From Bifidobacterium coryneforme (GTDB lineage Bacteria > Actinomycetota > Actinomycetes > Actinomycetales > Bifidobacteriaceae): a DNA stretch of 64,000 bases. Positions 1 to 64,000 of the stretch are shown in pieces. The translations under genes were made by a program, and so were the position numbers. Where the stretch lies: NCBI RefSeq assembly GCF_000737865.1, contig NZ_CP007287.1, forward strand, positions 1,620,972 to 1,684,971, written 5' to 3'. A model generated the notes under the pieces. That model saw only the letters and a list, made by a program, of their open reading frames with translations. It made no database searches and was not told the DNA's origin. Numbering within the stretch: the first letter of the stretch is position 1; each line of letters starts with the position of its first letter.

Positions 1-2
1 GC

Positions 3-290
3 CCGGTCGAGAAGTTCCCGAACGCCGTCGACAAGGGCAAGATCGGCGGCCCGGACGGAACCTGGGGAACCGGCGGAGGACGCAGCAACTACACCCCCCG
101 GTCCTACGAACAGGCCGTACCCTCCCAAACACCGACGCCCGAAGCCAAAAAGGATGAGAGCAGTTCCACCGGCAGCGGCTCAGACGATGAGAAAACCCCG
201 GCACAGGGCGGAAGCACCGATACCGGAAGCGAAGGCGGCCAGGAAGGTCAGACAACACAGAGCAACAGCCCGCCGGCGACAGGGCAGTAG
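3..290 (+). CDS. C-terminal tail of a truncated protein, possibly a class A penicillin-binding protein
   Basis: The window opens inside this gene. The frame reads about 95 codons to a TAG at 288-290 and contains only its end: a short GGPDGTWGTGGG stretch, then a low-complexity Ser/Gly/Glu/Gln/Thr-rich tail finishing PPATGQ. Such disordered tails follow the transpeptidase domain in many actinobacterial class A penicillin-binding proteins. No catalytic motif lies inside the window, so that identity is a guess. The gene converges on leuA across a strong hairpin. Confidence is good for coding, low for function. Confidence 0.5.
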   Translation, partial: PVEKFPNAVDKGKIGGPDGTWGTGGGRSNYTPRSYEQAVPSQTPTPEAKKDESSSTGSGSDDEKTPAQGGSTDTGSEGGQEGQTTQSNSPPATGQ

Positions 291-351
291 TCGGGGAAGA
301 CCCGAAGAGCAGAGCCCGCAGGACCGGACGCAACGGCCCGTGAGGCGAAAC

Positions 352-390
352 GGAAAGGCCGTTCCCACCAATCGGGGGAACGGCCTTTCC
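352..390. terminator. Bidirectional hairpin terminator between convergent genes
   Basis: A 15-bp perfect stem (352-366 with 376-390, GGAAAGGCCGTTCCC and its complement) closes a nine-base loop. It sits between the stop of the first gene (290) and the stop of leuA (410), which converge. There is no long T tract, but the flanking GGAAA/TTTCC supplies short A/T ends on both strands, so it may serve both directions. Confidence 0.75.
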
Positions 391-409
391 GTGTCACCGG
401 ACACTCCGG

Positions 410-2320
410 TCAGATTCGTTCGAACCGGTTAATGGCCGAAATGATGGCCTTGAGGGAGCTGGTCGAAATCGACGAGTCGATGCCGACGCCCCAAATCACT
501 CGGGCTTCTGCGGGCTCACCCACCTTGCACTCCACATAGGAGGCGGCCAGGGCATCGGTCCCGGCGGTCATGGCGTGCTCAGCGTAATCCTGGACCGAAA
601 CGGTCAGGTCCTGCGACTTCAGGGCATCCAGGAAGGCGGCGATGGGACCGTTACCACGCCCCTTGATGCGGCGCTTGCTCTCCTCGTCCTGGGGGCCCAG
701 ACCCCTGTCCAGCACGGTCGCTTCCAGCTCGGTGTCCGAGCCGTCCTCGCCCGAGGAGACGGAAACACTCAGCAGTTTGAGGCGGCCCCACTGGCTGAGG
801 GACTCATCGTCCTTGTCGGCCATGGACTCGCCACCGGCCACACTGCCACTCTCCTCGACGGGCAGATACTCGTCCTTGAAGAGGCGCCAGATATCCGCAT
901 CCTTGACCTCGTGCTTGGTCTTGTCGGCATAAGCCTGGACCAGTCGCTCGAACTCGACCTGCAGGCGCTTGGGCAGGTCCAGGTTGTGGTTGGCCTTGAG
1001 CAGATAGGCCATTCCCCCCTTGCCGGACTGGGAGTTCACACGGATGATGGCCTCATAACTACCACCGACATCCTTGGGGTCCATGGGCAGATAGGGCACC
1101 AGCCAGAGGTAGTCCTCCGGATTCGCGTTGTCACGCAGAGCGGCCTGCTGGCGGGCGTCCAGACCCTTCTTGATGGCATCCTGGTGGGAGCCGGAGAAGG
1201 CCGTGTAGACGAAGTTGCCGGCGTAGGGGTGCCGCTCGGAGATCTTGATCTGGTTGCAGTACTCCACGGTTCTACGGATATTCGGCATGTCGGAGAAGTC
1301 CAGCTGGGGGTCGATGCCCTGGACCAGCATGTTCAGTCCGACCGTGCAGATGTCAACGTTGCCGGTACGCTCCCCGTTGCCCAGGAGGCACCCCTCGACC
1401 CGGTCTGCACCGGCCAGGAGACCCAGCTCGGTGGCGGCCACGGCCATGCCCTCGTCGTTGTGTGGGTGGAGGGAGAGGACCACGGCATCTCGGTCGTGCA
1501 GGTTGTTCGAGATGTACTCCACCTCGTCGGCGAAGACGTTGGGGGTGGTCATCTCGACCGTGTTGGGCAGGTTGATGATCATCGGATGCTCCGGTGTCGG
1601 CTTGATCACATCGATGACCGCGTTGCAGACGTCAAGGGAGAACTCGGGCTCGGCCCCGGAGAAGGACTCGGGTGAGTACTCGTAATAGAGTTCGGTCTCC
1701 CCGGCATCCGCCTCCAGGGACCTGCAGAGCTCGGCAGCGTCGGTGGCCAGCTTCTTGATGCCGGCCTTGTCCTTGCGGAAGACCACCTCACGCTGGAGGA
1801 CCGAAACCGAGTTGTAGAAATGGACCACGGCCCGCTTGGCCCCGCGCAGGGCCTCGTACGTGCGTCGAATCAGATGCTCCCTGGCCTGGGTCAGCACCAC
1901 GATGGTCACATCGTCGGGAATCAGCTCACGCTCTATCAGGAGGCGGATGAAGTCATAATCGGTCTCGGAGGCCGAGGGGAATCCCACCTCGATCTCCTTG
2001 AAGCCCATGGAAAGCAAGAGGTTCCAGAAACGCAGCTTCCGTTCGGAGTCCATCGGGTCCACCAGGGCCTGGTTACCGTCGCGCAGATCGACGGAGCACC
2101 AGCGGGGCGCCCGCTTCAGGGTCTTCTCGGGCCAGGTCCGCTCTGGATAATCGAAGGGAACCTGCTTGTTATAGGCCACGTACTTGGTGTAAGGCATGGC
2201 GCTGGGCTTCTGGGGCGAGCCAACGAACCGACGGGGAGGCAGCAACAGATCGTTGTTACCCCCATTGGACGCTGCGGCCTGTGCCGCGAGATCGAATACG
2301 GATGTATGATCCCGATCCAT
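410..2320 (-). CDS. leuA: 2-isopropylmalate synthase
   Basis: Condenses acetyl-CoA with 2-oxoisovalerate, the first committed step of leucine synthesis, in the cytosol. About 636 residues, the long actinobacterial form: an N-terminal extension, an HMGL-like TIM barrel with the metal-binding start (SVDLRDGNQALVDPM, near residue 70) and SLHPHNDEG (about residue 285), a linker, and a C-terminal regulatory domain that binds leucine in this family. The ATG at 2320 follows AAGGAGGAGTG, a near-perfect ribosome site; a GTG one codon upstream is too close to it. It appears monocistronic. Feedback inhibition by leucine is family knowledge, not shown here. Confidence 0.96.
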   Translation of the reverse strand: MDRDHTSVFDLAAQAAASNGGNNDLLLPPRRFVGSPQKPSAMPYTKYVAYNKQVPFDYPERTWPEKTLKRAPRWCSVDLRDGNQALVDPMDSERKLRFWNLLLSMGFKEIEVGFPSASETDYDFIRLLIERELIPDDVTIVVLTQAREHLIRRTYEALRGAKRAVVHFYNSVSVLQREVVFRKDKAGIKKLATDAAELCRSLEADAGETELYYEYSPESFSGAEPEFSLDVCNAVIDVIKPTPEHPMIINLPNTVEMTTPNVFADEVEYISNNLHDRDAVVLSLHPHNDEGMAVAATELGLLAGADRVEGCLLGNGERTGNVDICTVGLNMLVQGIDPQLDFSDMPNIRRTVEYCNQIKISERHPYAGNFVYTAFSGSHQDAIKKGLDARQQAALRDNANPEDYLWLVPYLPMDPKDVGGSYEAIIRVNSQSGKGGMAYLLKANHNLDLPKRLQVEFERLVQAYADKTKHEVKDADIWRLFKDEYLPVEESGSVAGGESMADKDDESLSQWGRLKLLSVSVSSGEDGSDTELEATVLDRGLGPQDEESKRRIKGRGNGPIAAFLDALKSQDLTVSVQDYAEHAMTAGTDALAASYVECKVGEPAEARVIWGVGIDSSISTSSLKAIISAINRFERI

Positions 2321-2440
2321 CACTCCTCCTTCTGCTGCTCTCTTGTTTTCATTTTCTGTACATTGTGCATCAAATATGTGCTTGACCCACCGCCAGGTCC
2401 AGACTTCGGCGATGTCGGGGCAGACGGATGAGGGCCAGGC

Positions 2441-3061
2441 CTACCTGAACAGTGAGATGCCGCGACGGCCAAGGCAGTATGCGTTACCCAGCCAGGTATG
2501 GCGCGAATTGGGCCAGACCGCCCCCAGCCGGGGTGCGTTCTGGCTCATCCAGATGCTGGGAACGCGCCCGTCCGCGCTATGGGACCCCAGCAGGTTGAAG
2601 CCGTTCTTCACCGCCAGCCAGTCCGGATGCTGGGTGGCTATGGCCAGCCCCTCCTCCAGGGTGAGCGGGAGGCGGTCGTCGGAATCGATGAGTTTGCGAG
2701 CCACATCGGGTTCCCTGTTGACATAGCAGGTACCCGTGTGGGGTTCCAGAACGATGTAGAAGGGTCCCTCGGGGGGTTCGAATCCGTTCTGTGGCATGAA
2801 GCTGGCAATATCCCGGGGCGGCATGGTTGTGAATCCGGCCATCCTGTTGATGCTGGTACGGGATATCAGGGACTCGGGGCTGACCAGCTCCCGGGTCGGT
2901 ATGAGCAGGATCCGATCACCCAACTCGGTCCCCTCCAGGGCCGAGATAAGCGGCTGGGCCAGGGATCTGAAGGCCGCGGCGCTGATGTCGGCCACGTCCG
3001 GATAGCCCAGGGCCACGATTCTGTCCAGCTGCCGCCGAGCCTCGTCAGATGATTTGGTCAT
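2441..3061 (-). CDS. Conserved hypothetical protein (DUF5701-like)
   Basis: A soluble protein of about 206 residues with no signal peptide or membrane segment. It resembles the actinobacterial family DUF5701, with a central ILLIPTRELVSPESLISRT stretch and NRMAGFTTMPP; the function is unknown. The ATG at 3061 (MTKSSDEARR) is preferred because the upstream extension reads as linker-like sequence; no strong ribosome site precedes either start. It lies in tandem with leuA on the same strand, with about 120 bases between, so it could be weakly co-transcribed. Family assignment is from memory and moderate. Confidence 0.7.
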   Translation of the reverse strand: MTKSSDEARRQLDRIVALGYPDVADISAAAFRSLAQPLISALEGTELGDRILLIPTRELVSPESLISRTSINRMAGFTTMPPRDIASFMPQNGFEPPEGPFYIVLEPHTGTCYVNREPDVARKLIDSDDRLPLTLEEGLAIATQHPDWLAVKNGFNLLGSHSADGRVPSIWMSQNAPRLGAVWPNSRHTWLGNAYCLGRRGISLFR

Positions 3062-3174
3062 GCCATCAAGTGTAAGGCCACCCGGCAATCCGGCACTCGC
3101 GCCCGGACCTCCCGGACATGCAAGGGGGCAGGGCCGCTTCCCTTGAAGACGGCCCCGCCCTGCGGAAATCCGAA

Positions 3175-4536
3175 TCAGAGGCTTTCCAGATCCTTGCCCT
3201 TGGTTTCCTGGGCGAAGAGGTAGACAACGGCTCCGATGACCAGGCAGACACCGAAGAAGGTGAAGGCCGTGGTGACGACACCGATGTTGATGTGCTGGGA
3301 GACATAATCCCCGCCGACCAGGAGGCCCATGAAGATGGGGCCGACAATCTTTGCCGTGGCTCCGATACCGTAACCCAGACCCAGACCAGTCGAACGCACA
3401 TCATTGGGGAACTGCTCGCCTCCAAAGGCGTTGAGGATACCGAAGACACCGTCGGCGAAGGTCATGATGACCAGGACGGCGATGTAGAACTGCCAGCCCG
3501 AGTTGTGGAAGAAGGCTGCATAGAAGCAACCCAGGGCACCGATGATGCCGAAGGAGAACATGGTCCAGCGACGGCCGATGACGTCGGCCAGCCAGGCCGA
3601 ACCGAACCTCCCGATGCAGTCCGCCACGGAAACACCCATGAAGAGGTAGGCCACCATCTTGGTGGAGAAACCGAAGGCGTCCTTCATCAGGGTCTGACCC
3701 CAGGATTGGATGGCGAAGGAACCCAGGATGAAGCAGAAGGAACCGACCGAGATGATGATCAACGGCTTCAGGTGCTTGGAGAAGAGCAGGCCGTAGCTGG
3801 CCTTCTGCTCCTGCTCGACCTTGGGAAGGGCACCGACCTGGTCGGTCGGCAGTTCCAGGGCCCACCCCAGGGCCTTGCGGGCATCGTCATCACGCCCGAC
3901 GCTCTGGTAGAACCTTGGTGATTCAGGAACCATGGCCAGCCAGAAAAGAAGCAGGACCGGGATGGCACCCAGCGCCACCAGTATCCGCCAGTTCTCCCCA
4001 ATCACGCTCTGGGCCACCGAGCCGAGCAGAAGGCCGAGGGGGATGAAGACCGAGGCCAGTCCGGAGAGCATGCCGCGCTGCTTGGACGGCACGAATTCCT
4101 GGACGTAGGGGATGGAGATGATGTTCAGACCCCCGACACCGATACCCACGCCGATGCGGAGAACGGCCAGGAGAATCCAGGCTCCATCCGGCAGGAAGAC
4201 CGACAGGGCCGTGAAGACAACGAAGCAGAGCACGCACCACTGGAAGGCGTGCTTGCGTCCGAACCGATCGGCCAGACGGCCCCAGACAATGGAACCGATG
4301 ACCGTGCCCAGACCGGAGCAGGCCAGGATGATACCGGCCGAGACACCGGTCAGATGCCAGGCCGAGGTCAGGAGGGAGACCACGAATCCGATCAGGAACA
4401 TATCGAAGAACTCGGATATGTTCCCGGCTATGGCCAGTCCGATGATGCTTTTCTGATGCCCGGTCAGGGGGCGGGTGTCGATCTGCTCGTAAGCGGTCAG
4501 ACCTCCCCGACCCGCTTGGGCTTGTGTGTCACTCAT
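3175..4536 (-). CDS. MFS transporter, sugar/organic acid porter type
   Basis: About 453 residues with twelve hydrophobic segments. It carries the MFS loop 2-3 signature GRLADRFGRKHAF, the PESPRF motif of sugar porters after TM6, and a second half-repeat ADVIGRRWTM. It should import an unphosphorylated carbohydrate or sugar acid across the cytoplasmic membrane using a cation gradient. The start at 4536 (MSDTQAQ) keeps a normal N-terminus. It is the last gene of a leftward cluster, 44 bases after a PfkB kinase, suggesting import followed by ATP-dependent phosphorylation. Substrate is unknown; the adjacent decarboxylase and lactonase point to a sugar acid or lactone. Confidence 0.88.
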   Translation of the reverse strand: MSDTQAQAGRGGLTAYEQIDTRPLTGHQKSIIGLAIAGNISEFFDMFLIGFVVSLLTSAWHLTGVSAGIILACSGLGTVIGSIVWGRLADRFGRKHAFQWCVLCFVVFTALSVFLPDGAWILLAVLRIGVGIGVGGLNIISIPYVQEFVPSKQRGMLSGLASVFIPLGLLLGSVAQSVIGENWRILVALGAIPVLLLFWLAMVPESPRFYQSVGRDDDARKALGWALELPTDQVGALPKVEQEQKASYGLLFSKHLKPLIIISVGSFCFILGSFAIQSWGQTLMKDAFGFSTKMVAYLFMGVSVADCIGRFGSAWLADVIGRRWTMFSFGIIGALGCFYAAFFHNSGWQFYIAVLVIMTFADGVFGILNAFGGEQFPNDVRSTGLGLGYGIGATAKIVGPIFMGLLVGGDYVSQHINIGVVTTAFTFFGVCLVIGAVVYLFAQETKGKDLESL

Positions 4537-4580
4537 GGTGCGTTCTCTTTCGTAAGTATGCTGAAAGTCGGTTTCGGCTC

Positions 4581-5537
4581 TCAACGGTTGATGTCATCGC
4601 CCAGGGGGATATCGAGTTCATGGGCGCGGATACGGGTCAGGTCGCCCATATGGGTCAGAGCGTATTCGGCCGCCCGCTGGCCCCAGCGCACGCCGCAATC
4701 CACATCATCGGAGAGGAAGCCATGCAGGGTCGCGGCCACAAAGGAGTCACCGGCACCGGGACGGTCAACGACGGGAACCGTGGTGGTCGTGTACTTCTTG
4801 ACCCCCTTGGCGGTATGCAGATAGGGACCGTCCAGATGGTTGGTGGAGATGATGTACTCATTGCCGAAGCGCCGATAGAGCTGCTCGCAGACCTCTTCCC
4901 CACTTCCTTCTATCCCGAAGACGCTCTTGGCGTCCTTGATGGAGCAGAAGAGGATGCGGGCCTTCTCGGCGATGGGTTCCAGGATATGCCGGGCCTGTTC
5001 ACCCGTCCAGAGCTTGCTGCGGAAGTTCACATCCAGGGCGATGTCAATGCCCCGTTGGGCGGCCTGGTCCGCGGCGTAGGTCACCACCTCGGCAGTGGTA
5101 TCGGTCAAGGCTGCGGTGATGCCGGTCAAAAAGACCAGACGGGTATCAAGCATCCGCTCCCAGTCGTAATCGTTCACCCCGGTGGTTCTGAATGGGGTGT
5201 ACTCCCGGTCGTAGATCACGTTGGCCGGCATCGGAGGTTCGCCCGGCTCCATGAAGTAGAGGGCGATACGGCTGGCAGGCTTGCGGACCATGGTGCTCAT
5301 GTCCACCCCCACCGAGCGGTACTCGCTCAGCACATACTCGCCCAGATCACCCTCGGGCAGTGACGAGGTCCAGAGGGTCTTGCGTTGCAACTGGGCCAGA
5401 ACACCGGCCACGTTGGCCTCCGAACATGCCGGGTTCATCAGGACGGAGCGCGCATTCATCAGGCGCTCGCCCCTCCTGACCGTAAGTCTGATCTGACCCT
5501 CGCCAATCGTTGAAAGGTCATAGGTATGCTCTGCCAT
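4581..5537 (-). CDS. PfkB-family carbohydrate kinase
   Basis: A ribokinase/PfkB-fold kinase of 318 residues that transfers phosphate from ATP to a sugar or sugar-acid hydroxyl. The C-terminal signature DRPGAGDSFVAATLHGF near residue 250 contains the catalytic Asp of GAGD and the anion hole. The N-terminal region has the substrate side (NPACSEANVAGVLAQL in place of the usual GG.x.N motif), so the substrate pocket is not standard. AAGGAATACG precedes the ATG at 5537. It sits between the importer and the UlaD-like decarboxylase, which supports a role in activating the imported compound. It resembles 2-keto-3-deoxygluconate kinases, but the exact substrate cannot be read. Confidence 0.85.
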   Translation of the reverse strand: MAEHTYDLSTIGEGQIRLTVRRGERLMNARSVLMNPACSEANVAGVLAQLQRKTLWTSSLPEGDLGEYVLSEYRSVGVDMSTMVRKPASRIALYFMEPGEPPMPANVIYDREYTPFRTTGVNDYDWERMLDTRLVFLTGITAALTDTTAEVVTYAADQAAQRGIDIALDVNFRSKLWTGEQARHILEPIAEKARILFCSIKDAKSVFGIEGSGEEVCEQLYRRFGNEYIISTNHLDGPYLHTAKGVKKYTTTTVPVVDRPGAGDSFVAATLHGFLSDDVDCGVRWGQRAAEYALTHMGDLTRIRAHELDIPLGDDINR

Positions 5538-5811
5538 CGTATTCCTTAGCTTGTTTCACTCGAACCGTATCAGGACAGCCATGTCCTTCTCCGGTCTTTC
5601 CTTGTTCGATCCGTCATGAACGGATCAGATCCAGGTGGACCACCTGCGGTGGTGGCCCACCGGTTCAACCTTCTACTGCCTGGTCGGTCATTGCCCCGCC
5701 GAAGCCCGGCAACTCCGGCAGGGGTTACGGTCCGGCACCGGTGGATCCATCCGGACCACCGGGCCGGAACCGTTCATCCGTACTACGGACGAGCGGAATT
5801 CTCTGGGACTG
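5538..5811. other. Intergenic region with a palindrome inside the catabolic cluster
   Basis: This 274-base gap separates the UlaD-like gene from the kinase gene on the same strand. It holds an inverted repeat GATCCGT-CATGA-ACGGATC (5608-5626) about 70 bases upstream of the kinase start, and several small GC-rich repeats (GGTGGACCACC near 5634-5644). It may carry a second promoter/operator or an attenuator making two transcription units of the cluster. No coding frame is convincing. Confidence 0.4.
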
Positions 5812-6501
5812 TCAGGGCCAGACGCTGTCAATCGTGTCCCGCAACTCGGTCGCCGCCGCCAGCGGGTCGTCAGCCTTGACAATGCCGCGACCCGAGATGA
5901 CCACACCGACAGGAACACCCTCGAAGAAGGGGAGGTCCTTGGCGGTGACGCCACCTGTGACGGTGACCTTGAATCCCATATCATGCAGTTCACGGATGCG
6001 AGCCCTGTCGTTTTCACCCCAGGTCAAGGTTCCTGCGGCCTCGGCATCCCGGGAACGATGAACAATGACCTGGGTGGCACCAAGTTCACGCCACTGCCTG
6101 GCCTGGTCGGAGTCGTACTTCTCCCCGAGTTCAATCTGGACCTCACCACCGAACTCCTGGGCGACCTTGACGACCTGCCCCACCGTGGTCATGCTGGCCC
6201 CGGCCACGACCGAGACCCAGTTGGCACCGGCTTCGAAGCAGGCCCTGGAAATGACCGCTCCGGCCTCGGCGATACGCACATCGGCCAGGATGGTCTTCCC
6301 GGGGTAGAGCGCCCTGATCTCACGGACGGCCTTCAGTCCCTCCGCAATGATCAGGACGGTACCGCACTCGATGACGTCAATCTTGCTGATGGCCGCGTTA
6401 AGAGGCTTCAAGGCAGAAGGCATGTCGAAGGTGTCCAGGGCAATCTGCAACTGCGGCCGCTCCAGGGCTCCCTCGGTGCCCGGCTGGTTCTCCTTCGCCA
6501 T
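5812..6501 (-). CDS. UlaD/HPS-family sugar-phosphate decarboxylase-like (3-keto-L-gulonate-6-P decarboxylase homologue)
   Basis: A 229-residue TIM barrel of the orotidine-decarboxylase suprafamily, close along its length to E. coli UlaD (3-keto-L-gulonate-6-phosphate to L-xylulose-5-phosphate plus CO2). Conserved: Asp23 (ALD), Glu45 (VIECGT), Asp74 (LADVR), the HRSRDAEAAG loop, VTGG and the phosphate-binding SGRGI. Two key positions differ: UlaD Lys64 is Arg76 and UlaD Asp67 is Glu79 (ADVRIAEAG instead of ADAKIADAG). The chemistry may therefore differ, for example an altered decarboxylase or aldolase. Start at 6501 lies five bases after the lactonase-like gene stop, so the two are co-transcribed. 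Confidence 0.85.
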   Translation of the reverse strand: MAKENQPGTEGALERPQLQIALDTFDMPSALKPLNAAISKIDVIECGTVLIIAEGLKAVREIRALYPGKTILADVRIAEAGAVISRACFEAGANWVSVVAGASMTTVGQVVKVAQEFGGEVQIELGEKYDSDQARQWRELGATQVIVHRSRDAEAAGTLTWGENDRARIRELHDMGFKVTVTGGVTAKDLPFFEGVPVGVVISGRGIVKADDPLAAATELRDTIDSVWP

Positions 6502-6506
6502 GGCGA

Positions 6507-7496
6507 TCAGGCCTCCTTGCGGAAGGTGAAGAAGGTGCGGGCGTTGCCAATAAGCAGCTTATCGACGTAGGCGGGATCGAACCCCTCGGCGATCATGCGG
6601 GGGCCGTCCACGGCGGGGTTGTAGTCAACGCCGCTGACCGATCCGTAGACCTTCTGGTAGGAGCGCTTGCCCGAATCGGTGCCCAGGAGAATCCTGTCCT
6701 CGAAGCCATCGTCCTTGAAGGCCTTCAGTTCCATGATCCTGTTGGAATCGGGCTGGTACTTGATGCGGTTGGTACCGTCGATCTCCAGGTAGACGCCCAG
6801 GTCAAGAATCTGTTCCAGGTAGTAGACATCCGCATTGCGCTGGATGTGTCCGATGGCAATCTGATCGGCCGGGACGCCCAGCTCGATGAGGGTCTGGGCC
6901 TGCTCCAGGCCGCAGGTGCCATAGGTGGTATGGGTGTTGATCGGGGCACCGGTCGCAATGGCGGCCTTGGCTGCGGCCTCCATGCACTTGTGCTCGAAGG
7001 GGGTGATCTTGCCGTAAGCAGTGCCGATCTTGATGACACCGGCCTTGTAGGGGCTGCGGTCCACCAGAGGACCCGTGTAGTCGTTGCGGTCAATACCCTC
7101 GGTGATGTCGGCGATGACCAGGTCGGCGATCTGGTCCACACTGTAGCGGTTGATCCAGTGCGACTGGGTCTCCAGGTAGACGTGTTCACGGTGGAAGCCG
7201 GTGGCACCGATGACCTGCAGATGGTCAACGGAGCGGGCCACCTCGACCAGCTTTTCGATATCGCGGCCACAGTTGATCGGGCACATATCGACCACGGTGC
7301 CACCCTGGTCGCTCCAGTTCAGGGAAGCCTTGGCGAAGTACCCGGCCTCGGTCTGGGCCTTCTCGACGGAATCCAGCTGGTGGTCACCATCCAGGTAGAC
7401 CTCTCCGGCCCCGACGCGAATCAGATGGTCATGGCTGTTGACGACACCCAGGGTCCCGGGGTCCACATCTCCGAGGATCGTTCTTGCGAATGCCAT
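6507..7496 (-). CDS. Phosphotriesterase-family metal hydrolase, probable sugar-lactone (phosphate) lactonase
   Basis: About 329 residues of the PTE branch of the amidohydrolase superfamily. The binuclear metal ligands are all visible: HDH near the N-terminus (VVNSHDHLI), the carbamylated Lys in AGVIKIG, His in PINTHTTYG, His in IGHIQRN, and Asp in LLGTDSG. Relatives hydrolyse phosphorylated aldono-lactones (a characterised group acts on D-xylono- and L-arabino-lactone-5-phosphates). The ATG at 7496 has AAAGGAG upstream. It is the first gene of the leftward cluster and faces the SorC regulator, so a lactone step before the UlaD-like enzyme is a reasonable inference. The exact substrate is unknown. 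Confidence 0.85.
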   Translation of the reverse strand: MAFARTILGDVDPGTLGVVNSHDHLIRVGAGEVYLDGDHQLDSVEKAQTEAGYFAKASLNWSDQGGTVVDMCPINCGRDIEKLVEVARSVDHLQVIGATGFHREHVYLETQSHWINRYSVDQIADLVIADITEGIDRNDYTGPLVDRSPYKAGVIKIGTAYGKITPFEHKCMEAAAKAAIATGAPINTHTTYGTCGLEQAQTLIELGVPADQIAIGHIQRNADVYYLEQILDLGVYLEIDGTNRIKYQPDSNRIMELKAFKDDGFEDRILLGTDSGKRSYQKVYGSVSGVDYNPAVDGPRMIAEGFDPAYVDKLLIGNARTFFTFRKEA

Positions 7497-7617
7497 TCGA
7501 ACTCCTTTGTTTGTCTTCTCTGCGGCTGTCGGGCACCACATCCGGCCACCCTATGGCACCGGTGCCCTCGTACAGGGTCCAGGATAGGTAAGGACCAAAC
7601 ACAATGGCAACCCAGGT

Positions 7618-7628
7618 AATGTACATAT
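7618..7628. promoter_or_regulatory. Candidate SorC operator half-site upstream of lactonase operon
   Basis: AATGTACATATG (7617-7628 region) repeats the core of the palindromic site over the sorC start about 117 bases away. It lies 120 bases upstream of the lactonase-like ATG, where an operator for the leftward operon would be expected. Only one half matches the fuller palindrome, so this is a weaker site. Confidence 0.45.
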
Positions 7629-7708
7629 GCTTGCCAGTTCTACTACAACCGGGACCTTCCGGGCAAAAATAGCTGATTTATTCATCAACTGCCCAGTTCT
7701 GTTTTGTC

Positions 7709-7751
7709 TTGCTGGCACCACAAGTACTTGATAAGATGTACATATGTTCAG
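7709..7751 (+). promoter_or_regulatory. sorC promoter with overlapping palindromic operator; leaderless start
   Basis: A -35 TTGCTG (7709-7714), 17-base spacer and -10 TAAGAT (7732-7737) place the transcription start at about 7744, exactly the A of the sorC ATG, so the message is probably leaderless; no ribosome site precedes it. The near-palindrome TGTACATATGTTCA (7738-7751) covers the start point and codon, as an autoregulatory operator would. Confidence 0.6.
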
Positions 7752-8748
7752 CAACGTGCAGCTGATGACCTCCGCACAGGCGCGCGACCGGGTCCAGCTC
7801 CTCCTGAAAATCGCCCGCATGTATTACGAGGACCACATGCTTCAGTCCGAGATTGCGGCAAGGGTCGGGTACTCACGGCCCTCCGTCTCGCGGATGCTCA
7901 AGGAAGCCGAGGACCAGGGCCTGGTCTCCGTCACCATCAGGGACCCCCTGGAGCGGCTGCAAAACCTGGAAAACGAGCTGATAGGCCGTTTCAACCTGCA
8001 CTATGCCAGGGTTTCCGAGCCCCCTTCGGGATGCACGGGCTACGATGTGGTCCCACGCAGCGCCGCGTCCCTCCTGGTGGAACATACCCGGCCCGACTCC
8101 CTCGTTACGGTCTCCAACGGCAATGCCGTGGCCTATACGGTGCGGGAGGTACCGCTCCAGAACTGGGGCAAGACCAACGTGGCGCAGATGATCGGTTCCC
8201 TCTCCCCCAACAACCCCATGACGGATTCGCCGGAGATCTGCAGGATGCTGGCCCAACGCCTGGGAGGCAACTACACCTCCCTGCCCGTACCCATGATTCT
8301 CTCCTCCAAGACCATCGCCAAGGCCATGCTCAAGGAAAAGCAGATTGCCGACACCCTGACCCTGGGCGGCCATGCGGACGTGGCCGTGGTTGGCGTCGGG
8401 TCCGTGGAGGATGGGCGCTCCGGGCATATCTTCCACGATTACGAGAACGCCGACCTGGTTCGGGAGGTGACAGCCCGGAAGGCGGTGGGGCATATCTGCG
8501 GCCACCATATCGACGCCCAGGGCAACCACATCCGCACCAGCCTGTGCGAGCGGACCATATCCATCGACTTTGACCGGCTCAAGCGCATCCCCCTGGTCAT
8601 CGGTGTGGCCTGGGGGCACCAGAAGGTGCCGGGAATACTGGCCTGCCTCAGGGCGGGGCTAATCTCGGCCCTGGCCACCGACAGGGAGACCGCAGAGGGG
8701 ATCCTGGAGCTGGATGACAGGCAAACCGGGGGCAGAAAACGGCAGTGA
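7744..8748 (+). CDS. SorC/DeoR-type sugar-binding transcriptional regulator
   Basis: A 334-residue regulator with an N-terminal helix-turn-helix (YYEDHMLQSEIAARVGYSRPSVSRMLKEAEDQGLV, about residues 27-62) and a C-terminal SorC-type sugar-phosphate-binding domain with a NagB/RpiA-like fold (VSNGNAVAYTV, VGVGSVEDG). Such proteins sense a phosphorylated pathway intermediate and control the adjacent operon. It is divergent from the lactonase-decarboxylase-kinase-importer genes, with a repeated TGTACATATG motif in the shared intergenic region. The start overlaps a predicted leaderless promoter. Regulation of the cluster is inference from layout. Confidence 0.9.
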   Translation: MFSNVQLMTSAQARDRVQLLLKIARMYYEDHMLQSEIAARVGYSRPSVSRMLKEAEDQGLVSVTIRDPLERLQNLENELIGRFNLHYARVSEPPSGCTGYDVVPRSAASLLVEHTRPDSLVTVSNGNAVAYTVREVPLQNWGKTNVAQMIGSLSPNNPMTDSPEICRMLAQRLGGNYTSLPVPMILSSKTIAKAMLKEKQIADTLTLGGHADVAVVGVGSVEDGRSGHIFHDYENADLVREVTARKAVGHICGHHIDAQGNHIRTSLCERTISIDFDRLKRIPLVIGVAWGHQKVPGILACLRAGLISALATDRETAEGILELDDRQTGGRKRQ

Positions 8749-8827
8749 TGCCGTGACCGGGCGGGTGCATCAGCTCAGCGGTCAGGCATCCGCGCTTCCC
8801 CACTCCCCGACCGGCCCTTCAAGGCGA

Positions 8828-8837
8828 CCCCCCCCCC
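8828..8837. repeat. Homopolymeric C tract (10)
   Basis: Ten consecutive C residues lie in the 94-base gap between the stop codons of sorC (8748) and asd (8843). It is outside any coding frame, a few bases after the asd stop on the minus strand. Length may vary by slippage; no gene would be frameshifted. Confidence 0.6.
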
Positions 8838-8842
8838 AGGAC

Positions 8843-10048
<1,206 letters not shown>

Positions 10049-10612
10049 TCAGCGACCTGTACCGCCGTAGACGACCGCCTCGACCTGATCCGCGTCCAGT
10101 TCGAAGGCCGTATGGACGGCCTTGACGGCATCATCCAGGTCCTCCAGCGGGACCAGGGCCGAGATGCGAATCTCCGAGGTGGAGATCATCAGCACGTTGA
10201 TGTGCTTGTCGCTCAGCGCCCGGAAGAAGGTGGCGGTGATGCCTGAGTGCGTCTTCATGCCTACGCCAACCAGGGTGACCTTGCCTACATCGGAGTTGAG
10301 GTCGACCGACTTGAACTCGATGACATCCCTGGCCTGATCCAGCAGGGGGTGGACCTGGTCGGCCTGGGCACTGGGCAGGGTGAAGGAAATATCAACGGTG
10401 CCGGTGGAGGCACCCGCCTGAACGATCATATCGATGTTGATACCACCCTCGGCCAGGATGGTGAAGAGCTTGGCGGCCACACCCGTCTTGTCGGGGACCG
10501 ACCGCAGAGTGACCTGGGTCTCGCTGCGGTCATGGGCCACGCCCGAGATGATAGGTGCCTCGGGACCGTTCAGGTCCGGGAAGAGGTCACCCATTGATTT
10601 GCCGCCTGCCAT
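10049..10612 (-). CDS. Aspartokinase regulatory (beta-like) subunit, tandem ACT domains
   Basis: About 187 residues consisting essentially of two ACT domains (IISGVAHDRSETQVTLRSVPDK...; VTLVGVGMKTHSGITATFFRALSDKHINVLMISTSE). These match the C-terminal allosteric half of LysC, which binds lysine and/or threonine. Here it is a separate gene 13 bases after the catalytic half. The ATG at 10612 is preferred because GGAAGG stands six bases upstream; an ATG at 10618 abuts that site. It probably assembles with the catalytic subunit, as alpha2beta2 actinobacterial enzymes do, although those usually make beta from an internal start. Confidence 0.85.
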   Translation of the reverse strand: MAGGKSMGDLFPDLNGPEAPIISGVAHDRSETQVTLRSVPDKTGVAAKLFTILAEGGINIDMIVQAGASTGTVDISFTLPSAQADQVHPLLDQARDVIEFKSVDLNSDVGKVTLVGVGMKTHSGITATFFRALSDKHINVLMISTSEIRISALVPLEDLDDAVKAVHTAFELDADQVEAVVYGGTGR

Positions 10613-10625
10613 ATTCATCCTTCCG

Positions 10626-11447
10626 TCATCCTTCACGGTCCGGCTGGTTGTCCAGCTGCGCCTGGGCCACCTGACACTGATTCGGTGCCAGGTTGGGGAT
10701 ATCCGCCACATCCATATCCTGGGACATGATCAGCGTCCCCGGCCGGTGCGAGAAAGAGCTGCGCACATGGATGGGCATGCGGAACCTCTGGGCGTATTCC
10801 ACGCAACGCAGGGCCAGAACCTTGGATCCACCCGCAGCCATCTCCATCATCTCTTCGTATGAAATCCTGGAAATACGGCGGGCGGTGGGAACGATCCTGG
10901 GATCCGCCGTGAAGACCCCATCCACATCAGTGTAAATCTCGCAGACATCCGCGTGAAGGGCCACCGCAAGGGCCACCGCCGAAGTATCCGACCCCCCGCG
11001 ACCGAGCGTCGTGGCGTCGCCGTCGGCATTGACCCCCTGGAACCCCGCCACGATACCGACCTCGCCATGCTTCAGCGCATCCATCACGCGATAGGGCTTG
11101 ACATTGCGGATGTGGGCGGCACCATACCGGGCATCGGTCATGAAACCGGCCTGGGAGCCGGTGAAGGAGTGGGCGCTCTCACCCTGGGCATGGATGGTCA
11201 TGGCCAGGAGACTCATGGAAATACGCTCACCGGCTGTCATCAGCATGTCCATCTCCCGGGCGGGAGGATTGGAGTCCACGTCCAGGGCCTGGTCAATCAG
11301 ATCGTCGGTGGTGTCTCCCATGGCCGAAACCACGACAGCCATATCGTTGCCTGCATGCTTGGTCTCGATGATGCGCTTGGCCACACGCTTGATGGAATCC
11401 GAATCCGCTACCGAGGATCCGCCGAATTTCTGAACGATAAGAGCCAC
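10626..11447 (-). CDS. lysC: Aspartate kinase catalytic subunit (lacks ACT domains)
   Basis: Phosphorylates aspartate at the head of the lysine/threonine/methionine pathway. About 273 residues covering only the amino-acid-kinase domain: [15 protein letters not shown] at the N-terminus, [24 protein letters not shown], and [14 protein letters not shown]. It stops just after the domain, and the ACT part is encoded separately downstream. The GTG at 11447 gives the family-standard N-terminus (ALIVQKFGG) with GGATGG upstream; an ATG at 11501 would add an atypical extension without a ribosome site. Two genes instead of one fused LysC is regular in this genus as far as I recall. Confidence 0.9.
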
Positions 11448-11699
11448 TGCTATTCCATCCGCGAAGGTTGAGCCACTTGAACTTACGTTACGAGAGGCCA
11501 TTATATGAACGTCCATGGTCCTGAACCCCCAGGTCACCAGCATGTGGACCCAAAACCACCAGCCTCAGTCGGGAATGAAGGGAACGACTACCTGTCGGCG
11601 CCGATTGCTCCGGCTTTCGGCGACCGATTCCGCATCGCCTCTTCATCACCACATCCGTGAACTTAAGGTTGCAGGGATGGCCCGGTCATCGGCCTCGTT
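11448..11699. other. Intergenic region between recR and aspartokinase
   Basis: About 250 bases on the minus-strand path from recR to lysC. It must contain the promoter of the aspartokinase-asd operon. I see no clear rho-independent terminator, riboswitch-like lysine aptamer or convincing -10/-35 pair, and no supported small gene. Confidence 0.3.
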
Positions 11700-12305
11700 T
11701 CAGACCGCGCGACGACCGGAGATGGCCCGACCCAAGGTTATTTCGTCCGCATACTCCAGATCGCTGCCTACAGGCAGACCACTGGCCAGCCTGGTCACTG
11801 TGATTTCCAGCGGATCCAGGAGCCGGGCCAGGTAGGTGGTTGTGGCTTCGCCTTCGATATTGGGGTCCAGTGCCAGGATGATCTCTTTGACCTCGCCCGA
11901 CTTGAGCCTCTGCAGCAGCTCAGGGATTCGCAGGTCGCCGGGCCCCACGTTGGACATGGGGTCAATGGCCCCGCCCAGAACGTGGTACAGACCGCGGTAC
12001 TCGCCGGTCCGCTCGATGCTCATCACATCCTTGGGCTCCTCGACCAGGCAGATGACGGACCGGTCGCGGCGAGGATCCTGGCAGATTGGGCAGGGACTGG
12101 TTTCACAGACATTCCCACAGATCTCGCAGAAGCGGACCTTCTCCTTGACCGTAATGATGGCATCGGCCAGGTCCTGGGCACTCTGCCTGTCCACACCCAG
12201 AAGGTGGAAGGCTATCCGTTGCGCCCCTTTAGGCCCTATCCCGGGGAGTTTGGCAAATGAGTCAATCAGATCCTGAATGGCTCCGTCATAGGTTCCCGCC
12301 ATCAT
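11700..12305 (-). CDS. recR: Recombination protein RecR
   Basis: A DNA clamp-like protein acting with RecO/RecF to load RecA at gaps. It has 201 residues, normal length. Visible are the helix-hairpin-helix ([17 protein letters not shown]), a four-Cys zinc finger ([16 protein letters not shown], residues about 60-75) and the Toprim domain ([21 protein letters not shown]... [13 protein letters not shown]). Its ATG overlaps the dnaX stop (ATGA), the classic dnaX-recR arrangement, so it is translationally coupled to dnaX. Confidence 0.97.
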
Positions 12306-15088
12306 TCACCCGCCTGTCGTTCCTGTCGCCTGCGTTGCACATTCAGCGGATTGGCTGGATCGTCGGCGGAGAAGTCCTCGACCTTGGATACATCGAACAT
12401 CTTGGCCAGGTCATCCTGGTTCAGGGTCATATCGGCCCCCAACCGGGCATCCTGCATTGAGTAGACGTCTTCATCAGGGCTGACGTCTACAGGCGCGGGA
12501 GTTCCACCCAGATCCGATCCGGACTCATCCGGTGATCCGGGACCGCCATACTGCGGGCCGGAATCCTGCCCAGCGACCGTCTGATTCGACGGCATGGCCA
12601 CGTCGGATCGCTCGCTCTGGAAGCCGACAGGAACGGTCTGCGGCTGCTGCCGAAGGCCGCTCTGAGGGTTACCTGCTGGTTGCCCGTCCTCATCCCCGGT
12701 CATCCGCTCAGCACTGCCGGACGATAGGCCAGCGGCCGCATCCCCAGCGGCAGGCACGGTGCTCCCGCTGGAATCAATCGGAGCCGAACCCGACTCAGCA
12801 GCAGGGGCTGCCTGCTCGGGAACCGCCCAGGGATCAATATCATCACTCAGATCAGGAACGGCGACTTTCTTGGTCTCATGTTCCTCGGGCTGTTCATCCT
12901 GCTTTCGGTCGCCGGATTCCCCGGTCGCTCGCACAGGTGTCGGATGGGCCCAAGGGTCATCCTCATCATCCTGCATATAGGAGTCTGTTGAGCCGAATCC
13001 TGCTGCCGGCAGGGGGCCGGAAGCCGACTGCTTGGCCGGAACGGCCCGCCCCTCCGGAACAACCTGGCTTACTGACGTTTCCGGGCCGGTAGGTCTTCCT
13101 GGGTGGTGGGCGTCATCCGATCCGTCGCCGGATTCCGCCTGGTCACCGGCCGGGGACTTCTTCCCACCGGTTTCACTCTTGGTGCCTGCCGTGTCGCGTC
13201 CCGTGTGGTTCATGTCGGAGGCGGCGTGAGGCATGACGGCCGAATCCAGATTCATGGTCGACAGGTTGGCGCGCGCCAAGGCGACTTCCTTCTTCACCTC
13301 GGCACGGCGTTGTGGCGTCATCTTGGCGACCGACTCCACCTGCTCACCATTGGCGGCCGTCCCGGAGGGGGCAATCATGGTCTTGTCGCCGAACTCCTGC
13401 CGAGCCCGGACCATGACGATCTTGGGAACCTTGGTCTCACCATCCACACTCTGGGAGGTTACAGCCATGGCGAAGGCATGCTGGCTCAGTGGTCTGTCGA
13501 AAGTCATGGCCAGCATTTGCCTACCTGAGGAACCGGTCTTCATGGACACGGTAGGCACCTTGCTCCTGGTCACATAATCGCGGACCTCATCCGGCAAGGC
13601 GGCAACCAGGGCATCCCAACGCTTGTCCAGCTCGGCTCCGCTTGGAATCGGTTCCTGTCCATCTGCAACAGAGGACGAGCCCTGCGGAGCAGGAGAGGAT
13701 TGTGGAGCAGTATCCGACTGCGCTCCAGATTCCGAACGAGCCGGGCCGGTCTGGTCGGCAGTCTGGGATTGCCTGGTGCTTGGGGCCTGCTGGGTTGGGG
13801 ACTGTACCGGCCCATCGCTGGAATGTGTCTGCGATGCGGTCTTGTCCGGCATTGCTTCAGGGTTATTGCGTTCTTGTTGACCGGTACGGTTGCCGGATCC
13901 GATAAAACCTGACCGAGCAGGCACGGCCGGCCTGGTGGCCGCAGAGTCGGCAGACCGGGCCTGCTGAGGGGCCTCCATGGGTTCACACCCTATGGCAAGG
14001 AGACGCGCCGCAAGCAATTCCAGCCGCATTCGGGGCGAGGTGGTCCCGTTCATGCTGGCCAGGGTCTTATTGATACAGTCGGCCATCGAAGTCAAGGTGG
14101 TCAATCCCAGGGCATCCGCCTGGCGGTGCAGGTCTGCGACCTGATCGGCATCGGAGTCCTCGCTCAGCACACTCTCGGCCTTGTCGCCGGCCAACTTCAA
14201 CACCAGGAGGTCGCGGACACGGGCCAGGAGATCCTCGACAAACCGCTGCGGTTCGAATCCGCCAACCACCACTTTCTGGATTACTCCATACAGGCCGGTC
14301 CCGTCATGATTGATCAGGGCATCCACCGCCTCACCAATCAGGGATTCGGGGGTGAAGCCCAGGAGGGCCACGGCCGAGTCATAGGTGATGGCACCATCCA
14401 CGGCCCCCACCATAAGCTGGTCCAGAACGGAGAGGGTATCGCGCACGGAACCGCCGCCTGCCCGCATGGTCAGCTTCAGCACACCAGGCTCGGCCTTGAT
14501 GTCCTCCTTGGAGCAGATTTCCTCCAGATACGGACCCATGACCTCTTGGGGAACCAGACGGAAGGGGTAATGATGGGTCCTGGACCGGATCGTGCCGATG
14601 ACCTTTTCCGGTTCGGTGGTCGCAAAGATGAACATGACATGCTCTGGCGGCTCTTCGACAATCTTGAGCAGGGCGTTGAATCCCTGCTGGGTGACCATAT
14701 GGGCCTCATCGAGGATGAATATCTTGTACCGGTCACGCACAGGCGCGAAGCCCGCACGCTCCCTGAGTTCCCTTGCATCATCGACCCCGTTGTGGCTGGC
14801 CGCATCAATCTCCACCACATCGATTGACCCCGGGCCGCCTGTGGCCAGGTCCTTGCAGCTGTCACACTCCCCACAAGGGTGGCTGGTGGGACCCTCGGCG
14901 CAGTTGATGCACCGGGCGAAGATTCGCGCACTACTGGTCTTCCCGCATCCCCTGGGACCCGAGAAGAGGTAGGCATGGGTGAGCTTGTGCTCATCCAGTG
15001 CCCGAGACAGGGGTACCGTGACCTGGCCCTGACCGATAATGCCGTCAAATGTGTCAGGACGATACCGCCTATAGAGTGCTAATGCCAT
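12302..15088 (-). CDS. dnaX: DNA polymerase III subunits gamma/tau
   Basis: Clamp-loader ATPase of 928 residues, longer than most. The AAA+ part occupies about residues 1-370: Walker [10 protein letters not shown], zinc module CINCAEG...CGECDSC, Walker B LDEAHM, sensor region ATTEPEKV. From about residue 380 onward is a long Ser/Gln/Pro/Asp-rich linker of low complexity, with an apparent structured patch at about 480-600 ([22 protein letters not shown]) that may be the alpha-binding tau domain, then another acidic tail. No slippery heptamer was recognised. Start [11 protein letters not shown] is the family start. It is the first gene of the dnaX-recR pair. Confidence 0.95.
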
Positions 15089-15141
15089 GATTCAAGGCTA
15101 TCCATTTCTTTAGACACGTTCGCTTTTAGCCGCCGTTCGCC

Positions 15142-15690
15142 TCAGCCGCAGTCGACCGGCCCGGCGCGAGACGATTGGACCACCCTGGGAACGATGAGAA
15201 CCGAGGTATCAACCCCGACATCGACCAGGACATCCTCCTCTTCAACCGTACAGGTTGTCAGGGTCCCCTTATTGGCGGCAGCCACGGACGCGGCCCGGAC
15301 ACAGGGTGAGTCCCTGCCTTCGTACAAGGCCGTCGCGGCGGACAGGGCTGCTGCATCGGCTGCCGTTTGCGCCCTGCCCCGGCAGATGAGCAGGTTCCCC
15401 ACCATAGCGACAAGCACCAGCCCCATCGCTGCCAAGGAAACAAGAACGATACCCAAGACCGACCCGGACCCCTTGTCTGCACCATCCCACCACGGCCTCA
15501 CGGAGCCAGCTCCTGCCTTGCACCAGCGACACCGTCCTGCTCTACTGCCGGGAAGCGACGAACAGTCCGACCGTTCGCGCCCGTCGAACACCATCTGCCC
15601 TGGTTCAGCAGCCTCTGATTCCACCCGGCGCGAATCCCTCCGGACGTCAGCTGGGGCCGGCCGGTGGAAACGGTTCCCTTCAACAGCCAC
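15142..15690 (-). CDS. TadE-like secretion-neighbourhood membrane protein (Rv3654c type)
   Basis: 182 residues. After a cytoplasmic Arg/Gly-rich region comes GSGSVLGIVLVSLAAMGLVLVAMVGNLLICRGRAQTAADAAALSAATALYEG, a hydrophobic segment and following motif typical of the small actinobacterial Tad-associated protein. The start is GTG at 15690 with GAGGAG seven to eight bases upstream, five bases after the TadE stop. It ends the leftward pilus unit. It lacks the Glu at position 5 of mature pilins, so it is probably a minor or accessory component; its role is unknown. Confidence 0.75.
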   Translation of the reverse strand: MAVEGNRFHRPAPADVRRDSRRVESEAAEPGQMVFDGRERSDCSSLPGSRAGRCRWCKAGAGSVRPWWDGADKGSGSVLGIVLVSLAAMGLVLVAMVGNLLICRGRAQTAADAAALSAATALYEGRDSPCVRAASVAAANKGTLTTCTVEEEDVLVDVGVDTSVLIVPRVVQSSRAGPVDCG

Positions 15691-15694
15691 AGCC

Positions 15695-16084
15695 TCACTC
15701 CTCGAGAATCGCTACGGCCCTGCCCTGGATACGGGGAGGCAGAACCCCAAGCGGAGTGGAGACAAGGGGGCAGGAGAGGGTGACCCGGACCTGGTGACCG
15801 GAACGTTCGCGCGACAAAACAGAAGAGCCCCCGGCCATCCGGGCCGTAATTGCGGCCGGGTCGCCCCCACCCTGGTGAACCACCACTTCACGGGCCGCGG
15901 CATTAGCGGCTTCCTGACAGATCATGCCGGTGCGAACGGTCTGGGTCAGGGCCAGGAGCAGTATGGCCAAAGCCATGACAGCCGGAAGCACTATGGCGAA
16001 CTCCGCCGTTACCGTCCCCGAATCAGATCCGTCTTTCTCCGGCTGGCTGCGCCCACCCGGTCTTGCCATATCCTGGCCCACCAT
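15695..16084 (-). CDS. tadE: TadE-family minor pseudopilin
   Basis: 129 residues. A short cytoplasmic leader ends in SDSGTVTAEFAIVLPAVMALAILLLAL. This is a prepilin-type site, G followed by four residues and EF, then a hydrophobic helix. TadE-type pseudopilins are cleaved by a prepilin peptidase and help assemble Flp pili at the membrane. Its ATG shares one base with the stop of the preceding pilin gene, indicating coupling. A second in-frame ATG at 16069 (MARPGG) is an alternative start. No prepilin peptidase gene is in this locus. Confidence 0.8.
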   Translation of the reverse strand: MVGQDMARPGGRSQPEKDGSDSGTVTAEFAIVLPAVMALAILLLALTQTVRTGMICQEAANAAAREVVVHQGGGDPAAITARMAGGSSVLSRERSGHQVRVTLSCPLVSTPLGVLPPRIQGRAVAILEE

Positions 16085-16476
16085 CAGACGCTCAGGGCCT
16101 GTTTGACCAGTGCCGACAGGAGGGAACGCACGGTATCGGACTTGAGTATGACCAGGAGCAGACCGGCAAAGGCCGTCGCTGCTATCAGAACCACGGCATA
16201 CTCGGCCGTCGCAGCTCCGGACTCTGGCCGCGAGGTCAGCACCTTCAACCTGACGGCACCTCGTCGAATCAGCACGAGAACCATAAGATGCAGACGGCGA
16301 ACCAAGTCATACACCTTCTGGGACAATCTCGCCCGTACCGCTTTCAGTCCAGCGAATCCATGACCCCCGTTGGGCATGGTAGTCACTTCGGCATCAGCGC
16401 ACTCCTCAAGCTGGGTGGATTCGATTCCTTCACTACAGGAATCCTGACCATTAACCACCGATTGCATACTTGTCAT
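16084..16476 (-). CDS. Flp-type pilin, DUF4244 family
   Basis: About 130 residues, unusual in having an N-terminal region near 90 residues before the pilin core. The core SGAATAEYAVVLIAATAFAGLLLVILKSDTVRSLLSALVKQALSV matches DUF4244 and carries the Flp processing motif G followed by four residues and EY. It is the likely major pilus subunit, anchored by the hydrophobic helix. The ATG at 16476 has AAAGGTGG five bases upstream; an upstream GTG is too close to that site. It is first in a three-gene unit with tadE and the Rv3654c-type gene. Confidence 0.82.
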   Translation of the reverse strand: MTSMQSVVNGQDSCSEGIESTQLEECADAEVTTMPNGGHGFAGLKAVRARLSQKVYDLVRRLHLMVLVLIRRGAVRLKVLTSRPESGAATAEYAVVLIAATAFAGLLLVILKSDTVRSLLSALVKQALSV

Positions 16477-16597
16477 TACAGCCACCTTTCATTTTCGTAA
16501 GCCCCAATCAATCGGGTTCCGCTAATTCCAAGGAACCTCCCCGTCTGACGTCTCCCACTCTGCCTCGGTTGCGCCGTGCAAGATCTCCGACAATGCA

Positions 16598-16619
16598 CAT
16601 GTGGTCAAATGAGCACCGA
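16598..16619 (-). promoter_or_regulatory. Conserved 22-bp element upstream of the pilin unit
   Basis: CATGTGGTCAAATG, one variable base, G, one variable base, then ACCGA on the plus strand. The same element stands at 20127-20148 upstream of the other Tad unit, identical at 20 of 22 positions. It lies about 120 bases before the DUF4244 start. Read on the minus strand it contains TTTGACC, which could be a -35 region, but no good -10 is correctly spaced. Most likely a shared regulator site. Confidence 0.6.
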
Positions 16620-16777
16620 TGAAATTCTTCGTGGATTGCCGCTCACGCGTGACCTATCTTCGAGGCATCCAAGAAACCGGAATGGCCGAGACCCCAAAGA
16701 CGGACCGTCGAGGAAAGCGCGCGAAGCACCGCACAATGGGGAGCAAGGTGGAAGATATCCCAGCCGAGACGCTCGAT

Positions 16778-17320
16778 TCAGAACATCCCGCCCGCAAAGG
16801 CAGCAATACAGGGAATGACACCTATGAGGACAAAGGCCGGCAGGATGCAAAGCCCGGTGGGCATCAGTATCCGGATGGATAGCCTGGCTGTCTCCTGATC
16901 CAGTCGACTGCGGGTCTTCCGTTCCACCTGTTCAATGGTGGTGTCCATCCGGTTCAGGGGCGAAGTTCCATGTAACCATGAGGATTCCAAACAACCCGAA
17001 AGAACCGTCATCGCCTCTCCGATCCGGGGATGCCTCATGGCCTGCGCCCAGGAAAAATACCAGTCATTGCCCTCGACCAGCAACCGGGCCACCCGAATCA
17101 TGGTCTCCGCATAGGCACCGCCAAGGGTGCGCCCCACACCCTCCAGAGCAAAGGGAATCGAGGCACCCTGACGCAGGCTTACCGCCACCATCTCCAGAAC
17201 CAGCGTGAGCGGAGGATTGACCCTCCCGCCACATCCCAACCGCGAGCGCAGCGCGACCGGGTCACGGAACAACGCCCGCGCAAGAGCAACCAGCACGGCA
17301 ATTCCCAACGCCTTCGTCAC
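16778..17320 (-). CDS. tadC: TadC-like inner membrane platform protein (T2SS F domain)
   Basis: About 180 residues with hydrophobic segments at the N-terminus and C-terminus (LCILPAFVLIGVIPCIAAFAGGMF) and a GspF/TadC-type cytoplasmic helical domain (MVAVSLRQGASIPFALEGVGRTLGG). With TadB it forms the membrane platform driven by the TadA ATPase. The start is GTG at 17320, overlapping the tadB stop (GTGA), with AAGGGGG eight bases upstream. Shorter than proteobacterial TadC (about 300), as is usual in actinobacterial loci. Confidence 0.8.
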   Translation of the reverse strand: MTKALGIAVLVALARALFRDPVALRSRLGCGGRVNPPLTLVLEMVAVSLRQGASIPFALEGVGRTLGGAYAETMIRVARLLVEGNDWYFSWAQAMRHPRIGEAMTVLSGCLESSWLHGTSPLNRMDTTIEQVERKTRSRLDQETARLSIRILMPTGLCILPAFVLIGVIPCIAAFAGGMF

Positions 17321-17976
17321 AGTGATTCCCCCTTCTCCAGTCCGTTGAGCAGCCCCCGCATCCAGATAAGTCCGGCACAGTAAAAGCAGGTCCCCACAAC
17401 CAGACAACCCAATCCTGCGCCTGGCCGGAAAAGGAAGAACAGCGGATGCGCACCCATCAGCTCACCTAGGAAAACGGTAAGAATCGGCAGACCAGAGAGG
17501 AGTTTCACCGTGGCCCTGGGCATGGCAAAGGCCCCGTCACGGGCGTCCTTCATCGCAGCCTGACGTTTCTGCATGTCGGCCACCACCCGCAGGCAGTCCG
17601 AAGCCCGACATCCCGAATCGGCACTCAATCGATACGAAGCCATCAGGGCAACGGCAATGGCTTCCATGCCCTCATCTTGTTCATCGGGTAAACACCACTC
17701 CCGAAGCATGGTGTGAACACGGTCATAGGTGACTTCCTTGGTGGCAAACCGTCGGTCGGACAACTCCTCGTACGCCTCCACCAGACCACTGCCGTTACGG
17801 ACCAGGGCAGCCAGGGAGGCAATCAGGACCGCCGACCCTTCAACCTCGGCATTCAGGGCCTTCTTCCTGGTCAGTGATTCCAGACGGCACCTGGCATCAC
17901 ATCGACTCGACAGAACAAGCATCCCTGCAATCAGAATCAGGACACCGAATTGGACGGAAAGCAGGTCGGCGTTCAT
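17317..17976 (-). CDS. tadB: TadB-like inner membrane platform protein (T2SS F domain)
   Basis: About 219 residues: an N-terminal membrane helix (LSVQFGVLILIAGMLVLSS), a cytoplasmic T2SSF helical domain (VEGSAVLIASLAALVRNGSGLVEAYEELSD) and two C-terminal membrane segments around FLGELMGAHPLFFLF and CLVVGTCFYCAGLIW. The ATG at 17976 overlaps the tadA stop (ATGA), so translation is coupled; the open frame extends much further upstream but that part is antisense-like within tadA. Partner of TadC in the pilus base. Confidence 0.82.
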   Translation of the reverse strand: MNADLLSVQFGVLILIAGMLVLSSRCDARCRLESLTRKKALNAEVEGSAVLIASLAALVRNGSGLVEAYEELSDRRFATKEVTYDRVHTMLREWCLPDEQDEGMEAIAVALMASYRLSADSGCRASDCLRVVADMQKRQAAMKDARDGAFAMPRATVKLLSGLPILTVFLGELMGAHPLFFLFRPGAGLGCLVVGTCFYCAGLIWMRGLLNGLEKGESL

Positions 17977-19025
17977 CCCCCGCCTCGATCCCCGGCGCTG
18001 GTCCTGATTCCCCACTGTTTGGCAAATGGACCCCAGGCTGGACCGTATCGGGGCTGGTCTTTTCCCGACCATGTACAGATCGGCAGACCCACCAACGCCC
18101 CCTCCCTCCCCATGGTCAACCTTCCTATCTGTGCAATATGGCGCTGGCCCCCGTCGCGCTCCAGATGAATCACCACATCGAACGCCCCTTCGGCCAGGGC
18201 AGCCATTGCGGTGGGTCTCAGACCAGCCAGAAGGCCCAGAGAGGCCAGCCGCGAGGGAACCCGCTCCACGCTGTCGGCGTGGAGGGTGACCATCCCTCCC
18301 GTATGTCCGGAGTTGAAGGCTCTCAGGAGGTCGGATACCTCCTCGCCCCTGCACTCCCCCAGGATGATTCGGTCCGGCCGCATTCTCAGGGTGGCCTTGA
18401 CCAGGTCGACCAGTCCAACGGCACCTGCCCCCTCCACATTGGACTCCCGCGCAGCCAGAGCGACCTGGTTGCCATGCCCTGCGATGGTTCCCAGCTCACG
18501 CACCTCCTCAACGGTGACCAGTCGCTCGCAGGGTGGGCAGAGCGCCAAGAGAGACCGCAGAAGAGTGGTCTTGCCCACCCCCGTTCCCCCGGTGACCAGG
18601 AGGGTGGCACGGTTCACTACCAGGGCTTTGAGAATGAAGAGCCAGCTATAGGGGCAGAGCCCCGAAGCGACCAGCTCCTCCAAGCCAGGGTGGCGACGTG
18701 AGGGAAGTCGTATGGACAGGGAGGCCCCGGAGGGGACCAGCGGGGCCAACACGGCATGGATGCGGATACCCGCCTCATTTGAGGCATCCGCAATAGGGCG
18801 GGCATCGTCCAACCGCTTGCCCAGCTGGGAGCAGAGCTGGACCGCAAAATCGCGGACGGCCCCGGGCGATGCAAACCCAGGCTCCAGCATCTCTTCCTCC
18901 ATGCCCCTCCCCCTGTCAGCCCAGACCCTTCCTTCTCCGGTGACGGCGATATCCGTGACGGCCGAATCCTGCACCAAATCGTTCAGGTACCCAAAGGTCA
19001 ACCTCGACTCCCATCCCTCAACCAC
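17973..19025 (-). CDS. tadA: Flp pilus assembly ATPase TadA (CpaF type)
   Basis: Secretion ATPase that powers pilus polymerisation. About 350 residues: N-terminal domain (VTDIAVTGEGRVWAD), then Walker A GGTGVGKTTLLRSLL, Asp box VTVEEVRELG, Walker B RMRPDRIILGECRGEE, and His box FNSGHTGGMVTLHAD. Start uncertain: GTG at 19025, just after overlapping the TadZ stop, or a TTG at 19061; the GTG is preferred because it couples to the upstream gene. Overlaps both neighbours, the centre of a tight tadZ-A-B-C operon. Confidence 0.9.
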   Translation of the reverse strand: MVEGWESRLTFGYLNDLVQDSAVTDIAVTGEGRVWADRGRGMEEEMLEPGFASPGAVRDFAVQLCSQLGKRLDDARPIADASNEAGIRIHAVLAPLVPSGASLSIRLPSRRHPGLEELVASGLCPYSWLFILKALVVNRATLLVTGGTGVGKTTLLRSLLALCPPCERLVTVEEVRELGTIAGHGNQVALAARESNVEGAGAVGLVDLVKATLRMRPDRIILGECRGEEVSDLLRAFNSGHTGGMVTLHADSVERVPSRLASLGLLAGLRPTAMAALAEGAFDVVIHLERDGGQRHIAQIGRLTMGREGALVGLPICTWSGKDQPRYGPAWGPFAKQWGIRTSAGDRGGG

Positions 19026-20016
19026 CGATACCGCCCGAACGGAATGGGAGCGAATCCTCAATCACATCGATAAGAGGTTTGAGAGCCTTCTGATACGACC
19101 GCGGTATCTTCCGTAAACCCAGACCTGATTGGACCGAACCAGCCAGTGAGGCTTCAGGTTTCAGAACACAGATGAGCGGGATTCCAAGGAAATCAGCCGC
19201 CTCATCCTGTCCAACCAGGTCGGATGACCGCCCAATATGCGGCCGGACCCCTATCACCGCCAAGGGGTCCGCATCAATCGGATTGGCACCACCAGGTTCT
19301 GCCCCGGCAGGGACTCCCCCAGCCGCATCCCTTCCAGTCGAACTCGGCGATCGCCTCCCCCTGCCTGCATCCATCTGACCAGCCCAGTGAGCGTCGAAAC
19401 CCTCACGTGCATCGGCGGCATTCCTGTTCATTCCTCCCGACGGCCTGGAACCAGCAAGAAGAGATCGAGCTCTGGCCAGCCCCAGGACGGTCATGTCAAC
19501 CAAGAGCACCCGGGGCAAACCCGCTATCGAACGTAGAGTCCGCAAACCGGCTCCCCGTCCGGCATCGACAAGAAGCAGCTCGGCAAAACCCGACATGGCT
19601 TTCAAGGCCGCATCAATATCCCACCAGCCCGGTGCAGGACCATTCCAGGGATCACTGCTCAGGACCGGGATGCCGTCCCAGACGGGAAGTTCCTCCATCA
19701 AAGCCCGGGAATCCATCCTTCCCAGTGGAGCACGGATCTGTTCAAGTCGTAAGCCTGGCACACCTTCGATTCCCAGAAGGACATCCATTCCCCCGCCGGT
19801 CAAATCCAAATCAGCCAAGGCGCAGACGTGGGAACGCCTGGCCAGGCTCTTTGCCACCAGGGCAACCAGGGTGGTCAACCCCACCCCGCCCGAAGCACAG
19901 AGGAAGACCAGGCCGCGCAACCTCTCACCCTGTCCGCCGGAACGGTCAGCCAGACCCTTATCAGACGGCTTACGATTGGCGGCGCCAGTCTTATCCGCCC
20001 TGTTTGAGATTCCCAT
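19018..20016 (-). CDS. TadZ/CpaE-like ParA-family localisation protein (Ssd type)
   Basis: 332 residues of ParA/MinD fold, which in Tad systems positions the pilus machinery, and in actinobacteria is also called septum-site determining protein. The P-loop is degenerate: CASGGVGLTTLVALVAKSL, with the usual KGGxGKT reduced to SGGVGLT, so both signature lysines are missing. DLDLTGGGMDVLLG and LLVDAGRG follow as switch-like motifs. A Gly/Asp-rich insertion lies near residues 190-250. AGGTGG precedes the ATG at 20016. First gene of the leftward tadZABC unit. ATP hydrolysis is doubtful. Confidence 0.8.
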   Translation of the reverse strand: MGISNRADKTGAANRKPSDKGLADRSGGQGERLRGLVFLCASGGVGLTTLVALVAKSLARRSHVCALADLDLTGGGMDVLLGIEGVPGLRLEQIRAPLGRMDSRALMEELPVWDGIPVLSSDPWNGPAPGWWDIDAALKAMSGFAELLLVDAGRGAGLRTLRSIAGLPRVLLVDMTVLGLARARSLLAGSRPSGGMNRNAADAREGFDAHWAGQMDAGRGRRSPSSTGRDAAGGVPAGAEPGGANPIDADPLAVIGVRPHIGRSSDLVGQDEAADFLGIPLICVLKPEASLAGSVQSGLGLRKIPRSYQKALKPLIDVIEDSLPFRSGGIGG

Positions 20017-20126
20017 GACGCCACCACCTGCCTCACCCGCTCCATACCGGGCCTGATTTCCGATATCCAGCTACCAACAAACGCAAGTACACATGCGTGT
20101 CCGAGCCTGAACCAGGAGACGAGAGC

Positions 20127-20148
20127 CATGTGGTCAAATGTGTACCGA
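20127..20148 (-). promoter_or_regulatory. Second copy of the Tad-locus 22-bp element
   Basis: Same CATGTGGTCAAATG core and ACCGA end as the element at 16598-16619, differing at two positions, about 111 bases upstream of the tadZ ATG. Two copies at the same distance and orientation before the two halves of one pilus locus indicate a common regulatory input. Confidence 0.62.
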
Positions 20149-20405
20149 CAGACAGGAAAGAACGGAGGAGCCGAAAACAAGAGGCCTGGATGCAACCCGC
20201 GCAAACGGCAATGCCCGATTGTGCTCGCCCACGCTACAGAACGACGACACGCCTGAAATTGCAACAAAACATGTAGCTCTGACCCTAATTCAGCACATAT
20301 GTGAACACAGGCCGATTCGAAACGACCATCGCCCTCCTTGTGGGGCTGTTCATTTGCACCGTACCGAACAGAACCTCCCATCCTTCAGAGGGTCTCCGGC
20401 AAGGC

Positions 20406-20600
20406 TTGCACCCCCTGAAGAACCTGGCATAATAACAAGTACAAGGAAAACTCAACAGAGTGGAAGCCCACAAAGTGTATGGCCACATGGACCAATGCGT
20501 TGAACGGGCATTGCAGACTTAACCGTTGCAACGACGATGTTGTGCAGAGATTCCACTGGAGCAGACCTTGCAGGGCGGCCCTTTCGGGGGCCGCCCTTTT
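20406..20600 (+). ncRNA. Putative small RNA or ppk leader with own promoter and terminator
   Basis: A good promoter (TTGCAC 20406-20411, 16 bases, CATAAT 20428-20433) predicts transcription from about 20440. A strong rho-independent terminator follows: GGGCGGCC (20573-20580), loop CTTTCGGG, GGCCGCCC (20589-20596), then TTTT. No convincing frame with a ribosome site lies between. This fits a free RNA of about 160 bases, or an attenuated leader of ppk, whose ATG is 70 bases further on. No known RNA family was recognised; SRP RNA and 6S motifs were not seen. Confidence 0.5.
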
Positions 20601-20669
20601 CCATGTGCCGCGACCTATCGTCATTCAGCGGATTGCCCCGGACCACACTACGGAATAGAGTTCTATAGT

Positions 20670-22919
20670 ATGGTTCAGAAATTCGACGCACCCTCCAAGG
20701 CCCTACTCAAGAGCCAGATTGCGGAGCACATAGCCGAGACCGACAAGCAGTCCCGCCGCCCCGCGGTCAGGCACGGCCAGCCGGAAGCACCCCTGCCTGA
20801 GGACCGCTATTTCGACCGGGAAATCAGCTGGCTCAAGTTCAACAAGCGCGTGCTTGAGCTGGCTCAGGATGAGACGGTTCCCCTTCTGGAGCGCGCGAAT
20901 TTCGCCGCAATCTTCGCCTCGAACCTGGATGAGTTCTTCATGGTCCGCGTGGCCGGACTCAAGCGTCGCGTGGACACGGGTATCGCCGTCACTGCAGCCA
21001 GTGGCCTCAGCCCCCGCCAGCAGCTGCGCGCCATATCGGAGCAGGCCCACAAACTCCAGGAAGAGCAAGCCCACTACGTCATCGACCACATCCTGCCAGA
21101 CCTGGCCAAGGAGCACATCATCCTGCTCAGCTGGAAGCAGCTCAGCAGCCAGGAGCAGGAGCGTCTTTCAAGCTTCTTCCGCAACCAGGTCTTCCCGGTC
21201 CTGACGCCTCTGGCGGTGGACCCGGCCCACCCCTTCCCCTACATTTCGGGCAACTCCCTGAACCTGGCCGTCCTGGTCGAGAACCCGACCTCGGGCAAGA
21301 CCCACTTCGCCCGGGTCAAGATTCCCGATAACCTCTCCCGCCTGGTCCCCGTCGACGATCTGACCGACGAGGAGGGCCGCGACGAGCGCTATGGCTTCAT
21401 CACCATGGAGAACCTGATCATCGCCCACCTGGAGTCGCTGTTCCCCGGCATGATCATCAAGGAGGCCCGTTCCTTCCGCGTCACCCGTAACGAGGACATC
21501 GACGTGGAGGAGGACGATGCCGAGAACCTCCTGAACGCAATGGAGAAGGAACTGCTCCAGCGCCGTTTCGGCCCCCCTATACGCCTGGAGATCTCGGACA
21601 CCACTTCCCCCTTCCTCTCCCAGCTCCTGGCCACCAAGCTTCGGGTCAACCCGGACGAGGTATACCGTCTGCCGGCACCCCTCGATTGGACCGTCCTCTT
21701 CGAGCTCCAGTCCATCGACCGGACCGACCTGAAGTTCCAGCCCTTCATCCCGACGACCAACCGGCAGATCGCCGAGGTGGAATCCAGCCAGGCCCAGGAC
21801 ATCTTCGCCGCCATCCGCGAGCACGACGTCCTCCTGCACCACCCGTACGATTCCTTCTCCACCTCGGTACAGGCCTTCCTGGAGCAGGCGGCGGCCGACC
21901 CCAAGGTTCTGGCCATCAAGCAGACCCTTTACCGCACCTCGGGCAACTCCCCCATCATCAACGCCCTGGTGGATGCGGCCCACGCAGGCAAACAGGTCCT
22001 GGCCCTGGTTGAAATCAAGGCAAGGTTCGACGAGGAGGCCAACATCGCCTGGGCTCGGCAGCTGGAACGTGCCGGCGTCCACGTGGTCTACGGCATCGTC
22101 GGACTCAAGACCCACTGCAAGCTCTCCCTGGTGGTCCGCCAGGAGGAAGACGGCCTGCGGCGTTACTGCCACGTGGGCACAGGCAACTACAACCCGAAGA
22201 CCGCCCGCCAGTACACCGATCTGGGTCTGCTGACCTGCGACCCCGTGGTGGGTCAGGACCTTGCCCGGCTCTTCAACCAGCTCTCCGGGTATGCCCCCAA
22301 GTCCTCCTTCCACCGCCTCCTGGTGGCCCCCCGTACCGTCAGGTCGGGGCTCCTGCAGCGCATCGCCCGCGAAGAGGAGGCCGCCCTGGACGGCAAAGAG
22401 GCCTGGATCAAGATCAAGGTCAACGCCCTGGTTGACGAAAAGACCATCGACGCCCTCTACAGGGCCAGCCAGGCCGGGGTCAAGATCGACATCGTCGAGC
22501 GCGGTATCTGCGCCTTGAAGCCCGGAGTGCCGGGGCTGAGCGAGAACATCCGGGTTCACTCCATACTGGGGCGTTTCCTGGAGCACAGCCGCATCTTCGC
22601 CTTTGCCAACTCACAGGGCCCACAGATTGGCGAGGGGCCCTTGTCGGGCCCAGAGGTCTGGATAGGCTCGGCAGACCTGATGCACCGCAACCTGGATCGG
22701 CGCGTGGAGGCCCTGGTCCGTATCACTGCGCCGGACCAGGTCCAGGAGCTGATTGAGTACGTGGACCTGCAGATGGCCGACACGACCAGCTCCTGGCACA
22801 TGCAGGCGGATGGCACCTATGTGCGCCACTCCCACAACGAGAAGGGCGACCCCCTGGTGGACTGCCAGGAGTATCTGATCGACAAGCACACCCGCGCGCT
22901 GAGGTCCCGGCGCCGTTGA
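20670..22919 (+). CDS. ppk: Polyphosphate kinase 1
   Basis: Reversibly polymerises the gamma-phosphate of ATP into polyphosphate. About 749 residues. Domain order: N-terminal ([21 protein letters not shown]), head ([13 protein letters not shown]), then the two PLD-like catalytic domains with the autophosphorylated His in [13 protein letters not shown] and the second His in [22 protein letters not shown]. The ATG at 20670 is preceded immediately by TATAGT, so the true start might be slightly different. Followed by a Nudix/phosphatase gene, a common actinobacterial pairing. Confidence 0.96.
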
Positions 22920-22933
22920 AGGACGGAGGCCTG

Positions 22934-22971
22934 GCCGGCAGCCTCCAGAGGTTTTCATGGAGGCTGCCGGC
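22934..22971. other. Perfect 14-bp hairpin between ppk and the Nudix gene
   Basis: GCCGGCAGCCTCCA (22934-22947) pairs perfectly with 22958-22971 around a ten-base loop. There is no T tract after it, and the next gene starts 43 bases later on the same strand. It may be a weak or intrinsic terminator, or a stabilising element tuning expression of the second gene. Confidence 0.55.
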
Positions 22972-23013
22972 ACCAAGTGGACCGGATGGACCGGCCCGTA
23001 AGGAGGCCATGCC

Positions 23014-24096
23014 ATGAGCCAGTCCGTCGAAGCCGCCGGGGCCATCCTCTACAGAAGTCGGCAGGACTTCCGAGGTTGGATGAAGTTCAGCGATGATGGC
23101 AGACCCCCAGCAGGCACCAGCCCCCGGGCCGCCCTGGATGACCTGGAGCTCTGCCTGGTCCACCGGCCCAAATACGACGACTGGAGCTGGCCCAAGGGCA
23201 AGCTGGAAAACCGGGAGACCCACATGCATGCCGCCCTGCGCGAGGTGGGTGAGGAGACCGGTCAGATCGCGCGCCTGGGCCCCTACCTGGCTGATGTGGA
23301 ATACCCCCTGGAAAGCGAAGGCAGGCGCAGCAGTTCCAGGGGAGGCCGCCTCAAGCACATCCGGTACTGGATGGCGACCCCTGCCGGGGAGGACCGGGCC
23401 GAGAGGCAGCGCACACTCATGGGTCCCATACATAAACCCCGTGTCAAGGAAGTCGATCAGATTCGCTGGGTCAGCGTACAAACCGCCAGGGGCCTCCTGA
23501 CCCATCACAGTGATCGAGCCGTCCTGGCCGCCTTCATCGACAGGGTGGATGAGGGGGCGCTCAATGCCCGGCAGTTCATCATCGTCCGGCACGGCAAGGC
23601 GGTGCCGCGCAAGGAATGGACCGGCAGGGATGCCGACCGTCCGATAACGCCGAAAGGCGCCGCAGCCTCCTACGCCCTGGCCCGGGAATTGGTGACCTTC
23701 GCACCGGACCTGGCGCTCAGTTCCCCCTGGGTACGTTGCGTACAGACCCTCCGACCCTATACAGACGAAGCGAACATGCACCTGACAACGGCGGGGTGTC
23801 TGACCGAATCAGCGTTCAAGAGGAATCCGACCCAGGCCGTCAAGTGGATGGATGACCAGATGGCGGACCTTCTGAGCCTGGGCGACAGGACCGCGATGGT
23901 CTGCATGCACCGGCCCGTTCTGGGTGGAATTTTCGAGCACCTGCGCGGGTTGTGCAATAGCAAGGGCATGGCGAAACGCCTACCTGAAGGGTCCCCCTTC
24001 ATGCCCACCGGCAGCGCCATCGTGCTCAGCCTGACAGGTGACCCCGCGCATCCATCCATCATCGATGTACAGAAGGTGACTCCAATTGTCTACTGA
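23014..24096 (+). CDS. Nudix hydrolase fused to histidine phosphatase (MutT1-like)
   Basis: 360 residues with two enzymes in one chain. The N-terminal Nudix box GKLENRETHMHAALREVGEETG (about residues 67-88) matches G-x5-E-x7-REUxEExGU. The C-terminal histidine phosphatase begins IIVRHGKAVPRKEWTGRDADRPITPKG (about residue 190) with the phosphorylated His in RHG. Mycobacterial MutT1 has this architecture and sanitises 8-oxo-dGTP or cleaves dinucleoside polyphosphates. AAGGAGG precedes the ATG. The preceding ppk suggests nucleotide/polyphosphate metabolism. Confidence 0.92.
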   Translation: MSQSVEAAGAILYRSRQDFRGWMKFSDDGRPPAGTSPRAALDDLELCLVHRPKYDDWSWPKGKLENRETHMHAALREVGEETGQIARLGPYLADVEYPLESEGRRSSSRGGRLKHIRYWMATPAGEDRAERQRTLMGPIHKPRVKEVDQIRWVSVQTARGLLTHHSDRAVLAAFIDRVDEGALNARQFIIVRHGKAVPRKEWTGRDADRPITPKGAAASYALARELVTFAPDLALSSPWVRCVQTLRPYTDEANMHLTTAGCLTESAFKRNPTQAVKWMDDQMADLLSLGDRTAMVCMHRPVLGGIFEHLRGLCNSKGMAKRLPEGSPFMPTGSAIVLSLTGDPAHPSIIDVQKVTPIVY

Positions 24097-24799
24097 CAGC
24101 AACTCACAGGTCGGGTCCTCCTCCATCCGCCCCTCACGTACCGGCTTCGTGGCCTCCGGTACCGGGTCGTCCAGGCCCTCACGACCTGGGCAGCTGGACC
24201 CTTCCCTGGCAGCCCAGCTCACCGGAGGCATGGACCCCCAGCAGGTGAGCGAGATGAGCCATGTCTCGGCCGCGTCCCTCCTGGACAAGGTGCACCATAC
24301 CGAGGATCCGGAGGTGGTGGAGCGGGTACTGACCCTGGTCGACCGCGAGGGGGTGGACCTGATCGCGGAGCTCTGGAGCGACACCGATCCGGACTCCCTG
24401 CCCGGCATCCTCTGGCGGCTCTATATGCTCCGCTCCTGGATGCGGCGTGACGCCGACGGGATATCCCGGCTCTGGCGCCTTGGCGAACCGACCGATACGG
24501 CCGACTCGGCCATAGCCGGCGTGGACCCGGCCCCGGAGGCCGACGACATAGCCAGGACCGCCGATTCCATCCTCTCCGGCGCCTTCACCGGTGACTTCGC
24601 CGTGGCTCTGGAGCGTGCGGGGGCATTCTGCGATGTCATAGCCAGAGGAATCAAGGCCTCGGTCCGCAGGTCCACAGGCACTGCGGAAACCAAATCCGAA
24701 CAGGATGAGGCCGCTCTCCGCACAGCCTCATCCCTGAATGGCACCGCCCGGGACTTCCTGCACGGGGCGGCCCTCTGGCGCCGGGGCCGCCTGGAGTAA
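24086..24799 (+). CDS. Conserved actinobacterial hypothetical protein
   Basis: 237 residues, soluble and mostly helical, no family recognised. The first 40 residues are Ser/Gly/Pro-rich; then come acidic helical segments (VSEMSHVSAASLLDKVHHTEDPEVVERVLTLVDREG) and a basic C-terminus ending WRRGRLE. The start is TTG at 24086 with GAAGGTGA upstream, overlapping the end of the Nudix/phosphatase gene by 11 bases, so translation is coupled. A role alongside MutT1 or polyphosphate is possible but not shown. Confidence 0.72.
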   Translation: MSTDSNSQVGSSSIRPSRTGFVASGTGSSRPSRPGQLDPSLAAQLTGGMDPQQVSEMSHVSAASLLDKVHHTEDPEVVERVLTLVDREGVDLIAELWSDTDPDSLPGILWRLYMLRSWMRRDADGISRLWRLGEPTDTADSAIAGVDPAPEADDIARTADSILSGAFTGDFAVALERAGAFCDVIARGIKASVRRSTGTAETKSEQDEAALRTASSLNGTARDFLHGAALWRRGRLE

Positions 24800-25216
24800 A
24801 GAGCAAAGGTTGATTCCGCAGCTCTATCGGTCAACCCTGGTACCCGCTCCACCCTACGACTGGCTCAGGCAGCCCACGTCTCCGGCAGACATGTCGATTC
24901 CCAGACCGGATTTCCCCGGCAGGGCTCCTGGAGCAGGGTTGTTCGACGCTTGCTCCCGAGTTTGAATCCCGGAAAGTAAGCGCGTTTCCTATCTGGACTG
25001 CTGGGACTCTTGCCGTACAATGGTGCATGCGTCGGACCATGCTTAAGCCCCGGGCTCCGTTTTTTGCCGCTGCGAGCGGCGTTTGCGCCGACAGGCGCTT
25101 TCATGGTTCGGCGTTTTCCTTTACCTTGACCAACCCGCAAGGCACCGCAGCCGTATCGCAGTCGGCCTCGGCACCGGGGACTCGCTTACGCCCGCCATGG
25201 AATACCCCGTCTTTTC
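24800..25216 (+). promoter_or_regulatory. Intergenic region upstream of upp with a distal promoter
   Basis: About 420 bases without a supported gene. A promoter TGGACT (24994-24999), 16 bases, TACAAT (25016-25021) would start a transcript near 25028. It runs through a GC-rich structured part, including the tetraloop hairpin CGGCG-TTTG-CGCCG (25078-25091), into upp. It may be a leader RNA. A 68-codon frame starting at 25027 exists there but has no ribosome site and reads as low-quality protein. Confidence 0.4.
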
Positions 25217-25252
25217 TTGGACCGGACCAGTGACTGAGCTACGCTAGAAGGT
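25217..25252 (+). promoter_or_regulatory. upp proximal promoter, near-leaderless
   Basis: TTGGAC (25217-25222), 17 bases, TACGCT (25240-25245) predict initiation at about 25252, next to the upp ATG at 25253. AGAAGG sits one base before the ATG, too close for a normal ribosome site, which agrees with a leaderless message. Confidence 0.5.
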
Positions 25253-25891
25253 ATGGAACTTCATGTACTGGAACACCCGCTGATTGAGCACAAGCTGACC
25301 GTACTGCGGGACAAGAACACCCCCTCGAACACCTTCCGTGAACTGGTCAGCGAGCTGGTCATGCTGGAGGCCTATGAGGCCACCCGCAATCTCGACATCG
25401 AAGACCGCCAGATCGAAACCCCCGTGGCACCCATGGTGGGCAAGAAGCTCTGCTCTCCCCGACCCATGGTCGTTCCCGTGCTGCGCGCCGGCCTGGGCAT
25501 GCTCGACGGCATGACCCGCCTTCTGCCGACCGCCGAGGTCGGGTTCCTGGGCATGAAGCGCGACGAGAGCACCCTGGACATCGTCACCTACGCAAACCGC
25601 CTGCCCGAGGACCTCTCCGGTCGCCAGTGCTTCCTCCTGGACCCGATGCTGGCCACCGGCGGCACCCTGGTCGCCGCCACCCACTATCTGGCAGAACGCG
25701 GCGCCAAGGATGTGACCGCCATCAACATCCTGGCCGCTCCGGAGGGCCTGGAGCGCCTGAAGCAGGACGTTGACCCCAGCATCAATCTGAAGGTCGTGGT
25801 CTGCGCAGTCGATCAGAAACTCAACGAGCACGCCTATATCGTCCCCGGCCTGGGCGATGCCGGCGACCGTCTCTACGGCGTCATCGACTGA
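25253..25891 (+). CDS. upp: Uracil phosphoribosyltransferase
   Basis: Salvages uracil with PRPP to make UMP. 212 residues, the standard length. The family start [38 protein letters not shown] is intact, [13 protein letters not shown] follows, the PRPP loop is [15 protein letters not shown] (about residues 128-142), and the C-terminal uracil-binding region is [16 protein letters not shown]. It is monocistronic, with its own promoter and a strong terminator. Confidence 0.97.
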
Positions 25892-25951
25892 ACCAAGCGT
25901 CGATAGGGCAGAATCTCAACCATCGCGATAGATTCCGTCCTGATTGCACTG

Positions 25952-25991
25952 AAGGTGCCACCATCCCCGCATAGGGTGGTGGCACCTTTTT
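25952..25991 (+). terminator. Rho-independent terminator of upp
   Basis: AAGGTGCCACCATCC (from 25952) pairs with GGGTGGTGGCACCTT around a CCGCATA loop, followed by TTTTT near 25987-25991. The A tract on the 5' side may let it also serve the convergent GDPD gene. Confidence 0.85.
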
Positions 25992-26041
25992 GCGATTGGG
26001 TTTGGCCCTGGCCGCCGTGGTCTCCGGACTTTATGGCCGGT

Positions 26042-27043
26042 TCAGTTCCCGGGCAGATAAGACTCGAAGATGATTCCATCGAAGTCCGGGCGGGACTCCT
26101 CCTGAGCCCGCTCGGAGCGAACGGTCCAGGCGACTGGTGTTCCGCCGAGGAACCGGTAGATGCGCATGGGCAGGGAATGCCCGCCATGCCATTCATAAGC
26201 CACGAAGTCCGGGCGCCCCAGCCAATTGAAGAGGAGGGAACCGGCCATCCACCGCAGGGCCGAATCAGGAGAATCCACCCTACCGCGATAGGGAACCGCC
26301 AGCTGCCCCCGGGTCACCTCCGGCCGGTGCTTCCGATACCAGGCAAGGGCAAGGACGTTGAAGGATTCAATGACATAGTCCCCCTGATAACCAGACAGGA
26401 GGGCGTCGGTCTTGCGCATGAGTTCCCGGTCCAGCCCCCGATCCATCTTGATTTCGACGACCAGAGGCACCCGGCCGTCCACCAGGGCAAGCACATCGGA
26501 CAGGAGCGGCACGTATTGGACCTCAGGGCTTCCGGCGCTCGTCTCAGCTGATTTCCCGCCTTGGACCGTCGCTCCGGAGCGGAGGGGAATCCGTTGCAAT
26601 TCCGCATAGGTCAGATCCGCCACGGCACGATTGTCGCCCGCCACCCGTCGCAGGTCCCCATCATGGATGACCACCACCTGACCGTCGCGACTCAGATGCA
26701 CATCCAACTCGATACCGTAGCCGGCCTTGCACGCGGCTTCGAAGGCCGCCAGGGAGTTCTCGGGTGCCACCACCTTGTCGTCAGCGGCCTGCACCTCCGC
26801 CGCCAGACATGCATGGACCCGATTCCGATAGGCCTCCTGCCCGGGACTGAGCTCGGCGGACTCCATACCCGATCCGGCATCATGCAATCCCCGATGGGCA
26901 TAGGGCTTCCGGGAAAGACCGACGGGTTTCCTCCGACCGGTCACCACCGGCAGACCGGGTGCCAAAGCCCAGCACCACGCCCCCAAGGTCCCGAGTCCCA
27001 GACCCAGAGCGGCCTTGCCGACTGAATGTCTCTTCGACCCCAT
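26042..27043 (-). CDS. Glycerophosphodiester phosphodiesterase family protein
   Basis: About 333 residues. A short N-terminal hydrophobic stretch (GLGLGTLGAWCWALAPGLPVV) suggests membrane attachment. The GDPD barrel follows: AHRGLHDA (catalytic His), PENSLAAFEAACKAGYGIELDVHLSRDGQVVVIHD with the metal-binding Glu/Asp and second His, and VEIKMDRG. It hydrolyses glycerophosphodiesters to glycerol-3-phosphate and alcohols. An insertion of about 35 residues sits between AHRGLHDA and PENS. The second ATG (27043) is preferred, five bases from AGGAGG. Confidence 0.88.
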   Translation of the reverse strand: MGSKRHSVGKAALGLGLGTLGAWCWALAPGLPVVTGRRKPVGLSRKPYAHRGLHDAGSGMESAELSPGQEAYRNRVHACLAAEVQAADDKVVAPENSLAAFEAACKAGYGIELDVHLSRDGQVVVIHDGDLRRVAGDNRAVADLTYAELQRIPLRSGATVQGGKSAETSAGSPEVQYVPLLSDVLALVDGRVPLVVEIKMDRGLDRELMRKTDALLSGYQGDYVIESFNVLALAWYRKHRPEVTRGQLAVPYRGRVDSPDSALRWMAGSLLFNWLGRPDFVAYEWHGGHSLPMRIYRFLGGTPVAWTVRSERAQEESRPDFDGIIFESYLPGN

Positions 27044-27146
27044 CATCGCCTCCTGCCAACGGATGTATCACCACCCACGCTAGCATCGCGCAAATGCATA
27101 TGTGCGATGAAAGAATCCGATTCAGACGGCTACCGCCACACCGGCC

Positions 27147-28004
27147 TCACCTGGGTCTTGATACGGCTATCCTGCCGGCCTGCTCGGCCAGGGAATCCAG
27201 ACGGGCCAGTTCCTGACTGGCGTCCTCGGTCATGGCCTGCTTCATCTGGTCCAGAGAGCCTTCGCCATACCGTCCATCGGCGGCCGCCCCTATCAGATAG
27301 TCCGTGATGGCCGGGTTCTTGGGAAGGAGGGAACCATGCATATAGGTGCCAATCACCTTGTTTCGGCGGGCACCCTCGGTGTGGTCCTCGCCGTTGTTGC
27401 CGCGCCCCTCCTGGTCTACGGTCCCCAGAGGTTGGGCTCCCTCCCCCAGGTAGGTCAGACCCGAGTGGTTCTCATACCCGACCACCTGGCCGAAATCGGG
27501 ACTGTGCTCAACCAGATTGCCAATCATCCGGTCCGACCTGGCCACGGTGTGCACGTCCAGGATGCCGATTCCCTCCAGGCGCTCATGGTCCGAGGTCTCG
27601 AAGTAATGGCCGAAAAGCTGATAGAGCCCGCAAATCATCAGCATGGGAGTGCCCCGATCGGCCAGGTCGGCGAGGAGGGAACCTCTCTTCTGGAGGTCCT
27701 GGATGATTCGCTCCTGGCCGTGGTCCTGCCCACCGCCGCCGAGAATCACATCGACCTGGTCAGGCCATGGGTCACCGGGATTGTAGTACCGGATCATAGG
27801 CCGGAACCCGTAGAGCTCAGCCCGCCGGGTCACGCTGAGGATGTTCCCGGAATCCCCGTAGATGTTCATGTCGCGATGGTACAGGGAGAGGACATGCAGG
27901 GGTGGATGGTCCATGTTCGAAGTCCCCTTTCCGTTTCCGGCAGATTCGCTCGACCGGGACTCATCCGCGCCCATCTGGGCCATCTCGGTGTCTTCCATGC
28001 TCAT
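27147..28004 (-). CDS. gatD: Lipid II isoglutaminyl synthase, glutaminase subunit GatD
   Basis: Class I glutamine amidotransferase-like subunit that supplies ammonia to MurT for amidation of D-glutamate in lipid II. 285 residues. After a 30-residue Ser/Asp-rich start the domain runs LSLYHRDMNIYGDSGNI, ILGGGGQDHGQE, nucleophile Cys in MLMICGLYQLFG, and catalytic His in IGTYMHGSLL. An insertion rich in Gly/Asn/Glu lies before that His. The ATG overlaps the murT stop (ATGA). Acts at the inner membrane face as a MurT/GatD heterodimer. Confidence 0.93.
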   Translation of the reverse strand: MSMEDTEMAQMGADESRSSESAGNGKGTSNMDHPPLHVLSLYHRDMNIYGDSGNILSVTRRAELYGFRPMIRYYNPGDPWPDQVDVILGGGGQDHGQERIIQDLQKRGSLLADLADRGTPMLMICGLYQLFGHYFETSDHERLEGIGILDVHTVARSDRMIGNLVEHSPDFGQVVGYENHSGLTYLGEGAQPLGTVDQEGRGNNGEDHTEGARRNKVIGTYMHGSLLPKNPAITDYLIGAAADGRYGEGSLDQMKQAMTEDASQELARLDSLAEQAGRIAVSRPR

Positions 28005-29389
28005 ACCCCCACTCCGGCATCGCTGACCTCGGTCACATGGCCAAGCTCGGCCCGCAGACGCAGCATGGAGGTGTAGGTGCAGTAGATTCGCTTGGGCCGG
28101 CCGGAATGAGCATCCAGGAAGGCGGCCAGGGCCTTCTCCAGATCGGTATCGACCGCATCAACAGGTACCTGCTCATAGGCCAGGCGGAGGGCCATGTCAT
28201 AGGCCCGGGTCCCGGAGACCATGGCAACACCGGACTTCCTGAGTGAGGCGAAATCCACATCCCAGAGCCAGCTCATATCGCGCCCGTCGGCATAGTCGTC
28301 GCGGATGGCAATCATCGTATCCCGTCCATCAGGGTCGAAGGAGGAAAGTGCCAGTCGGAACCCCATGGGGTTCTTGACCAGGACCAATTCCACCGGCGCC
28401 CCCTTATAGGTAATGACCTCACCACGTCCAAAGGCCGGGGTCACCTGGGCCAGGGCCGCCATCAACCGGGCATCATCCGGCTCATTATCCGCCAGTACGG
28501 AACGGACAAGGGCAAGGGCCGCCGCGGCATTGTAGAGGTTGTATACACCCTCCAGGCGCACATCCGTCTCCAGCCGCCTGCCATCCACCCGGAAGACGGC
28601 CCTATGGTCCATGACCTTTTCCAGGACCACATCCGCAGGAAGGGAGTGACCGGGCCTCGGGGAAGGCACATCCGCATCCTCCCCGGATGCCCTGGTCTCG
28701 GTCTGGGCATGCATGTCGTCATCAGTCGGGAAATAGGTCAGCAGGTCATCGGTCAGACCGAAATAGGCCACCCGGGTCCGGGCAGGGGTCTGCGCCGCCA
28801 GGGCGGAGATGCGCGGATCCTCCCGATTCAGGACCACGGTGCCGGTGGTGGCTTCGGCCACCTGGGCCAGGAGACCTGCAGTGGTATCGATTTCACCGAA
28901 CCTGTCCAACTGGTCGCGCATGACGTTGAGGAGGAGGGTATGACGGGGCTTGACCTGCCTGACGAAGTGGACCGCGTAGGCCTCGTCCAGTTCCAGAACG
29001 GCTATGTCCGCATCCAACTTCCCACCCGGGCCGAGGGTGGAGACCAGGGATGAGACCACACCCCGAGTGAAGTTGGAGCCGGTCGGGTTGGTGAAGACCT
29101 TCAGACCGAGAGATTCAAGCATGGAGGCGACCATGCGGGTGGTGGTGGTCTTCCCATTGGTTCCCGAGACCAGGACCACGCCCCGGGGCAGACGGGAAAG
29201 GGTCCGGGCCAGGAAGGTGGGGTCGATCCGTTCGACCACCCTGCCCGGAAGGGCGGAGCCTCCGTGACGGGTAAGGCGGGAAAGGACGCGGACCGCCTTG
29301 CCTGCGGGCAGCGCCAGGAAGGAGTACCAGTGCCGGGAGGGGGTCCTGCCCATCTGTTTCCCCTCGCCCGTCGCGACCTGCCGGGCCAT
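28001..29389 (-). CDS. murT: Lipid II isoglutaminyl synthase, Mur ligase-like subunit MurT
   Basis: 462 residues of Mur-ligase fold that activates the D-glutamate carboxylate with ATP. The P-loop is VLVSGTNGKTTTTRMVASML (about residue 73), then the ELDEAYAVHFV metal-binding region, LNVMRDQLDRFGEI and the C-terminal DUF1727 domain (VELVLVKNPMGFRLAL, IRDDYADGRDMSWLWDVDF). The central segment that carries a Cys4 zinc ribbon in S. aureus and pneumococcal MurT has no cysteine here; it is an acidic, Ser/Pro-rich linker after YFGLTDDLLTYF. GGGAGGGG precedes the ATG. Confidence 0.93.
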   Translation of the reverse strand: MARQVATGEGKQMGRTPSRHWYSFLALPAGKAVRVLSRLTRHGGSALPGRVVERIDPTFLARTLSRLPRGVVLVSGTNGKTTTTRMVASMLESLGLKVFTNPTGSNFTRGVVSSLVSTLGPGGKLDADIAVLELDEAYAVHFVRQVKPRHTLLLNVMRDQLDRFGEIDTTAGLLAQVAEATTGTVVLNREDPRISALAAQTPARTRVAYFGLTDDLLTYFPTDDDMHAQTETRASGEDADVPSPRPGHSLPADVVLEKVMDHRAVFRVDGRRLETDVRLEGVYNLYNAAAALALVRSVLADNEPDDARLMAALAQVTPAFGRGEVITYKGAPVELVLVKNPMGFRLALSSFDPDGRDTMIAIRDDYADGRDMSWLWDVDFASLRKSGVAMVSGTRAYDMALRLAYEQVPVDAVDTDLEKALAAFLDAHSGRPKRIYCTYTSMLRLRAELGHVTEVSDAGVGV

Positions 29390-29391
29390 GA

Positions 29392-30807
29392 TCAGACCCC
29401 TCCCTGCTGGTAATCCTGGGGCATGTCCTTGAACTTGGACTTTTCGCCCAGGAAGGCCAGCTGGAAGGTGTCGGTCGGGCCGTTACGGTGCTTGGCCAGG
29501 ATGATATCGGCCTCGCCCGGGCGGTCCTCCTTGTCGTAGAAGTCTGGCCTGTGAACCAGGAAGACCGCATCGGCATCCTGCTCGATGGAGCCGGACTCAC
29601 GCAGGTCGGACAGCATGGGCTTCTTATCGTTACGCATCTCGGGGCCTCGGTTGAGCTGGCTCAGGGCCACCACCGGAACCTCCAGCTCCTTGGCCAGAAG
29701 CTTCAGGGCGCGCGAGAAGTCGGAAACCTCCTGCTGGCGGGACTCCACCCGCTTGCCCGAGGTCATCAGCTGGAGGTAGTCGATGACGACCAGCTTCAGG
29801 TCATTGGTCTGCTTGAGCCTGCGGCACTTGGCCCTGATTTCCATCAGGCTCATGTTGGGGGAATCATCCAGGAAGAGCGGGGCCTCCTGCAACTTGCTCC
29901 AGAAGGTGTTGAGGGTGTTCCAACGCTCAGGGGTGATGTCGTCGGCCCTGCGCAGGGCGACCAGGGGAATATCGGTTTCGGCCGAGATGATGCGCTGGGC
30001 CAACTCGGTCTTGCTCATCTCCAAGGAAAAGACAACGGTGGTCAGGTTGTTGTGAAGGGCGGCGGCACGGGCGAAGTCGATACCCAGGGTGGACTTACCC
30101 ATGGCCGGGCGGCCTGCCACGACGACCATCTGCCCGGGCTGAAGGCCCTGGGTCACATCGTCGATGCTCTTGAATCCGGTGGGCACACCACGCTCTGCAT
30201 ATCCGTTCTGCAGCTTGTCCAGCTGCTCCAGGGTGTCGTGGACGACCGGCCCGATGGCCTCGTAATCCTGACGGACCTTGCCCGAACTCATCTCGTAGAC
30301 TTCGGCCTGCGCCATGTTGACGATGTCTTCAGCCTGGGACCCTTCAGCCGAGTACCCCAGCTGGGCAATCTTGGTACCGGCGGCGATGACATTGCGAAGG
30401 ATGGCCCTCTGGTGGACGATTTCGGCGTAGTAGGTAGCGTTCGCCGCCGTGGGGACCGAGGCCACCAGGGAGTGGAGGTAGTCGGTGCCGCCTATCTTGT
30501 CCAGGTCACCGGATTTGAGGAGTTCGTTGGCCACCAGAACAGCATCCACGGGCTGCGAGGCCGAGAAGAGGGTGATGATGGCCTCATAAATGGTCTGATG
30601 CTTGGGCTGGTAGAAGTCGGCCACGTCAATCATCTGACTGACCTCTCCGATGGCGTCCTTGCTCATCAGCATCCCGCCAAGGACGGCCATCTCGGCATCG
30701 TCGTCATGCGGGGGGACCCGATCGAAGATCACGTCACGCGAACCGCCATCCTCTCGCGGCGGACGCTGCTCGGGGTGAGTGTAGTCGGTGGAGTTTTCAG
30801 AAACCAT
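29392..30807 (-). CDS. dnaB: Replicative DNA helicase DnaB
   Basis: Hexameric 5'-3' helicase of the replisome. About 471 residues, no intein. The N-terminal collar domain (PPHDDDAEMAVLGGMLMSKDAIGEV) precedes the RecA-like core with Walker A AGRPAMGKSTLGIDF, Walker B LVVIDYLQLM, arginine-finger region and SDLRESGSIEQDADAVFLVHRPDFY. The ATG at 30807 has only a weak ribosome site. It is two bases from murT, so cell-wall amidation genes follow it in one unit. A group of DnaA boxes lies upstream. Confidence 0.96.
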   Translation of the reverse strand: MVSENSTDYTHPEQRPPREDGGSRDVIFDRVPPHDDDAEMAVLGGMLMSKDAIGEVSQMIDVADFYQPKHQTIYEAIITLFSASQPVDAVLVANELLKSGDLDKIGGTDYLHSLVASVPTAANATYYAEIVHQRAILRNVIAAGTKIAQLGYSAEGSQAEDIVNMAQAEVYEMSSGKVRQDYEAIGPVVHDTLEQLDKLQNGYAERGVPTGFKSIDDVTQGLQPGQMVVVAGRPAMGKSTLGIDFARAAALHNNLTTVVFSLEMSKTELAQRIISAETDIPLVALRRADDITPERWNTLNTFWSKLQEAPLFLDDSPNMSLMEIRAKCRRLKQTNDLKLVVIDYLQLMTSGKRVESRQQEVSDFSRALKLLAKELEVPVVALSQLNRGPEMRNDKKPMLSDLRESGSIEQDADAVFLVHRPDFYDKEDRPGEADIILAKHRNGPTDTFQLAFLGEKSKFKDMPQDYQQGGV

Positions 30808-31013
30808 AGGTTCGATTCTACGGACGGCACCTACCGCTTGCGAAGGTTCGGCAGGTTTTAGCCCAAGGCTTTTACGGGCCAGGCACAAAGGCAGGAAAAC
30901 CCCTGGGACCGGTTCGGACCGCAAATACACCAGGAATCTTCGGCACCATTACTCCACATCCATAGGCATGTCGAGAGGGATGACCGTGTGAAGTGAGCTG
31001 GGCCACACCCCAT

Positions 31014-31103
31014 TGTGCATAAAATAAAAGTTATCCACATTTTAGGCGTGTCATAGAGGATATGTGTCTGACTTATCCACCTCATGGGTATAACTGTGTG
31101 GAA
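31014..31103. promoter_or_regulatory. DnaA-box cluster upstream of dnaB
   Basis: Four DnaA-box-like nonamers lie in 90 bases: TGTGCATAA (31014-31022, reverse of TTATGCACA), perfect TTATCCACA (31031-31039), TTATCCACC (31073-31081) and TGTGTGGAA (31095-31103, reverse of TTCCACACA). The region is AT-richer than its surroundings. It sits 200-300 bases upstream of dnaB and before the divergent MATE gene. Likely DnaA-dependent control of dnaB, or a DnaA titration site; a full origin lacks a visible unwinding element and dnaA is not here. Confidence 0.65.
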
Positions 31104-31225
31104 AACCTGGGGATAGAGTTCTCTCCGACGGCTGGCAGTTGCGCCTGCTCTTCATCAGTGGTAGTGCCTCTTGCGTCAGCCACGATGAGGCCCCAACGGG
31201 AAGAGGACCGAAGCCCGGTTGTAGC

Positions 31226-32617
31226 ATGGCATCCGTGACTTCATCAGATCAGGACCAGGCGCGGAACAAGCCCGACCGGAAACGCCAAGCCCGTTCCACC
31301 TATGCCGCGATAGCCTCTCTGGCCATCCCCACTTTCGGGCAGTTGATCGCCGAACCCCTCTTCGTCATGATCGATACGGGCATCGTCGGTCACGTCAGCG
31401 ACTCGGCACTTGCGGGGCTTTCCATCGGATCGACCGTGGTCCTGACCACCGTGGGCCTCTGCGTCTTCCTGGCCTACGGGACCACCTCCCAGGTTGCTCG
31501 TCTGATGGGCGCGGGCCGCCGCAGGGAGGGGATGGAAATCGGAATCGACGGCATGTGGCTGGCCTTCATCATCGGGGTGGTGGTCTGTGCCATCCTGATG
31601 ATCTTCAGCCGCCCGCTCTGCTCAGTCATGGGAGCCTCGGGGCAGGTCCTGGACGCCGCCCAGCAGTATCTGAATGCGCTGATATTCGGCCTGCCCGCCA
31701 TGCTCCTGGTCTATGCAGCCAACGGCATCTTCCGCGGCCTGCAAAAGGTCAACATCACCCTGGTCGCCGCCATATCAGGGGCGATACTGAACACAATCCT
31801 GGAGGTGCTCTTCGTTTTCGGACTGCACATGGGCATCCTCGGGTCCGGCCTGGCCACCCTGATCGCCGAGTGGTACATGGGTCTCTTCCTTACCATCCCG
31901 GCCCTGATCTGGGCCAGGCGAGAGGGGGCCAGCCTGCGGCCCCGGATGAGCGGGATAGCCAGCAGCATGGGCGACGGCTTCCCCCTCTTCCTGCGCACCC
32001 TGGCCCTGCGGGTCTGCCTGGTCATGACCGTGGTCGCGGCCGCCCACCTGGGCGAACGGGTCCTGGCAGCCTATCAGGGGGTCAACTCGGCGTGGAACTT
32101 CGGCCTGAACATGCTGGATGCCGTTGGCATCGCAGGGCAGTCCCTGGTGGCAACCGAACTGGGGGCCCATCACAAGGCACGGGCTCGGAAGATGACGGAC
32201 CTCTCGGCAAAGGCCGGCATGATCATGGGCGTTCTGGTGGGCCTGGTCATGATTGCCCTGGGACTCTTCGCCACCCCGCTCTTCAGTCCCACCCCCGCCA
32301 TCCGCTCCCTGATAACCGTCGGCATGATCGTTCAGGGGGCCTTCATGCCCATAGCAGGCTGGATGTGGGCCCTGGACGGAATCCTGATCGGAGCCGAGGA
32401 CTACCGGTATCTGGCCGCCACCTGCTCACTGACGGCCCTGGTCTATGTGGCTTGCCTGCTGGGACTGACCAACCTGGCGCGGGGCTGGGAGGACACCTGG
32501 CGGATCGCCATGCTGTGGGGGGCGATCAACATCCTCTTCATCGGCATCCGTGCCATCTTCAACGGCCTGCGTGCACGGACGGACACATGGATGGACCAGG
32601 CCTTGGTGGCCGACTGA
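31226..32617 (+). CDS. MATE-family efflux transporter (DinF-like)
   Basis: About 463 residues with twelve hydrophobic segments in two homologous halves (LAIPTFGQLIAEPLFVMIDTGIVGHVSDSALAGLSIG; LALRVCLVMTVVAAAHLGERVLAAYQGVNSAWNF). DinF-branch MATE proteins export organic cations with Na+ or H+. The ATG at 31226 (MASVTSSDQ) starts just before a charged lead and the first helix; its ribosome site is poor. Divergent from dnaB across the DnaA-box region, convergent with glnB. Substrate unknown. Confidence 0.9.
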   Translation: MASVTSSDQDQARNKPDRKRQARSTYAAIASLAIPTFGQLIAEPLFVMIDTGIVGHVSDSALAGLSIGSTVVLTTVGLCVFLAYGTTSQVARLMGAGRRREGMEIGIDGMWLAFIIGVVVCAILMIFSRPLCSVMGASGQVLDAAQQYLNALIFGLPAMLLVYAANGIFRGLQKVNITLVAAISGAILNTILEVLFVFGLHMGILGSGLATLIAEWYMGLFLTIPALIWARREGASLRPRMSGIASSMGDGFPLFLRTLALRVCLVMTVVAAAHLGERVLAAYQGVNSAWNFGLNMLDAVGIAGQSLVATELGAHHKARARKMTDLSAKAGMIMGVLVGLVMIALGLFATPLFSPTPAIRSLITVGMIVQGAFMPIAGWMWALDGILIGAEDYRYLAATCSLTALVYVACLLGLTNLARGWEDTWRIAMLWGAINILFIGIRAIFNGLRARTDTWMDQALVAD

Positions 32618-32734
32618 CCCCATCTCGTCCGGCGTATCCCCTCCCTGCCGCAACAACCGGACTCCGCCCGGACGCAGTGCGCCCTTGCACGCCCCGCTCA
32701 ACGCTCCGATTGCAGGGACAGCCAAAATACGAAA

Positions 32735-32772
32735 ACCGCCGACCGAGCCCCTACCGGGACCTGGTCGGCGGT
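32735..32772 (-). terminator. Terminator of the amtB-glnB unit
   Basis: ACCGCCGACC (32735-32744) pairs with GGTCGGCGGT (32763-32772). Read on the minus strand the stem is followed by TTTTCGTATTTT, a proper rho-independent end just after glnB (32795). On the plus strand it may also halt MATE transcripts. Confidence 0.8.
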
Positions 32773-32794
32773 CATCCATCAGCCAGAGCCACCC

Positions 32795-33133
32795 TCAGAT
32801 GGCGGCGGCACCTGTTTCACCCGTCCTGACACGGGTGACTGAATCCAGGGACTGGACCCAGACCTTCCCGTCACCAATCGTGTCGGTGCCTGCGGTCTGG
32901 ACGATGACATCGACCAGGGACTGCGCCTTGGCGTCATCGGACAGCACTTCCACACGAATCTTGGGAATCAGGTCAACCGTGTAGGTGGCACCGCGGTAGA
33001 CCTCCTTGTGCCCACCCTGACGACCGTAGCCGTTTGCAGAGGAGACGGTCATGCCATGAACACCCGCCTGGGAGAGTGCCTCTTTGACCTCTTCCAACTT
33101 CTGAGGCTGGAGAATTGCCGTTATCAGCTTCAT
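32795..33133 (-). CDS. glnB: Nitrogen regulatory protein P-II
   Basis: Trimeric sensor of ATP/ADP and 2-oxoglutarate that controls AmtB and nitrogen enzymes. 112 residues, exactly the family length. The T-loop GRQGGHKEVYRGATYTVDLIPK keeps the Tyr at position 51 that is uridylylated or adenylylated, and the C-terminal signature TIGDGKVWVQSLDSVTRVRTGE is intact. It follows amtB by 21 bases, the standard amtB-glnK layout, so it could equally be called glnK. No glnD gene follows; the next gene is a convergent MATE exporter. Confidence 0.95.
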   Translation of the reverse strand: MKLITAILQPQKLEEVKEALSQAGVHGMTVSSANGYGRQGGHKEVYRGATYTVDLIPKIRVEVLSDDAKAQSLVDVIVQTAGTDTIGDGKVWVQSLDSVTRVRTGETGAAAI

Positions 33134-33154
33134 GTCTCTACACTCCTTTGATGA

Positions 33155-34420
33155 TTAATTGGCGGACAGGGCGAATTCGTAAGCGCTCTCACCCTGGTCG
33201 CTCTGGTCGACACCGACAACCTCTTCTTTGTCGCTGACGCGCCAGCCGACGGTCTTCTCAAGGGCGAAGGCGATGACCCCGGTCACGACTGCGGCGTAAA
33301 TCACGGCAATCAGCGCCACCAGGAACTGTACCAGCAGCTGCTTGTAGTCGCCACCGGCCAGGAGACCGGTCCCCGCGCCGAAGAGTCCGACCATGAGGGT
33401 GCCGAGCACACCACCCACTCCGTGGATACCGACCACATCGAGGGAGTCGTCATAGTTGAACCGGAACTTGAGACCGCAGGCGAAGCAGCAGACCACACCG
33501 GCCACCAGGCCCATGACGATGGCCCAGAGGGGGGAAACCACATCGGCTGCCGGAGTGATGGCAACCAGGCCGGCAATCATGCCCGAGGCCGCGCCCATGG
33601 CGGTGTAGTGCCCGGAACGGATCTTCTCGGTGAAGAGCCATCCCAGGGTGGCCGCAGAGGCGGCGATGGTGGTGGAGACCCAGGAGTACCCGGCGGTGCC
33701 GTTGGCCGCGAAAGCGGATCCGGCGTTGAATCCGAACCAGCCGAACCAAAGCAGGAAGGCCCCCAGCATGACCATGGGCACGTTGTGGGGACGCATGGGC
33801 TCCTTCTTGAAGCCAATCCTCCGCCCGATGATCATGACGATGACCAGGGCCGCCACTGCCGCATTGATGTGAATGACCGTACCGCCGGCGAAGTCGTGCG
33901 CCGGGGCACCGATGGCGTTGGAGATGGCACCGTCAGCCGAGAGGAGGCCGTTGTTCCAGACCATGTGGGCCATGGGGGCATAGTCCAAGGTGATCCAGAG
34001 GGCCACGAAAATCATCCAGGTGCTGACCTTGATGCGCTCTGCCAGGGCGCCGGAAATCAGGGCCACGCAGATCATGGCGAAGGCGACCTGGAAGGCGATA
34101 TCGATGGTGTGGGGGTAGGGGGCGTCTTTCAGATCGACCGAGGTGAAAATCCCATCCTTGGCCGTGACCGTGTCCTTGAGGAGGAAGCCGGTGACCGGGT
34201 CACCGAAGATTCCACCCACATCCTTGCCCGCGTATGCAATCGACCAGCCCCAGAGGGTCCAGATGATGCCCGTGACGGCAATGGCCACCGTTGACATCAT
34301 CAGCATGTTCAGCACGGCCTTGGCCCGGACCATACCTCCATAGAAGAAGGCCACTGCGGGGGTCATCAAGAAGACCATGGCCGCGGCCATCAACATCCAT
34401 GCAGCATTTCCAGAATCCAT
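33155..34420 (-). CDS. amtB: Ammonium transporter AmtB
   Basis: Conducts ammonium across the membrane. About 421 residues with eleven membrane segments: MDSGNAAWMLMAAAMVFLMTPAVAFFYGGMVRAK at the N-terminus, DFAGGTVIHINAAVAALV holding the first pore histidine, and VVGIHGVGGVLGTLMVGLF holding the second. The C-terminal tail contacts P-II in this family. The ATG at 34420 (MDSGN) has AGAGAGGTG upstream; longer frames add an unlikely polar start. Operon with glnB, presumably induced by nitrogen limitation. Confidence 0.95.
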   Translation of the reverse strand: MDSGNAAWMLMAAAMVFLMTPAVAFFYGGMVRAKAVLNMLMMSTVAIAVTGIIWTLWGWSIAYAGKDVGGIFGDPVTGFLLKDTVTAKDGIFTSVDLKDAPYPHTIDIAFQVAFAMICVALISGALAERIKVSTWMIFVALWITLDYAPMAHMVWNNGLLSADGAISNAIGAPAHDFAGGTVIHINAAVAALVIVMIIGRRIGFKKEPMRPHNVPMVMLGAFLLWFGWFGFNAGSAFAANGTAGYSWVSTTIAASAATLGWLFTEKIRSGHYTAMGAASGMIAGLVAITPAADVVSPLWAIVMGLVAGVVCCFACGLKFRFNYDDSLDVVGIHGVGGVLGTLMVGLFGAGTGLLAGGDYKQLLVQFLVALIAVIYAAVVTGVIAFALEKTVGWRVSDKEEVVGVDQSDQGESAYEFALSAN

Positions 34421-34655
34421 GCTCACACCTCTCTTTCCACGCCCGGAGCCGTCAAGTCCCGCGTCGCGGCGGGCGGACCCGGACGACGCCAATCGTCGTT
34501 CATCTTCAAGGTCATAGAACAGCCAAAGGGTTTCATCCAGGTCAACCGTTCGTTTCCCATCAGTAACCTGGACCGGGAAACCGTAACCGGAACGTAATCC
34601 CCGGTATTCCTGTCCAACCTTCGTTCAACCCGGCTCAGAGCCGACCGGCAGGGCT

Positions 34656-35849
34656 TCACTCCTCGCCCAGAATCCCATCCACGAAGGACTCGGGATTGAA
34701 GGGGGAAAGATCATCGGGCCCCTCGCCCAGACCAACCAGCTTGACCGGCACGCCCAGCTCCCGCTGAACGGAGATTACGATACCACCCTTGGCCGAACCG
34801 TCGAGCTTGGTCAGGACGATGCCCGTTACACCGATGGCCTCCGCAAAGACCCTGGCCTGGATCATCCCGTTCTGCCCGGTGGTCGCATCCAGGACCAGGA
34901 GGACCTCCTCCACGGGGAGGTTCTTCTCGATCACGCGGCGGATCTTGCCCAGCTCATCCATCAGGTTGGCCTTGTTTTGAAGCCTGCCGGCGGTGTCCAC
35001 AATCAGGACGTCGGCACCCATCTCCTTGGCCTTGGATGAAGCCTCGAAGGCAACCGAGGCCGGGTCGGCACCCTCCTTGTCGCTGCGGACGACCGGAACA
35101 CCCACCTTGCTGCCCCATGTTTCCAGCTGGTCGGCGGCTGCGGCGCGGAAGGTGTCGGCGGCCCCCATGACCACGGTCTTGCCATCGGCAACGAAGAGGC
35201 GTGCCAGTTTGCCGGCCGTCGTGGTCTTGCCGGTTCCATTGACCCCGACCATGATGATGACCGAGGGTTTGCCGGTTTCGGGCTTATCGGCCTCCAGGGT
35301 TCGGTCCATGCCGGGATCCACCAGGTCGATCAACCGCTTCCTGAGACCGGCACGAACCGCTTTGGGATCCCTCTCACCACTGACCCGGGCATCCGAGCGC
35401 AGCTGATCGACCAGCTGCTCACTGGCCTCAGCCCCAACATCCGCCATGAGCAGGGTGTCTTCAACCTCCTCCCAGTCGGATTCACTCAGATGGTCCTTGG
35501 TGAGGATGGCAAAAAGTGCCTTCCCGAAGGGGTTGGGGCTCTTCGCCAGCTTGGCCTTGAGCCTGGTCATACGCGAGGCAGAAGACTCCGGTTCCAGAGA
35601 CACCCCGCTCTTCGAGGGTTCCCCGTCCTGGCCCCTTGCGGCATCTCCTGATGCCCGCGTGCCCCCGTCGGAACCCTTTTCGGTCCTGCCCGGGACCTCT
35701 TGCTGCTTCGCCGGATTCGAATCGGACCCTGCGGGCTGCGAGCCGTCCCCGTTCTTGTGCCGGGACTTGGACAGGAGACATACCCCTGCCACGACCAGGG
35801 CCAGAACGACGACAAGTGCTATGGCTATAAACAGGTAGGACGTAGTCAT
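34656..35849 (-). CDS. ftsY: Signal recognition particle receptor FtsY
   Basis: Receptor that docks SRP-ribosome complexes at the membrane. About 397 residues. One N-terminal membrane helix (YLFIAIALVVVLALVVAGVCLL) is followed by a Ser/Gly/Glu-rich A region, the N domain, and the SRP GTPase G domain: VGVNGTGKTTTAGKLA, DTFRAAAADQL, LIVDTAGRLQNKANLMDEL, TKLDGSAKGG. The start at 35849 (MTTSYLF) places the helix at the terminus; actinobacterial FtsY often has this anchor. Monocistronic. Confidence 0.96.
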   Translation of the reverse strand: MTTSYLFIAIALVVVLALVVAGVCLLSKSRHKNGDGSQPAGSDSNPAKQQEVPGRTEKGSDGGTRASGDAARGQDGEPSKSGVSLEPESSASRMTRLKAKLAKSPNPFGKALFAILTKDHLSESDWEEVEDTLLMADVGAEASEQLVDQLRSDARVSGERDPKAVRAGLRKRLIDLVDPGMDRTLEADKPETGKPSVIIMVGVNGTGKTTTAGKLARLFVADGKTVVMGAADTFRAAAADQLETWGSKVGVPVVRSDKEGADPASVAFEASSKAKEMGADVLIVDTAGRLQNKANLMDELGKIRRVIEKNLPVEEVLLVLDATTGQNGMIQARVFAEAIGVTGIVLTKLDGSAKGGIVISVQRELGVPVKLVGLGEGPDDLSPFNPESFVDGILGEE

Positions 35850-36041
35850 ACCGACAAGATTAGGGTCGCGAACGGACACGGGGAAGGCAAGACGCATAGC
35901 CCGTCACACGTTCAGCGGAGAAGCCGGGCAACGGACCGGATACCGGTAACCACATCCGCAAATTCTCTCGACGACGGGTGAAGGAGACCGCTCCCGTATC
36001 TTATGCCGTCAAGGGAGAGGGTGATTCCCTGAGGCGCCCTG

Positions 36042-36521
36042 TCAGGCAGTGGGGCTGACCGCCGGTATGACATCCGATGTTACCGCCACCGGCTCACCGG
36101 CCTGTGCGGATTCTTCGACGATGAATCCTTCGAACCCTTCGTCCGTATGCGGCTTCAGAGGCGTGACCAAGTTCCCTTCATTGGTCTGCCAGAGCTCGAT
36201 CTCGTCCGTAAAGTCCGAGGACAAAAGCGCTCTCATCTCCACCACCGAGGCGGAGTTGACATATACCGGGCACTTGATGGAGTTGGGTCCGCCCTCCTGG
36301 GAATCCTCCGCACTTCCGTCCGGGTTGGGAATAAAGGAGAGCCTGCCTCCACCGATGCGGGGCAACCTGTCCTCACGCCGCCGCCCGGCACCCCTGAACA
36401 CACGCTCATTCAAAGACTGGGAGAAGGCGCGATTCGCTGATTCCCCGCGCGCCAGACGCAGGACGTAGACGATGAATGCCACCACTACCAGCACCCATAT
36501 GAGCACAATCACCCAGACCAT
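36042..36521 (-). CDS. Single-pass membrane protein of unknown function
   Basis: 159 residues. An N-terminal helix (VWVIVLIWVLVVVAFIVYVLRLA) is followed by an Arg-rich segment, then a domain with an IKCPVYVNSASVVEMRALLSSDFTDEIELWQT pattern and a Pro/Glu tail. No family recognised. It likely lies with its C-terminal domain in the cytoplasm because the Arg-rich stretch follows the helix. Same strand as ftsY, 190 bases upstream of it, and divergent from the RAM-domain gene. Confidence 0.65.
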   Translation of the reverse strand: MVWVIVLIWVLVVVAFIVYVLRLARGESANRAFSQSLNERVFRGAGRRREDRLPRIGGGRLSFIPNPDGSAEDSQEGGPNSIKCPVYVNSASVVEMRALLSSDFTDEIELWQTNEGNLVTPLKPHTDEGFEGFIVEESAQAGEPVAVTSDVIPAVSPTA

Positions 36522-36684
36522 GGTCTCATTCTCTCAGACGGAGATGCCGATGTGGTGGCAATGGTTGAATATGCCAACCTATTTCACAAGCTGACCCGTG
36601 ATGCTCCACGCTGTGGACCATGCCCGCGGCGGCCGACCGGCAGACCATATACTGGGCATCAGCACACCTAGGCAAGGAGCCGCC

Positions 36685-36963
36685 ATGACAAACGCCATCG
36701 TACTGATTACGGTCCAGTCCGACAGAATCAACGAAGTGGCACGTGCCATTGTCGAAATCGACGGGGTCAAGGATGTCTATTCCGTGGCTGGAGAGGTCGA
36801 CCTGGTGGCCGTGGTCTCCACTGGCAAGTTCGACGATCTGACCGCCGTCATCCCCGGTGGCATCGCCAAGGTACCCGGCGTGACCGGAACCCAGACCCTT
36901 ACGGCCTTCCGCACATATTCCCGTGAAGACATGGACGCCGCATACGACCTCGGCCTGGACTGA
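36685..36963 (+). CDS. Stand-alone Lrp/AsnC ligand-binding (RAM) domain protein
   Basis: 92 residues, just the alpha/beta RAM sensor domain of Lrp/AsnC regulators, no helix-turn-helix. Visible are ITVQSDRINEVARAIVEIDGVKDVYSVAGEVDLVAVVST and a closing TLTAFRTYSREDMDAAYDLGLD. Such small proteins form amino-acid-binding oligomers and are common in actinobacteria; targets are unknown. AAGGAG stands seven bases from the ATG. Confidence 0.85.
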   Translation: MTNAIVLITVQSDRINEVARAIVEIDGVKDVYSVAGEVDLVAVVSTGKFDDLTAVIPGGIAKVPGVTGTQTLTAFRTYSREDMDAAYDLGLD

Positions 36964-37053
36964 TTCACTGACCCTCGACGGTTATCGGAGCTGCTCGCGG
37001 CTCGCGGGTCCGCCTCTGTGCAGATCACCTATATGAGCGGACGGACCCGTACC

Positions 37054-37596
37054 TTATAAGTCAATCCAGTACCGCTGAATTCCAAGCCCGTTTGCTGTAT
37101 ATCGGGTGTCTTCCAGCCTGCCGCCATTCGACAGGATGGTCTGTCGGCTGCCCTCATTATGTTCGTCGCAGGTGACCAGAACCCTGTCCAGCCCTTCCTG
37201 CCGGGCCACACCCAGGCAGTCTGCCAACATTTGATTGGCGTACCCACGACGCCGCCTGTCCGGGCGGACCGAATAGCCGATATTTCCTCCCAGCTCCAGC
37301 AGATAATCATTCAAATCGAGGCGCAACTGAATCATCCCGACCAGAGTCCCATCAGGCTCCAAGGCCAGGAATTGCAAGGCCGGCACGTATCCCGGAGGCA
37401 GGTTCTCCCCCTCGGCCTCATTGACGACCTGGGGCAACCAGTGCCGCCTGACCTGCTCAAGCGACGTGCAGTCCTCCAGACACCCCAGACCAGCCAGTTC
37501 ATCACCGGCTACGGCCTTGCATGCCTGCATGTACTCCCATGCCTCGTCGGCATACCCCGTCGAAGCCGCATCGAGACGAACCAATCGAATAGCCAT
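37054..37596 (-). CDS. GNAT-family N-acetyltransferase
   Basis: About 180 residues of the GNAT fold. Acetyl-CoA-binding motif A is YSVRPDRRRRGYANQMLADCLGVARQEG (R-R-G-Y-A type P-loop), preceded by the beta4 strand LVGMIQLRLDLN and followed by VTCDEHNEGSRQTILSNGGRLE. The ATG at 37596 has AAGGAG upstream. Resembles acetyltransferases that modify amino groups of small molecules or protein N-termini; substrate unknown. Ends 80 bases after the convergent RAM gene. Confidence 0.85.
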   Translation of the reverse strand: MAIRLVRLDAASTGYADEAWEYMQACKAVAGDELAGLGCLEDCTSLEQVRRHWLPQVVNEAEGENLPPGYVPALQFLALEPDGTLVGMIQLRLDLNDYLLELGGNIGYSVRPDRRRRGYANQMLADCLGVARQEGLDRVLVTCDEHNEGSRQTILSNGGRLEDTRYTANGLGIQRYWIDL

Positions 37597-37741
37597 ACCC
37601 GCTCCTTGATTAGCCAACATTCTACACGCCGCGAAACGAAGCCTTGGTTGCTCTTCTTTCCGTCATCTCACCTGACACCATACCTCGGAAGAAACCGCGA
37701 GATTGGAAAATATCGTCCCAGCCGTGTATTTTTGTTGTGTT

Positions 37742-37814
37742 GCCCCTCTGGCTCAATGGTTAGAGCAGCGTCCTTTTAAGTCGTGGGTTCTCGGTTCGAA
37801 TCCGAGGGGGGGCA
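37742..37814 (+). tRNA. tRNA-Lys (anticodon TTT)
   Basis: A cloverleaf can be drawn by hand. The acceptor is GCCCCTC with GGGGGGC, the D stem is GCTC/GAGC with the GG pair in the loop, and the anticodon loop CTTTTAA has TTT at 34-36. The T arm is CTCGG-TTCGAAT-CCGAG and the discriminator A is followed by CA. The anticodon stem GCGTC/GTCGT has one T-T mismatch. It marks the left edge of the accessory island. The 3' end was searched for downstream by eye; no repeat was found, so an att site is not shown. Confidence 0.85.
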
Positions 37815-37937
37815 CAAATCTGCTCTTGCGGCACGGCTAGGTACCTAAGTCCGCACGTTTTTCCATAGTACCCGTTTCTCTCCGACATGTACGAACCCGG
37901 GATAGGACTGAGCAGCCCAGGCCAAGAAAGAGGAAGC

Positions 37938-38948
37938 ATGGATAAGGAACCAACCTCCGGCGACCAGGAAATCAGTCCTCCATCCGGCCTGGAGGACTCC
38001 CAGACCCCTCCAGCGTCCGAATCCGCAGAGGACACCGACGGAGCGACCAGGACCCGGCCCAGGTGGATGATCCCAGTCGTCACCGCCGCCGCCGTGGTTG
38101 TCCTTATTGCAGCTGGCCTGATCTGCTGGCGGGTGGTTTCCAATCGTCAACACACCCAAGCTGTTGAGCGGTGCTCCGGGGCCGTGGCGCGTCTGGAGAA
38201 GCCGGCCGGCGGTGCCGCCGCCAGGACGGCACGCTACCAGGAGGCTGCAGGTATCAGCTCCGATCAGGTCAAGGATGTCAAGACGGTGATTGCCATGGCC
38301 AGGGCCGTCAAAAACGCCGGCGGCATCAAGCCGCAGCCGGTCAGGTGCGATGCGTCCATGAAAACTCAGGACCTTGAGGCCGCCGCCGACAAGGCGAAGG
38401 ACCTGAACGACAGGTACGACAAGCTGGACCGGGCCGCGAAGGCGGTTCTGGCCTCCCGGGACGCGAAGGACCTGGACGACGCACGCACCGCCCTGGCCGC
38501 GAAGAGGGAAGAGGCCTCCAGGCTGCTGGGCGACAGCGACGGGAAGGTGACGGACAACACCACCCGCGAGACCCTGCAACAGGCCATCGGCCAGGCCGAG
38601 CAGACCAAGGGCGACAAGGCGAAGGCCTGGCGGGATGCGGTCGGTCCGCTCCAGTCGGCCATCGACCAGGTGAACGCCTCCATGCAGGCCAAGACCCAGG
38701 CGGACCAGCAGGCCGCAGAAGAAGCCGCACAGGCGGCGGCGCAGCAGGCCCAGGCCGTCCAGCAGGCGAGACCCTCCTACGGGCGAGGTGGAGGCGGAGG
38801 CTGGTCAGCCCCCGCGCCGGCCGCTCCTGCACCCTCAGTACCTCGAGGAGGAAACTCCAGCGATGACTTCAATTGGGAGCAGTGGCTGCAAACTCAAGTG
38901 CCACTCGGCAATGGATGCAATTCAGCTGGTGTGTGCGCCATTGGGTGA
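37938..38948 (+). CDS. Membrane-anchored helical protein, paralogue 1 (unknown function)
   Basis: About 336 residues. The N-terminal 40 residues are acidic and disordered, then one helix (WMIPVVTAAAVVVLIAAGLICWRVV), then an extracellular region rich in Ala/Lys/Asp that looks coiled-coil (YDKLDRAAKAVLASRDAKDLDDARTALAAKREEASRLL). The end is glutamine/alanine-rich, then Gly-rich (GRGGGGGWSAPAP) and finishes GCNSAGVCAIG with two cysteines. AGAGGAAGC precedes the ATG at 37938. Two paralogues lie in this island. Function unknown; similar proteins are sometimes named colicin transporter, without support that I can see. Confidence 0.75.
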   Translation: MDKEPTSGDQEISPPSGLEDSQTPPASESAEDTDGATRTRPRWMIPVVTAAAVVVLIAAGLICWRVVSNRQHTQAVERCSGAVARLEKPAGGAAARTARYQEAAGISSDQVKDVKTVIAMARAVKNAGGIKPQPVRCDASMKTQDLEAAADKAKDLNDRYDKLDRAAKAVLASRDAKDLDDARTALAAKREEASRLLGDSDGKVTDNTTRETLQQAIGQAEQTKGDKAKAWRDAVGPLQSAIDQVNASMQAKTQADQQAAEEAAQAAAQQAQAVQQARPSYGRGGGGGWSAPAPAAPAPSVPRGGNSSDDFNWEQWLQTQVPLGNGCNSAGVCAIG

Positions 38949-38962
38949 TTGATTAAAGATGT

Positions 38963-39011
38963 GCCAGCGGGACCGGTTTCTTGCAGGTCTCCTATCCCGC
39001 TGGCTTTTATT
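38963..39011 (+). terminator. Terminator of paralogue 1
   Basis: GCCAGCGGGA (38963-38972) pairs with TCCCGCTGGC (38995-39004), followed by TTTTATT. The same hairpin, slightly diverged, follows paralogue 2 at 42514-42559. Confidence 0.85.
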
Positions 39012-39063
39012 GTGGACGACCATAAGGCCGTCCCCTTCATAATATCGGAAGGGAATTGAGAAT

Positions 39064-39352
39064 GTGCAAAAGTCAGGGAAGATCAGGGCCTGGGCCGGTC
39101 GACTCGGGCGGCTGGACTCCGGGACGATGCTGCGCAAGGGCCTTGCCGCCGCGGTGGCGGGGCCTCGATGTTGGCGGGTGTCCCCGCCGCTTTCGCCGGT
39201 GGCGGTGCGGGCAATTCGGACGGCCAGGGCGGAGGGGTGATGGACACCCAAGTCAGCTGAGTCCATCAGGAGGCGGATAATCGCACGTTCGGCCCCGCTG
39301 CGGATCTGAACAGTGTCCACAATGCGCTTGGCCGGATGGAGGTGACCATGCT
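39064..39352 (+). pseudogene. Frameshifted remnant of a secreted surface protein
   Basis: The translation starts well: MLRKGLAAAVAG (ATG at 39127) is a signal-peptide start. The frame then shifts within GGGG near 39160 and continues SMLAGVPAAFAGGGAGNSDG..., a typical signal-peptide end, up to VMDTQVS, a stop, and still in frame VHQEADNRTFGPAADLNSVHNALGRM. This resembles the N-terminus of bifidobacterial secreted surface proteins. A frameshift, a stop codon and no remaining downstream domain make it dead. Its 3' part lies opposite the last 30 or so codons of repA, which suggests the element breakpoint near 39350. Confidence 0.6.
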
Positions 39353-40419
39353 TCCCGGACGGCGTAGCCCATGCCCAGAAGGCCCTGAATGAGGCCGATG
39401 CCAAATGCCTGCCCCGCTTCAACGAGGTTCTCCCGGACCAGTTCGGGCAGAGGCAGTGCCAAGTGGTCTGTATAGGTGTCATAATCGGCATCAACGAGCA
39501 ATTCAGGGGACCTGTACAGGCAGAGTCCGCCCCTTTCGAAGCTGTATCTCAGCCGTCCCTCTTTGCCGGCCTCAATCAGGGTCGCATCCCACAGGGCGGC
39601 CACATGTTGCAGCCCCTTCTTGAAGTGGGTCACGAAGTTCCTGGTTTCGGCGTAGTTGGAACCCATCTGCTTCTGCAACGTCGTCCAGGGGATGACCGGG
39701 GTCCGGTGGTAGCTCGAATGGTTGAGCGCGCATATGCGCTGGGACAGCCAGGCGTAGATGTCGAAATCAACGCCCTTCCCGGTCATGGTGAGCAGTTCCA
39801 CTATCTCGGTTGACAGCGACGTGCTCCTGGACATCCTGTCCCAGGTCTCCTTCGTGAGCTTGATGTACGACCCCTCGGAGGCCGCGTCCTTCGGGGTGTA
39901 CCGGGACCACCCTACATCTGATTTTTCGACCAGGGTCACGTCCTTGCCAGTCACCCAGCCTGTCTCCGGCGGGGTCCCCGTCCTGGTTATGGTCATGCTG
40001 AAGTCGGAGAGGGCACTGATCTGGTGGCTGAAGTCGTCGTAGTCGGCCGCCGTGGGTTTCCTGTGCATTCCCAGGTCGTTCATCAGCTCCCTCAGCGTGG
40101 AGGGGAGCATGATGACGCGGTCGGTGTTGTGGTCCTTCTGGCGCACCACCTGGGTGCTTATCCATACCAGGAGCAGTCTGGCCTTCTTCCCATAGGGCCA
40201 GATGTGGGTGACCCCGCCATCTTCGTTCTGGATGGTGTGGGGGTGGATGACGTACGTCAGGTTGCCGTTGGTCCTGACCCACTTGGCGGTGTCAGGCCCG
40301 GGGTTGCGGATGGGGAGTCCTATGCGGCAGAAGTCCTGCATCAGGTATGAGCGGTTCTGCCTGCCGAGCTGCTGCCATTGCAACCCGTCCGGAGAGTCCG
40401 GTTTGTAGTAATCCGTCAT
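39253..40419 (-). CDS. repA: Plasmid replication initiation protein RepA-like
   Basis: 388 residues resembling the RepA_C family. The N-terminal and central parts match: RIGLPIRNPGPDTAKWVRTNGNLTY, HIWPYGKKARLLLVWISTQVVRQ, DRVIMLPSTLRELMNDLGM, IELTMTGKGVDFDIYAWLSQR-type helices, and SFERGGLCLYRSPELL. The final Cys/His/Pro/Arg-rich stretch after about residue 355 is antisense to the surface-protein remnant, so it may be chimeric. GAGAG precedes the ATG. Evidence of an integrated small plasmid or replicative element; partitioning or mobilisation genes are absent nearby. Confidence 0.8.
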   Translation of the reverse strand: MTDYYKPDSPDGLQWQQLGRQNRSYLMQDFCRIGLPIRNPGPDTAKWVRTNGNLTYVIHPHTIQNEDGGVTHIWPYGKKARLLLVWISTQVVRQKDHNTDRVIMLPSTLRELMNDLGMHRKPTAADYDDFSHQISALSDFSMTITRTGTPPETGWVTGKDVTLVEKSDVGWSRYTPKDAASEGSYIKLTKETWDRMSRSTSLSTEIVELLTMTGKGVDFDIYAWLSQRICALNHSSYHRTPVIPWTTLQKQMGSNYAETRNFVTHFKKGLQHVAALWDATLIEAGKEGRLRYSFERGGLCLYRSPELLVDADYDTYTDHLALPLPELVRENLVEAGQAFGIGLIQGLLGMGYAVREAWSPPSGQAHCGHCSDPQRGRTCDYPPPDGLS

Positions 40420-40457
40420 ATGGGGTACACTCTCTCTTGTTCAATTCATTTTCTGAC

Positions 40458-40484
40458 CTCCGTTCTGTTACAGCAGGCGGAGGT
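40458..40484. other. Hairpin in the repA leader
   Basis: CCTCCG (40458-40463) pairs with CGGAGG (40479-40484), followed on the plus strand by TTTCTTCTT. On the plus strand it looks like a terminator; on the minus strand it lies in the repA leader, 40-65 bases before the start. It could be copy-number control or the end of an antisense RNA. Confidence 0.45.
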
Positions 40485-40651
40485 TTCTTCTTGTTCAGGC
40501 CCATCATACCCATGAATCGGGGACCCCTTTCAGCGGCCTCTGGAAGTCCCGTTACGGGCGGTTAGTTCCTGTTTGGCTTTCCCTCGTCTTGGATTCGATA
40601 AAATCGGGAATTCCCCTTTTCCGGTCTTTGGCTGATGGGTTGTTGTCGGGT

Positions 40652-40990
40652 CTATTGGCCTGTTCTATGGAAGTCCGTCAGTGCATCCTCTATGCGTCGA
40701 ACGAGTAGATCCGTTCGTTGCAGTGCCGGTTTGTCCTGTTCCGCCAGGCTCAGGATCCGTGAATACTCGTCGGCCGGGTTCTTGCCGAACATCGTGCATA
40801 CCGAGGTGAATTCACCCACGGTCAGCGGGGTGCTGCTGTAGTGGAATATCCTGTATAGCCTCGACTCCGAGCAGTCCAGCAACGTGGCCAGGTCGCGGGC
40901 GTTGATTTTCGGCTTGTTTTCACGGAGAAAGTGTCTGACGAGGTCGATTGTCCCCTTGTCGATGGCGGTCCATTGGCTAGCCTTCATCAT
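40652..40990 (-). CDS. Small helix-turn-helix protein
   Basis: About 112 residues. A central region, INARDLATLLDCSESRLYRIFHYSSTPLTVGEFTSVCTMFG, reads as a phage/plasmid Cro or XRE-type helix-turn-helix. The rest is helical with an acidic/basic end. Upstream of repA on the same strand, a typical place for a plasmid copy or repression regulator. Two in-frame ATGs stand at 40990 and 40987; no strong ribosome site. Function is inference. Confidence 0.65.
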   Translation of the reverse strand: MMKASQWTAIDKGTIDLVRHFLRENKPKINARDLATLLDCSESRLYRIFHYSSTPLTVGEFTSVCTMFGKNPADEYSRILSLAEQDKPALQRTDLLVRRIEDALTDFHRTGQ

Positions 40991-41317
40991 GATGACCCAG
41001 TTTACATGAACGGCTCTTCAAAGCCCGGTAAATCGTCTTCTGTCCACGGGAAGTTTACCGGGGCTGGGGTCCTCCAGGCCCAGGCCGTCCAGCATTGTCA
41101 GGTAACACGTTCTTCTTGCTCATTGATCAATGATGGTCGCATTATGCTTATCGTGTTTGATCTCCCTCGCGGCGCGAAGTGGGAGACCCGGCAGGTGCAC
41201 GGTTCATGAGCAGTGACGCAGTCGGTGCAGTCAGGGAAGGGGAGACGGGATGATGCATAAGTCGACGGACATCTCCCCGGAGAGGCCGCTTCATGCTGCG
41301 CGGACCGGATGCCCGCA

Positions 41318-41346
41318 GGAAATAGAAAACCCCCGGTTGCCCGGGG
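41318..41346 (-). terminator. Orphan minus-strand terminator
   Basis: CCCCCGG (41329-41335) pairs with CCGGGGG (41340-41346), and on the minus strand the stem is followed by TTTTCTATTT. No supported minus-strand gene lies just before it; the DNA on that side is paralogue 2 in the opposite orientation. It may end a small antisense RNA started near 41400-41700. Confidence 0.5.
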
Positions 41347-41522
41347 GAGCACACGTTCGGGACCGGTGAAATCCGGTGACTTATCAGCCAAGATTAATCA
41401 CCGGCACAACCGAATCCCATTGAGGTAAGGATGAACATGTACAAGGATCCACTTGTAACACGGAGCCTCGCGCTTTCCTCTGATGTCGTAGGGAATCGTA
41501 CACGTTCGCAGGAAGAGGGGAT

Positions 41523-42500
41523 ATGAACAAGGAAGAGGAAGAACGGATCACGAAGACCGTGGCCGATGCGGAGGAACCCGATCAGGGCCGCGCGCCGGAC
41601 AAGGACGATGCAGCCGAGGGGCACACCCGGCAGGGGACTGTGATTATTCCCCTCCTTGTGCTGGTTTCCCTTGTGGTTGCAGTGGTTGTTGTTTGTCTCG
41701 TCTATACGGGGATGTCGCACCACTCGGTCAAAGAGCGGTGTTCCATGGACGCAGCCTCCCTTGAGGAGTCTTCCGCATCCAGGGCCGCCCTCTGGAGGAA
41801 GGCCTGGGCGGTCAGTTCCGATCAGGTCAAGGATGCCAAGACGGTGGTCGCCATGGCCAGGGCCGTCAAGAACGCCGGCGGCATCAAACCCGAGACTGTC
41901 AGGTGTGATGCCTCCATGTCCACGAAAGATCTGAAGGCTGCCAAGCAGAAGGCTGAAGACCTGGACAGCAAGTACGACAAGCTGGACAAGGCCGCGAAGG
42001 CAGTTCTGACCTCCAGGGACGCGAAGGACCTGGACGATGCACGCACCGCCCTGGGCGTAAAGAGGGAAGAGGCCTCCAGGCTGCTGAGCGACAGCGACGG
42101 CAAAGTGGCGGACAACACCACCCGCGAGACTTTACAGAAGGCCATCATCCTGGCCGACCTGGCCAAGGGCAAGGCCAAGGACTACCGGGATGCGGCCGGT
42201 CCGCTCCAGGCGGCCATCGACCAAGTGAACGCCTCCATGCAGGCCAAGGCCCAGGCGGACCAGCAGGCCGCAGAACAGGCGGCACAGCAGGCGACCCCAT
42301 CCTACGGCGGCGGATACACGCCTTCCTACCGGCCCTCCTACGGGCAGGGCGGTGGCGGAGGCTGGTCAGCCCCCGCGCCAGTCCAGCAGCCCGCACCTTC
42401 AACATCACAAGGAAGTAGCCAGAAATGGAATGACTTCATCAATGAGCCTGATAACTCAATGCACGGCTGTAGGCCGGATGGCGGCTGTGGCATTGGGTGA
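41523..42500 (+). CDS. Membrane-anchored helical protein, paralogue 2
   Basis: 325 residues, same plan as paralogue 1: acidic start, one helix (VIIPLLVLVSLVVAVVVVCLVYTG), Ala/Lys/Asp coiled-coil-like stretch (KYDKLDKAAKAVLTSRDAKDLDDARTALGVKREEASRLLSDSDGKVADNTTRE), Gln/Ala, then Gly/Tyr/Pro-rich tail (YGQGGGGGWSAPAP) and a C-terminus MHGCRPDGGCGIG with two Cys. Middle sequences are highly similar at DNA level to paralogue 1, about 3.56 kb apart. GGAAGAGGGGAT precedes the ATG. Confidence 0.75.
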   Translation: MNKEEEERITKTVADAEEPDQGRAPDKDDAAEGHTRQGTVIIPLLVLVSLVVAVVVVCLVYTGMSHHSVKERCSMDAASLEESSASRAALWRKAWAVSSDQVKDAKTVVAMARAVKNAGGIKPETVRCDASMSTKDLKAAKQKAEDLDSKYDKLDKAAKAVLTSRDAKDLDDARTALGVKREEASRLLSDSDGKVADNTTRETLQKAIILADLAKGKAKDYRDAAGPLQAAIDQVNASMQAKAQADQQAAEQAAQQATPSYGGGYTPSYRPSYGQGGGGGWSAPAPVQQPAPSTSQGSSQKWNDFINEPDNSMHGCRPDGGCGIG

Positions 42501-42513
42501 TTGATCAAGATGT

Positions 42514-42559
42514 GCCAGCAGGGCCGGGTTCTTGGAAGGTTCCTCTCCCGCTGGCTTTT
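42514..42559 (+). terminator. Terminator of paralogue 2
   Basis: GCCAGC (42514-42519) with the following GGG pairs with CCCGCTGGC (42547-42555), with a bulged A, then TTTT. It is the diverged twin of the terminator at 38963-39011, showing the duplication includes the gene end. Confidence 0.75.
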
Positions 42560-42830
42560 CACGGACGACCATGAGTTGGTGTACAAGTTTGATGTGGTGG
42601 CGCATGGTCCGGAGACGGGCCTTGCTCCCGCCCACTCTTGGAATGGTACCTGGATTACTCCCTTAACCTCCCCGGAGGAGGCATTCGAGGGCCTTGGATA
42701 CTCGGCTAGTCGAGACCCAGTAGCTGCTGGACGGACAGTTCGATTTCTGTCTATGCCTGCCGAGGTTCCCTTCTTGGCTATGCTGCAATTCACCGTCAGG
42801 AACCGACCGACATGACGCATTCAGCTCTTT
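42560..42830. other. Intergenic DNA, no feature seen
   Basis: About 270 bases between the terminator of paralogue 2 and the Fic gene end. A plus frame of 104 codons overlaps it from 42501, but it begins inside the terminator and has no ribosome site, so it is not taken. Nothing else supported. Confidence 0.3.
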
Positions 42831-43421
42831 CTAGTCACGCGGTCTTACGACCCTGTCGAACATGCGACGCAGACCGCTTTGGTCGCCGAGGACGGCGTTC
42901 TTCGACGCTTGGATGTTCTCCTCTTTGGATATGCGGATCCAGGGAATCTCCCACCCCGCTTCATGCGCAACGATGCTCCAATAGGCCCGCTGGGTCCTGC
43001 CGTTGCCCTCACGGAACGGATGGATCACGTTCAGGTTGTCGAAGTTGACGGCCAGCCTGGCAACGAACCTGTCCCTGTCCATTCCCCTAAGCCGATGGTC
43101 CTCCCTGAAAACCTCCTCGTAGTACCGGATGGCCGTGCGGAAGGTGACGACGGGTTGGAACAATGGCCCGCCACCTTTACTCATGTCCACCGTCCTCAAC
43201 TCCCCCGCCCACTCATATACATCCTGGAACAGGGCCTTGTGCATCTCCTGGACCTGCCTAAAAGTGCCGTCGATTTTCGGCGGGTTCTCCATGAGCTCGT
43301 TCATTCTCAGGAACACCAGATCGTTTTCCCTGCACTCCAGATCCGACCAAGTAGTCGCCCCGACCTTGTTTCTGAGCACGTCGGCGCCTTCTACGAGATA
43401 GGGATCTTGCGGCGCGCCCAT
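42831..43421 (-). CDS. Fic-domain protein (toxin of a Fic/antitoxin pair)
   Basis: 196 residues. The Fic core has the active motif HPFREGNGRTQRAYW (about residues 125-140), complete for AMP transfer: His, the Phe-x-x-Gly-Asn-Gly-Arg loop. The N-terminal region starts MGAPQDPYLVEGADVLRNKVGATTWSDLECRENDLVFLRMNEL. Fic proteins of this class adenylylate targets such as gyrase or topoisomerase IV. It lies one base after the stop of a small antitoxin gene (TGAGATG), so the pair is coupled. No inhibitory helix is inside the chain, as expected for class I Fic with a separate antitoxin. Confidence 0.88.
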   Translation of the reverse strand: MGAPQDPYLVEGADVLRNKVGATTWSDLECRENDLVFLRMNELMENPPKIDGTFRQVQEMHKALFQDVYEWAGELRTVDMSKGGGPLFQPVVTFRTAIRYYEEVFREDHRLRGMDRDRFVARLAVNFDNLNVIHPFREGNGRTQRAYWSIVAHEAGWEIPWIRISKEENIQASKNAVLGDQSGLRRMFDRVVRPRD

Positions 43422-43422
43422 C

Positions 43423-43602
43423 TCAGGACTCCAGTCCGTAATGAGATCTGGTCCGCTTGACCAGAGTGGGAATGTCGGTCCGCCCCTCGACCCACTCTCG
43501 GACCTGCTCACGCATCCAGGGCGTGATGGATCCGCTCTCCATCTCTATGGAGTGGATGCTCTCCTCCACAATCTCCCTGCGGCCATGAATCTCCGTCGTC
43601 AT
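43423..43602 (-). CDS. Small VbhA-like antitoxin of the Fic protein
   Basis: 59 residues from an ATG at 43602 to a TGA at 43423-43425. It contains SIEMES, which fits the inhibitory helix pattern S-x-x-x-E of class I Fic antitoxins, followed by a helical region REQVREWVEGRTDIPTLVKRTRSHYG resembling the VbhA/YfgG-type fold. In class I pairs the Glu of this helix blocks the Fic nucleotide site. Directly upstream of fic on the same strand. Confidence 0.75.
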   Translation of the reverse strand: MTTEIHGRREIVEESIHSIEMESGSITPWMREQVREWVEGRTDIPTLVKRTRSHYGLES

Positions 43603-44365
43603 GTCCCTTCACCTTCCCACCAGGTCATAGTTGAGGCCCCGGTAATCTGCGTCGGTCTCCCCAGATACAACCTGGAGCTTCAACAAGTCTCTTCCTTGGA
43701 CACCTGACAAGCACACCCCACTCATGACGAAGGACCCTCTGTGCAGGGAGGCGCATGCCCGACTGTGCCAGGCCCTCTATATCCTACGTGGACGATTAGC
43801 CCCCCCCCCCTCAGTTTCGTCATATCTCTTATCTTCCTGACTTCCCCTTGTTGGGGTCGGGAACTGGGGCTGTTCTGATTGGTTCGCTGTTCGTACACCG
43901 TTTTCTTGAGATTCATAGATTCCTCACTTTCCATAACGTAAAGGTTCACATGTTTTGAACGAAAAACGGGGCGCAACGAAAAAAAAAATCAAAAGGAATA
44001 TGGAACTGTCAAAAACACAAGGCAATTGAGCGACTCGACCTATCCAGAAGTCCCGGTTGAGGGATCACGACGAATTGAAAAGTAAGCAGAGGCTCTATCA
44101 GGGTTCGCTGCTGTCCTGGACGACAGCAACAGGTCCGCATCCCCAATCATTTTGAGGTAGGCTCGTATCCGGTGTTCACTGACTTCTAAGAGGTTGACGC
44201 GCAATGAGACGGCAGAAGACAGGAGCACCGCCCGGACAGCACGAGGTACCGATGCCCTAGGGCGATAGGCAGGAAGCACCCAAGGCTCCGTCGGTCTTCA
44301 CTTCCCGTCGACCTGTGCGAACCTGGAGGGAGAACCAAGTGGCCCGAAGCCGAGAAAGAGGAACC
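43603..44365. other. Long intergenic region with C11 tract and A-rich patch
   Basis: About 760 bases with no supported gene. Features seen: a run of eleven C at 43800-43810; an AT-richer stretch 43820-44030 including ten A (43979-43988), with a possible regulatory role; and 60-70 bases directly before paralogue 3 that resemble the upstream DNA of paralogue 1 (CGAACCNGG... CGAGAAAGAGGAA). A minus-strand frame crossing the C run (about 43722-43976) would be switched by tract length, but coding is not convincing. Confidence 0.45.
43800..43810. repeat. Homopolymeric C tract (11)
   Basis: Eleven consecutive C on the plus strand (G on the minus strand), 198 bases upstream of the Fic antitoxin start. 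Tracts this long can slip in replication. Its location near a toxin-antitoxin promoter is the only reason for interest. Confidence 0.6.
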
Positions 44366-45085
44366 ATGGACAAGGAACCCACCACTGACAGCCGGAAGAC
44401 CAGCCGCCGTCCCAAGTGGATGGTGCCTATAACGGCTGTCGCTGTCGTGGTTGTGTTGGCAGTGGTCGGCATCGTCGGGTGGAGCCTGTACGAGCCGCGT
44501 AGGCACGATTCCGCAGTGGCGAGCTGTGTAGCATCGGTCAAGTCCATGTACGACAGCTCCAGGACCGCACAGGCCACAGTGGACCAGTATCAGGAGGCGG
44601 CCGCCATCCGGGCTCCTCAGGTGCAGAATCCGAAGACGGTAAGCAACATCCGCAAACTTGGCAACACCATCAAAAGAGCCAGCGGCACCAGGCTGCAGAG
44701 TGTCCAATGCGACGCCGGCATGTCCACAGCAGAACTCCGCGACGCAACCGACACGGCCCGTCGATACGATACCAGGCTGAACGAGCTCTCCAGCCAGTAC
44801 ACGGAGGCCGCCAAGGCCGTGGTCGCTTCACGAGACGCAAAGAGCCTCCAGAATGCCAAGGACACCTTGGACAGGCGTAAGGGCGAGGCGTTGAGTCTTC
44901 TGGTCGACACCGACGGAAAAGTAACGGATGGCGCCGTACGCGATGGTTTGCAGACCGCCATCGAGCAGGCCGGACAGGCCAAGGGCAACAAGCCAGATGC
45001 ATACCTGGAAGCTGCCGCCTCACTCCAGGCCGCCATCGACCAGGTGAACGCCTCGGTTCAGTCCCAGACTCCAGCCGGCCAGTAA
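44366..45085 (+). CDS. Membrane-anchored helical protein, paralogue 3
   Basis: 239 residues. MDKEPTTDSRKTSRRPKW is close to the start of paralogue 1, then a helix (WMVPITAVAVVVVLAVVGIVGWSLYE), then a helical Ala/Lys region (YTEAAKAVVASRDAKSLQNAKDTLDRRKGEALSLL; AIDQVNASVQSQTPAGQ). It ends abruptly and lacks the Gly-rich tail and two-Cys end of the others. GAGAAAGAGGAACC precedes the ATG at 44366. Probably a diverged or truncated copy. Confidence 0.72.
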   Translation: MDKEPTTDSRKTSRRPKWMVPITAVAVVVVLAVVGIVGWSLYEPRRHDSAVASCVASVKSMYDSSRTAQATVDQYQEAAAIRAPQVQNPKTVSNIRKLGNTIKRASGTRLQSVQCDAGMSTAELRDATDTARRYDTRLNELSSQYTEAAKAVVASRDAKSLQNAKDTLDRRKGEALSLLVDTDGKVTDGAVRDGLQTAIEQAGQAKGNKPDAYLEAAASLQAAIDQVNASVQSQTPAGQ

Positions 45086-45282
45086 GCCCAGTCCGTCCGG
45101 CAGTCGGCCCCCTCCTCGGTGCGGCGACTGCGCCCCGCCCTGCCGGACGGGATAGTGAGCAGGCAGACCGTCCATTCCGGCGCTCACACCTAAGGGAAGC
45201 GGGAATACCAACAGTTCGTATCTGTTGTATACTGACGAGGCCGGTCGCGAAGAGTGCCGGCAAGGTTTGATAACTGAAGATT

Positions 45283-45678
45283 GGGGCTGATCGGTTTCGA
45301 CGGTGACCTGTTCGTCGCAGGGAAGCGTGCCGAGAACGCGGGGGTCCGCTCGTTAATGTCCTCCCGCAAACAACAAGTGCTAAATCTAACCGCACTGAGT
45401 TCGCTCTCGCTGCCTGAGCTTCGCGCCAGGATAAACCAGTGAGCAGCTGCTCCGTTCACTCTCCTTCGCCTTCGGGGGGATGCTGAGCGTCATTAAGAAG
45501 ACTTGCCCGGACCGCTGCACCGCAGGACGATCCGGGGACTTTTCCTGCGGCTATGCCCGCCACCAGTCGTCTGCGACACAGGTGGGGGCAGACAGATAGC
45601 CATAACGGCCAGCAGACTACGCACGTAGAAGACTGAGGGTACGGTCATCGGACCGGGGTTCAATTCCCCGCAGCTCCA
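45283..45678 (+). ncRNA. ssrA: tmRNA
   Basis: Rescues stalled ribosomes. 5' end GGGGCTGATCGGTTTCGAC pairs with CAGCTCC at the 3' end as the alanine tRNA-like acceptor, with GGGGTTCAATTCCCC as the T arm. The resume reading frame starts with GCT at 45379 and ends with TGA at 45415-45417, giving the tag AKSNRTEFALAA (ends ALAA). The tag is that of bifidobacteria. Length about 396 bases. Marks the right side of the island. Confidence 0.97.
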
Positions 45679-45690
45679 CTTATTTACCAG

Positions 45691-45719
45691 GCGCCACTTT
45701 GCACATAGAAAAGTGGCGC
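45691..45719. terminator. Hairpin after tmRNA
   Basis: GCGCCACTTT (45691-45700) pairs with AAAGTGGCGC (45710-45719), a loop of nine. No long T tract follows, but its place just after the tmRNA 3' end suggests a terminator. Confidence 0.6.
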
Positions 45720-46105
45720 ACCGAAGTCGTATACATGGGCGCCTTTCCGAGACTGGCGCTCTCTCACTACTCAAATAGCAGGCTACCGAGAAGAGCGACC
45801 GTCAGCACTTCAAACTTACAGATCGTTCCCCCAAGTTTCGAGTCTGGAGCGAGACTGTTCTCGGCATCCTTTGCGCAAGCACTCTCACTTTTAAGACCAC
45901 ATGAGGTCATCCGATAACGCCGCTAACCGTACAGGCTTCACTGCACGACTTGTGTATCCCCGCATCGATTTCGCTGGCGCTTGTTATGTGCAACAAACTG
46001 TTGCTCAGTGACAAGAGAACTCGCAGCAGAGACAAACAAACACGGCAAAGCTCTTCCCCGGTTTAGCAAGGGAAAGGGCTTAAATCATGGATGAAAATGG
46101 CGGCC

Positions 46106-46158
46106 GTGAGACATGTCTCACACCGATCTCAATATAGGAGATAATAATTTATCCTATA
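46106..46158. promoter_or_regulatory. Two inverted repeats upstream of the propeller surface protein
   Basis: GTGAGACATGTCTCAC (46106-46121) is a perfect 16-bp palindrome. Close after it TATAGGA (46133-46139) and TCCTATA (46152-46158) form another inverted repeat around an AT-rich spacer. Both are 200 to 250 bases upstream of the start of the surface gene. They may be operators or a promoter region; the AT-rich spacer suggests promoter melting. From 45720 to 46105 I see nothing else. Confidence 0.5.
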
Positions 46159-46355
46159 GAACAGACTGCTACGGTTAGTTACAGGTATTGGGAACCTGAT
46201 TGGACATTGTCGGTATTGACATTGTTGGTGTCGGACCACCTTGGGGAAGACTAGATGGTCCGTCCGACGGGTTGATGGAATGCGTGACACCGGCTTACGG
46301 TCCGCGGATCAAGGGTAACGGTCAGTACCTGTTGTCAATGAAGGGGTATGCAAGT

Positions 46356-49300
46356 ATGCGTTTGAACTACAGTCTGCGCCGTACGCTGACACTCATAGTC
46401 ACCGTGCTGGGTCTCATGTCGAGCCTGGGCATGGCTGTCGCCAGTGCGACCGATACCCCCGAAGAGACTGAGGGGCAGCAGGTCTCTTCCGTCGTTGACG
46501 AGTCCTCCGATGCCAACGACAACGACGCATCGGATACTTCCCTCCTGACGCCCACTCCCTCGCCTGCCATAACGCCAGGCAACGCGCTAGGCACCACTCC
46601 GGCAACTCCGACCGACTCATCCACGAGCACACCATCTCCCACGATCGCTGAAACAAACGAATCGGAGCCTTCCTCAACCGAGCCGGCGGAAAAGCCAAAC
46701 AAACAGACCTCGCACGTGGTGCGGTTCGACCTGTCGGACGGAACCCCGCCCACGCAAACGACCGTGCAGGATGGCACCCTTGCCAGCCCACCGGAGAGCA
46801 ACCCGCAGCGCGAAGGCCATCGATTCAACGGATGGACATACAAGGACCAGGTCTTCGACTTCCGGATCCCAGTCCGCGAGGACATGACTCTGACGGCCCA
46901 GTGGGTCCAGGACACGGATTGGCAGCTGAGTCCCGATCATGGACCTGCCTCAGGGGCCCGCCTGACCATCAACCCTCCTTCCAGTAAGGAACCGCGCTTC
47001 TCCCACCTGGAATCCTCCGGAGACCAGCTAATCGGGCAGACCAGCAACGGTGGTCTTTACACTTGGAACGGCGCAGCCACTCCAGCGTCCATTCCGGCCC
47101 CGTCTGAGTCTCGGAACGCGTTCCACTACCTGCAAGCAGGCACCGGTGACCACTGGCAGGCGGCACTGGGATCGGATCATCACCTTTACACCTGGACCGT
47201 CAAGCAGCCCTCGCCCACGATTCCTGACGTCACCCGGGAAACCCTGTATACAAGCATCAGCACGGACATCAGTCATGGATGGCTCCTGGCCGTTGATCAG
47301 CAAGGTCGCATCCACACGCTCCAAGCTGATGAGACCAAAACCGAGAAGGCAGGCCAGCGCCTGTCCGAACAAGCCGTGGTCACCCTGCCCGAGCAGGCAA
47401 ATGCGACGCTTGTCACCACGGCCGCCGACCGGGCCTTGGCCGTGGACGCGAACGGGCAAGCCTGGACTTGGAACATGACCGATGCTGATGTGCACGCCAC
47501 GCGCATCAGTCAGCCCGCAGATACTCCCATCATCCAGGTCGAAAGCGTCGGCACAGGCTTCGTCCTCATGGACACGACTGGCCAAGCCGGCTATTTGGCA
47601 GGAGACAAAACTGCGCCCTCCCCGATTCGTCTACCAGATGACAAACGCCCAAACCGGGTCAGCAGCAGCGGCAACCAGGTGCTGATTACGGACACCAAAG
47701 GCCTAATTTGGGCTTGGAAGCCGAACAGCACACCTACACAAGTGGATGGCGGGAAGCAGTCCTACATACAGGCACTCACAGTCGGCAGCAAGACTGTCGC
47801 CCTGAATCTGCAGGGAGAGTTGCTTGCGTGGAGCACCAAGCAACAGGACAGGCCTGTCAAAGTCGTCGTCACCAAAGAGCCGACCTTGGACGCGGCCAGA
47901 TTCGATGACAAGCCCATGACCCTGACCCGCAGCGGCGATGCCTGGCAGGCAGACGCACCCGCGAGGCCAGCAGGGCAAGCCACGGTCACCATCAGCGGCA
48001 AGCAAGACAACCAGCCCTTCTCCAAGAGTTTCACCTACACGGTGGAAGAGCCTCTCGCCAGAGCCGCTGCACCAAGCCCAACATATACAGTCACGTTCGA
48101 CGCGGACGGAGGCAGCCCCCGACCCGGTGCCCAATACGTCCCCAGTCCGTATGGGCGTGTGCAAAGGCCCACAACGAATCCTGTACGCAGCGGTTACCTG
48201 TTCGACGGATGGTTCAATGGCAGGATTGCCTATGACTTCAGCAAACCCGTCACTTCGAACCTCACTCTGACCGCCCACTGGACACTCGACGGTCAGGACA
48301 CCTGGCAAATCGACCCCGACAGGGGCAGCCAGTATGGCGGACAGAGCGTGCGCATCACCCCACCCCTCAATAGGGGCATCAAGTTCAACCAGACCAGCAG
48401 TGCGACGAACCTCAACGAGGAACCCCACAGGGGGTATTCTCTGGCCATAGGCAGCGACGGGAATGCATATGCCTGGGGTTCAAACCAGCATGGGCAGCTT
48501 GGCGACGGAACAACCTCCCTCCGCAGAGCTCCAGTCTTGGTGAAAAAACCTGATGGAGCCCCGGCGGATTTCACGTACGTACAAGTCAGCGCTGGGGGTT
48601 ATCACTCCTTGGCCCTAGGCAGTGACGGATACGTGTACGCCTGGGGGCTTAACAGCCATGGGCAGCTAGGAAACACCAATTGCGGCGATCAAACCACCAC
48701 GCCTGCGAGGGTGCGCGACCCCAATGACCCTACGAACCAATACAAGGGCCTAACCGCAGTCCAGGTAGACGCCGGCGCTTTGAACTCCATGGCGTTGGGA
48801 ACGGACGGGACCGTATACACCTGGGGCAGCCAGGCAAGAGGGTGGAACGGAACCGTATTCACCGATCGACAGCCTGTTCCCGTCCCGGTCAAGGACCCCG
48901 CGAATTCATCCAACAGTTTCCGCGCCGTACAGATCAGCACCAACTGGTCCTTCAACCTGGCCATCGGAACGGACGGTTACGTGTACGCCTGGGGGTACAA
49001 CAATTTCGGCCAGCTCGGCAACAATCGCCTCGATGGTCCAAATTCCACCGTCTTTTATCCGACCCCCACACGCGTTCGCGATCCAACCTGCCCCATGGAC
49101 GCATCCTGCGGCTTTAAAGCGGTCCAGGTCAGTGCCGGAGGCTGGCACGCACTTGCCGTCGGCACTGATGGGAAAACCTGGGCATGGGGGCAGGGCCAGT
49201 ATGGCCAGCTCGGCAACAACAGCATCGATAACGCCTGTATCCCCGTTCTTGTTTGCTCCCCTTGGGGCAACGGAAACCTGAACGCGACGCAAGTGATTGC

Positions 49301-49907
49301 CGGCCCCAACGACTCGTTCGCAATTGACTCGGCTGGAACCGCCTGGGCATGGGGATGGAACTGGCATGGACAGCTCGGCGACGGCAAAAAAACAGGGAAT
49401 AGCCCAAACTGTGTGCCTGTCAAGATACTCAGCGCTGTCCATATAAGCGCAGGTTATGAACACACGATGGCAATCGGCCCGGACGGAGATGCCCAAGCAT
49501 GGGGAGACAACATCTTTGGACAGCTCGGCAACGACGGTATCTTCTCGCAGACCTCGACTCCTGTACCGGTATTGTTTAACAAGCGGCCGGTGATCACCAG
49601 AGTCAGGTTCGACCGGAGCCCCGCAACAAGCCTGACCATCAACAGTGACGGCCACAGTGCCACCGTGATCACTCCCGCGCATCAGCCCGGGATGGTGACG
49701 GTCACCGTCGACTACACGCTGGAAAACGTACGACAGATGCCGGATACGTCGCTATCGTACCTGTACCTGCCCGCAGGCACCCTCCTTCCCAACGCAGGAG
49801 GGGCCGGCATGATGCTCACGCTGCTTACCGGCGTCGTCGCCATGTGCGGCATCGCGGCGCAGCGCCATCACAGGCAATCGAGACAACTAGATACTTCGCT
49901 TGAGTAA
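46356..49907 (+). CDS. Sortase-type surface protein with two InlB repeats and two RCC1-type propellers
   Basis: About 1183 residues. A signal peptide (MRLNYSLRRTLTLIVTVLGLMSSLGMAVASA) is followed by a Ser/Thr/Pro linker. InlB-type repeat 1 (about 120-183), a seven-blade degenerate RCC1-like region (about 210-500), InlB-type repeat 2 (about 577-642), then seven canonical RCC1 blades (about 690-1075; IGSDGNAYAWGSNQHGQLGDG pattern) come next. The C-terminus is LPNAGGAGMMLTLLTGVVAMCGIAAQRHHRQ, an atypical LPxTG-like anchor. The ATG at 46356 has AAGGGG nine bases upstream. Likely an exposed adhesin; ligand unknown. Confidence 0.85.
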   Translation: MRLNYSLRRTLTLIVTVLGLMSSLGMAVASATDTPEETEGQQVSSVVDESSDANDNDASDTSLLTPTPSPAITPGNALGTTPATPTDSSTSTPSPTIAETNESEPSSTEPAEKPNKQTSHVVRFDLSDGTPPTQTTVQDGTLASPPESNPQREGHRFNGWTYKDQVFDFRIPVREDMTLTAQWVQDTDWQLSPDHGPASGARLTINPPSSKEPRFSHLESSGDQLIGQTSNGGLYTWNGAATPASIPAPSESRNAFHYLQAGTGDHWQAALGSDHHLYTWTVKQPSPTIPDVTRETLYTSISTDISHGWLLAVDQQGRIHTLQADETKTEKAGQRLSEQAVVTLPEQANATLVTTAADRALAVDANGQAWTWNMTDADVHATRISQPADTPIIQVESVGTGFVLMDTTGQAGYLAGDKTAPSPIRLPDDKRPNRVSSSGNQVLITDTKGLIWAWKPNSTPTQVDGGKQSYIQALTVGSKTVALNLQGELLAWSTKQQDRPVKVVVTKEPTLDAARFDDKPMTLTRSGDAWQADAPARPAGQATVTISGKQDNQPFSKSFTYTVEEPLARAAAPSPTYTVTFDADGGSPRPGAQYVPSPYGRVQRPTTNPVRSGYLFDGWFNGRIAYDFSKPVTSNLTLTAHWTLDGQDTWQIDPDRGSQYGGQSVRITPPLNRGIKFNQTSSATNLNEEPHRGYSLAIGSDGNAYAWGSNQHGQLGDGTTSLRRAPVLVKKPDGAPADFTYVQVSAGGYHSLALGSDGYVYAWGLNSHGQLGNTNCGDQTTTPARVRDPNDPTNQYKGLTAVQVDAGALNSMALGTDGTVYTWGSQARGWNGTVFTDRQPVPVPVKDPANSSNSFRAVQISTNWSFNLAIGTDGYVYAWGYNNFGQLGNNRLDGPNSTVFYPTPTRVRDPTCPMDASCGFKAVQVSAGGWHALAVGTDGKTWAWGQGQYGQLGNNSIDNACIPVLVCSPWGNGNLNATQVIAGPNDSFAIDSAGTAWAWGWNWHGQLGDGKKTGNSPNCVPVKILSAVHISAGYEHTMAIGPDGDAQAWGDNIFGQLGNDGIFSQTSTPVPVLFNKRPVITRVRFDRSPATSLTINSDGHSATVITPAHQPGMVTVTVDYTLENVRQMPDTSLSYLYLPAGTLLPNAGGAGMMLTLLTGVVAMCGIAAQRHHRQSRQLDTSLE

Positions 49908-49908
49908 G

Positions 49909-49996
49909 GCTGTCGAGTCGGCCCACCCGACTCGACAGCACCGGGGAAAGGCCCGGGAGCATCAATGACCATCCCCAACTGGTCGATGCTCCCGGG
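49909..49996 (+). terminator. Paired hairpins after the surface protein
   Basis: First stem: GCTGTCGAGTCGG (49909-49921) with 49927-49939, perfect 13 bp. Second stem: CCCGGGAGCATC (49952-49963) with GATGCTCCCGGG (49985-49996), then TCTCATT. The second could also terminate, or it separates this gene from the convergent MFS gene. Confidence 0.7.
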
Positions 49997-50114
49997 TCTC
50001 ATTAATATCATCGCATCATCAAACAACTAATGCGCGCGGTACCGATTGTAGACCGAAACATAGCCCGGAATGAATAGCCGACCATCTGGCAGCCAAAACC
50101 AACCAACAGCGGAT

Positions 50115-51479
50115 CTACTTGCTTTCAGGTCTACCTATGGCGGCAGCGGCCGGCAATCCCAGCAAGGAGAGCACGGCAGCAGTCAACATGGCGGCTTTGA
50201 AACCGGAGGTGAAGGCAGCCGGCGAAGAAGCGCTGCCCCTGGCATAAAAGACAAGCACTGAAACAGCAACGCCCACCGCTCCGCCGAGAAGACGGGACAT
50301 GTTATAGATACCGGACGCTTTGCCGCTATCGGCAGCCGGCACCGCTCCCAGCACCGCCTTCTGCAAGGCGGGGCCGGCCATCGACAAGCCGGCACCGGAG
50401 ATGATCAGGGGCAGAACCAGGGCCGCATAGGTGAACTCGCCACCGGTCACCAGACCAATCCAGACATATCCCAGCCCCTGCAGGAACAACCCGAGTGCGG
50501 CAACCATACGTTCGCCGAACCTGTCCACCCACTTCCCGGCCAGGGGTGCGACGACAACCAGGGTTCCCGTCCAGGGAAGAAGCTCGAGACCGGCTACCAG
50601 GGCTTTCGCACCGCCTACCACCTGTAGCTGCTGAGGCAGGAAGAAAACCACCCCGTACATGGATGCGTACAGAAGGAAGGTGGCGAGGTTACCTCCATCG
50701 AAGGAGGGGGATCGGAAGAAGCTCAAGGGAATCATAGGATTCGACTGGCCGCGTTGGCGCAGCATGAGCACGGCCCACAGCGCGATACCGGCCAAGCCGA
50801 GCGCTATGGAGAAGCGGCTCCAGCTCTTGTCGGACAGCCCAAGTATCAGAGCCACGGAAGCGATAATGACCAGCACTGCATCCACCAGGTTGATGCGCCC
50901 GTTTCCTGGCGTATCTTCGGGTAGGTACTTGTGGCTCAGCCAGATACCGACCAGACCAATCGGGATGTTAATCCAGAAAATCCACTGCCAGCTCAACTGG
51001 GAGACGATAAGACCGCCCAGGGCCGGACCGACAATCAAGCCCAGACCGCCGATTCCGGAATATATGCCCAGTGCTTTGCCCCTGCGCTCAGGTGGTGTTC
51101 CGGAGGCCAGAATGGTCATCGACATGGGCGTCAGCACGGAGGCGCCCACACCCTGCACCACACGGGCGGCAATGAGCACGGCAATGGAGCCTGAGAGGGC
51201 GGCCATGAGGGACCCCAGGACGAATACTGCCATGCCAGCCATATATACAGTGCGGTGCCCGAATCGGTTCCCCAGGGCCACGCCGACCAGGAGGACCGCA
51301 GCGATTGTCACATTGTAGGCATTGAGCGCCCACTGCAGTGAGGTGATTGAAATACCGAAGTCATGACGAATGGCAGTGGAGGCGGTGGTAACGATCATCG
51401 AGTCCATCATCGACATGAAGAAGCCCAAGGAGGTGAGACCCAGAATCCAAAATGAACTGGTCGGCTTGTGTTTACGCAT
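50115..51479 (-). CDS. MFS drug efflux transporter (DHA2, 14-segment type)
   Basis: 454 residues with many hydrophobic segments. It has the DHA2 entry motif (LDSMIVTTASTAIRHDFGISITSLQWALNAYNVTIAAVLLVG; here MDSMIVTTAST), the loop motif GNRFGHRTVYM, RVVQGVGASVLTPMSMTIL and IGGLGLIVGPALGGLIV. Such pumps expel lipophilic drugs or dyes with protons. The ATG at 51479 has no good ribosome site. Its promoter holds a perfect palindrome, and it is preceded on the same strand by an ArsR-type gene. Confidence 0.92.
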   Translation of the reverse strand: MRKHKPTSSFWILGLTSLGFFMSMMDSMIVTTASTAIRHDFGISITSLQWALNAYNVTIAAVLLVGVALGNRFGHRTVYMAGMAVFVLGSLMAALSGSIAVLIAARVVQGVGASVLTPMSMTILASGTPPERRGKALGIYSGIGGLGLIVGPALGGLIVSQLSWQWIFWINIPIGLVGIWLSHKYLPEDTPGNGRINLVDAVLVIIASVALILGLSDKSWSRFSIALGLAGIALWAVLMLRQRGQSNPMIPLSFFRSPSFDGGNLATFLLYASMYGVVFFLPQQLQVVGGAKALVAGLELLPWTGTLVVVAPLAGKWVDRFGERMVAALGLFLQGLGYVWIGLVTGGEFTYAALVLPLIISGAGLSMAGPALQKAVLGAVPAADSGKASGIYNMSRLLGGAVGVAVSVLVFYARGSASSPAAFTSGFKAAMLTAAVLSLLGLPAAAAIGRPESK

Positions 51480-51506
51480 AGGAGAGTTGACTTTCTGCGA
51501 CTTTTA

Positions 51507-51538
51507 ACTATTTAATAGTTCATGAACTATTAAATAGT
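51507..51538 (-). promoter_or_regulatory. Perfect 32-bp palindrome, operator of the efflux gene
   Basis: Positions 51507-51522 are the exact reverse complement of 51523-51538. The palindrome contains two 13-bp repeats, ACTATTTAATAGT (51507-51519) and ACTATTAAATAGT (51526-51538), and centrally AATAGT-TCATGA-ACTATT. It lies 28 bases upstream of the MFS ATG, covering the expected promoter. The central part has the same AATAST-N6-ASTATT design as the operator on arsR. Confidence 0.8.
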
Positions 51539-51623
51539 AGCACGACATAGACCACTCTCAACAAGCACCCGGACACCGAATCGGAAGAGCCGGTGGACCG
51601 ATTCCCGCATCAGGAGAACAGCC

Positions 51624-51938
51624 TTACAGGGCCGCAAGGAATCCGGGGGCGTACCGGCGGAAGGTCTCCTCGTTAAGGGAGACATACTTCTCGCGCGAAC
51701 GCCGCTCGTCCACCGTAAGACCAGCCTCACGCAGGGTCCTGAAATGATACGAGCCAGCAGAGGGACTCATCTGCACCATTTGCGCGATTTCCCCGCAGGT
51801 CACACCTCTGCACACCCTTTTGAGGTAGCGCACAATCTGCAGGCGGGTCGGATCGGCGAGTGCCTTGAGCACCCTGACCCGTGCCTCATCATCTTCTGCT
51901 GCAAGAGAGGACCCATCACCCGTCGTTTCAATACTCAT
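51624..51938 (-). CDS. ArsR-family transcriptional regulator
   Basis: 104 residues of winged-helix ArsR/SmtB type: VLKALADPTRLQIVRYLKRVC and GEIAQMVQMSPSAGSYHFRTLREAGLTVDERRSREKYVSLNEE, the HTH and wing. The usual metal-binding Cys of arsenic sensors is not present in a standard ELCVCDL motif (here VCRGVTCGE has two Cys, possibly a sensor). ATG at 51938 inside its own operator; a leaderless message is likely. It probably represses itself and the MFS pump. Confidence 0.88.
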   Translation of the reverse strand: MSIETTGDGSSLAAEDDEARVRVLKALADPTRLQIVRYLKRVCRGVTCGEIAQMVQMSPSAGSYHFRTLREAGLTVDERRSREKYVSLNEETFRRYAPGFLAAL

Positions 51939-51950
51939 ACAAGTATTGTA
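51929..51950 (-). promoter_or_regulatory. arsR promoter -10 and autoregulatory operator
   Basis: CAATACT (51929-51935), six bases CATACA, AGTATTG (51942-51948) is a perfect 7-bp inverted repeat over the ArsR start codon. On the minus strand TACAAT (51950-51945) is a -10 element six bases from the ATG, so the transcript probably begins at the start codon. No good -35 was seen. Confidence 0.7.
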
Positions 51951-52079
51951 GCGACCGCGCTCCCCTCCATGAGGATTGCCGATGAGTCCCAATCAAAACA
52001 CCCGAACCTGGACCCCGGGGAGATATTGCAAACACTCCGAGAGCCAGGCCCGCACGACCTCTCCGGCACCCCTCCTGAA

Positions 52080-52090
52080 GGGGGGGGGGG
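52080..52090. repeat. Homopolymeric G tract (11) next to the ATPase stop
   Basis: Eleven G on the plus strand, directly adjoining the TAA of the P-type ATPase (52091-52093 read on the minus strand). The tract itself is 3' of the stop and cannot frameshift the protein, but length variation could change messenger stability. Confidence 0.6.
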
Positions 52091-55000
52091 TTACGCTCGA
52101 ATCCGCCTGAACACCCAGGTGACCAGTTTGCGCAGCTCCGAGGCCACCAGCACGAGGGAGGCCAGAGCGATGCACTCAAGCCAGGCCTGGGGCTGGAGGG
52201 GAACGGTGCCGAAGGCCTCGCCCAGGAAGGGCACATAGATAACCAGAAGCTGAAGCAGGATCGAGATCCCTATGGCACCCCAGAGCCAGAGGTTGCTGAA
52301 GAGCCCATGGAAGGCCGACTTCCGGGACGAACGCGAGGCCAAGGCGTTGAACAGCTGGGCGAAGACCAGGATGGTGAAGCCCATGGTCCGCGCCTCCCTG
52401 ATCTGCGCCTCGTGACCAATCATCTGGACAGACCTGTCGGTGAAGAGGCCGCCGCTCAGGTGCATGTCCATGCCGATCAGGGTGACCGCAGCCATGACCA
52501 GGCCTATATAGACGATGTCGAACCACATGTCCCGATCGATCACCCTGTCGCTGACGGATCGGGGCGGGCGGTCCATCAGATCGTCGGTCTGGGGATCCAC
52601 TCCCATGGCCAGCGCGGGTGCCGCATCGGTCAGGAGGTTGATCCAGAGCAGCTGGGTGGCCAGGAGGGGTACGGTCACACCGGCCGTACCAGGCTGCGAT
52701 ATACCCAGAAGACCGGCGAAGACCACACCACCGAAGACCGTGAAGACCTCACCCATATTGGAACTGAGCAGGTAGCGCAGGAACTTGCGTATGTTGTCGA
52801 ATATGCCCCGGCCTTCTCGTACAGCCTGGACGATAGTGGCGAAATTATCATCCGCCAGAATCATCTTGGCCGATTCCTTGGTGACCTCGGTCCCGGTGAT
52901 GCCCATGGCTACGCCAATGTCGGCAGCCTTGACGGCAGGGGCGTCATTGACGCCGTCGCCGGTCATGGCCACGACCTTGCCCTGGTCCTGAAGGGACTCG
53001 ACAATCTTCAGCTTGTGCTCAGGGGCCACGCGGGCGTAGACGGAGACCTTGGAGGTGGTCTCCCGCAGCTGGTCCGCATCCATGGCATCCAGTTGCTCGC
53101 CGGTGCAGGCGGGCTGCCCGGGTTCGATGATACCCAGATCCCCTGCGATTCTGGCTGCTGTGAGCGGATGGTCGCCGGTAATCATGATTGTTCTGACTCC
53201 GGCCTTGTGAGCCTGGTCCACCGCCTGGCGGACCTCGGTGCGGGGCGGGTCGATGATCCCGACCATGCCCGTCCAGATCAGGTTGCTCTCCAGATGGGCG
53301 CTTTCCTGAATCACCGTGTCAGCGGACAAGGTGACCGCCGCGGCATACTGAGACGGCTGGTCCGTTCCGACCGCCGCTGACGGCCCCTCCCCTGCGTCGG
53401 TTTCGGCCAATGATGACAGCTCCTGGCCGGACACAGGCCGGAAGGCCTGCCCCAGGGTCCTGTAGGCATCCGCCGAGAGGTTGCTTACCTGGGCAAGTAT
53501 CCCCTCCCGATCGGCGCTGGTCATGGTCCTGACCTGACCGCCTTCAAGAATCCTGTCGCATCGATCAAGCAGCACATCGGGAGCGCCCTTGCAGAAGAGA
53601 CGCGTCTTCCCCTCGTCACCGGTTCTCGGAGCAGCCAGAACCGACATGAGCTTGCGTTCGGACGTAAAGGGAATCTCGGCAAGACGACGATAGCCATCAG
53701 CTCTGGAATCGACTCCCACCTTGCGGGCGGCGACAATCAGCGAAACCTCCGTGGGGTCGCCGACTATCTGCCAGTGCCCCTGGTCGGAACCGGACTGGGC
53801 CTCGGAATCCGACTCGACATCGCCCCCCTGCCAGTGAAGGCCTCCGTCGTTGGCGACGGCTCCGACCATCAGGGTCTCTTCAACCTCCGCAGCCAGGGAT
53901 GAATCGATGGGGTCGGTCAGCTGATCGTCGGCCCCTGCGGACGCGACCGGCTGCATGGCTCCCTCCGGGGTGTACCCGGTACCGGTGAGCCGGACCTGCC
54001 CCGAGGGGACAACCACCCGCTCAACGGTCATTTCATTGCGGGTCAGCGTCCCTGTCTTGTCGGAGCAGATGACCGATGCCGACCCGAGCGTCTCAACCGA
54101 GCTGAGCTTCTTGACGATGGCATGGTGCTTGGCCATGCGCTGCACACCCAGGGCAAGGACCACGGTCAGGATGGCCGTCAACCCCTCGGGTACGGCGGCC
54201 ACGGCCAGGGAAACGGCCATGAGCAGGGAGTCGATCAGGTCCTGAGTCGTCTGGAAGCCCTCCATCAGGGCCAGGGCGGCCAGAACCAGGACGGCAATCA
54301 GGCAGACGGCCAGTCCAAGGAGCTTGGAGACCCTTGCCATCTCCTTCTGGAGGGGCGTGGGCTCCTCCTGGGTATCGGCCAACATGCCGGCAATCCTCCC
54401 GACCTGGGTGTCCATGCCGGTGGAGGTGACAATCATGCGACCGGTGCCCTGGGTCACTGCGGTGCCGTTGAAGACCATGTTTGCCCTGTCGCCCAAGGCC
54501 TTGGGCCGGTCAAGCCGACCGGGCCTCTTGCCCACCGGCAATGACTCGCCGGTCAGCGATGCCTCAGCCACGCGCAGGCCTGCGGCCTTGAACAGTCTCC
54601 CGTCGGCTCCGACCGAGTCCCCCTCGGAGAGGACCACGACATCACCGGGCACAATCCGACTGGTCTCCAGGCTGACCACCTGACCGTCGCGCAGAACTGA
54701 GGCACGCGGAGCCGTCATACTCGCCAAGGCATCCACAGCCCGCTCGGCCTTGGCTTCCTGGGCGTATCCCAGGGCGGCGTTAAGGATGAGGATGATCATG
54801 ATGACAATGGCATCAAAGGGCAGGGGCTCGCCCCCACCGGCAGCCGGATGCGAACGCTCCACCACCCAGGCCACCAGCGAAATAGCCGTGGCCACCAGCA
54901 GCAGGTAAACCAGGGGGTCCTTGAACTGCTGAAGGAACTTCCGCCATGCGGGTACAGGAGGCGCCCCAGCCAGTTCATTGGGGCCGAATGCCTCCAACCG

Positions 55001-55201
55001 ACGTGCCGCCTCAGCCTCGTCCAGGCCCCGGTCAGGATCCACATTCAGCGCAAGGGCCACCTGTTCGGCATCCGCCGTGGAGGGATCCTTGAGAATGGGG
55101 TCATTCGCGGTGCGCCTCAGCTCAGAGTCCTGCCCTGCAGTCGGAGCCATCCCGGTATCAGTTGATTGTTCTTGCTTGGAGCCGCTGGTCAACCCAGTCA
55201 T
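52091..55201 (-). CDS. P-type cation ATPase (type IIA/IIB-like, probable Ca2+ exporter)
   Basis: About 1036 residues. Motifs in order: N-terminal cation_ATPase_N region (VALALNVDPDRGLDEAEAARRLEAFGPNEL), actuator loop TGES (EASLTGESLPV), ion-site VPEGL in TM4 (AAVPEGLTAILTVVLALGVQRMAKH), phosphorylation DKTGTLT, TGDHPLTA, GDGVNDAPAVKAADIGVAMG, and six C-terminal membrane helices with LLWINLLTDAAPALAMGVDP. The PEGL motif suits Ca2+ pumps. The Ser/Gln-rich insert in the nucleotide-binding region (about residues 440-520) is longer than usual. AGGAGAG precedes the ATG at 55201. Confidence 0.92.
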   Translation of the reverse strand: MTGLTSGSKQEQSTDTGMAPTAGQDSELRRTANDPILKDPSTADAEQVALALNVDPDRGLDEAEAARRLEAFGPNELAGAPPVPAWRKFLQQFKDPLVYLLLVATAISLVAWVVERSHPAAGGGEPLPFDAIVIMIILILNAALGYAQEAKAERAVDALASMTAPRASVLRDGQVVSLETSRIVPGDVVVLSEGDSVGADGRLFKAAGLRVAEASLTGESLPVGKRPGRLDRPKALGDRANMVFNGTAVTQGTGRMIVTSTGMDTQVGRIAGMLADTQEEPTPLQKEMARVSKLLGLAVCLIAVLVLAALALMEGFQTTQDLIDSLLMAVSLAVAAVPEGLTAILTVVLALGVQRMAKHHAIVKKLSSVETLGSASVICSDKTGTLTRNEMTVERVVVPSGQVRLTGTGYTPEGAMQPVASAGADDQLTDPIDSSLAAEVEETLMVGAVANDGGLHWQGGDVESDSEAQSGSDQGHWQIVGDPTEVSLIVAARKVGVDSRADGYRRLAEIPFTSERKLMSVLAAPRTGDEGKTRLFCKGAPDVLLDRCDRILEGGQVRTMTSADREGILAQVSNLSADAYRTLGQAFRPVSGQELSSLAETDAGEGPSAAVGTDQPSQYAAAVTLSADTVIQESAHLESNLIWTGMVGIIDPPRTEVRQAVDQAHKAGVRTIMITGDHPLTAARIAGDLGIIEPGQPACTGEQLDAMDADQLRETTSKVSVYARVAPEHKLKIVESLQDQGKVVAMTGDGVNDAPAVKAADIGVAMGITGTEVTKESAKMILADDNFATIVQAVREGRGIFDNIRKFLRYLLSSNMGEVFTVFGGVVFAGLLGISQPGTAGVTVPLLATQLLWINLLTDAAPALAMGVDPQTDDLMDRPPRSVSDRVIDRDMWFDIVYIGLVMAAVTLIGMDMHLSGGLFTDRSVQMIGHEAQIREARTMGFTILVFAQLFNALASRSSRKSAFHGLFSNLWLWGAIGISILLQLLVIYVPFLGEAFGTVPLQPQAWLECIALASLVLVASELRKLVTWVFRRIRA

Positions 55202-55401
55202 GCCACTCTCCTGCTTATGCCACGGAGTAGTCAACGCCTCAGGGGCCCATTGAAGGAAATCAAAAAACGGCCAGACCAAAACGCTGCGTGGTTGTTTACC
55301 AAGTAGATATCACAATATACACAGGCTCGGCCAAAACCGTCAAGGCTGCCGCTCCGAGGAGTGCGGCTAGTCAAGCAATCGGAGCATGCTCTTGTACTCC
55401 A
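55202..55401. other. Intergenic region upstream of the P-type ATPase
   Basis: About 200 bases between the ATPase start and the end of the FtsX-type permease gene, both on the minus strand. It contains AT-rich DNA (TAGATATCACAATATACACA near 55303-55322) that could be the ATPase promoter. No terminator for the permease unit was recognised. Confidence 0.3.
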
Positions 55402-57426
55402 CTAATTTGCCCCAGCGGATTTCAAGGTGCCATATGAGACCATGAGAGTCGCGGCGACGCCGATGACCAGCAGCAGGAATCCGACCAGGCAGAACGGCCC
55501 TAGAGGAATTGGCGTATAAGCAACAGACAGGCCTATACCGCTAAAGGCCAAGGCTACCGCCGCCACAACCACGCATATAGCAACCACAGCGATTAAAGCA
55601 CCGGCAAGGATGTTCACGCCTGTCTCCAGGACAGCCGACCAAACGATGGACTGCCGTGATACCCCAATTTGATAGAGTCTCCGATTTTGCCCCTGCCGCT
55701 CGGAGAGGGCTATGGCTATCGACTGAAGCAGGAAGATGATTGCGAGTGCTGTACCGCCGACAATCATAACGGACAGCGCGTGCTGACTTGAGACGCCATG
55801 CTGTAAGAACCGATCTATAAAAGCAGATCGGGTTTCCACCGACATTCCCTTGATTCCGGCACCACGAATTGCTTTGGTTATATCACTGATTGCCGATGGC
55901 GAGGACGCGGAGATAAGCGCTAAGACCTGCTCCTCCTCGCCGGCATGAGGTAGTCCGTCAGCTGAGGACAGGAAGTCCATAGGCAGAGGGGGCGTACCCT
56001 CGGGCGGCCTGACGATGGCAGCCACGGTCAATTGATAACGTTTATCACTGCGATCAATCAAGGTAACCTTGTCACCCAGCCGGTAATCGGTGTTTTGGTT
56101 CGACACGGCAATTTTTCCGGGGCCCAGGTCAGACAGGCTTCCTTCGACCGCCTCGGGGGCGGTAGCCCTCCTCGCACCGTCTCCGACCAGCCCATCCGTA
56201 CCGTTCTGCCAGGCCACCTGGAATGCTCCTGAGGGATTCTCCACGGCCCAGGTTTGGGTTGTATAGATATCGGCTCCACGGACTTCACCACCCAGGTCCC
56301 GTATGGTCGATGACAGCTCGTCGAAGCTTTCTTCGGTGTCAGAGCTTACGATCACATCCGCTTTAAGCGGCTGCAGGTTTAACATGTTTCCTCCTATGGA
56401 ACCGGCCTGGAAGACCGCCAGGAAAGAAATCACGATCGTCAAAACCATCATGACAGGCAAGGCGACTGCCGTAGAACCGGCCGTCTCCCTTCTGGCCCGC
56501 TGACGAGCCAAAATCCCCGGCCCACTGGCCAGCTTTTCCGGAATCAAACCGAGCAGCGAAACCGAACCAGCCACAAGAAGAGGGGAAGCTGCATAAACAG
56601 TGCAGATTACCAAGATGACCAGCAGCATACAGCGCATATCAAGAGGCAAGGAGATCGGAGCGAAACCGACGAACAAGGAAAGCAGAACCAGTGGGCAGGA
56701 AATGACAATTCGAAGCTTGCCCATCTTTTTGGCGCCCTTGGCAGACTCTTGCGCCATCAGCCCGAGCGGTGACACTTTATTCAGCTTTCGTATTGCCAGC
56801 CACACTCCCAGCAGGCAGACGACCATCATGAAAGCAAAGGACAGAACAGTAACTGACGGACGAACCCTCAAATCAAAGCTCACTCCCGAGCCAGGAAACT
56901 CCGAAGGGCCCGAAAACGCCTTTCCCATAGGAACAGCCAGGACAGACCCGAGCAAGGACCCTACAATGTTCGCAAGGGCCAAAGGCAAGGCGAATTCACA
57001 CAGCTCCATCACCATGATTCTTGTCCGACTGGCCCCATTAAGCCGCATCATTCCGAACTCTCGCCTACGGTCCTGCACCAGGAAGGAGACTGAGGCAAGA
57101 ACGAGGAAGATGGAAATCAATCCTATGCACAGCACAGACACCGTGGATATCATAACGACATTCCGATATGGCGTTTCTGCCATGAGACGGCGCAGGGTAT
57201 GCATGGATTCCATTTTCCCGATGCCGTCCTGCATTCTGCCCGCCATATAAACCTGCAAGGTCGAGCAGAACAGAAGAGAGGTCAGGCACACTGTCACGGA
57301 CATGACGATATACGAGGCGCTATGAGCCTTGACCAGAGACCAGACAAGCGCTGCGAGTGAGACCCTCTTCGACGAGAGGTGCGAGGAGGCTTGATGAGCC
57401 GGACCGTTGGGACCATGTCGCTTCAT
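55402..57426 (-). CDS. FtsX-like ABC permease
   Basis: 674 residues of MacB/FtsX-type permease. The two halves each have the cytoplasmic loop pattern: RRREFGMMRLNGASRTRIMVMELCEFALPLALAN near the start and RQGQNRRLYQIGVSRQSIVWSAVLETGVNILAGAL near the end. A large extracellular region lies between (GSIGGNMLNLQPLKADVIVSSDTEE...). Such permeases act by mechanotransmission, often for peptide resistance or lipoprotein handling. The start overlaps the ATPase stop (ATGA). Confidence 0.9.
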   Translation of the reverse strand: MKRHGPNGPAHQASSHLSSKRVSLAALVWSLVKAHSASYIVMSVTVCLTSLLFCSTLQVYMAGRMQDGIGKMESMHTLRRLMAETPYRNVVMISTVSVLCIGLISIFLVLASVSFLVQDRRREFGMMRLNGASRTRIMVMELCEFALPLALANIVGSLLGSVLAVPMGKAFSGPSEFPGSGVSFDLRVRPSVTVLSFAFMMVVCLLGVWLAIRKLNKVSPLGLMAQESAKGAKKMGKLRIVISCPLVLLSLFVGFAPISLPLDMRCMLLVILVICTVYAASPLLVAGSVSLLGLIPEKLASGPGILARQRARRETAGSTAVALPVMMVLTIVISFLAVFQAGSIGGNMLNLQPLKADVIVSSDTEESFDELSSTIRDLGGEVRGADIYTTQTWAVENPSGAFQVAWQNGTDGLVGDGARRATAPEAVEGSLSDLGPGKIAVSNQNTDYRLGDKVTLIDRSDKRYQLTVAAIVRPPEGTPPLPMDFLSSADGLPHAGEEEQVLALISASSPSAISDITKAIRGAGIKGMSVETRSAFIDRFLQHGVSSQHALSVMIVGGTALAIIFLLQSIAIALSERQGQNRRLYQIGVSRQSIVWSAVLETGVNILAGALIAVVAICVVVAAVALAFSGIGLSVAYTPIPLGPFCLVGFLLLVIGVAATLMVSYGTLKSAGAN

Positions 57427-58163
57427 TGCACTTGCCTCCCGGCCGTTGTGGATGTCATATCAGCCAAGTGCATGGCCAGACGTTCGGCATCGTACCCCTC
57501 GCAGATTGAATCCACTTGGCCGTCTTTTAAAAAGACGACACGGTGGGCCCTGGCCGCCACGTTAGGGTCATGCGTAACCATCAGGACGGTACGCCCTTGT
57601 TCCACCACGGCCTCGAAAGAGTCGAGGACCAATGAGGCGCTTCGACTGTCCAGGGCTCCAGTAGGTTCGTCAGCAAAAATAATGTCCGGCTGTGAAGCCA
57701 AAGCCCGGGCAATTGCCACACGCTGACGCTGCCCACCCGAAATGTCTGCGGGATACGAGTCAGCAAAATCACCCAGCCCTACCAGCGATAAGGCTCGAAG
57801 AGCATTCTCCTTCTTAATGGACGGGCCACCAAACAGTGCTGTCAACATGACATTCTGCAAGCAGGTAAAAGCATCAACCAGGTTGTAGTCCTGGAACACG
57901 AATCCGATATGGTCCCGCCGCATCCGCGTCAGATCGGATTCACGCATGCCGGACAGATTCCTGCCAGCAATTGAAACCACTCCACTTTCTATCGGCAACA
58001 GGCCGGAAGCGCAGTAAAGGAAAGTCGATTTCCCTGCCCCTGATGGACCCATCAAAGCCGTCCACGAACCAGTCCTGCAGGCCAGAGACACATCGTTAAT
58101 GCCAAGACCGCCCGAGGCATAGTGAAAAGAAACATTATCGAGGGTCAGCGGAGTTTCATCCAT
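57423..58163 (-). CDS. ABC transporter ATPase (LolD/MacB type)
   Basis: 246 residues: Walker A GPSGAGKSTFLYC, Q-loop FQDYNLVDAFTCLQNV, signature SGGQRQRVAIARAL, Walker B IIFADEPTGALD, H-loop MVTHDP. It pairs with the FtsX-like permease encoded next. The ATG at 58163 (MDETPLTL) gives a normal start. A -10-like TATAGT (58216-58221) upstream may give this pair its own promoter, separate from the other ABC pair. Confidence 0.9.
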   Translation of the reverse strand: MDETPLTLDNVSFHYASGGLGINDVSLACRTGSWTALMGPSGAGKSTFLYCASGLLPIESGVVSIAGRNLSGMRESDLTRMRRDHIGFVFQDYNLVDAFTCLQNVMLTALFGGPSIKKENALRALSLVGLGDFADSYPADISGGQRQRVAIARALASQPDIIFADEPTGALDSRSASLVLDSFEAVVEQGRTVLMVTHDPNVAARAHRVVFLKDGQVDSICEGYDAERLAMHLADMTSTTAGRQVQ

Positions 58164-58367
58164 ATACAGATATCCTGTCTTTTCGATACGCCATTGTCGA
58201 TTGGACCTTCTCTCCACTATAGGGCAACAGGGAACGGTAATTGACGGATTTTCACATGCTGAGCGATACCGGATACCGTCCAAACCCGTGTCGTGAGACA
58301 AGACAGGAGCCTCACTGAGGTTGATGGCGCTGGAATGGCAGCGTCACGAGCACACTTCCGCGCGTCC

Positions 58368-59099
58368 TTATTTCCAGCGGAAACCGTACACAGAGATGAG
58401 CCCCAATGGAATGCAACCCACGGCGAGGTACAGGAGTCCGATCCAGGCATGAGTCCAGGTGCCCGACCCGATCAGCATCATCGACAGTGCCTCCCTCATG
58501 TGATACAAGGGCGTATACGGTGCAATGGTCTGCACCCAAGACGGCAACATCCATACAGGCATCATGGCTCCGCCGATAAAGCCCAGGGGCAGAATAATGA
58601 TGTTCGCAAAGATGGATACGCCTGCAATGGAGGGAATTATCAGGGCGATGATGACGCCCAAGAAAAAGAACAGGAGGTAGCCAAGAACCAGAGGGAGCAA
58701 TCCCGACAAAAACGTCGGTTTCAGCGCCATCCCCATGATCATTCCCATGATTACAAGCACCACAGCCTGGGCCAGCAGGACGACGATACCCACCACGGCC
58801 TGGGAGAAGATAATCACATTCGAGGATAGGGGGAAATTGCGGACCGTCCGAAGCATGCCATTCTCGTGCCAGGTAGCAATGTGCGAAGCACCCGAGAAAA
58901 TACCCACGTAGGCTGCGCCAAATGCAATGACATTGGCGCTGATTTGACTGACGATATCAACTCCATGAACGAAGCTCTTAAAAGACAGGACCAAAACCAA
59001 TAGCAATGCTACAGGGAAGAGGAAGGTGAAAACCATCGTGGACCAGTCGCGAAGATCATAGTGGAACATCAACTTGAATAGGGTTCTGAAGCTGTTCAT
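58368..59099 (-). CDS. ABC-2 type permease
   Basis: 243 residues with six hydrophobic segments: MVFTFLFPVALLLVLVLSFKSF, ISANVIAFGAAYVGIF, VGIVVLLAQAVVLVIMGMIMG, LPLVLGYLLFFFLGVIIALI, FANIIILPLGFIGGAMMPVWMLP, and a C-terminal one. This is an ABC-2 fold as in drug and lipid exporters. Its ATG overlaps the preceding ATPase gene stop (ATGA), so translation is coupled. Confidence 0.88.
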   Translation of the reverse strand: MNSFRTLFKLMFHYDLRDWSTMVFTFLFPVALLLVLVLSFKSFVHGVDIVSQISANVIAFGAAYVGIFSGASHIATWHENGMLRTVRNFPLSSNVIIFSQAVVGIVVLLAQAVVLVIMGMIMGMALKPTFLSGLLPLVLGYLLFFFLGVIIALIIPSIAGVSIFANIIILPLGFIGGAMMPVWMLPSWVQTIAPYTPLYHMREALSMMLIGSGTWTHAWIGLLYLAVGCIPLGLISVYGFRWK

Positions 59100-60004
59100 T
59101 CGACGTTCTCCTTTTCGAGCAGGCGAAGATAGACATCCTCAAGACGCCCATCCTTGACTTGCGCCTGGCTTGTATTGATTCCGGAATCAACCAATTTCGC
59201 GAAGGTAACTCCAGTATCCCGGGTACGCACTGATAAACCGTCGGGTGTGACCTTTACATAGTCACTTCCTACGAGGTGAACCACATGATCGGCCTGATCC
59301 AAGGCATTTGGAAGAAGGATGGTTGACTCCATCTCCGCTTGCGCAATAAGCCTGCTGGGACTGGCCGTCACGAGAATATGCTTATCAGCCAAGATCGAGA
59401 CCATGCTGCACAACCGCTCCGCCTCATCCAGATGGTGCGTCGTGTAAAGAACCGTGGCGGCCAATTGCTGATTCGATTTGAGCAGGCCCACAAGATCGTG
59501 GCGTGACTCGGGGTCGAGGGCGGCAGTCGGCTCATCCAAAAAGAGCAGACGAGGACGATGGATGACAGCCGTGGCGATAGCCAATCTCTGCCGTTCACCG
59601 CCGGATAGTGATTCAACCTTGTTGGATGCCACATGATTCAGTTTCAGCGCATCAACCAGATCGTCCACACGAGACCGGGGCACCTGGTAGATATCCGCCA
59701 CCGCAGTAAGGTGCTCAACGAGCGTTGTTTTGGGGAAGAAGGAGGACTGCTGCGGCTGGATACCTATTTGACGAAGCAAGGCCAGGTTCCGCGGATAGGG
59801 TGCCTTGCCCAGAACCGATACCGTTCCCTCGGTCGGCTTTTGCAATCCCTGCAAGACAGTGAACAGCGTTGTCTTTCCCGCACCATTGGGCCCGATGACC
59901 CCGTGGAAGGCCCCTTCTTCAACCTCCAATGAGAGATGAGAGAGAATCGTCTTGTTCTTTATCCGAACAGTTAGATTCGATACGCTCAATTCGATATTGC
60001 CCAT
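59096..60004 (-). CDS. ABC transporter ATPase of the first exporter
   Basis: About 302 residues: Walker A GPNGAGKTTLFTVLQGL, Q-loop region QPQQSSFFPKTTLVEHL, signature SGGERQRLAIATAV, Walker B LLFLDEPTAALD, then a C-terminal accessory region (DKHILVTASPSRLIAQAEMESTILLPNA...). It drives the ABC-2 permease. AAAGG stands seven bases from the ATG at 60004; an ATG at 60025 is an alternative. A 42-codon frame ends 27 bases upstream. Confidence 0.9.
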   Translation of the reverse strand: MGNIELSVSNLTVRIKNKTILSHLSLEVEEGAFHGVIGPNGAGKTTLFTVLQGLQKPTEGTVSVLGKAPYPRNLALLRQIGIQPQQSSFFPKTTLVEHLTAVADIYQVPRSRVDDLVDALKLNHVASNKVESLSGGERQRLAIATAVIHRPRLLFLDEPTAALDPESRHDLVGLLKSNQQLAATVLYTTHHLDEAERLCSMVSILADKHILVTASPSRLIAQAEMESTILLPNALDQADHVVHLVGSDYVKVTPDGLSVRTRDTGVTFAKLVDSGINTSQAQVKDGRLEDVYLRLLEKENVE

Positions 60005-60031
60005 TCCGGAGCCTTTCGGTGTCATTATTCA

Positions 60032-60160
60032 TCAAGCAGGTCGTAAGGGGTGGCGCTCCACCAGGGTCTGATTGTCAATAGCCCATTTCAGGCCGCTGCG
60101 CAGGAGGATGGCGGGTACGGGTTGAGAAACAAGACGATGAAGAGGCGGTTCGATTTCCAT
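60032..60160 (-). CDS. Small ORF upstream of the ABC exporters
   Basis: 42 codons from an ATG at 60160 to a TGA at 60032-60034. GAAGGGG stands eight bases before the ATG, a good ribosome site. The peptide begins MEIEPPLHRLVSQPVPA, has no cysteine, a central hydrophobic/Trp patch (AILLRSGLKWAIDNQTLV) and a basic/Pro-rich end (ERHPLRPA). It resembles no peptide family that I recognise. It could be a secreted or modified peptide exported by the transporters, or a regulatory leader peptide. Confidence 0.55.
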   Translation of the reverse strand: MEIEPPLHRLVSQPVPAILLRSGLKWAIDNQTLVERHPLRPA

Positions 60161-60268
60161 CGAATTCCCCTTCAGATTGTTCAGTCACCACTCGGCTATA
60201 TCACTGGTCACACTTTTGTTCCCCTTTAGAGTTACTACATTGTCCTGTCTATGCAACCACATGAATTT

Positions 60269-60343
60269 GGCTTTACCTTCACTGTAAAGCCGACTGTATT
60301 GCCTATCTCTGTTTTATTTGTATGTTGAGATTTTGACGTCAAA
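60269..60343. promoter_or_regulatory. Inverted repeats in the divergent control region
   Basis: GGCTTTAC (60269-60276), seven bases, GTAAAGCC (60284-60291) is a perfect inverted repeat upstream of the peptide/exporter genes on the minus strand. TTTGACGTCAAA (60332-60343) is a perfect 12-bp palindrome midway to the siderophore lipoprotein on the plus strand. Both could be operators for the divergent operons. Confidence 0.55.
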
Positions 60344-60558
60344 GCAACGCACAGAAGCGTGTATTGCGCATCATCAGGCTATACGAAACATGAACGTTCC
60401 GGCAGGGCATTTCCAATTGCACACCCCCAAATACAAGCGCTCCGTCTAACACAAGCGGCTAAGGAAATCAACTCTTTTCTTCCTGTCGCCCCGATGCTAA
60501 ATCTGGTATCTGGCTCTGGTGCGCCATGCCAATTTCACAGCACAATCAAAGGAACCAC

Positions 60559-61629
60559 ATGCATACTCGAACATCCCTTCCCCTGACTCGACTCAAACGC
60601 GCCATCGCGATCGTCACTGTACTGGCGAGCTCCACGCTCTTTCTAGGCGCCTGCGGGCAGAATTCGCAGACAGCCACGTCCAGCGAGACTACAACCTCCG
60701 GGCAGCAGGATTCCTTCCCCGTCAAGATCGATCATGTTTACGGCACCACCTCGATCCCTTCCAAGCCCAAGCGCATCGCCACCGTCGGATGGGCCACTCC
60801 CGACAACCTCATCGCCTTGGGGGTCGTGCCGGTCAGCATCCAGAAGAACTCCTTCGGCAAGACCGTGGATGGAGGGTATCTGCCCTGGACCAAGGATGCC
60901 CTGGATGAGATGCATGTGGCCAAGGCGGATATGCCCAAGCTGCATGACGAATCGGACGGCATCGATGTCGAGGCCATCGCCGCGTCCAAGCCCGATCTAA
61001 TCATCGGCCTGCTCTCCGGCATGACCAAGAAGCAGTATGACACCTTGAGCAAGATTGCGCCGACAATCGCCTATCAAGAGGTTGCCTGGGGCGACCCCTG
61101 GCGCAAGGTCATCACGTCCACAGCCAAAGCCATCGGAGAACCCGAAAAGGGCAAGCAGCTGATATCCGACCTGGAGGAGCGCATCTCAAAGGCCGGAGAG
61201 ACCCAACCGGCCATCAAGGGCAAGACCGCGGCAGTTATGTATTTCGATGCTTCCAAGCTCTCTAAGTTCAGCGTCTACACCACCTCCGACGCCCGGCCTC
61301 AGTTCCTGAACGACCTCGGTATGGAGACTCCGGAGTCCATCAAGGAGGACTCCAAGAGCACCAAGAACTTCTACAAGGAGATCTCCTCCGAGCATGCCGA
61401 CAGGTACAAGGATGTCGACATCATCGTTACCTACGGCACCCCGGACCTGCTTGAAGCGATGCGCAAGGACCCCCTCCTCTCCAAGATTCCCGCAGTTGAG
61501 CGCGGATCCGTCGTGGTCATCGACAATGACAGCGAGATGGCCAATGCCCTTGACCCCTCGGCCCTGTCCATCCAAAAGACGACCAACACCTACGCGCAAC
61601 TTCTGGGCGAGGCTGCCGCCAAGGTCTGA
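60559..61629 (+). CDS. Iron-siderophore ABC transporter substrate-binding lipoprotein
   Basis: About 356 residues. A lipoprotein signal (LKRAIAIVTVLASSTLFLGAC) gives a lipidated Cys; a Ser/Thr/Gln linker follows. The FecB/FepB/TroA-like fold begins VKIDHVYGTTSIPSKPKRIATVGWATPDNLIALG, with a helix and ASKPDLIIGLLSG. AAAGGAA precedes the ATG at 60559. The first gene of the uptake operon; binds a ferric siderophore outside the membrane. No ligand can be assigned. Confidence 0.92.
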   Translation: MHTRTSLPLTRLKRAIAIVTVLASSTLFLGACGQNSQTATSSETTTSGQQDSFPVKIDHVYGTTSIPSKPKRIATVGWATPDNLIALGVVPVSIQKNSFGKTVDGGYLPWTKDALDEMHVAKADMPKLHDESDGIDVEAIAASKPDLIIGLLSGMTKKQYDTLSKIAPTIAYQEVAWGDPWRKVITSTAKAIGEPEKGKQLISDLEERISKAGETQPAIKGKTAAVMYFDASKLSKFSVYTTSDARPQFLNDLGMETPESIKEDSKSTKNFYKEISSEHADRYKDVDIIVTYGTPDLLEAMRKDPLLSKIPAVERGSVVVIDNDSEMANALDPSALSIQKTTNTYAQLLGEAAAKV

Positions 61630-61674
61630 TCAGGCCGCAGGTAAGGGGATGAAAGAGGGGGAGGTGGCACATAT

Positions 61675-62724
61675 ATGCGGTCGGGAGTGACTTCGCACCC
61701 AGGCACCCGGCGGGTAGCCATGCATCGCAACGGAAACGGACCCATGGTCCTGTCCGGGCTGATTCTGGCGGTCTGCCTGGTCATGGTCTGCGCCCTGTCC
61801 CTGGTTTTCGGCTCCCGCTCCGTCAGCCCCTCCGACATCCTCCACGCCCTGTCCGCCTCCTCGGATGACATCGCAACCTCGGCCATCCGCCTGAGAATCC
61901 CCCGCACCGTCCTCGGCCTCCTGGTCGGTGCCGGGCTCGGGGTGGCCGGGACCCTGATGCAGGGCATATCTCGCAATCCACTGGCGGACCCGTCGATTCT
62001 GGGTTTCAATACGGGGGCGGCCCTGGCGATCGCCTGCTCCATGGCCTTCTTCTCCCTATCGACCCCGGCCCAGTATGTCTGGGTGGGGCTGCTGGGCAGT
62101 GCGACGACCGCACTGGTCGTCTGGGCCATAGGCTCCCTGGGGCCATCCGGCCCATCGCCGCTGCGACTGACCCTGGCCGGCGTCGTGATCAGTTCGGTAC
62201 TGGGGTCTCTTACCTCCGCCATTCTTCTGCCGCGCATCAATGTCATCAGCTCATATCGCTTCTGGCAGGTTGGCGGAATCTCGGGCGCCCGGTTCGACCT
62301 CATGATGCCGGTCCTGCCTCTTCTCGCTCTTGGACTGATACTCGCCTTCTGCCTGACGCCCGGAATCAACGCCTTGACCCTGGGTGATCAGATGGCCGAA
62401 GGACTGGGCATGCACGTCGGACGTGTCCGCAGCCTGGCCTGGCTTGCGGCGATACTCCTCTGCGCCTCCTGTACGGCACTGGCGGGTCCGATTGGCTTCG
62501 TCGGACTGGTGGTCCCCCATGTGGCACGACTGCTTATAGGACCCGACTACAGACGAATCATGGCCTTGAGCATCCTCATCGGCCCCCTTCTGGTGGTTGG
62601 CGCCGACGTGGTGGGCAGGATAATCACCCGTCCATCCGATGTGGAGGTCGGCATCGTCACGGCACTGATTGGGGCTCCCGTATTCGTGATTCTGGCCGGG
62701 CGCAGAAGAACCGCGGAGGTATAG
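61675..62724 (+). CDS. FecCD-family iron-siderophore permease 1
   Basis: 349 residues, nine or ten membrane helices: MVLSGLILAVCLVMVCALSLVFG, the FecCD motif RIPRTVLGLLVGAGLGVAGTLMQGISRNPLADPSILGFNTGAALA, and near the end CASCTALAGPIGFVGLVVPHVARLLIGPDYRRIM with the EAA-like loop contacting the ATPase. GGGAGGTGG precedes the ATG. Forms the membrane channel with the next gene's product. Confidence 0.92.
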   Translation: MRSGVTSHPGTRRVAMHRNGNGPMVLSGLILAVCLVMVCALSLVFGSRSVSPSDILHALSASSDDIATSAIRLRIPRTVLGLLVGAGLGVAGTLMQGISRNPLADPSILGFNTGAALAIACSMAFFSLSTPAQYVWVGLLGSATTALVVWAIGSLGPSGPSPLRLTLAGVVISSVLGSLTSAILLPRINVISSYRFWQVGGISGARFDLMMPVLPLLALGLILAFCLTPGINALTLGDQMAEGLGMHVGRVRSLAWLAAILLCASCTALAGPIGFVGLVVPHVARLLIGPDYRRIMALSILIGPLLVVGADVVGRIITRPSDVEVGIVTALIGAPVFVILAGRRRTAEV

Positions 62725-62726
62725 GC

Positions 62727-63806
62727 ATGGTCGCTCCTCCCGTTCGTGGCGATAACCCCGCCCTTCAGAAATCGCATAGACCCGATGCGATGACCGACCT
62801 GCAACGGATACGACGGACCCATACCGTTCGTTCACTGGCAGTCACCATCCTGCTTGTGATACTCCTGGTTGCTCTCGCGCTGTCCGACCTGGCTCTGGGA
62901 CATCGCACATACTCCATGAGCGACCTGATTGGAGCACTCCTGGGGCAGGGAGACGAAGGGACCAGATTCGTGATTCTCCAACTCCGCATGCCCAGGGCAC
63001 TGATCGGCTGCGCCGCCGGCATCGCATTCGGCATGGCCGGAATTGGTTTCCAACACCTCCTGCGCAACATGATGGCCAGCCCGGATATCATCGGCATCAC
63101 GGCAGGAGCCAACACGGCCGCCATCTTCGGCATTGTCGTATTGGGCCTGTCGGGCATGCCCTTGGCCTGCCTGGCGGTCATGGGCGGTCTCCTGACAGCC
63201 CTCCTGGTCATGGCCCTGGCCTGGCGCGGTTCGTTCGACCCGACCCGGCTGATACTGATCGGAATCGGAGTGGCCGCAGGGTTCAATGCTCTGGGTTCCT
63301 GGCTGATGATTCGCAGCAACCAATGGGACATCCAGGCAGCAACCCGGTGGCTGACGGGCAGCCTGGCCGATGCCCAGTGGTCCGATCTACCCATACTGGC
63401 AACAACAACCCTCGTCGGCGCCATGCTCCTGCTGGCACTCGACAGGAATGTCAGCACACTGCAGCTGGGACCGGAGATGGCCGCCGGACTGGGAGTCAGG
63501 GTAAGCCGTGTCCAGTTCGAGGTGATTATCGTGGGTGTGCTGCTCCTGGCTGTCGCAACGGCGACCACCGGTCCCATCTCCTTCGTTTCGTTCCTCTCCG
63601 GCCCCATCGCCGCAGTCCTGGTTGGTCGGGGAACATCGGCCCTTATCCAGTCGGGCCTGGTGGGAGGTTGCCTGGTTCTGGGGTCGGACATCGTCGCTCA
63701 ACATCTGCCCACAACCCAGGTGCCGGTCGGCATCATCACCAGCATTGTGGGCGGCCCCGTCCTCATCCTGATCATGGTCCTCATGACCCGCAGACAGGAG
63801 CTCTGA
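62727..63806 (+). CDS. FecCD-family iron-siderophore permease 2
   Basis: 359 residues, similar fold to permease 1: RMPRALIGCAAGIAFGMAGIGFQHLLRNMMASPDIIGITAGANTAAIFG and ATATTGPISFVSFLSGPIAAVLVGRGTSALIQSGLVGG. GGAGGT lies six to seven bases before the ATG, three bases after the previous stop. Encodes the second half of a heterodimeric channel. Confidence 0.92.
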   Translation: MVAPPVRGDNPALQKSHRPDAMTDLQRIRRTHTVRSLAVTILLVILLVALALSDLALGHRTYSMSDLIGALLGQGDEGTRFVILQLRMPRALIGCAAGIAFGMAGIGFQHLLRNMMASPDIIGITAGANTAAIFGIVVLGLSGMPLACLAVMGGLLTALLVMALAWRGSFDPTRLILIGIGVAAGFNALGSWLMIRSNQWDIQAATRWLTGSLADAQWSDLPILATTTLVGAMLLLALDRNVSTLQLGPEMAAGLGVRVSRVQFEVIIVGVLLLAVATATTGPISFVSFLSGPIAAVLVGRGTSALIQSGLVGGCLVLGSDIVAQHLPTTQVPVGIITSIVGGPVLILIMVLMTRRQEL

Positions 63807-63811
63807 ACATC

Positions 63812-64000
63812 ATGACGTCACCCCTGGCACACGACTCCTGGAGCAGCGCGCATAAGCTGACTGCCTCGCACCTTCGCCTCACCTATGGCGGGCGTACGGT
63901 CATCGAGGACCTGAGTCTGGATATACCCCCACACACGATGGGGTCCATCATCGGACCCAACGGGTGCGGAAAATCAACCTTCCTCAAGGCCATGGCCAGG
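63812..64000 (+). CDS. Iron-siderophore ABC transporter ATPase (N-terminal part)
   Basis: Cut by the window end after about 63 codons. Visible: MTSPLAHDSWSSAHKLTASHLRLTYGGRTVIEDLSLDIPPHTMGSIIGPNGCGKSTFLKAMAR, which includes the Walker A (GPNGCGKST). Expected to be a FepC/FecE-type ATPase of about 260 residues. AGGAGCTCTGAACATC upstream provides a ribosome site. Confidence 0.9.
   Translation, partial: MTSPLAHDSWSSAHKLTASHLRLTYGGRTVIEDLSLDIPPHTMGSIIGPNGCGKSTFLKAMAR

Follow-up and report, generated by a model that had tools for sequence, protein, structure and literature searches.

A five-gene cluster of Bifidobacterium coryneforme, located in the 64,000-nucleotide stretch of DNA analysed here (the window), raises the question of which compound is processed jointly by a transporter, a kinase, a lactonase-like protein and a UlaD-like enzyme encoded beside a SorC-type regulator. 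Profile searches confirmed five open reading frames (ORFs) at the positions given by an earlier note on this DNA and in the families it had named, with matches to MFS_1 (165.7 bits), PfkB (84.5 bits), OMPdecase/HUMPS (106.9 bits), the PTE family (159.7 bits) and the SorC sugar-binding domain (190.7 bits). The region is arranged as follows:

3175..4536, minus strand: MFS importer (likely ATG at 4536; the ORF extends to TTG 4584)
4581..5537, minus strand: kinase of the PfkB family, resembling KDG kinases; its proposed role is to phosphorylate ascorbate (or 3-keto-L-gulonate) with ATP
5538..5811, no strand: 274-bp gap with no recognised gene; position of ulaE in relatives
5812..6501, minus strand: UlaD-like (KGPDC fold) putative decarboxylase, with Arg76/Glu79 replacing E. 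coli Lys64/Asp67
6507..7496, minus strand: PTE-family putative lactonase, phospho-furanose lactonase type (likely ATG at 7496; the ORF extends to 7541)
7619..7634, no strand: SorC operator-like palindrome on the PTE side (score 13.9)
7736..7751, no strand: a further SorC operator-like palindrome, scoring 23.8, that overlaps the start codon of sorC
7744..8748, plus strand: regulator of the SorC family; the genome encodes no other PF04198 protein

The PTE start is placed at 7496 rather than 7541 because homology to solved structures begins at residue 16–17 of the ORF. Only 5 bp separate the PTE and UlaD-like genes, and a search of the gap between the UlaD-like and PfkB genes, whose equivalent in relatives is occupied by a UlaE gene of about 290 codons, found no ulaE remnant.

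The view that these genes form a coherent set, which the earlier note would have given up had they been unlinked in related genomes, is borne out: they are linked in relatives, with the same order of all five in 13/13 same-genus neighbourhoods fetched, and the set recurs across actinobacteria. This conserved order and recurrence place the association beyond chance. Most of these neighbourhoods also include a UlaE-like gene (11/13) and a UlaF-like gene (10/13). A broader locus survey, in which 80 of 210 relatives were retained, found SorC, PTE, UlaD, UlaE, UlaF, PfkB and MFS all co-located in 51 of the 66 actinobacterial loci. An MFS protein takes the place of an ascorbate-type PTS in 60/66, and PTS EIIC was found in none of the 66. 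Individual loci depart from this pattern: UlaD was unseen at L206 and L211, kinase and PTS were both unseen in two of the 65 loci with the Arg/Glu type of UlaD described below (L159 and L182), and L114 retains UlaD, UlaE and the kinase without PTE. Since the two genome sets overlap (G014, for example, is L143), their counts are not independent. The ORF lists of a few loci were read for further conserved genes, and no dehydrogenase occurs among the seven recurring families.

Absence of UlaE and UlaF, as claimed in the earlier note, holds for the window only. In the same genome, UlaE-like and UlaF-like genes lie at a second locus at 0.495 Mb, whereas the five-gene cluster lies at 1.62 Mb. The remote UlaE2 is 74–79% identical to the in-cluster UlaE of L089–L094 and exceeds L-ribulose-5-phosphate 3-epimerase family cut-offs; the UlaF likewise exceeds a 4-epimerase family cut-off. 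Two copies of a palindrome that also occurs in the SorC-PTE gap precede this second locus, and G000, G014 and G017 each encode a single SorC. Of the four best operator matches in the 95 kb scanned in the window's genome, one pair falls at sorC-PTE and the other upstream of UlaE2. The matrix was built without the window's species and G017, from a consensus picked by eye in 32 gaps, all from related genomes; the gap of L094 was mis-measured because its SorC is split into two pieces. In the window's genome the sites upstream of UlaE2 are weak (16.8 and 13.5, against a background reaching 13.3), while their G017 equivalents score 24.6 and 24.7. The presence of UlaE and UlaF in the clusters of relatives, together with the shared palindrome and the single SorC, defines a seven-member unit of SorC, PTE, UlaD, UlaE, UlaF, PfkB and MFS. 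The two epimerase genes thus probably belong to the same regulon here, and SorC would control both loci through the shared palindrome, its binding and the direction of its effect being predictions.

Our preferred reading, held with moderate confidence, is that the cluster constitutes the main part of a PTS-independent utilisation regulon for L-ascorbate (vitamin C). The substrate is probably ascorbate or a very close relative; we infer it, the order of kinase and lactonase, and every catalytic activity from sequence and gene context. The MFS protein would import the ascorbate anion unphosphorylated, and the PfkB kinase would use ATP to form L-ascorbate-6-phosphate, replacing the role of the PTS. 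The PTE-family enzyme would then open this lactone to 3-keto-L-gulonate-6-phosphate in place of UlaG, and the UlaD-like protein would decarboxylate the product to L-xylulose-5-phosphate. Through the remote epimerases, L-ribulose-5-phosphate and then D-xylulose-5-phosphate would follow, the latter being taken on by phosphoketolase, whose gene is present in the genome. This agrees with the sequence of steps in the earlier note, which ran from unphosphorylated import through a kinase, a lactonase (here with a phosphate site) and a decarboxylase to a pentulose phosphate suited to a phosphoketolase organism. Its statement that no PTS is present is likewise upheld, as EIIC-GAT (UlaA-type, PF03611) has no match in the whole genome. 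Its further conclusion, that this is not the E. coli route, stands insofar as the PTS is absent genome-wide, UlaG is not in the cluster and the repressor is of another type. The argument from missing UlaE and UlaF, which had been used to set the E. coli ascorbate route aside, is not supported: both are in the clusters of most relatives examined and probably in the same regulon here. A general aldono-lactone substrate is also weakened by the lack of a dehydrogenase among the seven families, from which it would follow that the substrate already stands at the oxidation level of a 3-keto-hexonolactone, as ascorbate does. Oxidative entry of an aldonate was rejected on the same observation, further conserved genes having been looked for in the ORF lists of a few loci.

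Several known systems resemble the proposed route in part. Stack et al. are said to have described, in 2020, a non-PTS L-ascorbate pathway in Ralstonia eutropha, with enzymes and intermediates that differ from those proposed here. The E. coli ula regulon, as presented in the part of PMC3219644 consulted, likewise has a divergent regulator and a lactonase step, and it reaches D-xylulose-5-phosphate by reactions of the UlaD, UlaE and UlaF types. It has the UlaABC PTS instead of MFS and a PfkB kinase, UlaG of the metallo-beta-lactamase fold instead of a PTE-family lactonase, and DeoR-family UlaR instead of SorC, and the UlaD residues are altered here. The E. coli yiaK-S genes (PlaR/YiaJ regulon; LyxK, SgbH, SgbU, SgbE), in the consulted portion of PMC6958661, likewise rely on a cytosolic kinase rather than a PTS, followed by KGPDC and two epimerases, but with the YiaMNO transporter, an IclR-type regulator and no PTE lactonase. 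Ascorbate-PTS operons of mycoplasmas, as covered in the part of PMC4866288 seen, share a PTE-family lactonase adjoining UlaD, UlaE and UlaF, and the PTE-like protein was proposed there from gene context as the missing UlaG of swine mycoplasmas. In our survey such operons (L213, L215–L217, L219, L220 and L222) have PTS EIIC/EIIA without PfkB or MFS, a K/D-type UlaD, and Arg in PTE where Lys is found here. Among 14 loci outside actinobacteria that hold the PTE homologue, 12 also carry EIIC and 9 carry UlaD, UlaE and UlaF; the PTS subunits of L216 and L212 are best matched by ascorbate-PTS models, though below cut-offs. By context, the non-actinobacterial homologue fills the UlaG role.

The best solved relative of the window's PTE is MS53_0025 of Mycoplasma synoviae (203.8 bits; about 41% identity over the aligned part). 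Korczynska et al. reportedly characterised this protein in 2014 (PDB 3msr/3ovg) as a PTE-family phosphorylated-lactone hydrolase assayed with pentonolactone phosphates. Six residues that we take to be metal ligands, together with K246, Y247 and Y280, are kept in every PTE row covering these positions. The window's protein retains 6/6 ligands and 3/5 residues of the presumed phosphate site, the other two being K/R swaps (K217 and R275 of MS53_0025 correspond to R220 and K277). The second swap, R275K, occurs in all 66 covered actinobacterial rows, whereas the other 14 all have Arg. Against NCBIfam NF045706 the protein scores 251.4 bits, below the cut-off of 630. Both R275K and the link of the characterised relative to pentonolactone phosphates would count against ascorbate.

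The UlaD-like protein passes the NCBIfam subfamily PRK13306 (253 bits, cut-off 250) and falls below the UlaD equivalog PRK13305 (221.5 bits, cut-off 294). Its fold is closest to E. coli KGPDC (TM 0.91), with HPS folds next; some of the KGPDC residue numbers used are our assumption. Arg and Glu replace the catalytic Lys64/Asp67 pair in 65/65 actinobacterial copies (DVRIAEAG in the window) but in 0/9 others, all nine of which have K/D, as do 29/29 more distant relatives with a match; L030 gave no match in this motif check. His136 is Lys in 44/65 actinobacterial copies, while E112, T169 and R192 are kept in 65/65 and E33 and R139 in 64/65. In a UlaD tree that excluded L143, L144 and L157, branches are long and bootstrap support is unsettled, and a single origin of the R/E type is neither shown nor excluded. 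The Arg/Glu swap appears to be the oddest point of the cluster and a caution for UlaD function, and, like the frequent change of His136, it would count against ascorbate.

These altered sites could mark a new substrate, either a derivative of ascorbate or some other 3-keto-hexonolactone, which would enter the same skeleton and still yield L-xylulose-5-phosphate on decarboxylation. The lineage-wide extent of the UlaD and PTE swaps and the replacement of the ascorbate-type PTS by MFS favour such an entry compound. However, the swaps conserve charge, the other UlaD residues checked are nearly all kept, and the swaps are confounded with ancestry because R/E occurs solely in actinobacterial copies and the nine K/D copies all come from elsewhere. 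We regard this alternative as unlikely.

The order of kinase and lactonase bears on the kinase, which is closest to KDG kinases in both sequence and fold. Its scores against KDG kinase NCBIfam equivalogs remain below the cut-offs (198.5/440, 91.6/400 and 43.8/400 bits). Y94, YDR 109–111, N171/R173 and GAGD are invariant in 19/19 aligned kinases, and their KDG-kinase counterparts presumably contact the acid. As KDG kinases act on open-chain acids, this kinship may count against ascorbate as the compound phosphorylated, and L114 counts in the same direction. Opening of the lactone could instead come first, by PTE or spontaneously, with PfkB phosphorylating open-chain 3-keto-L-gulonate. PfkB and LyxK belong to different kinase families, the latter to FGGY. 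In the yia route, as far as the part of PMC6958661 consulted goes, LyxK is described as phosphorylating 3-keto-L-gulonate, which provides a precedent. Yet the M. synoviae phosphate-site positions are kept or K/R-swapped in PTE, and its PTS-linked homologues must encounter a phosphorylated lactone. We regard the reversed order as quite improbable. Among NCBIfam groups, the importer comes closest to aromatic acid/H+ symport, at a score below cut-off.

A further question is whether the pathway is decaying in this species, its cis epimerases lost and the remote UlaE2-UlaF pair serving, for example, L-arabinose or L-xylulose use. The clusters of G000, G014 and G017 yielded neither UlaE nor UlaF. 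In G000, two direct UlaF copies flank a stretch with UlaE2 and lepA that is absent from the conspecific G014, where no UlaE-like match was found elsewhere at E<=1e-20. The remote pair of the window's genome has a GH43 gene and a transporter in its vicinity, and its homologues in L137 and L139 stand behind an FGGY kinase. The missing UlaE-like match in G014 and the weak sites upstream of UlaE2 here also count against ascorbate. On the other hand, the five ORFs are open and 99–100% (G014) or 91–97% (G017) identical to those of relatives, and the remote pair carries the operator-like sites, strong in G017, with one SorC per genome. We regard decay as quite improbable.

A role of the UlaD-like protein as hexulose-6-phosphate synthase, in a cluster for formaldehyde or hexulose phosphate, is very improbable and was rejected: the protein does match the HxlA model, but at 142.7 bits against a cut-off of 200 and below the UlaD models, it has KGPDC-type E112, R139 and T169, its nearest folds are KGPDC with HPS second, no PHI isomerase is among the seven families, and UlaE/UlaF are linked. 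An epimerase-free route from D-isoascorbate through 3-keto-D-gluconate to D-ribulose-5-phosphate was considered and dropped because UlaE and UlaF occur in cis in most relatives.

Returning to the ascorbate regulon, no description of this cluster was found among the top-ranked results in the openly licensed papers searched. We see an even chance that many actinobacteria share a vitamin C regulon in which a PfkB ascorbate kinase, a PTE ascorbate-6-phosphate lactonase and an Arg/Glu KGPDC replace PTS, UlaG and UlaD. If so, substrates would be assigned to four poorly annotated groups, namely the PfkB kinase, the PTE lactonase, the MFS importer and the altered UlaD. Vitamin C use would be predicted in named species of Bifidobacterium, Bombiscardovia, Actinomyces, Cutibacterium, Corynebacterium and Propionibacterium. 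The altered UlaD would moreover serve as a naturally occurring experiment on how much change the DxKxxD site shared by the OMPDC/KGPDC/HPS group tolerates without loss of its chemistry.

The five open reading frames proposed by the earlier note at 3175..8748 were borne out in position, and their families were upheld by Pfam and NCBIfam. They lie in a genome assembled as one contig of 1,755,151 bases.

3175-4536, minus strand, MFS transporter
4581-5537, minus strand, PfkB kinase
5812-6501, minus strand, UlaD-like protein (KGPDC-fold decarboxylase)
6507-7496, minus strand, PTE (phosphotriesterase-family lactonase)
7744-8748, plus strand, SorC regulator

The evidence is good for a seven-gene unit, for the linkage of its members and for its connection to the Ula route. 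Within the genus, the UlaD-like protein occurs at 82% identity or more in 14 of 27 genomes (own genome counted); a 15th match, in G024, is distant (24% identity), and the remaining 12 gave none. The five-gene order is identical in all 13 other neighbourhoods. In 11 of these, UlaD and PfkB are separated by a UlaE-like gene (~290 aa), and in 10 a UlaF-like gene (~230 aa) follows beyond MFS. No UlaF was found within the 14 kb fetched for locus L027, and the clusters of the conspecific genome G014 and the related genome G017 lack both UlaE and UlaF, as does the window.

Wider sampling recovered the same set. Across the family, the main PTE is present at 81% identity or more in 24 of 151 sampled genomes, and all seven genes occur in 10/10 loci fetched from other genera within this subset. 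At the level of the order, the UlaD-like protein was found at E<=1e-30 in 17 of 396 sampled genomes; L095 and L107-L113 hold all seven genes, and L114 holds SorC, UlaD, UlaE and PfkB, with PTE, MFS and UlaF not found within 19 kb. Named species genomes were also scanned with the PTE alignment, and the loci of the best 80 of 210 relatives were analysed. Among the 66 actinobacterial loci, SorC occurs in 62, UlaD in 65, UlaE in 63, UlaF in 56, PfkB in 63 and MFS in 60; 51 carry the full set and none carries a PTS EIIC, with some loci cut short by contig ends. Genera with PTE loci in these best 80 include Bifidobacterium, Bombiscardovia, Actinomyces, Arcanobacterium, Corynebacterium, Cutibacterium, Propionibacterium, Austwickia and Tessaracoccus.

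SorC of L094 is split into two pieces. A two-piece SorC, UlaD or PTE, or a PTE matched at residues 1-176 only with no UlaD found, marks L094/L158 (B. tissieri), L157 (B. callitrichos), L205 (A. ruminis) and L206 (B. subtile), apparently through decay or assembly breaks.

Outside the actinobacteria, the same lactonase accompanies a PTS. Among the 14 non-actinobacterial PTE loci of the best 80 of 210 relatives, 12 contain EIIC and nine contain UlaD, UlaE and UlaF together. Locus L216 reads PTE, EIIC, EIIB, EIIA, UlaD, UlaE, UlaF; ascorbate-PTS models are the best match for its PTS subunits, which nevertheless score under the model cut-offs. A study of swine mycoplasmas describes UlaG as the sole gap in their ascorbate pathway and proposes, from gene context, that a putative phosphotriesterase may be the missing enzyme (PMC4866288). 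An M. bovis study places a phosphotriesterase family gene next to ascorbate PTS genes (PMC5426083). Hence, judged from context, PTE takes the place of UlaG, and the actinobacterial PfkB and MFS occupy that held elsewhere by the PTS.

The window's own genome encodes a UlaE-like protein (UlaE2) elsewhere, at about 0.495-0.500 Mb. It is 41% identical to cluster-type UlaE, 74-79% identical to the in-cluster UlaE of L089-L094, and adjoins a UlaF-like protein (79%); another UlaF copy lies close by. A phosphoketolase gene is present in this genome, and no EIIC-GAT transporter was found in it. The segment of ~3.8 kb that separates the two UlaF copies here and carries UlaE2 and lepA is absent from this locus in the G014 assembly, and no UlaE-like match was obtained in G014 at E<=1e-20. 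These absences count against a complete route in the species. At L034:10920-16112 (own genome ~494.9-500.1 kb), the UlaF copies flanking UlaE2 and lepA are near-identical and direct; L135, the G014 counterpart, retains a single copy without the intervening 3.8 kb, a layout that would be expected from recombination between them. In G024, L030:4152-8014 encodes consecutively an FGGY-type kinase, a UlaE2-type protein, a distant UlaD/HPS-like protein and UlaF.

The SorC-PTE gap contains a palindrome, ATGAACATATGTTCAT, whose consensus was picked by eye. In 26 of 32 gaps, the best 16-mer shares at least 13 positions with it, a level that 0.09% of base-shuffled gaps attain. The gap in the window itself reaches only 11/16, equalled by 8.6% of shuffles, since the start of sorC overlaps its best site, which was thereby trimmed off the gap. 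A matrix from which the window species and G017 were excluded gave, as its four best matches in the 95 kb of the own genome that were scanned, window 7736 (23.8), L034 12912 (16.8), window 7619 (13.9) and L034 12771 (13.5). The next, at other places, score 13.3 and 12.9, so the two weakest of these four are barely distinct by score alone. In G017, the counterparts upstream of UlaE2 reach 24.6 and 24.7. Since the own genome, G014 and G017 each encode exactly one PF04198 protein, the remote UlaE2-UlaF pair is most simply predicted to be under the cluster's SorC.

Strong copies of the palindrome also occur in a sister cluster (L137:6251-12121, L139:3327-9256) that encodes a SorC paralogue, an EIIC-GAT-like membrane protein, an FGGY-type kinase, UlaE2 and UlaF. 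Kinase and membrane protein families were assigned by reading the sequences, the latter also being matched by PF03611; EIIA and EIIB were not seen beside it. This cluster possibly serves L-xylulose use.

Three considerations lead us to infer L-ascorbate as the substrate. None of the seven families is a redox enzyme, so the substrate should already be a 3-keto-lactone; UlaE and UlaF identify L-xylulose-5-phosphate as the product; and sister lactonases reside in ascorbate-PTS operons. The kinase would act ahead of the lactonase, judging by the putative phosphate site of PTE. The kinase model (pLDDT 90.1) is nearest to an uncharacterised PfkB protein and KDG kinases among solved folds, and the UlaD-like model (pLDDT 93.7) to E. 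coli KGPDC.

In PTE, the six metal ligands, K246, Y247 and Y280 are kept in every alignment row covering them. Where the M. synoviae enzyme (MS53_0025) has Lys217 and Arg275, the window protein has R220 and K277; the K277 position is Arg in 14/14 non-actinobacterial rows. The roles of these residues are those reportedly assigned by Korczynska et al. 2014. In the UlaD-like protein, R and E stand at the positions of E. coli K64 and D67 in 65/65 actinobacterial copies; K and D are present in 9/9 non-actinobacterial copies and in 29/29 more distant relatives giving a match. The R/E state is confounded with ancestry. E112, T169 and R192 are retained in 65/65 actinobacterial copies and E33 and R139 in 64/65, while His136, retained in the window, is Lys in 44/65. 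PDB titles list E. coli enzyme mutants at K64, E112, H136, R139 and T169.

L096 and L097 carry an extra, diverged seven-gene copy (30-56% identity), with the UlaD motif DIRIARAG (Arg at both altered positions) and His for Tyr280 in PTE; this paralogous set is perhaps for a second substrate.

The altered UlaD and PTE residues of the main unit are the chief ground for doubt.
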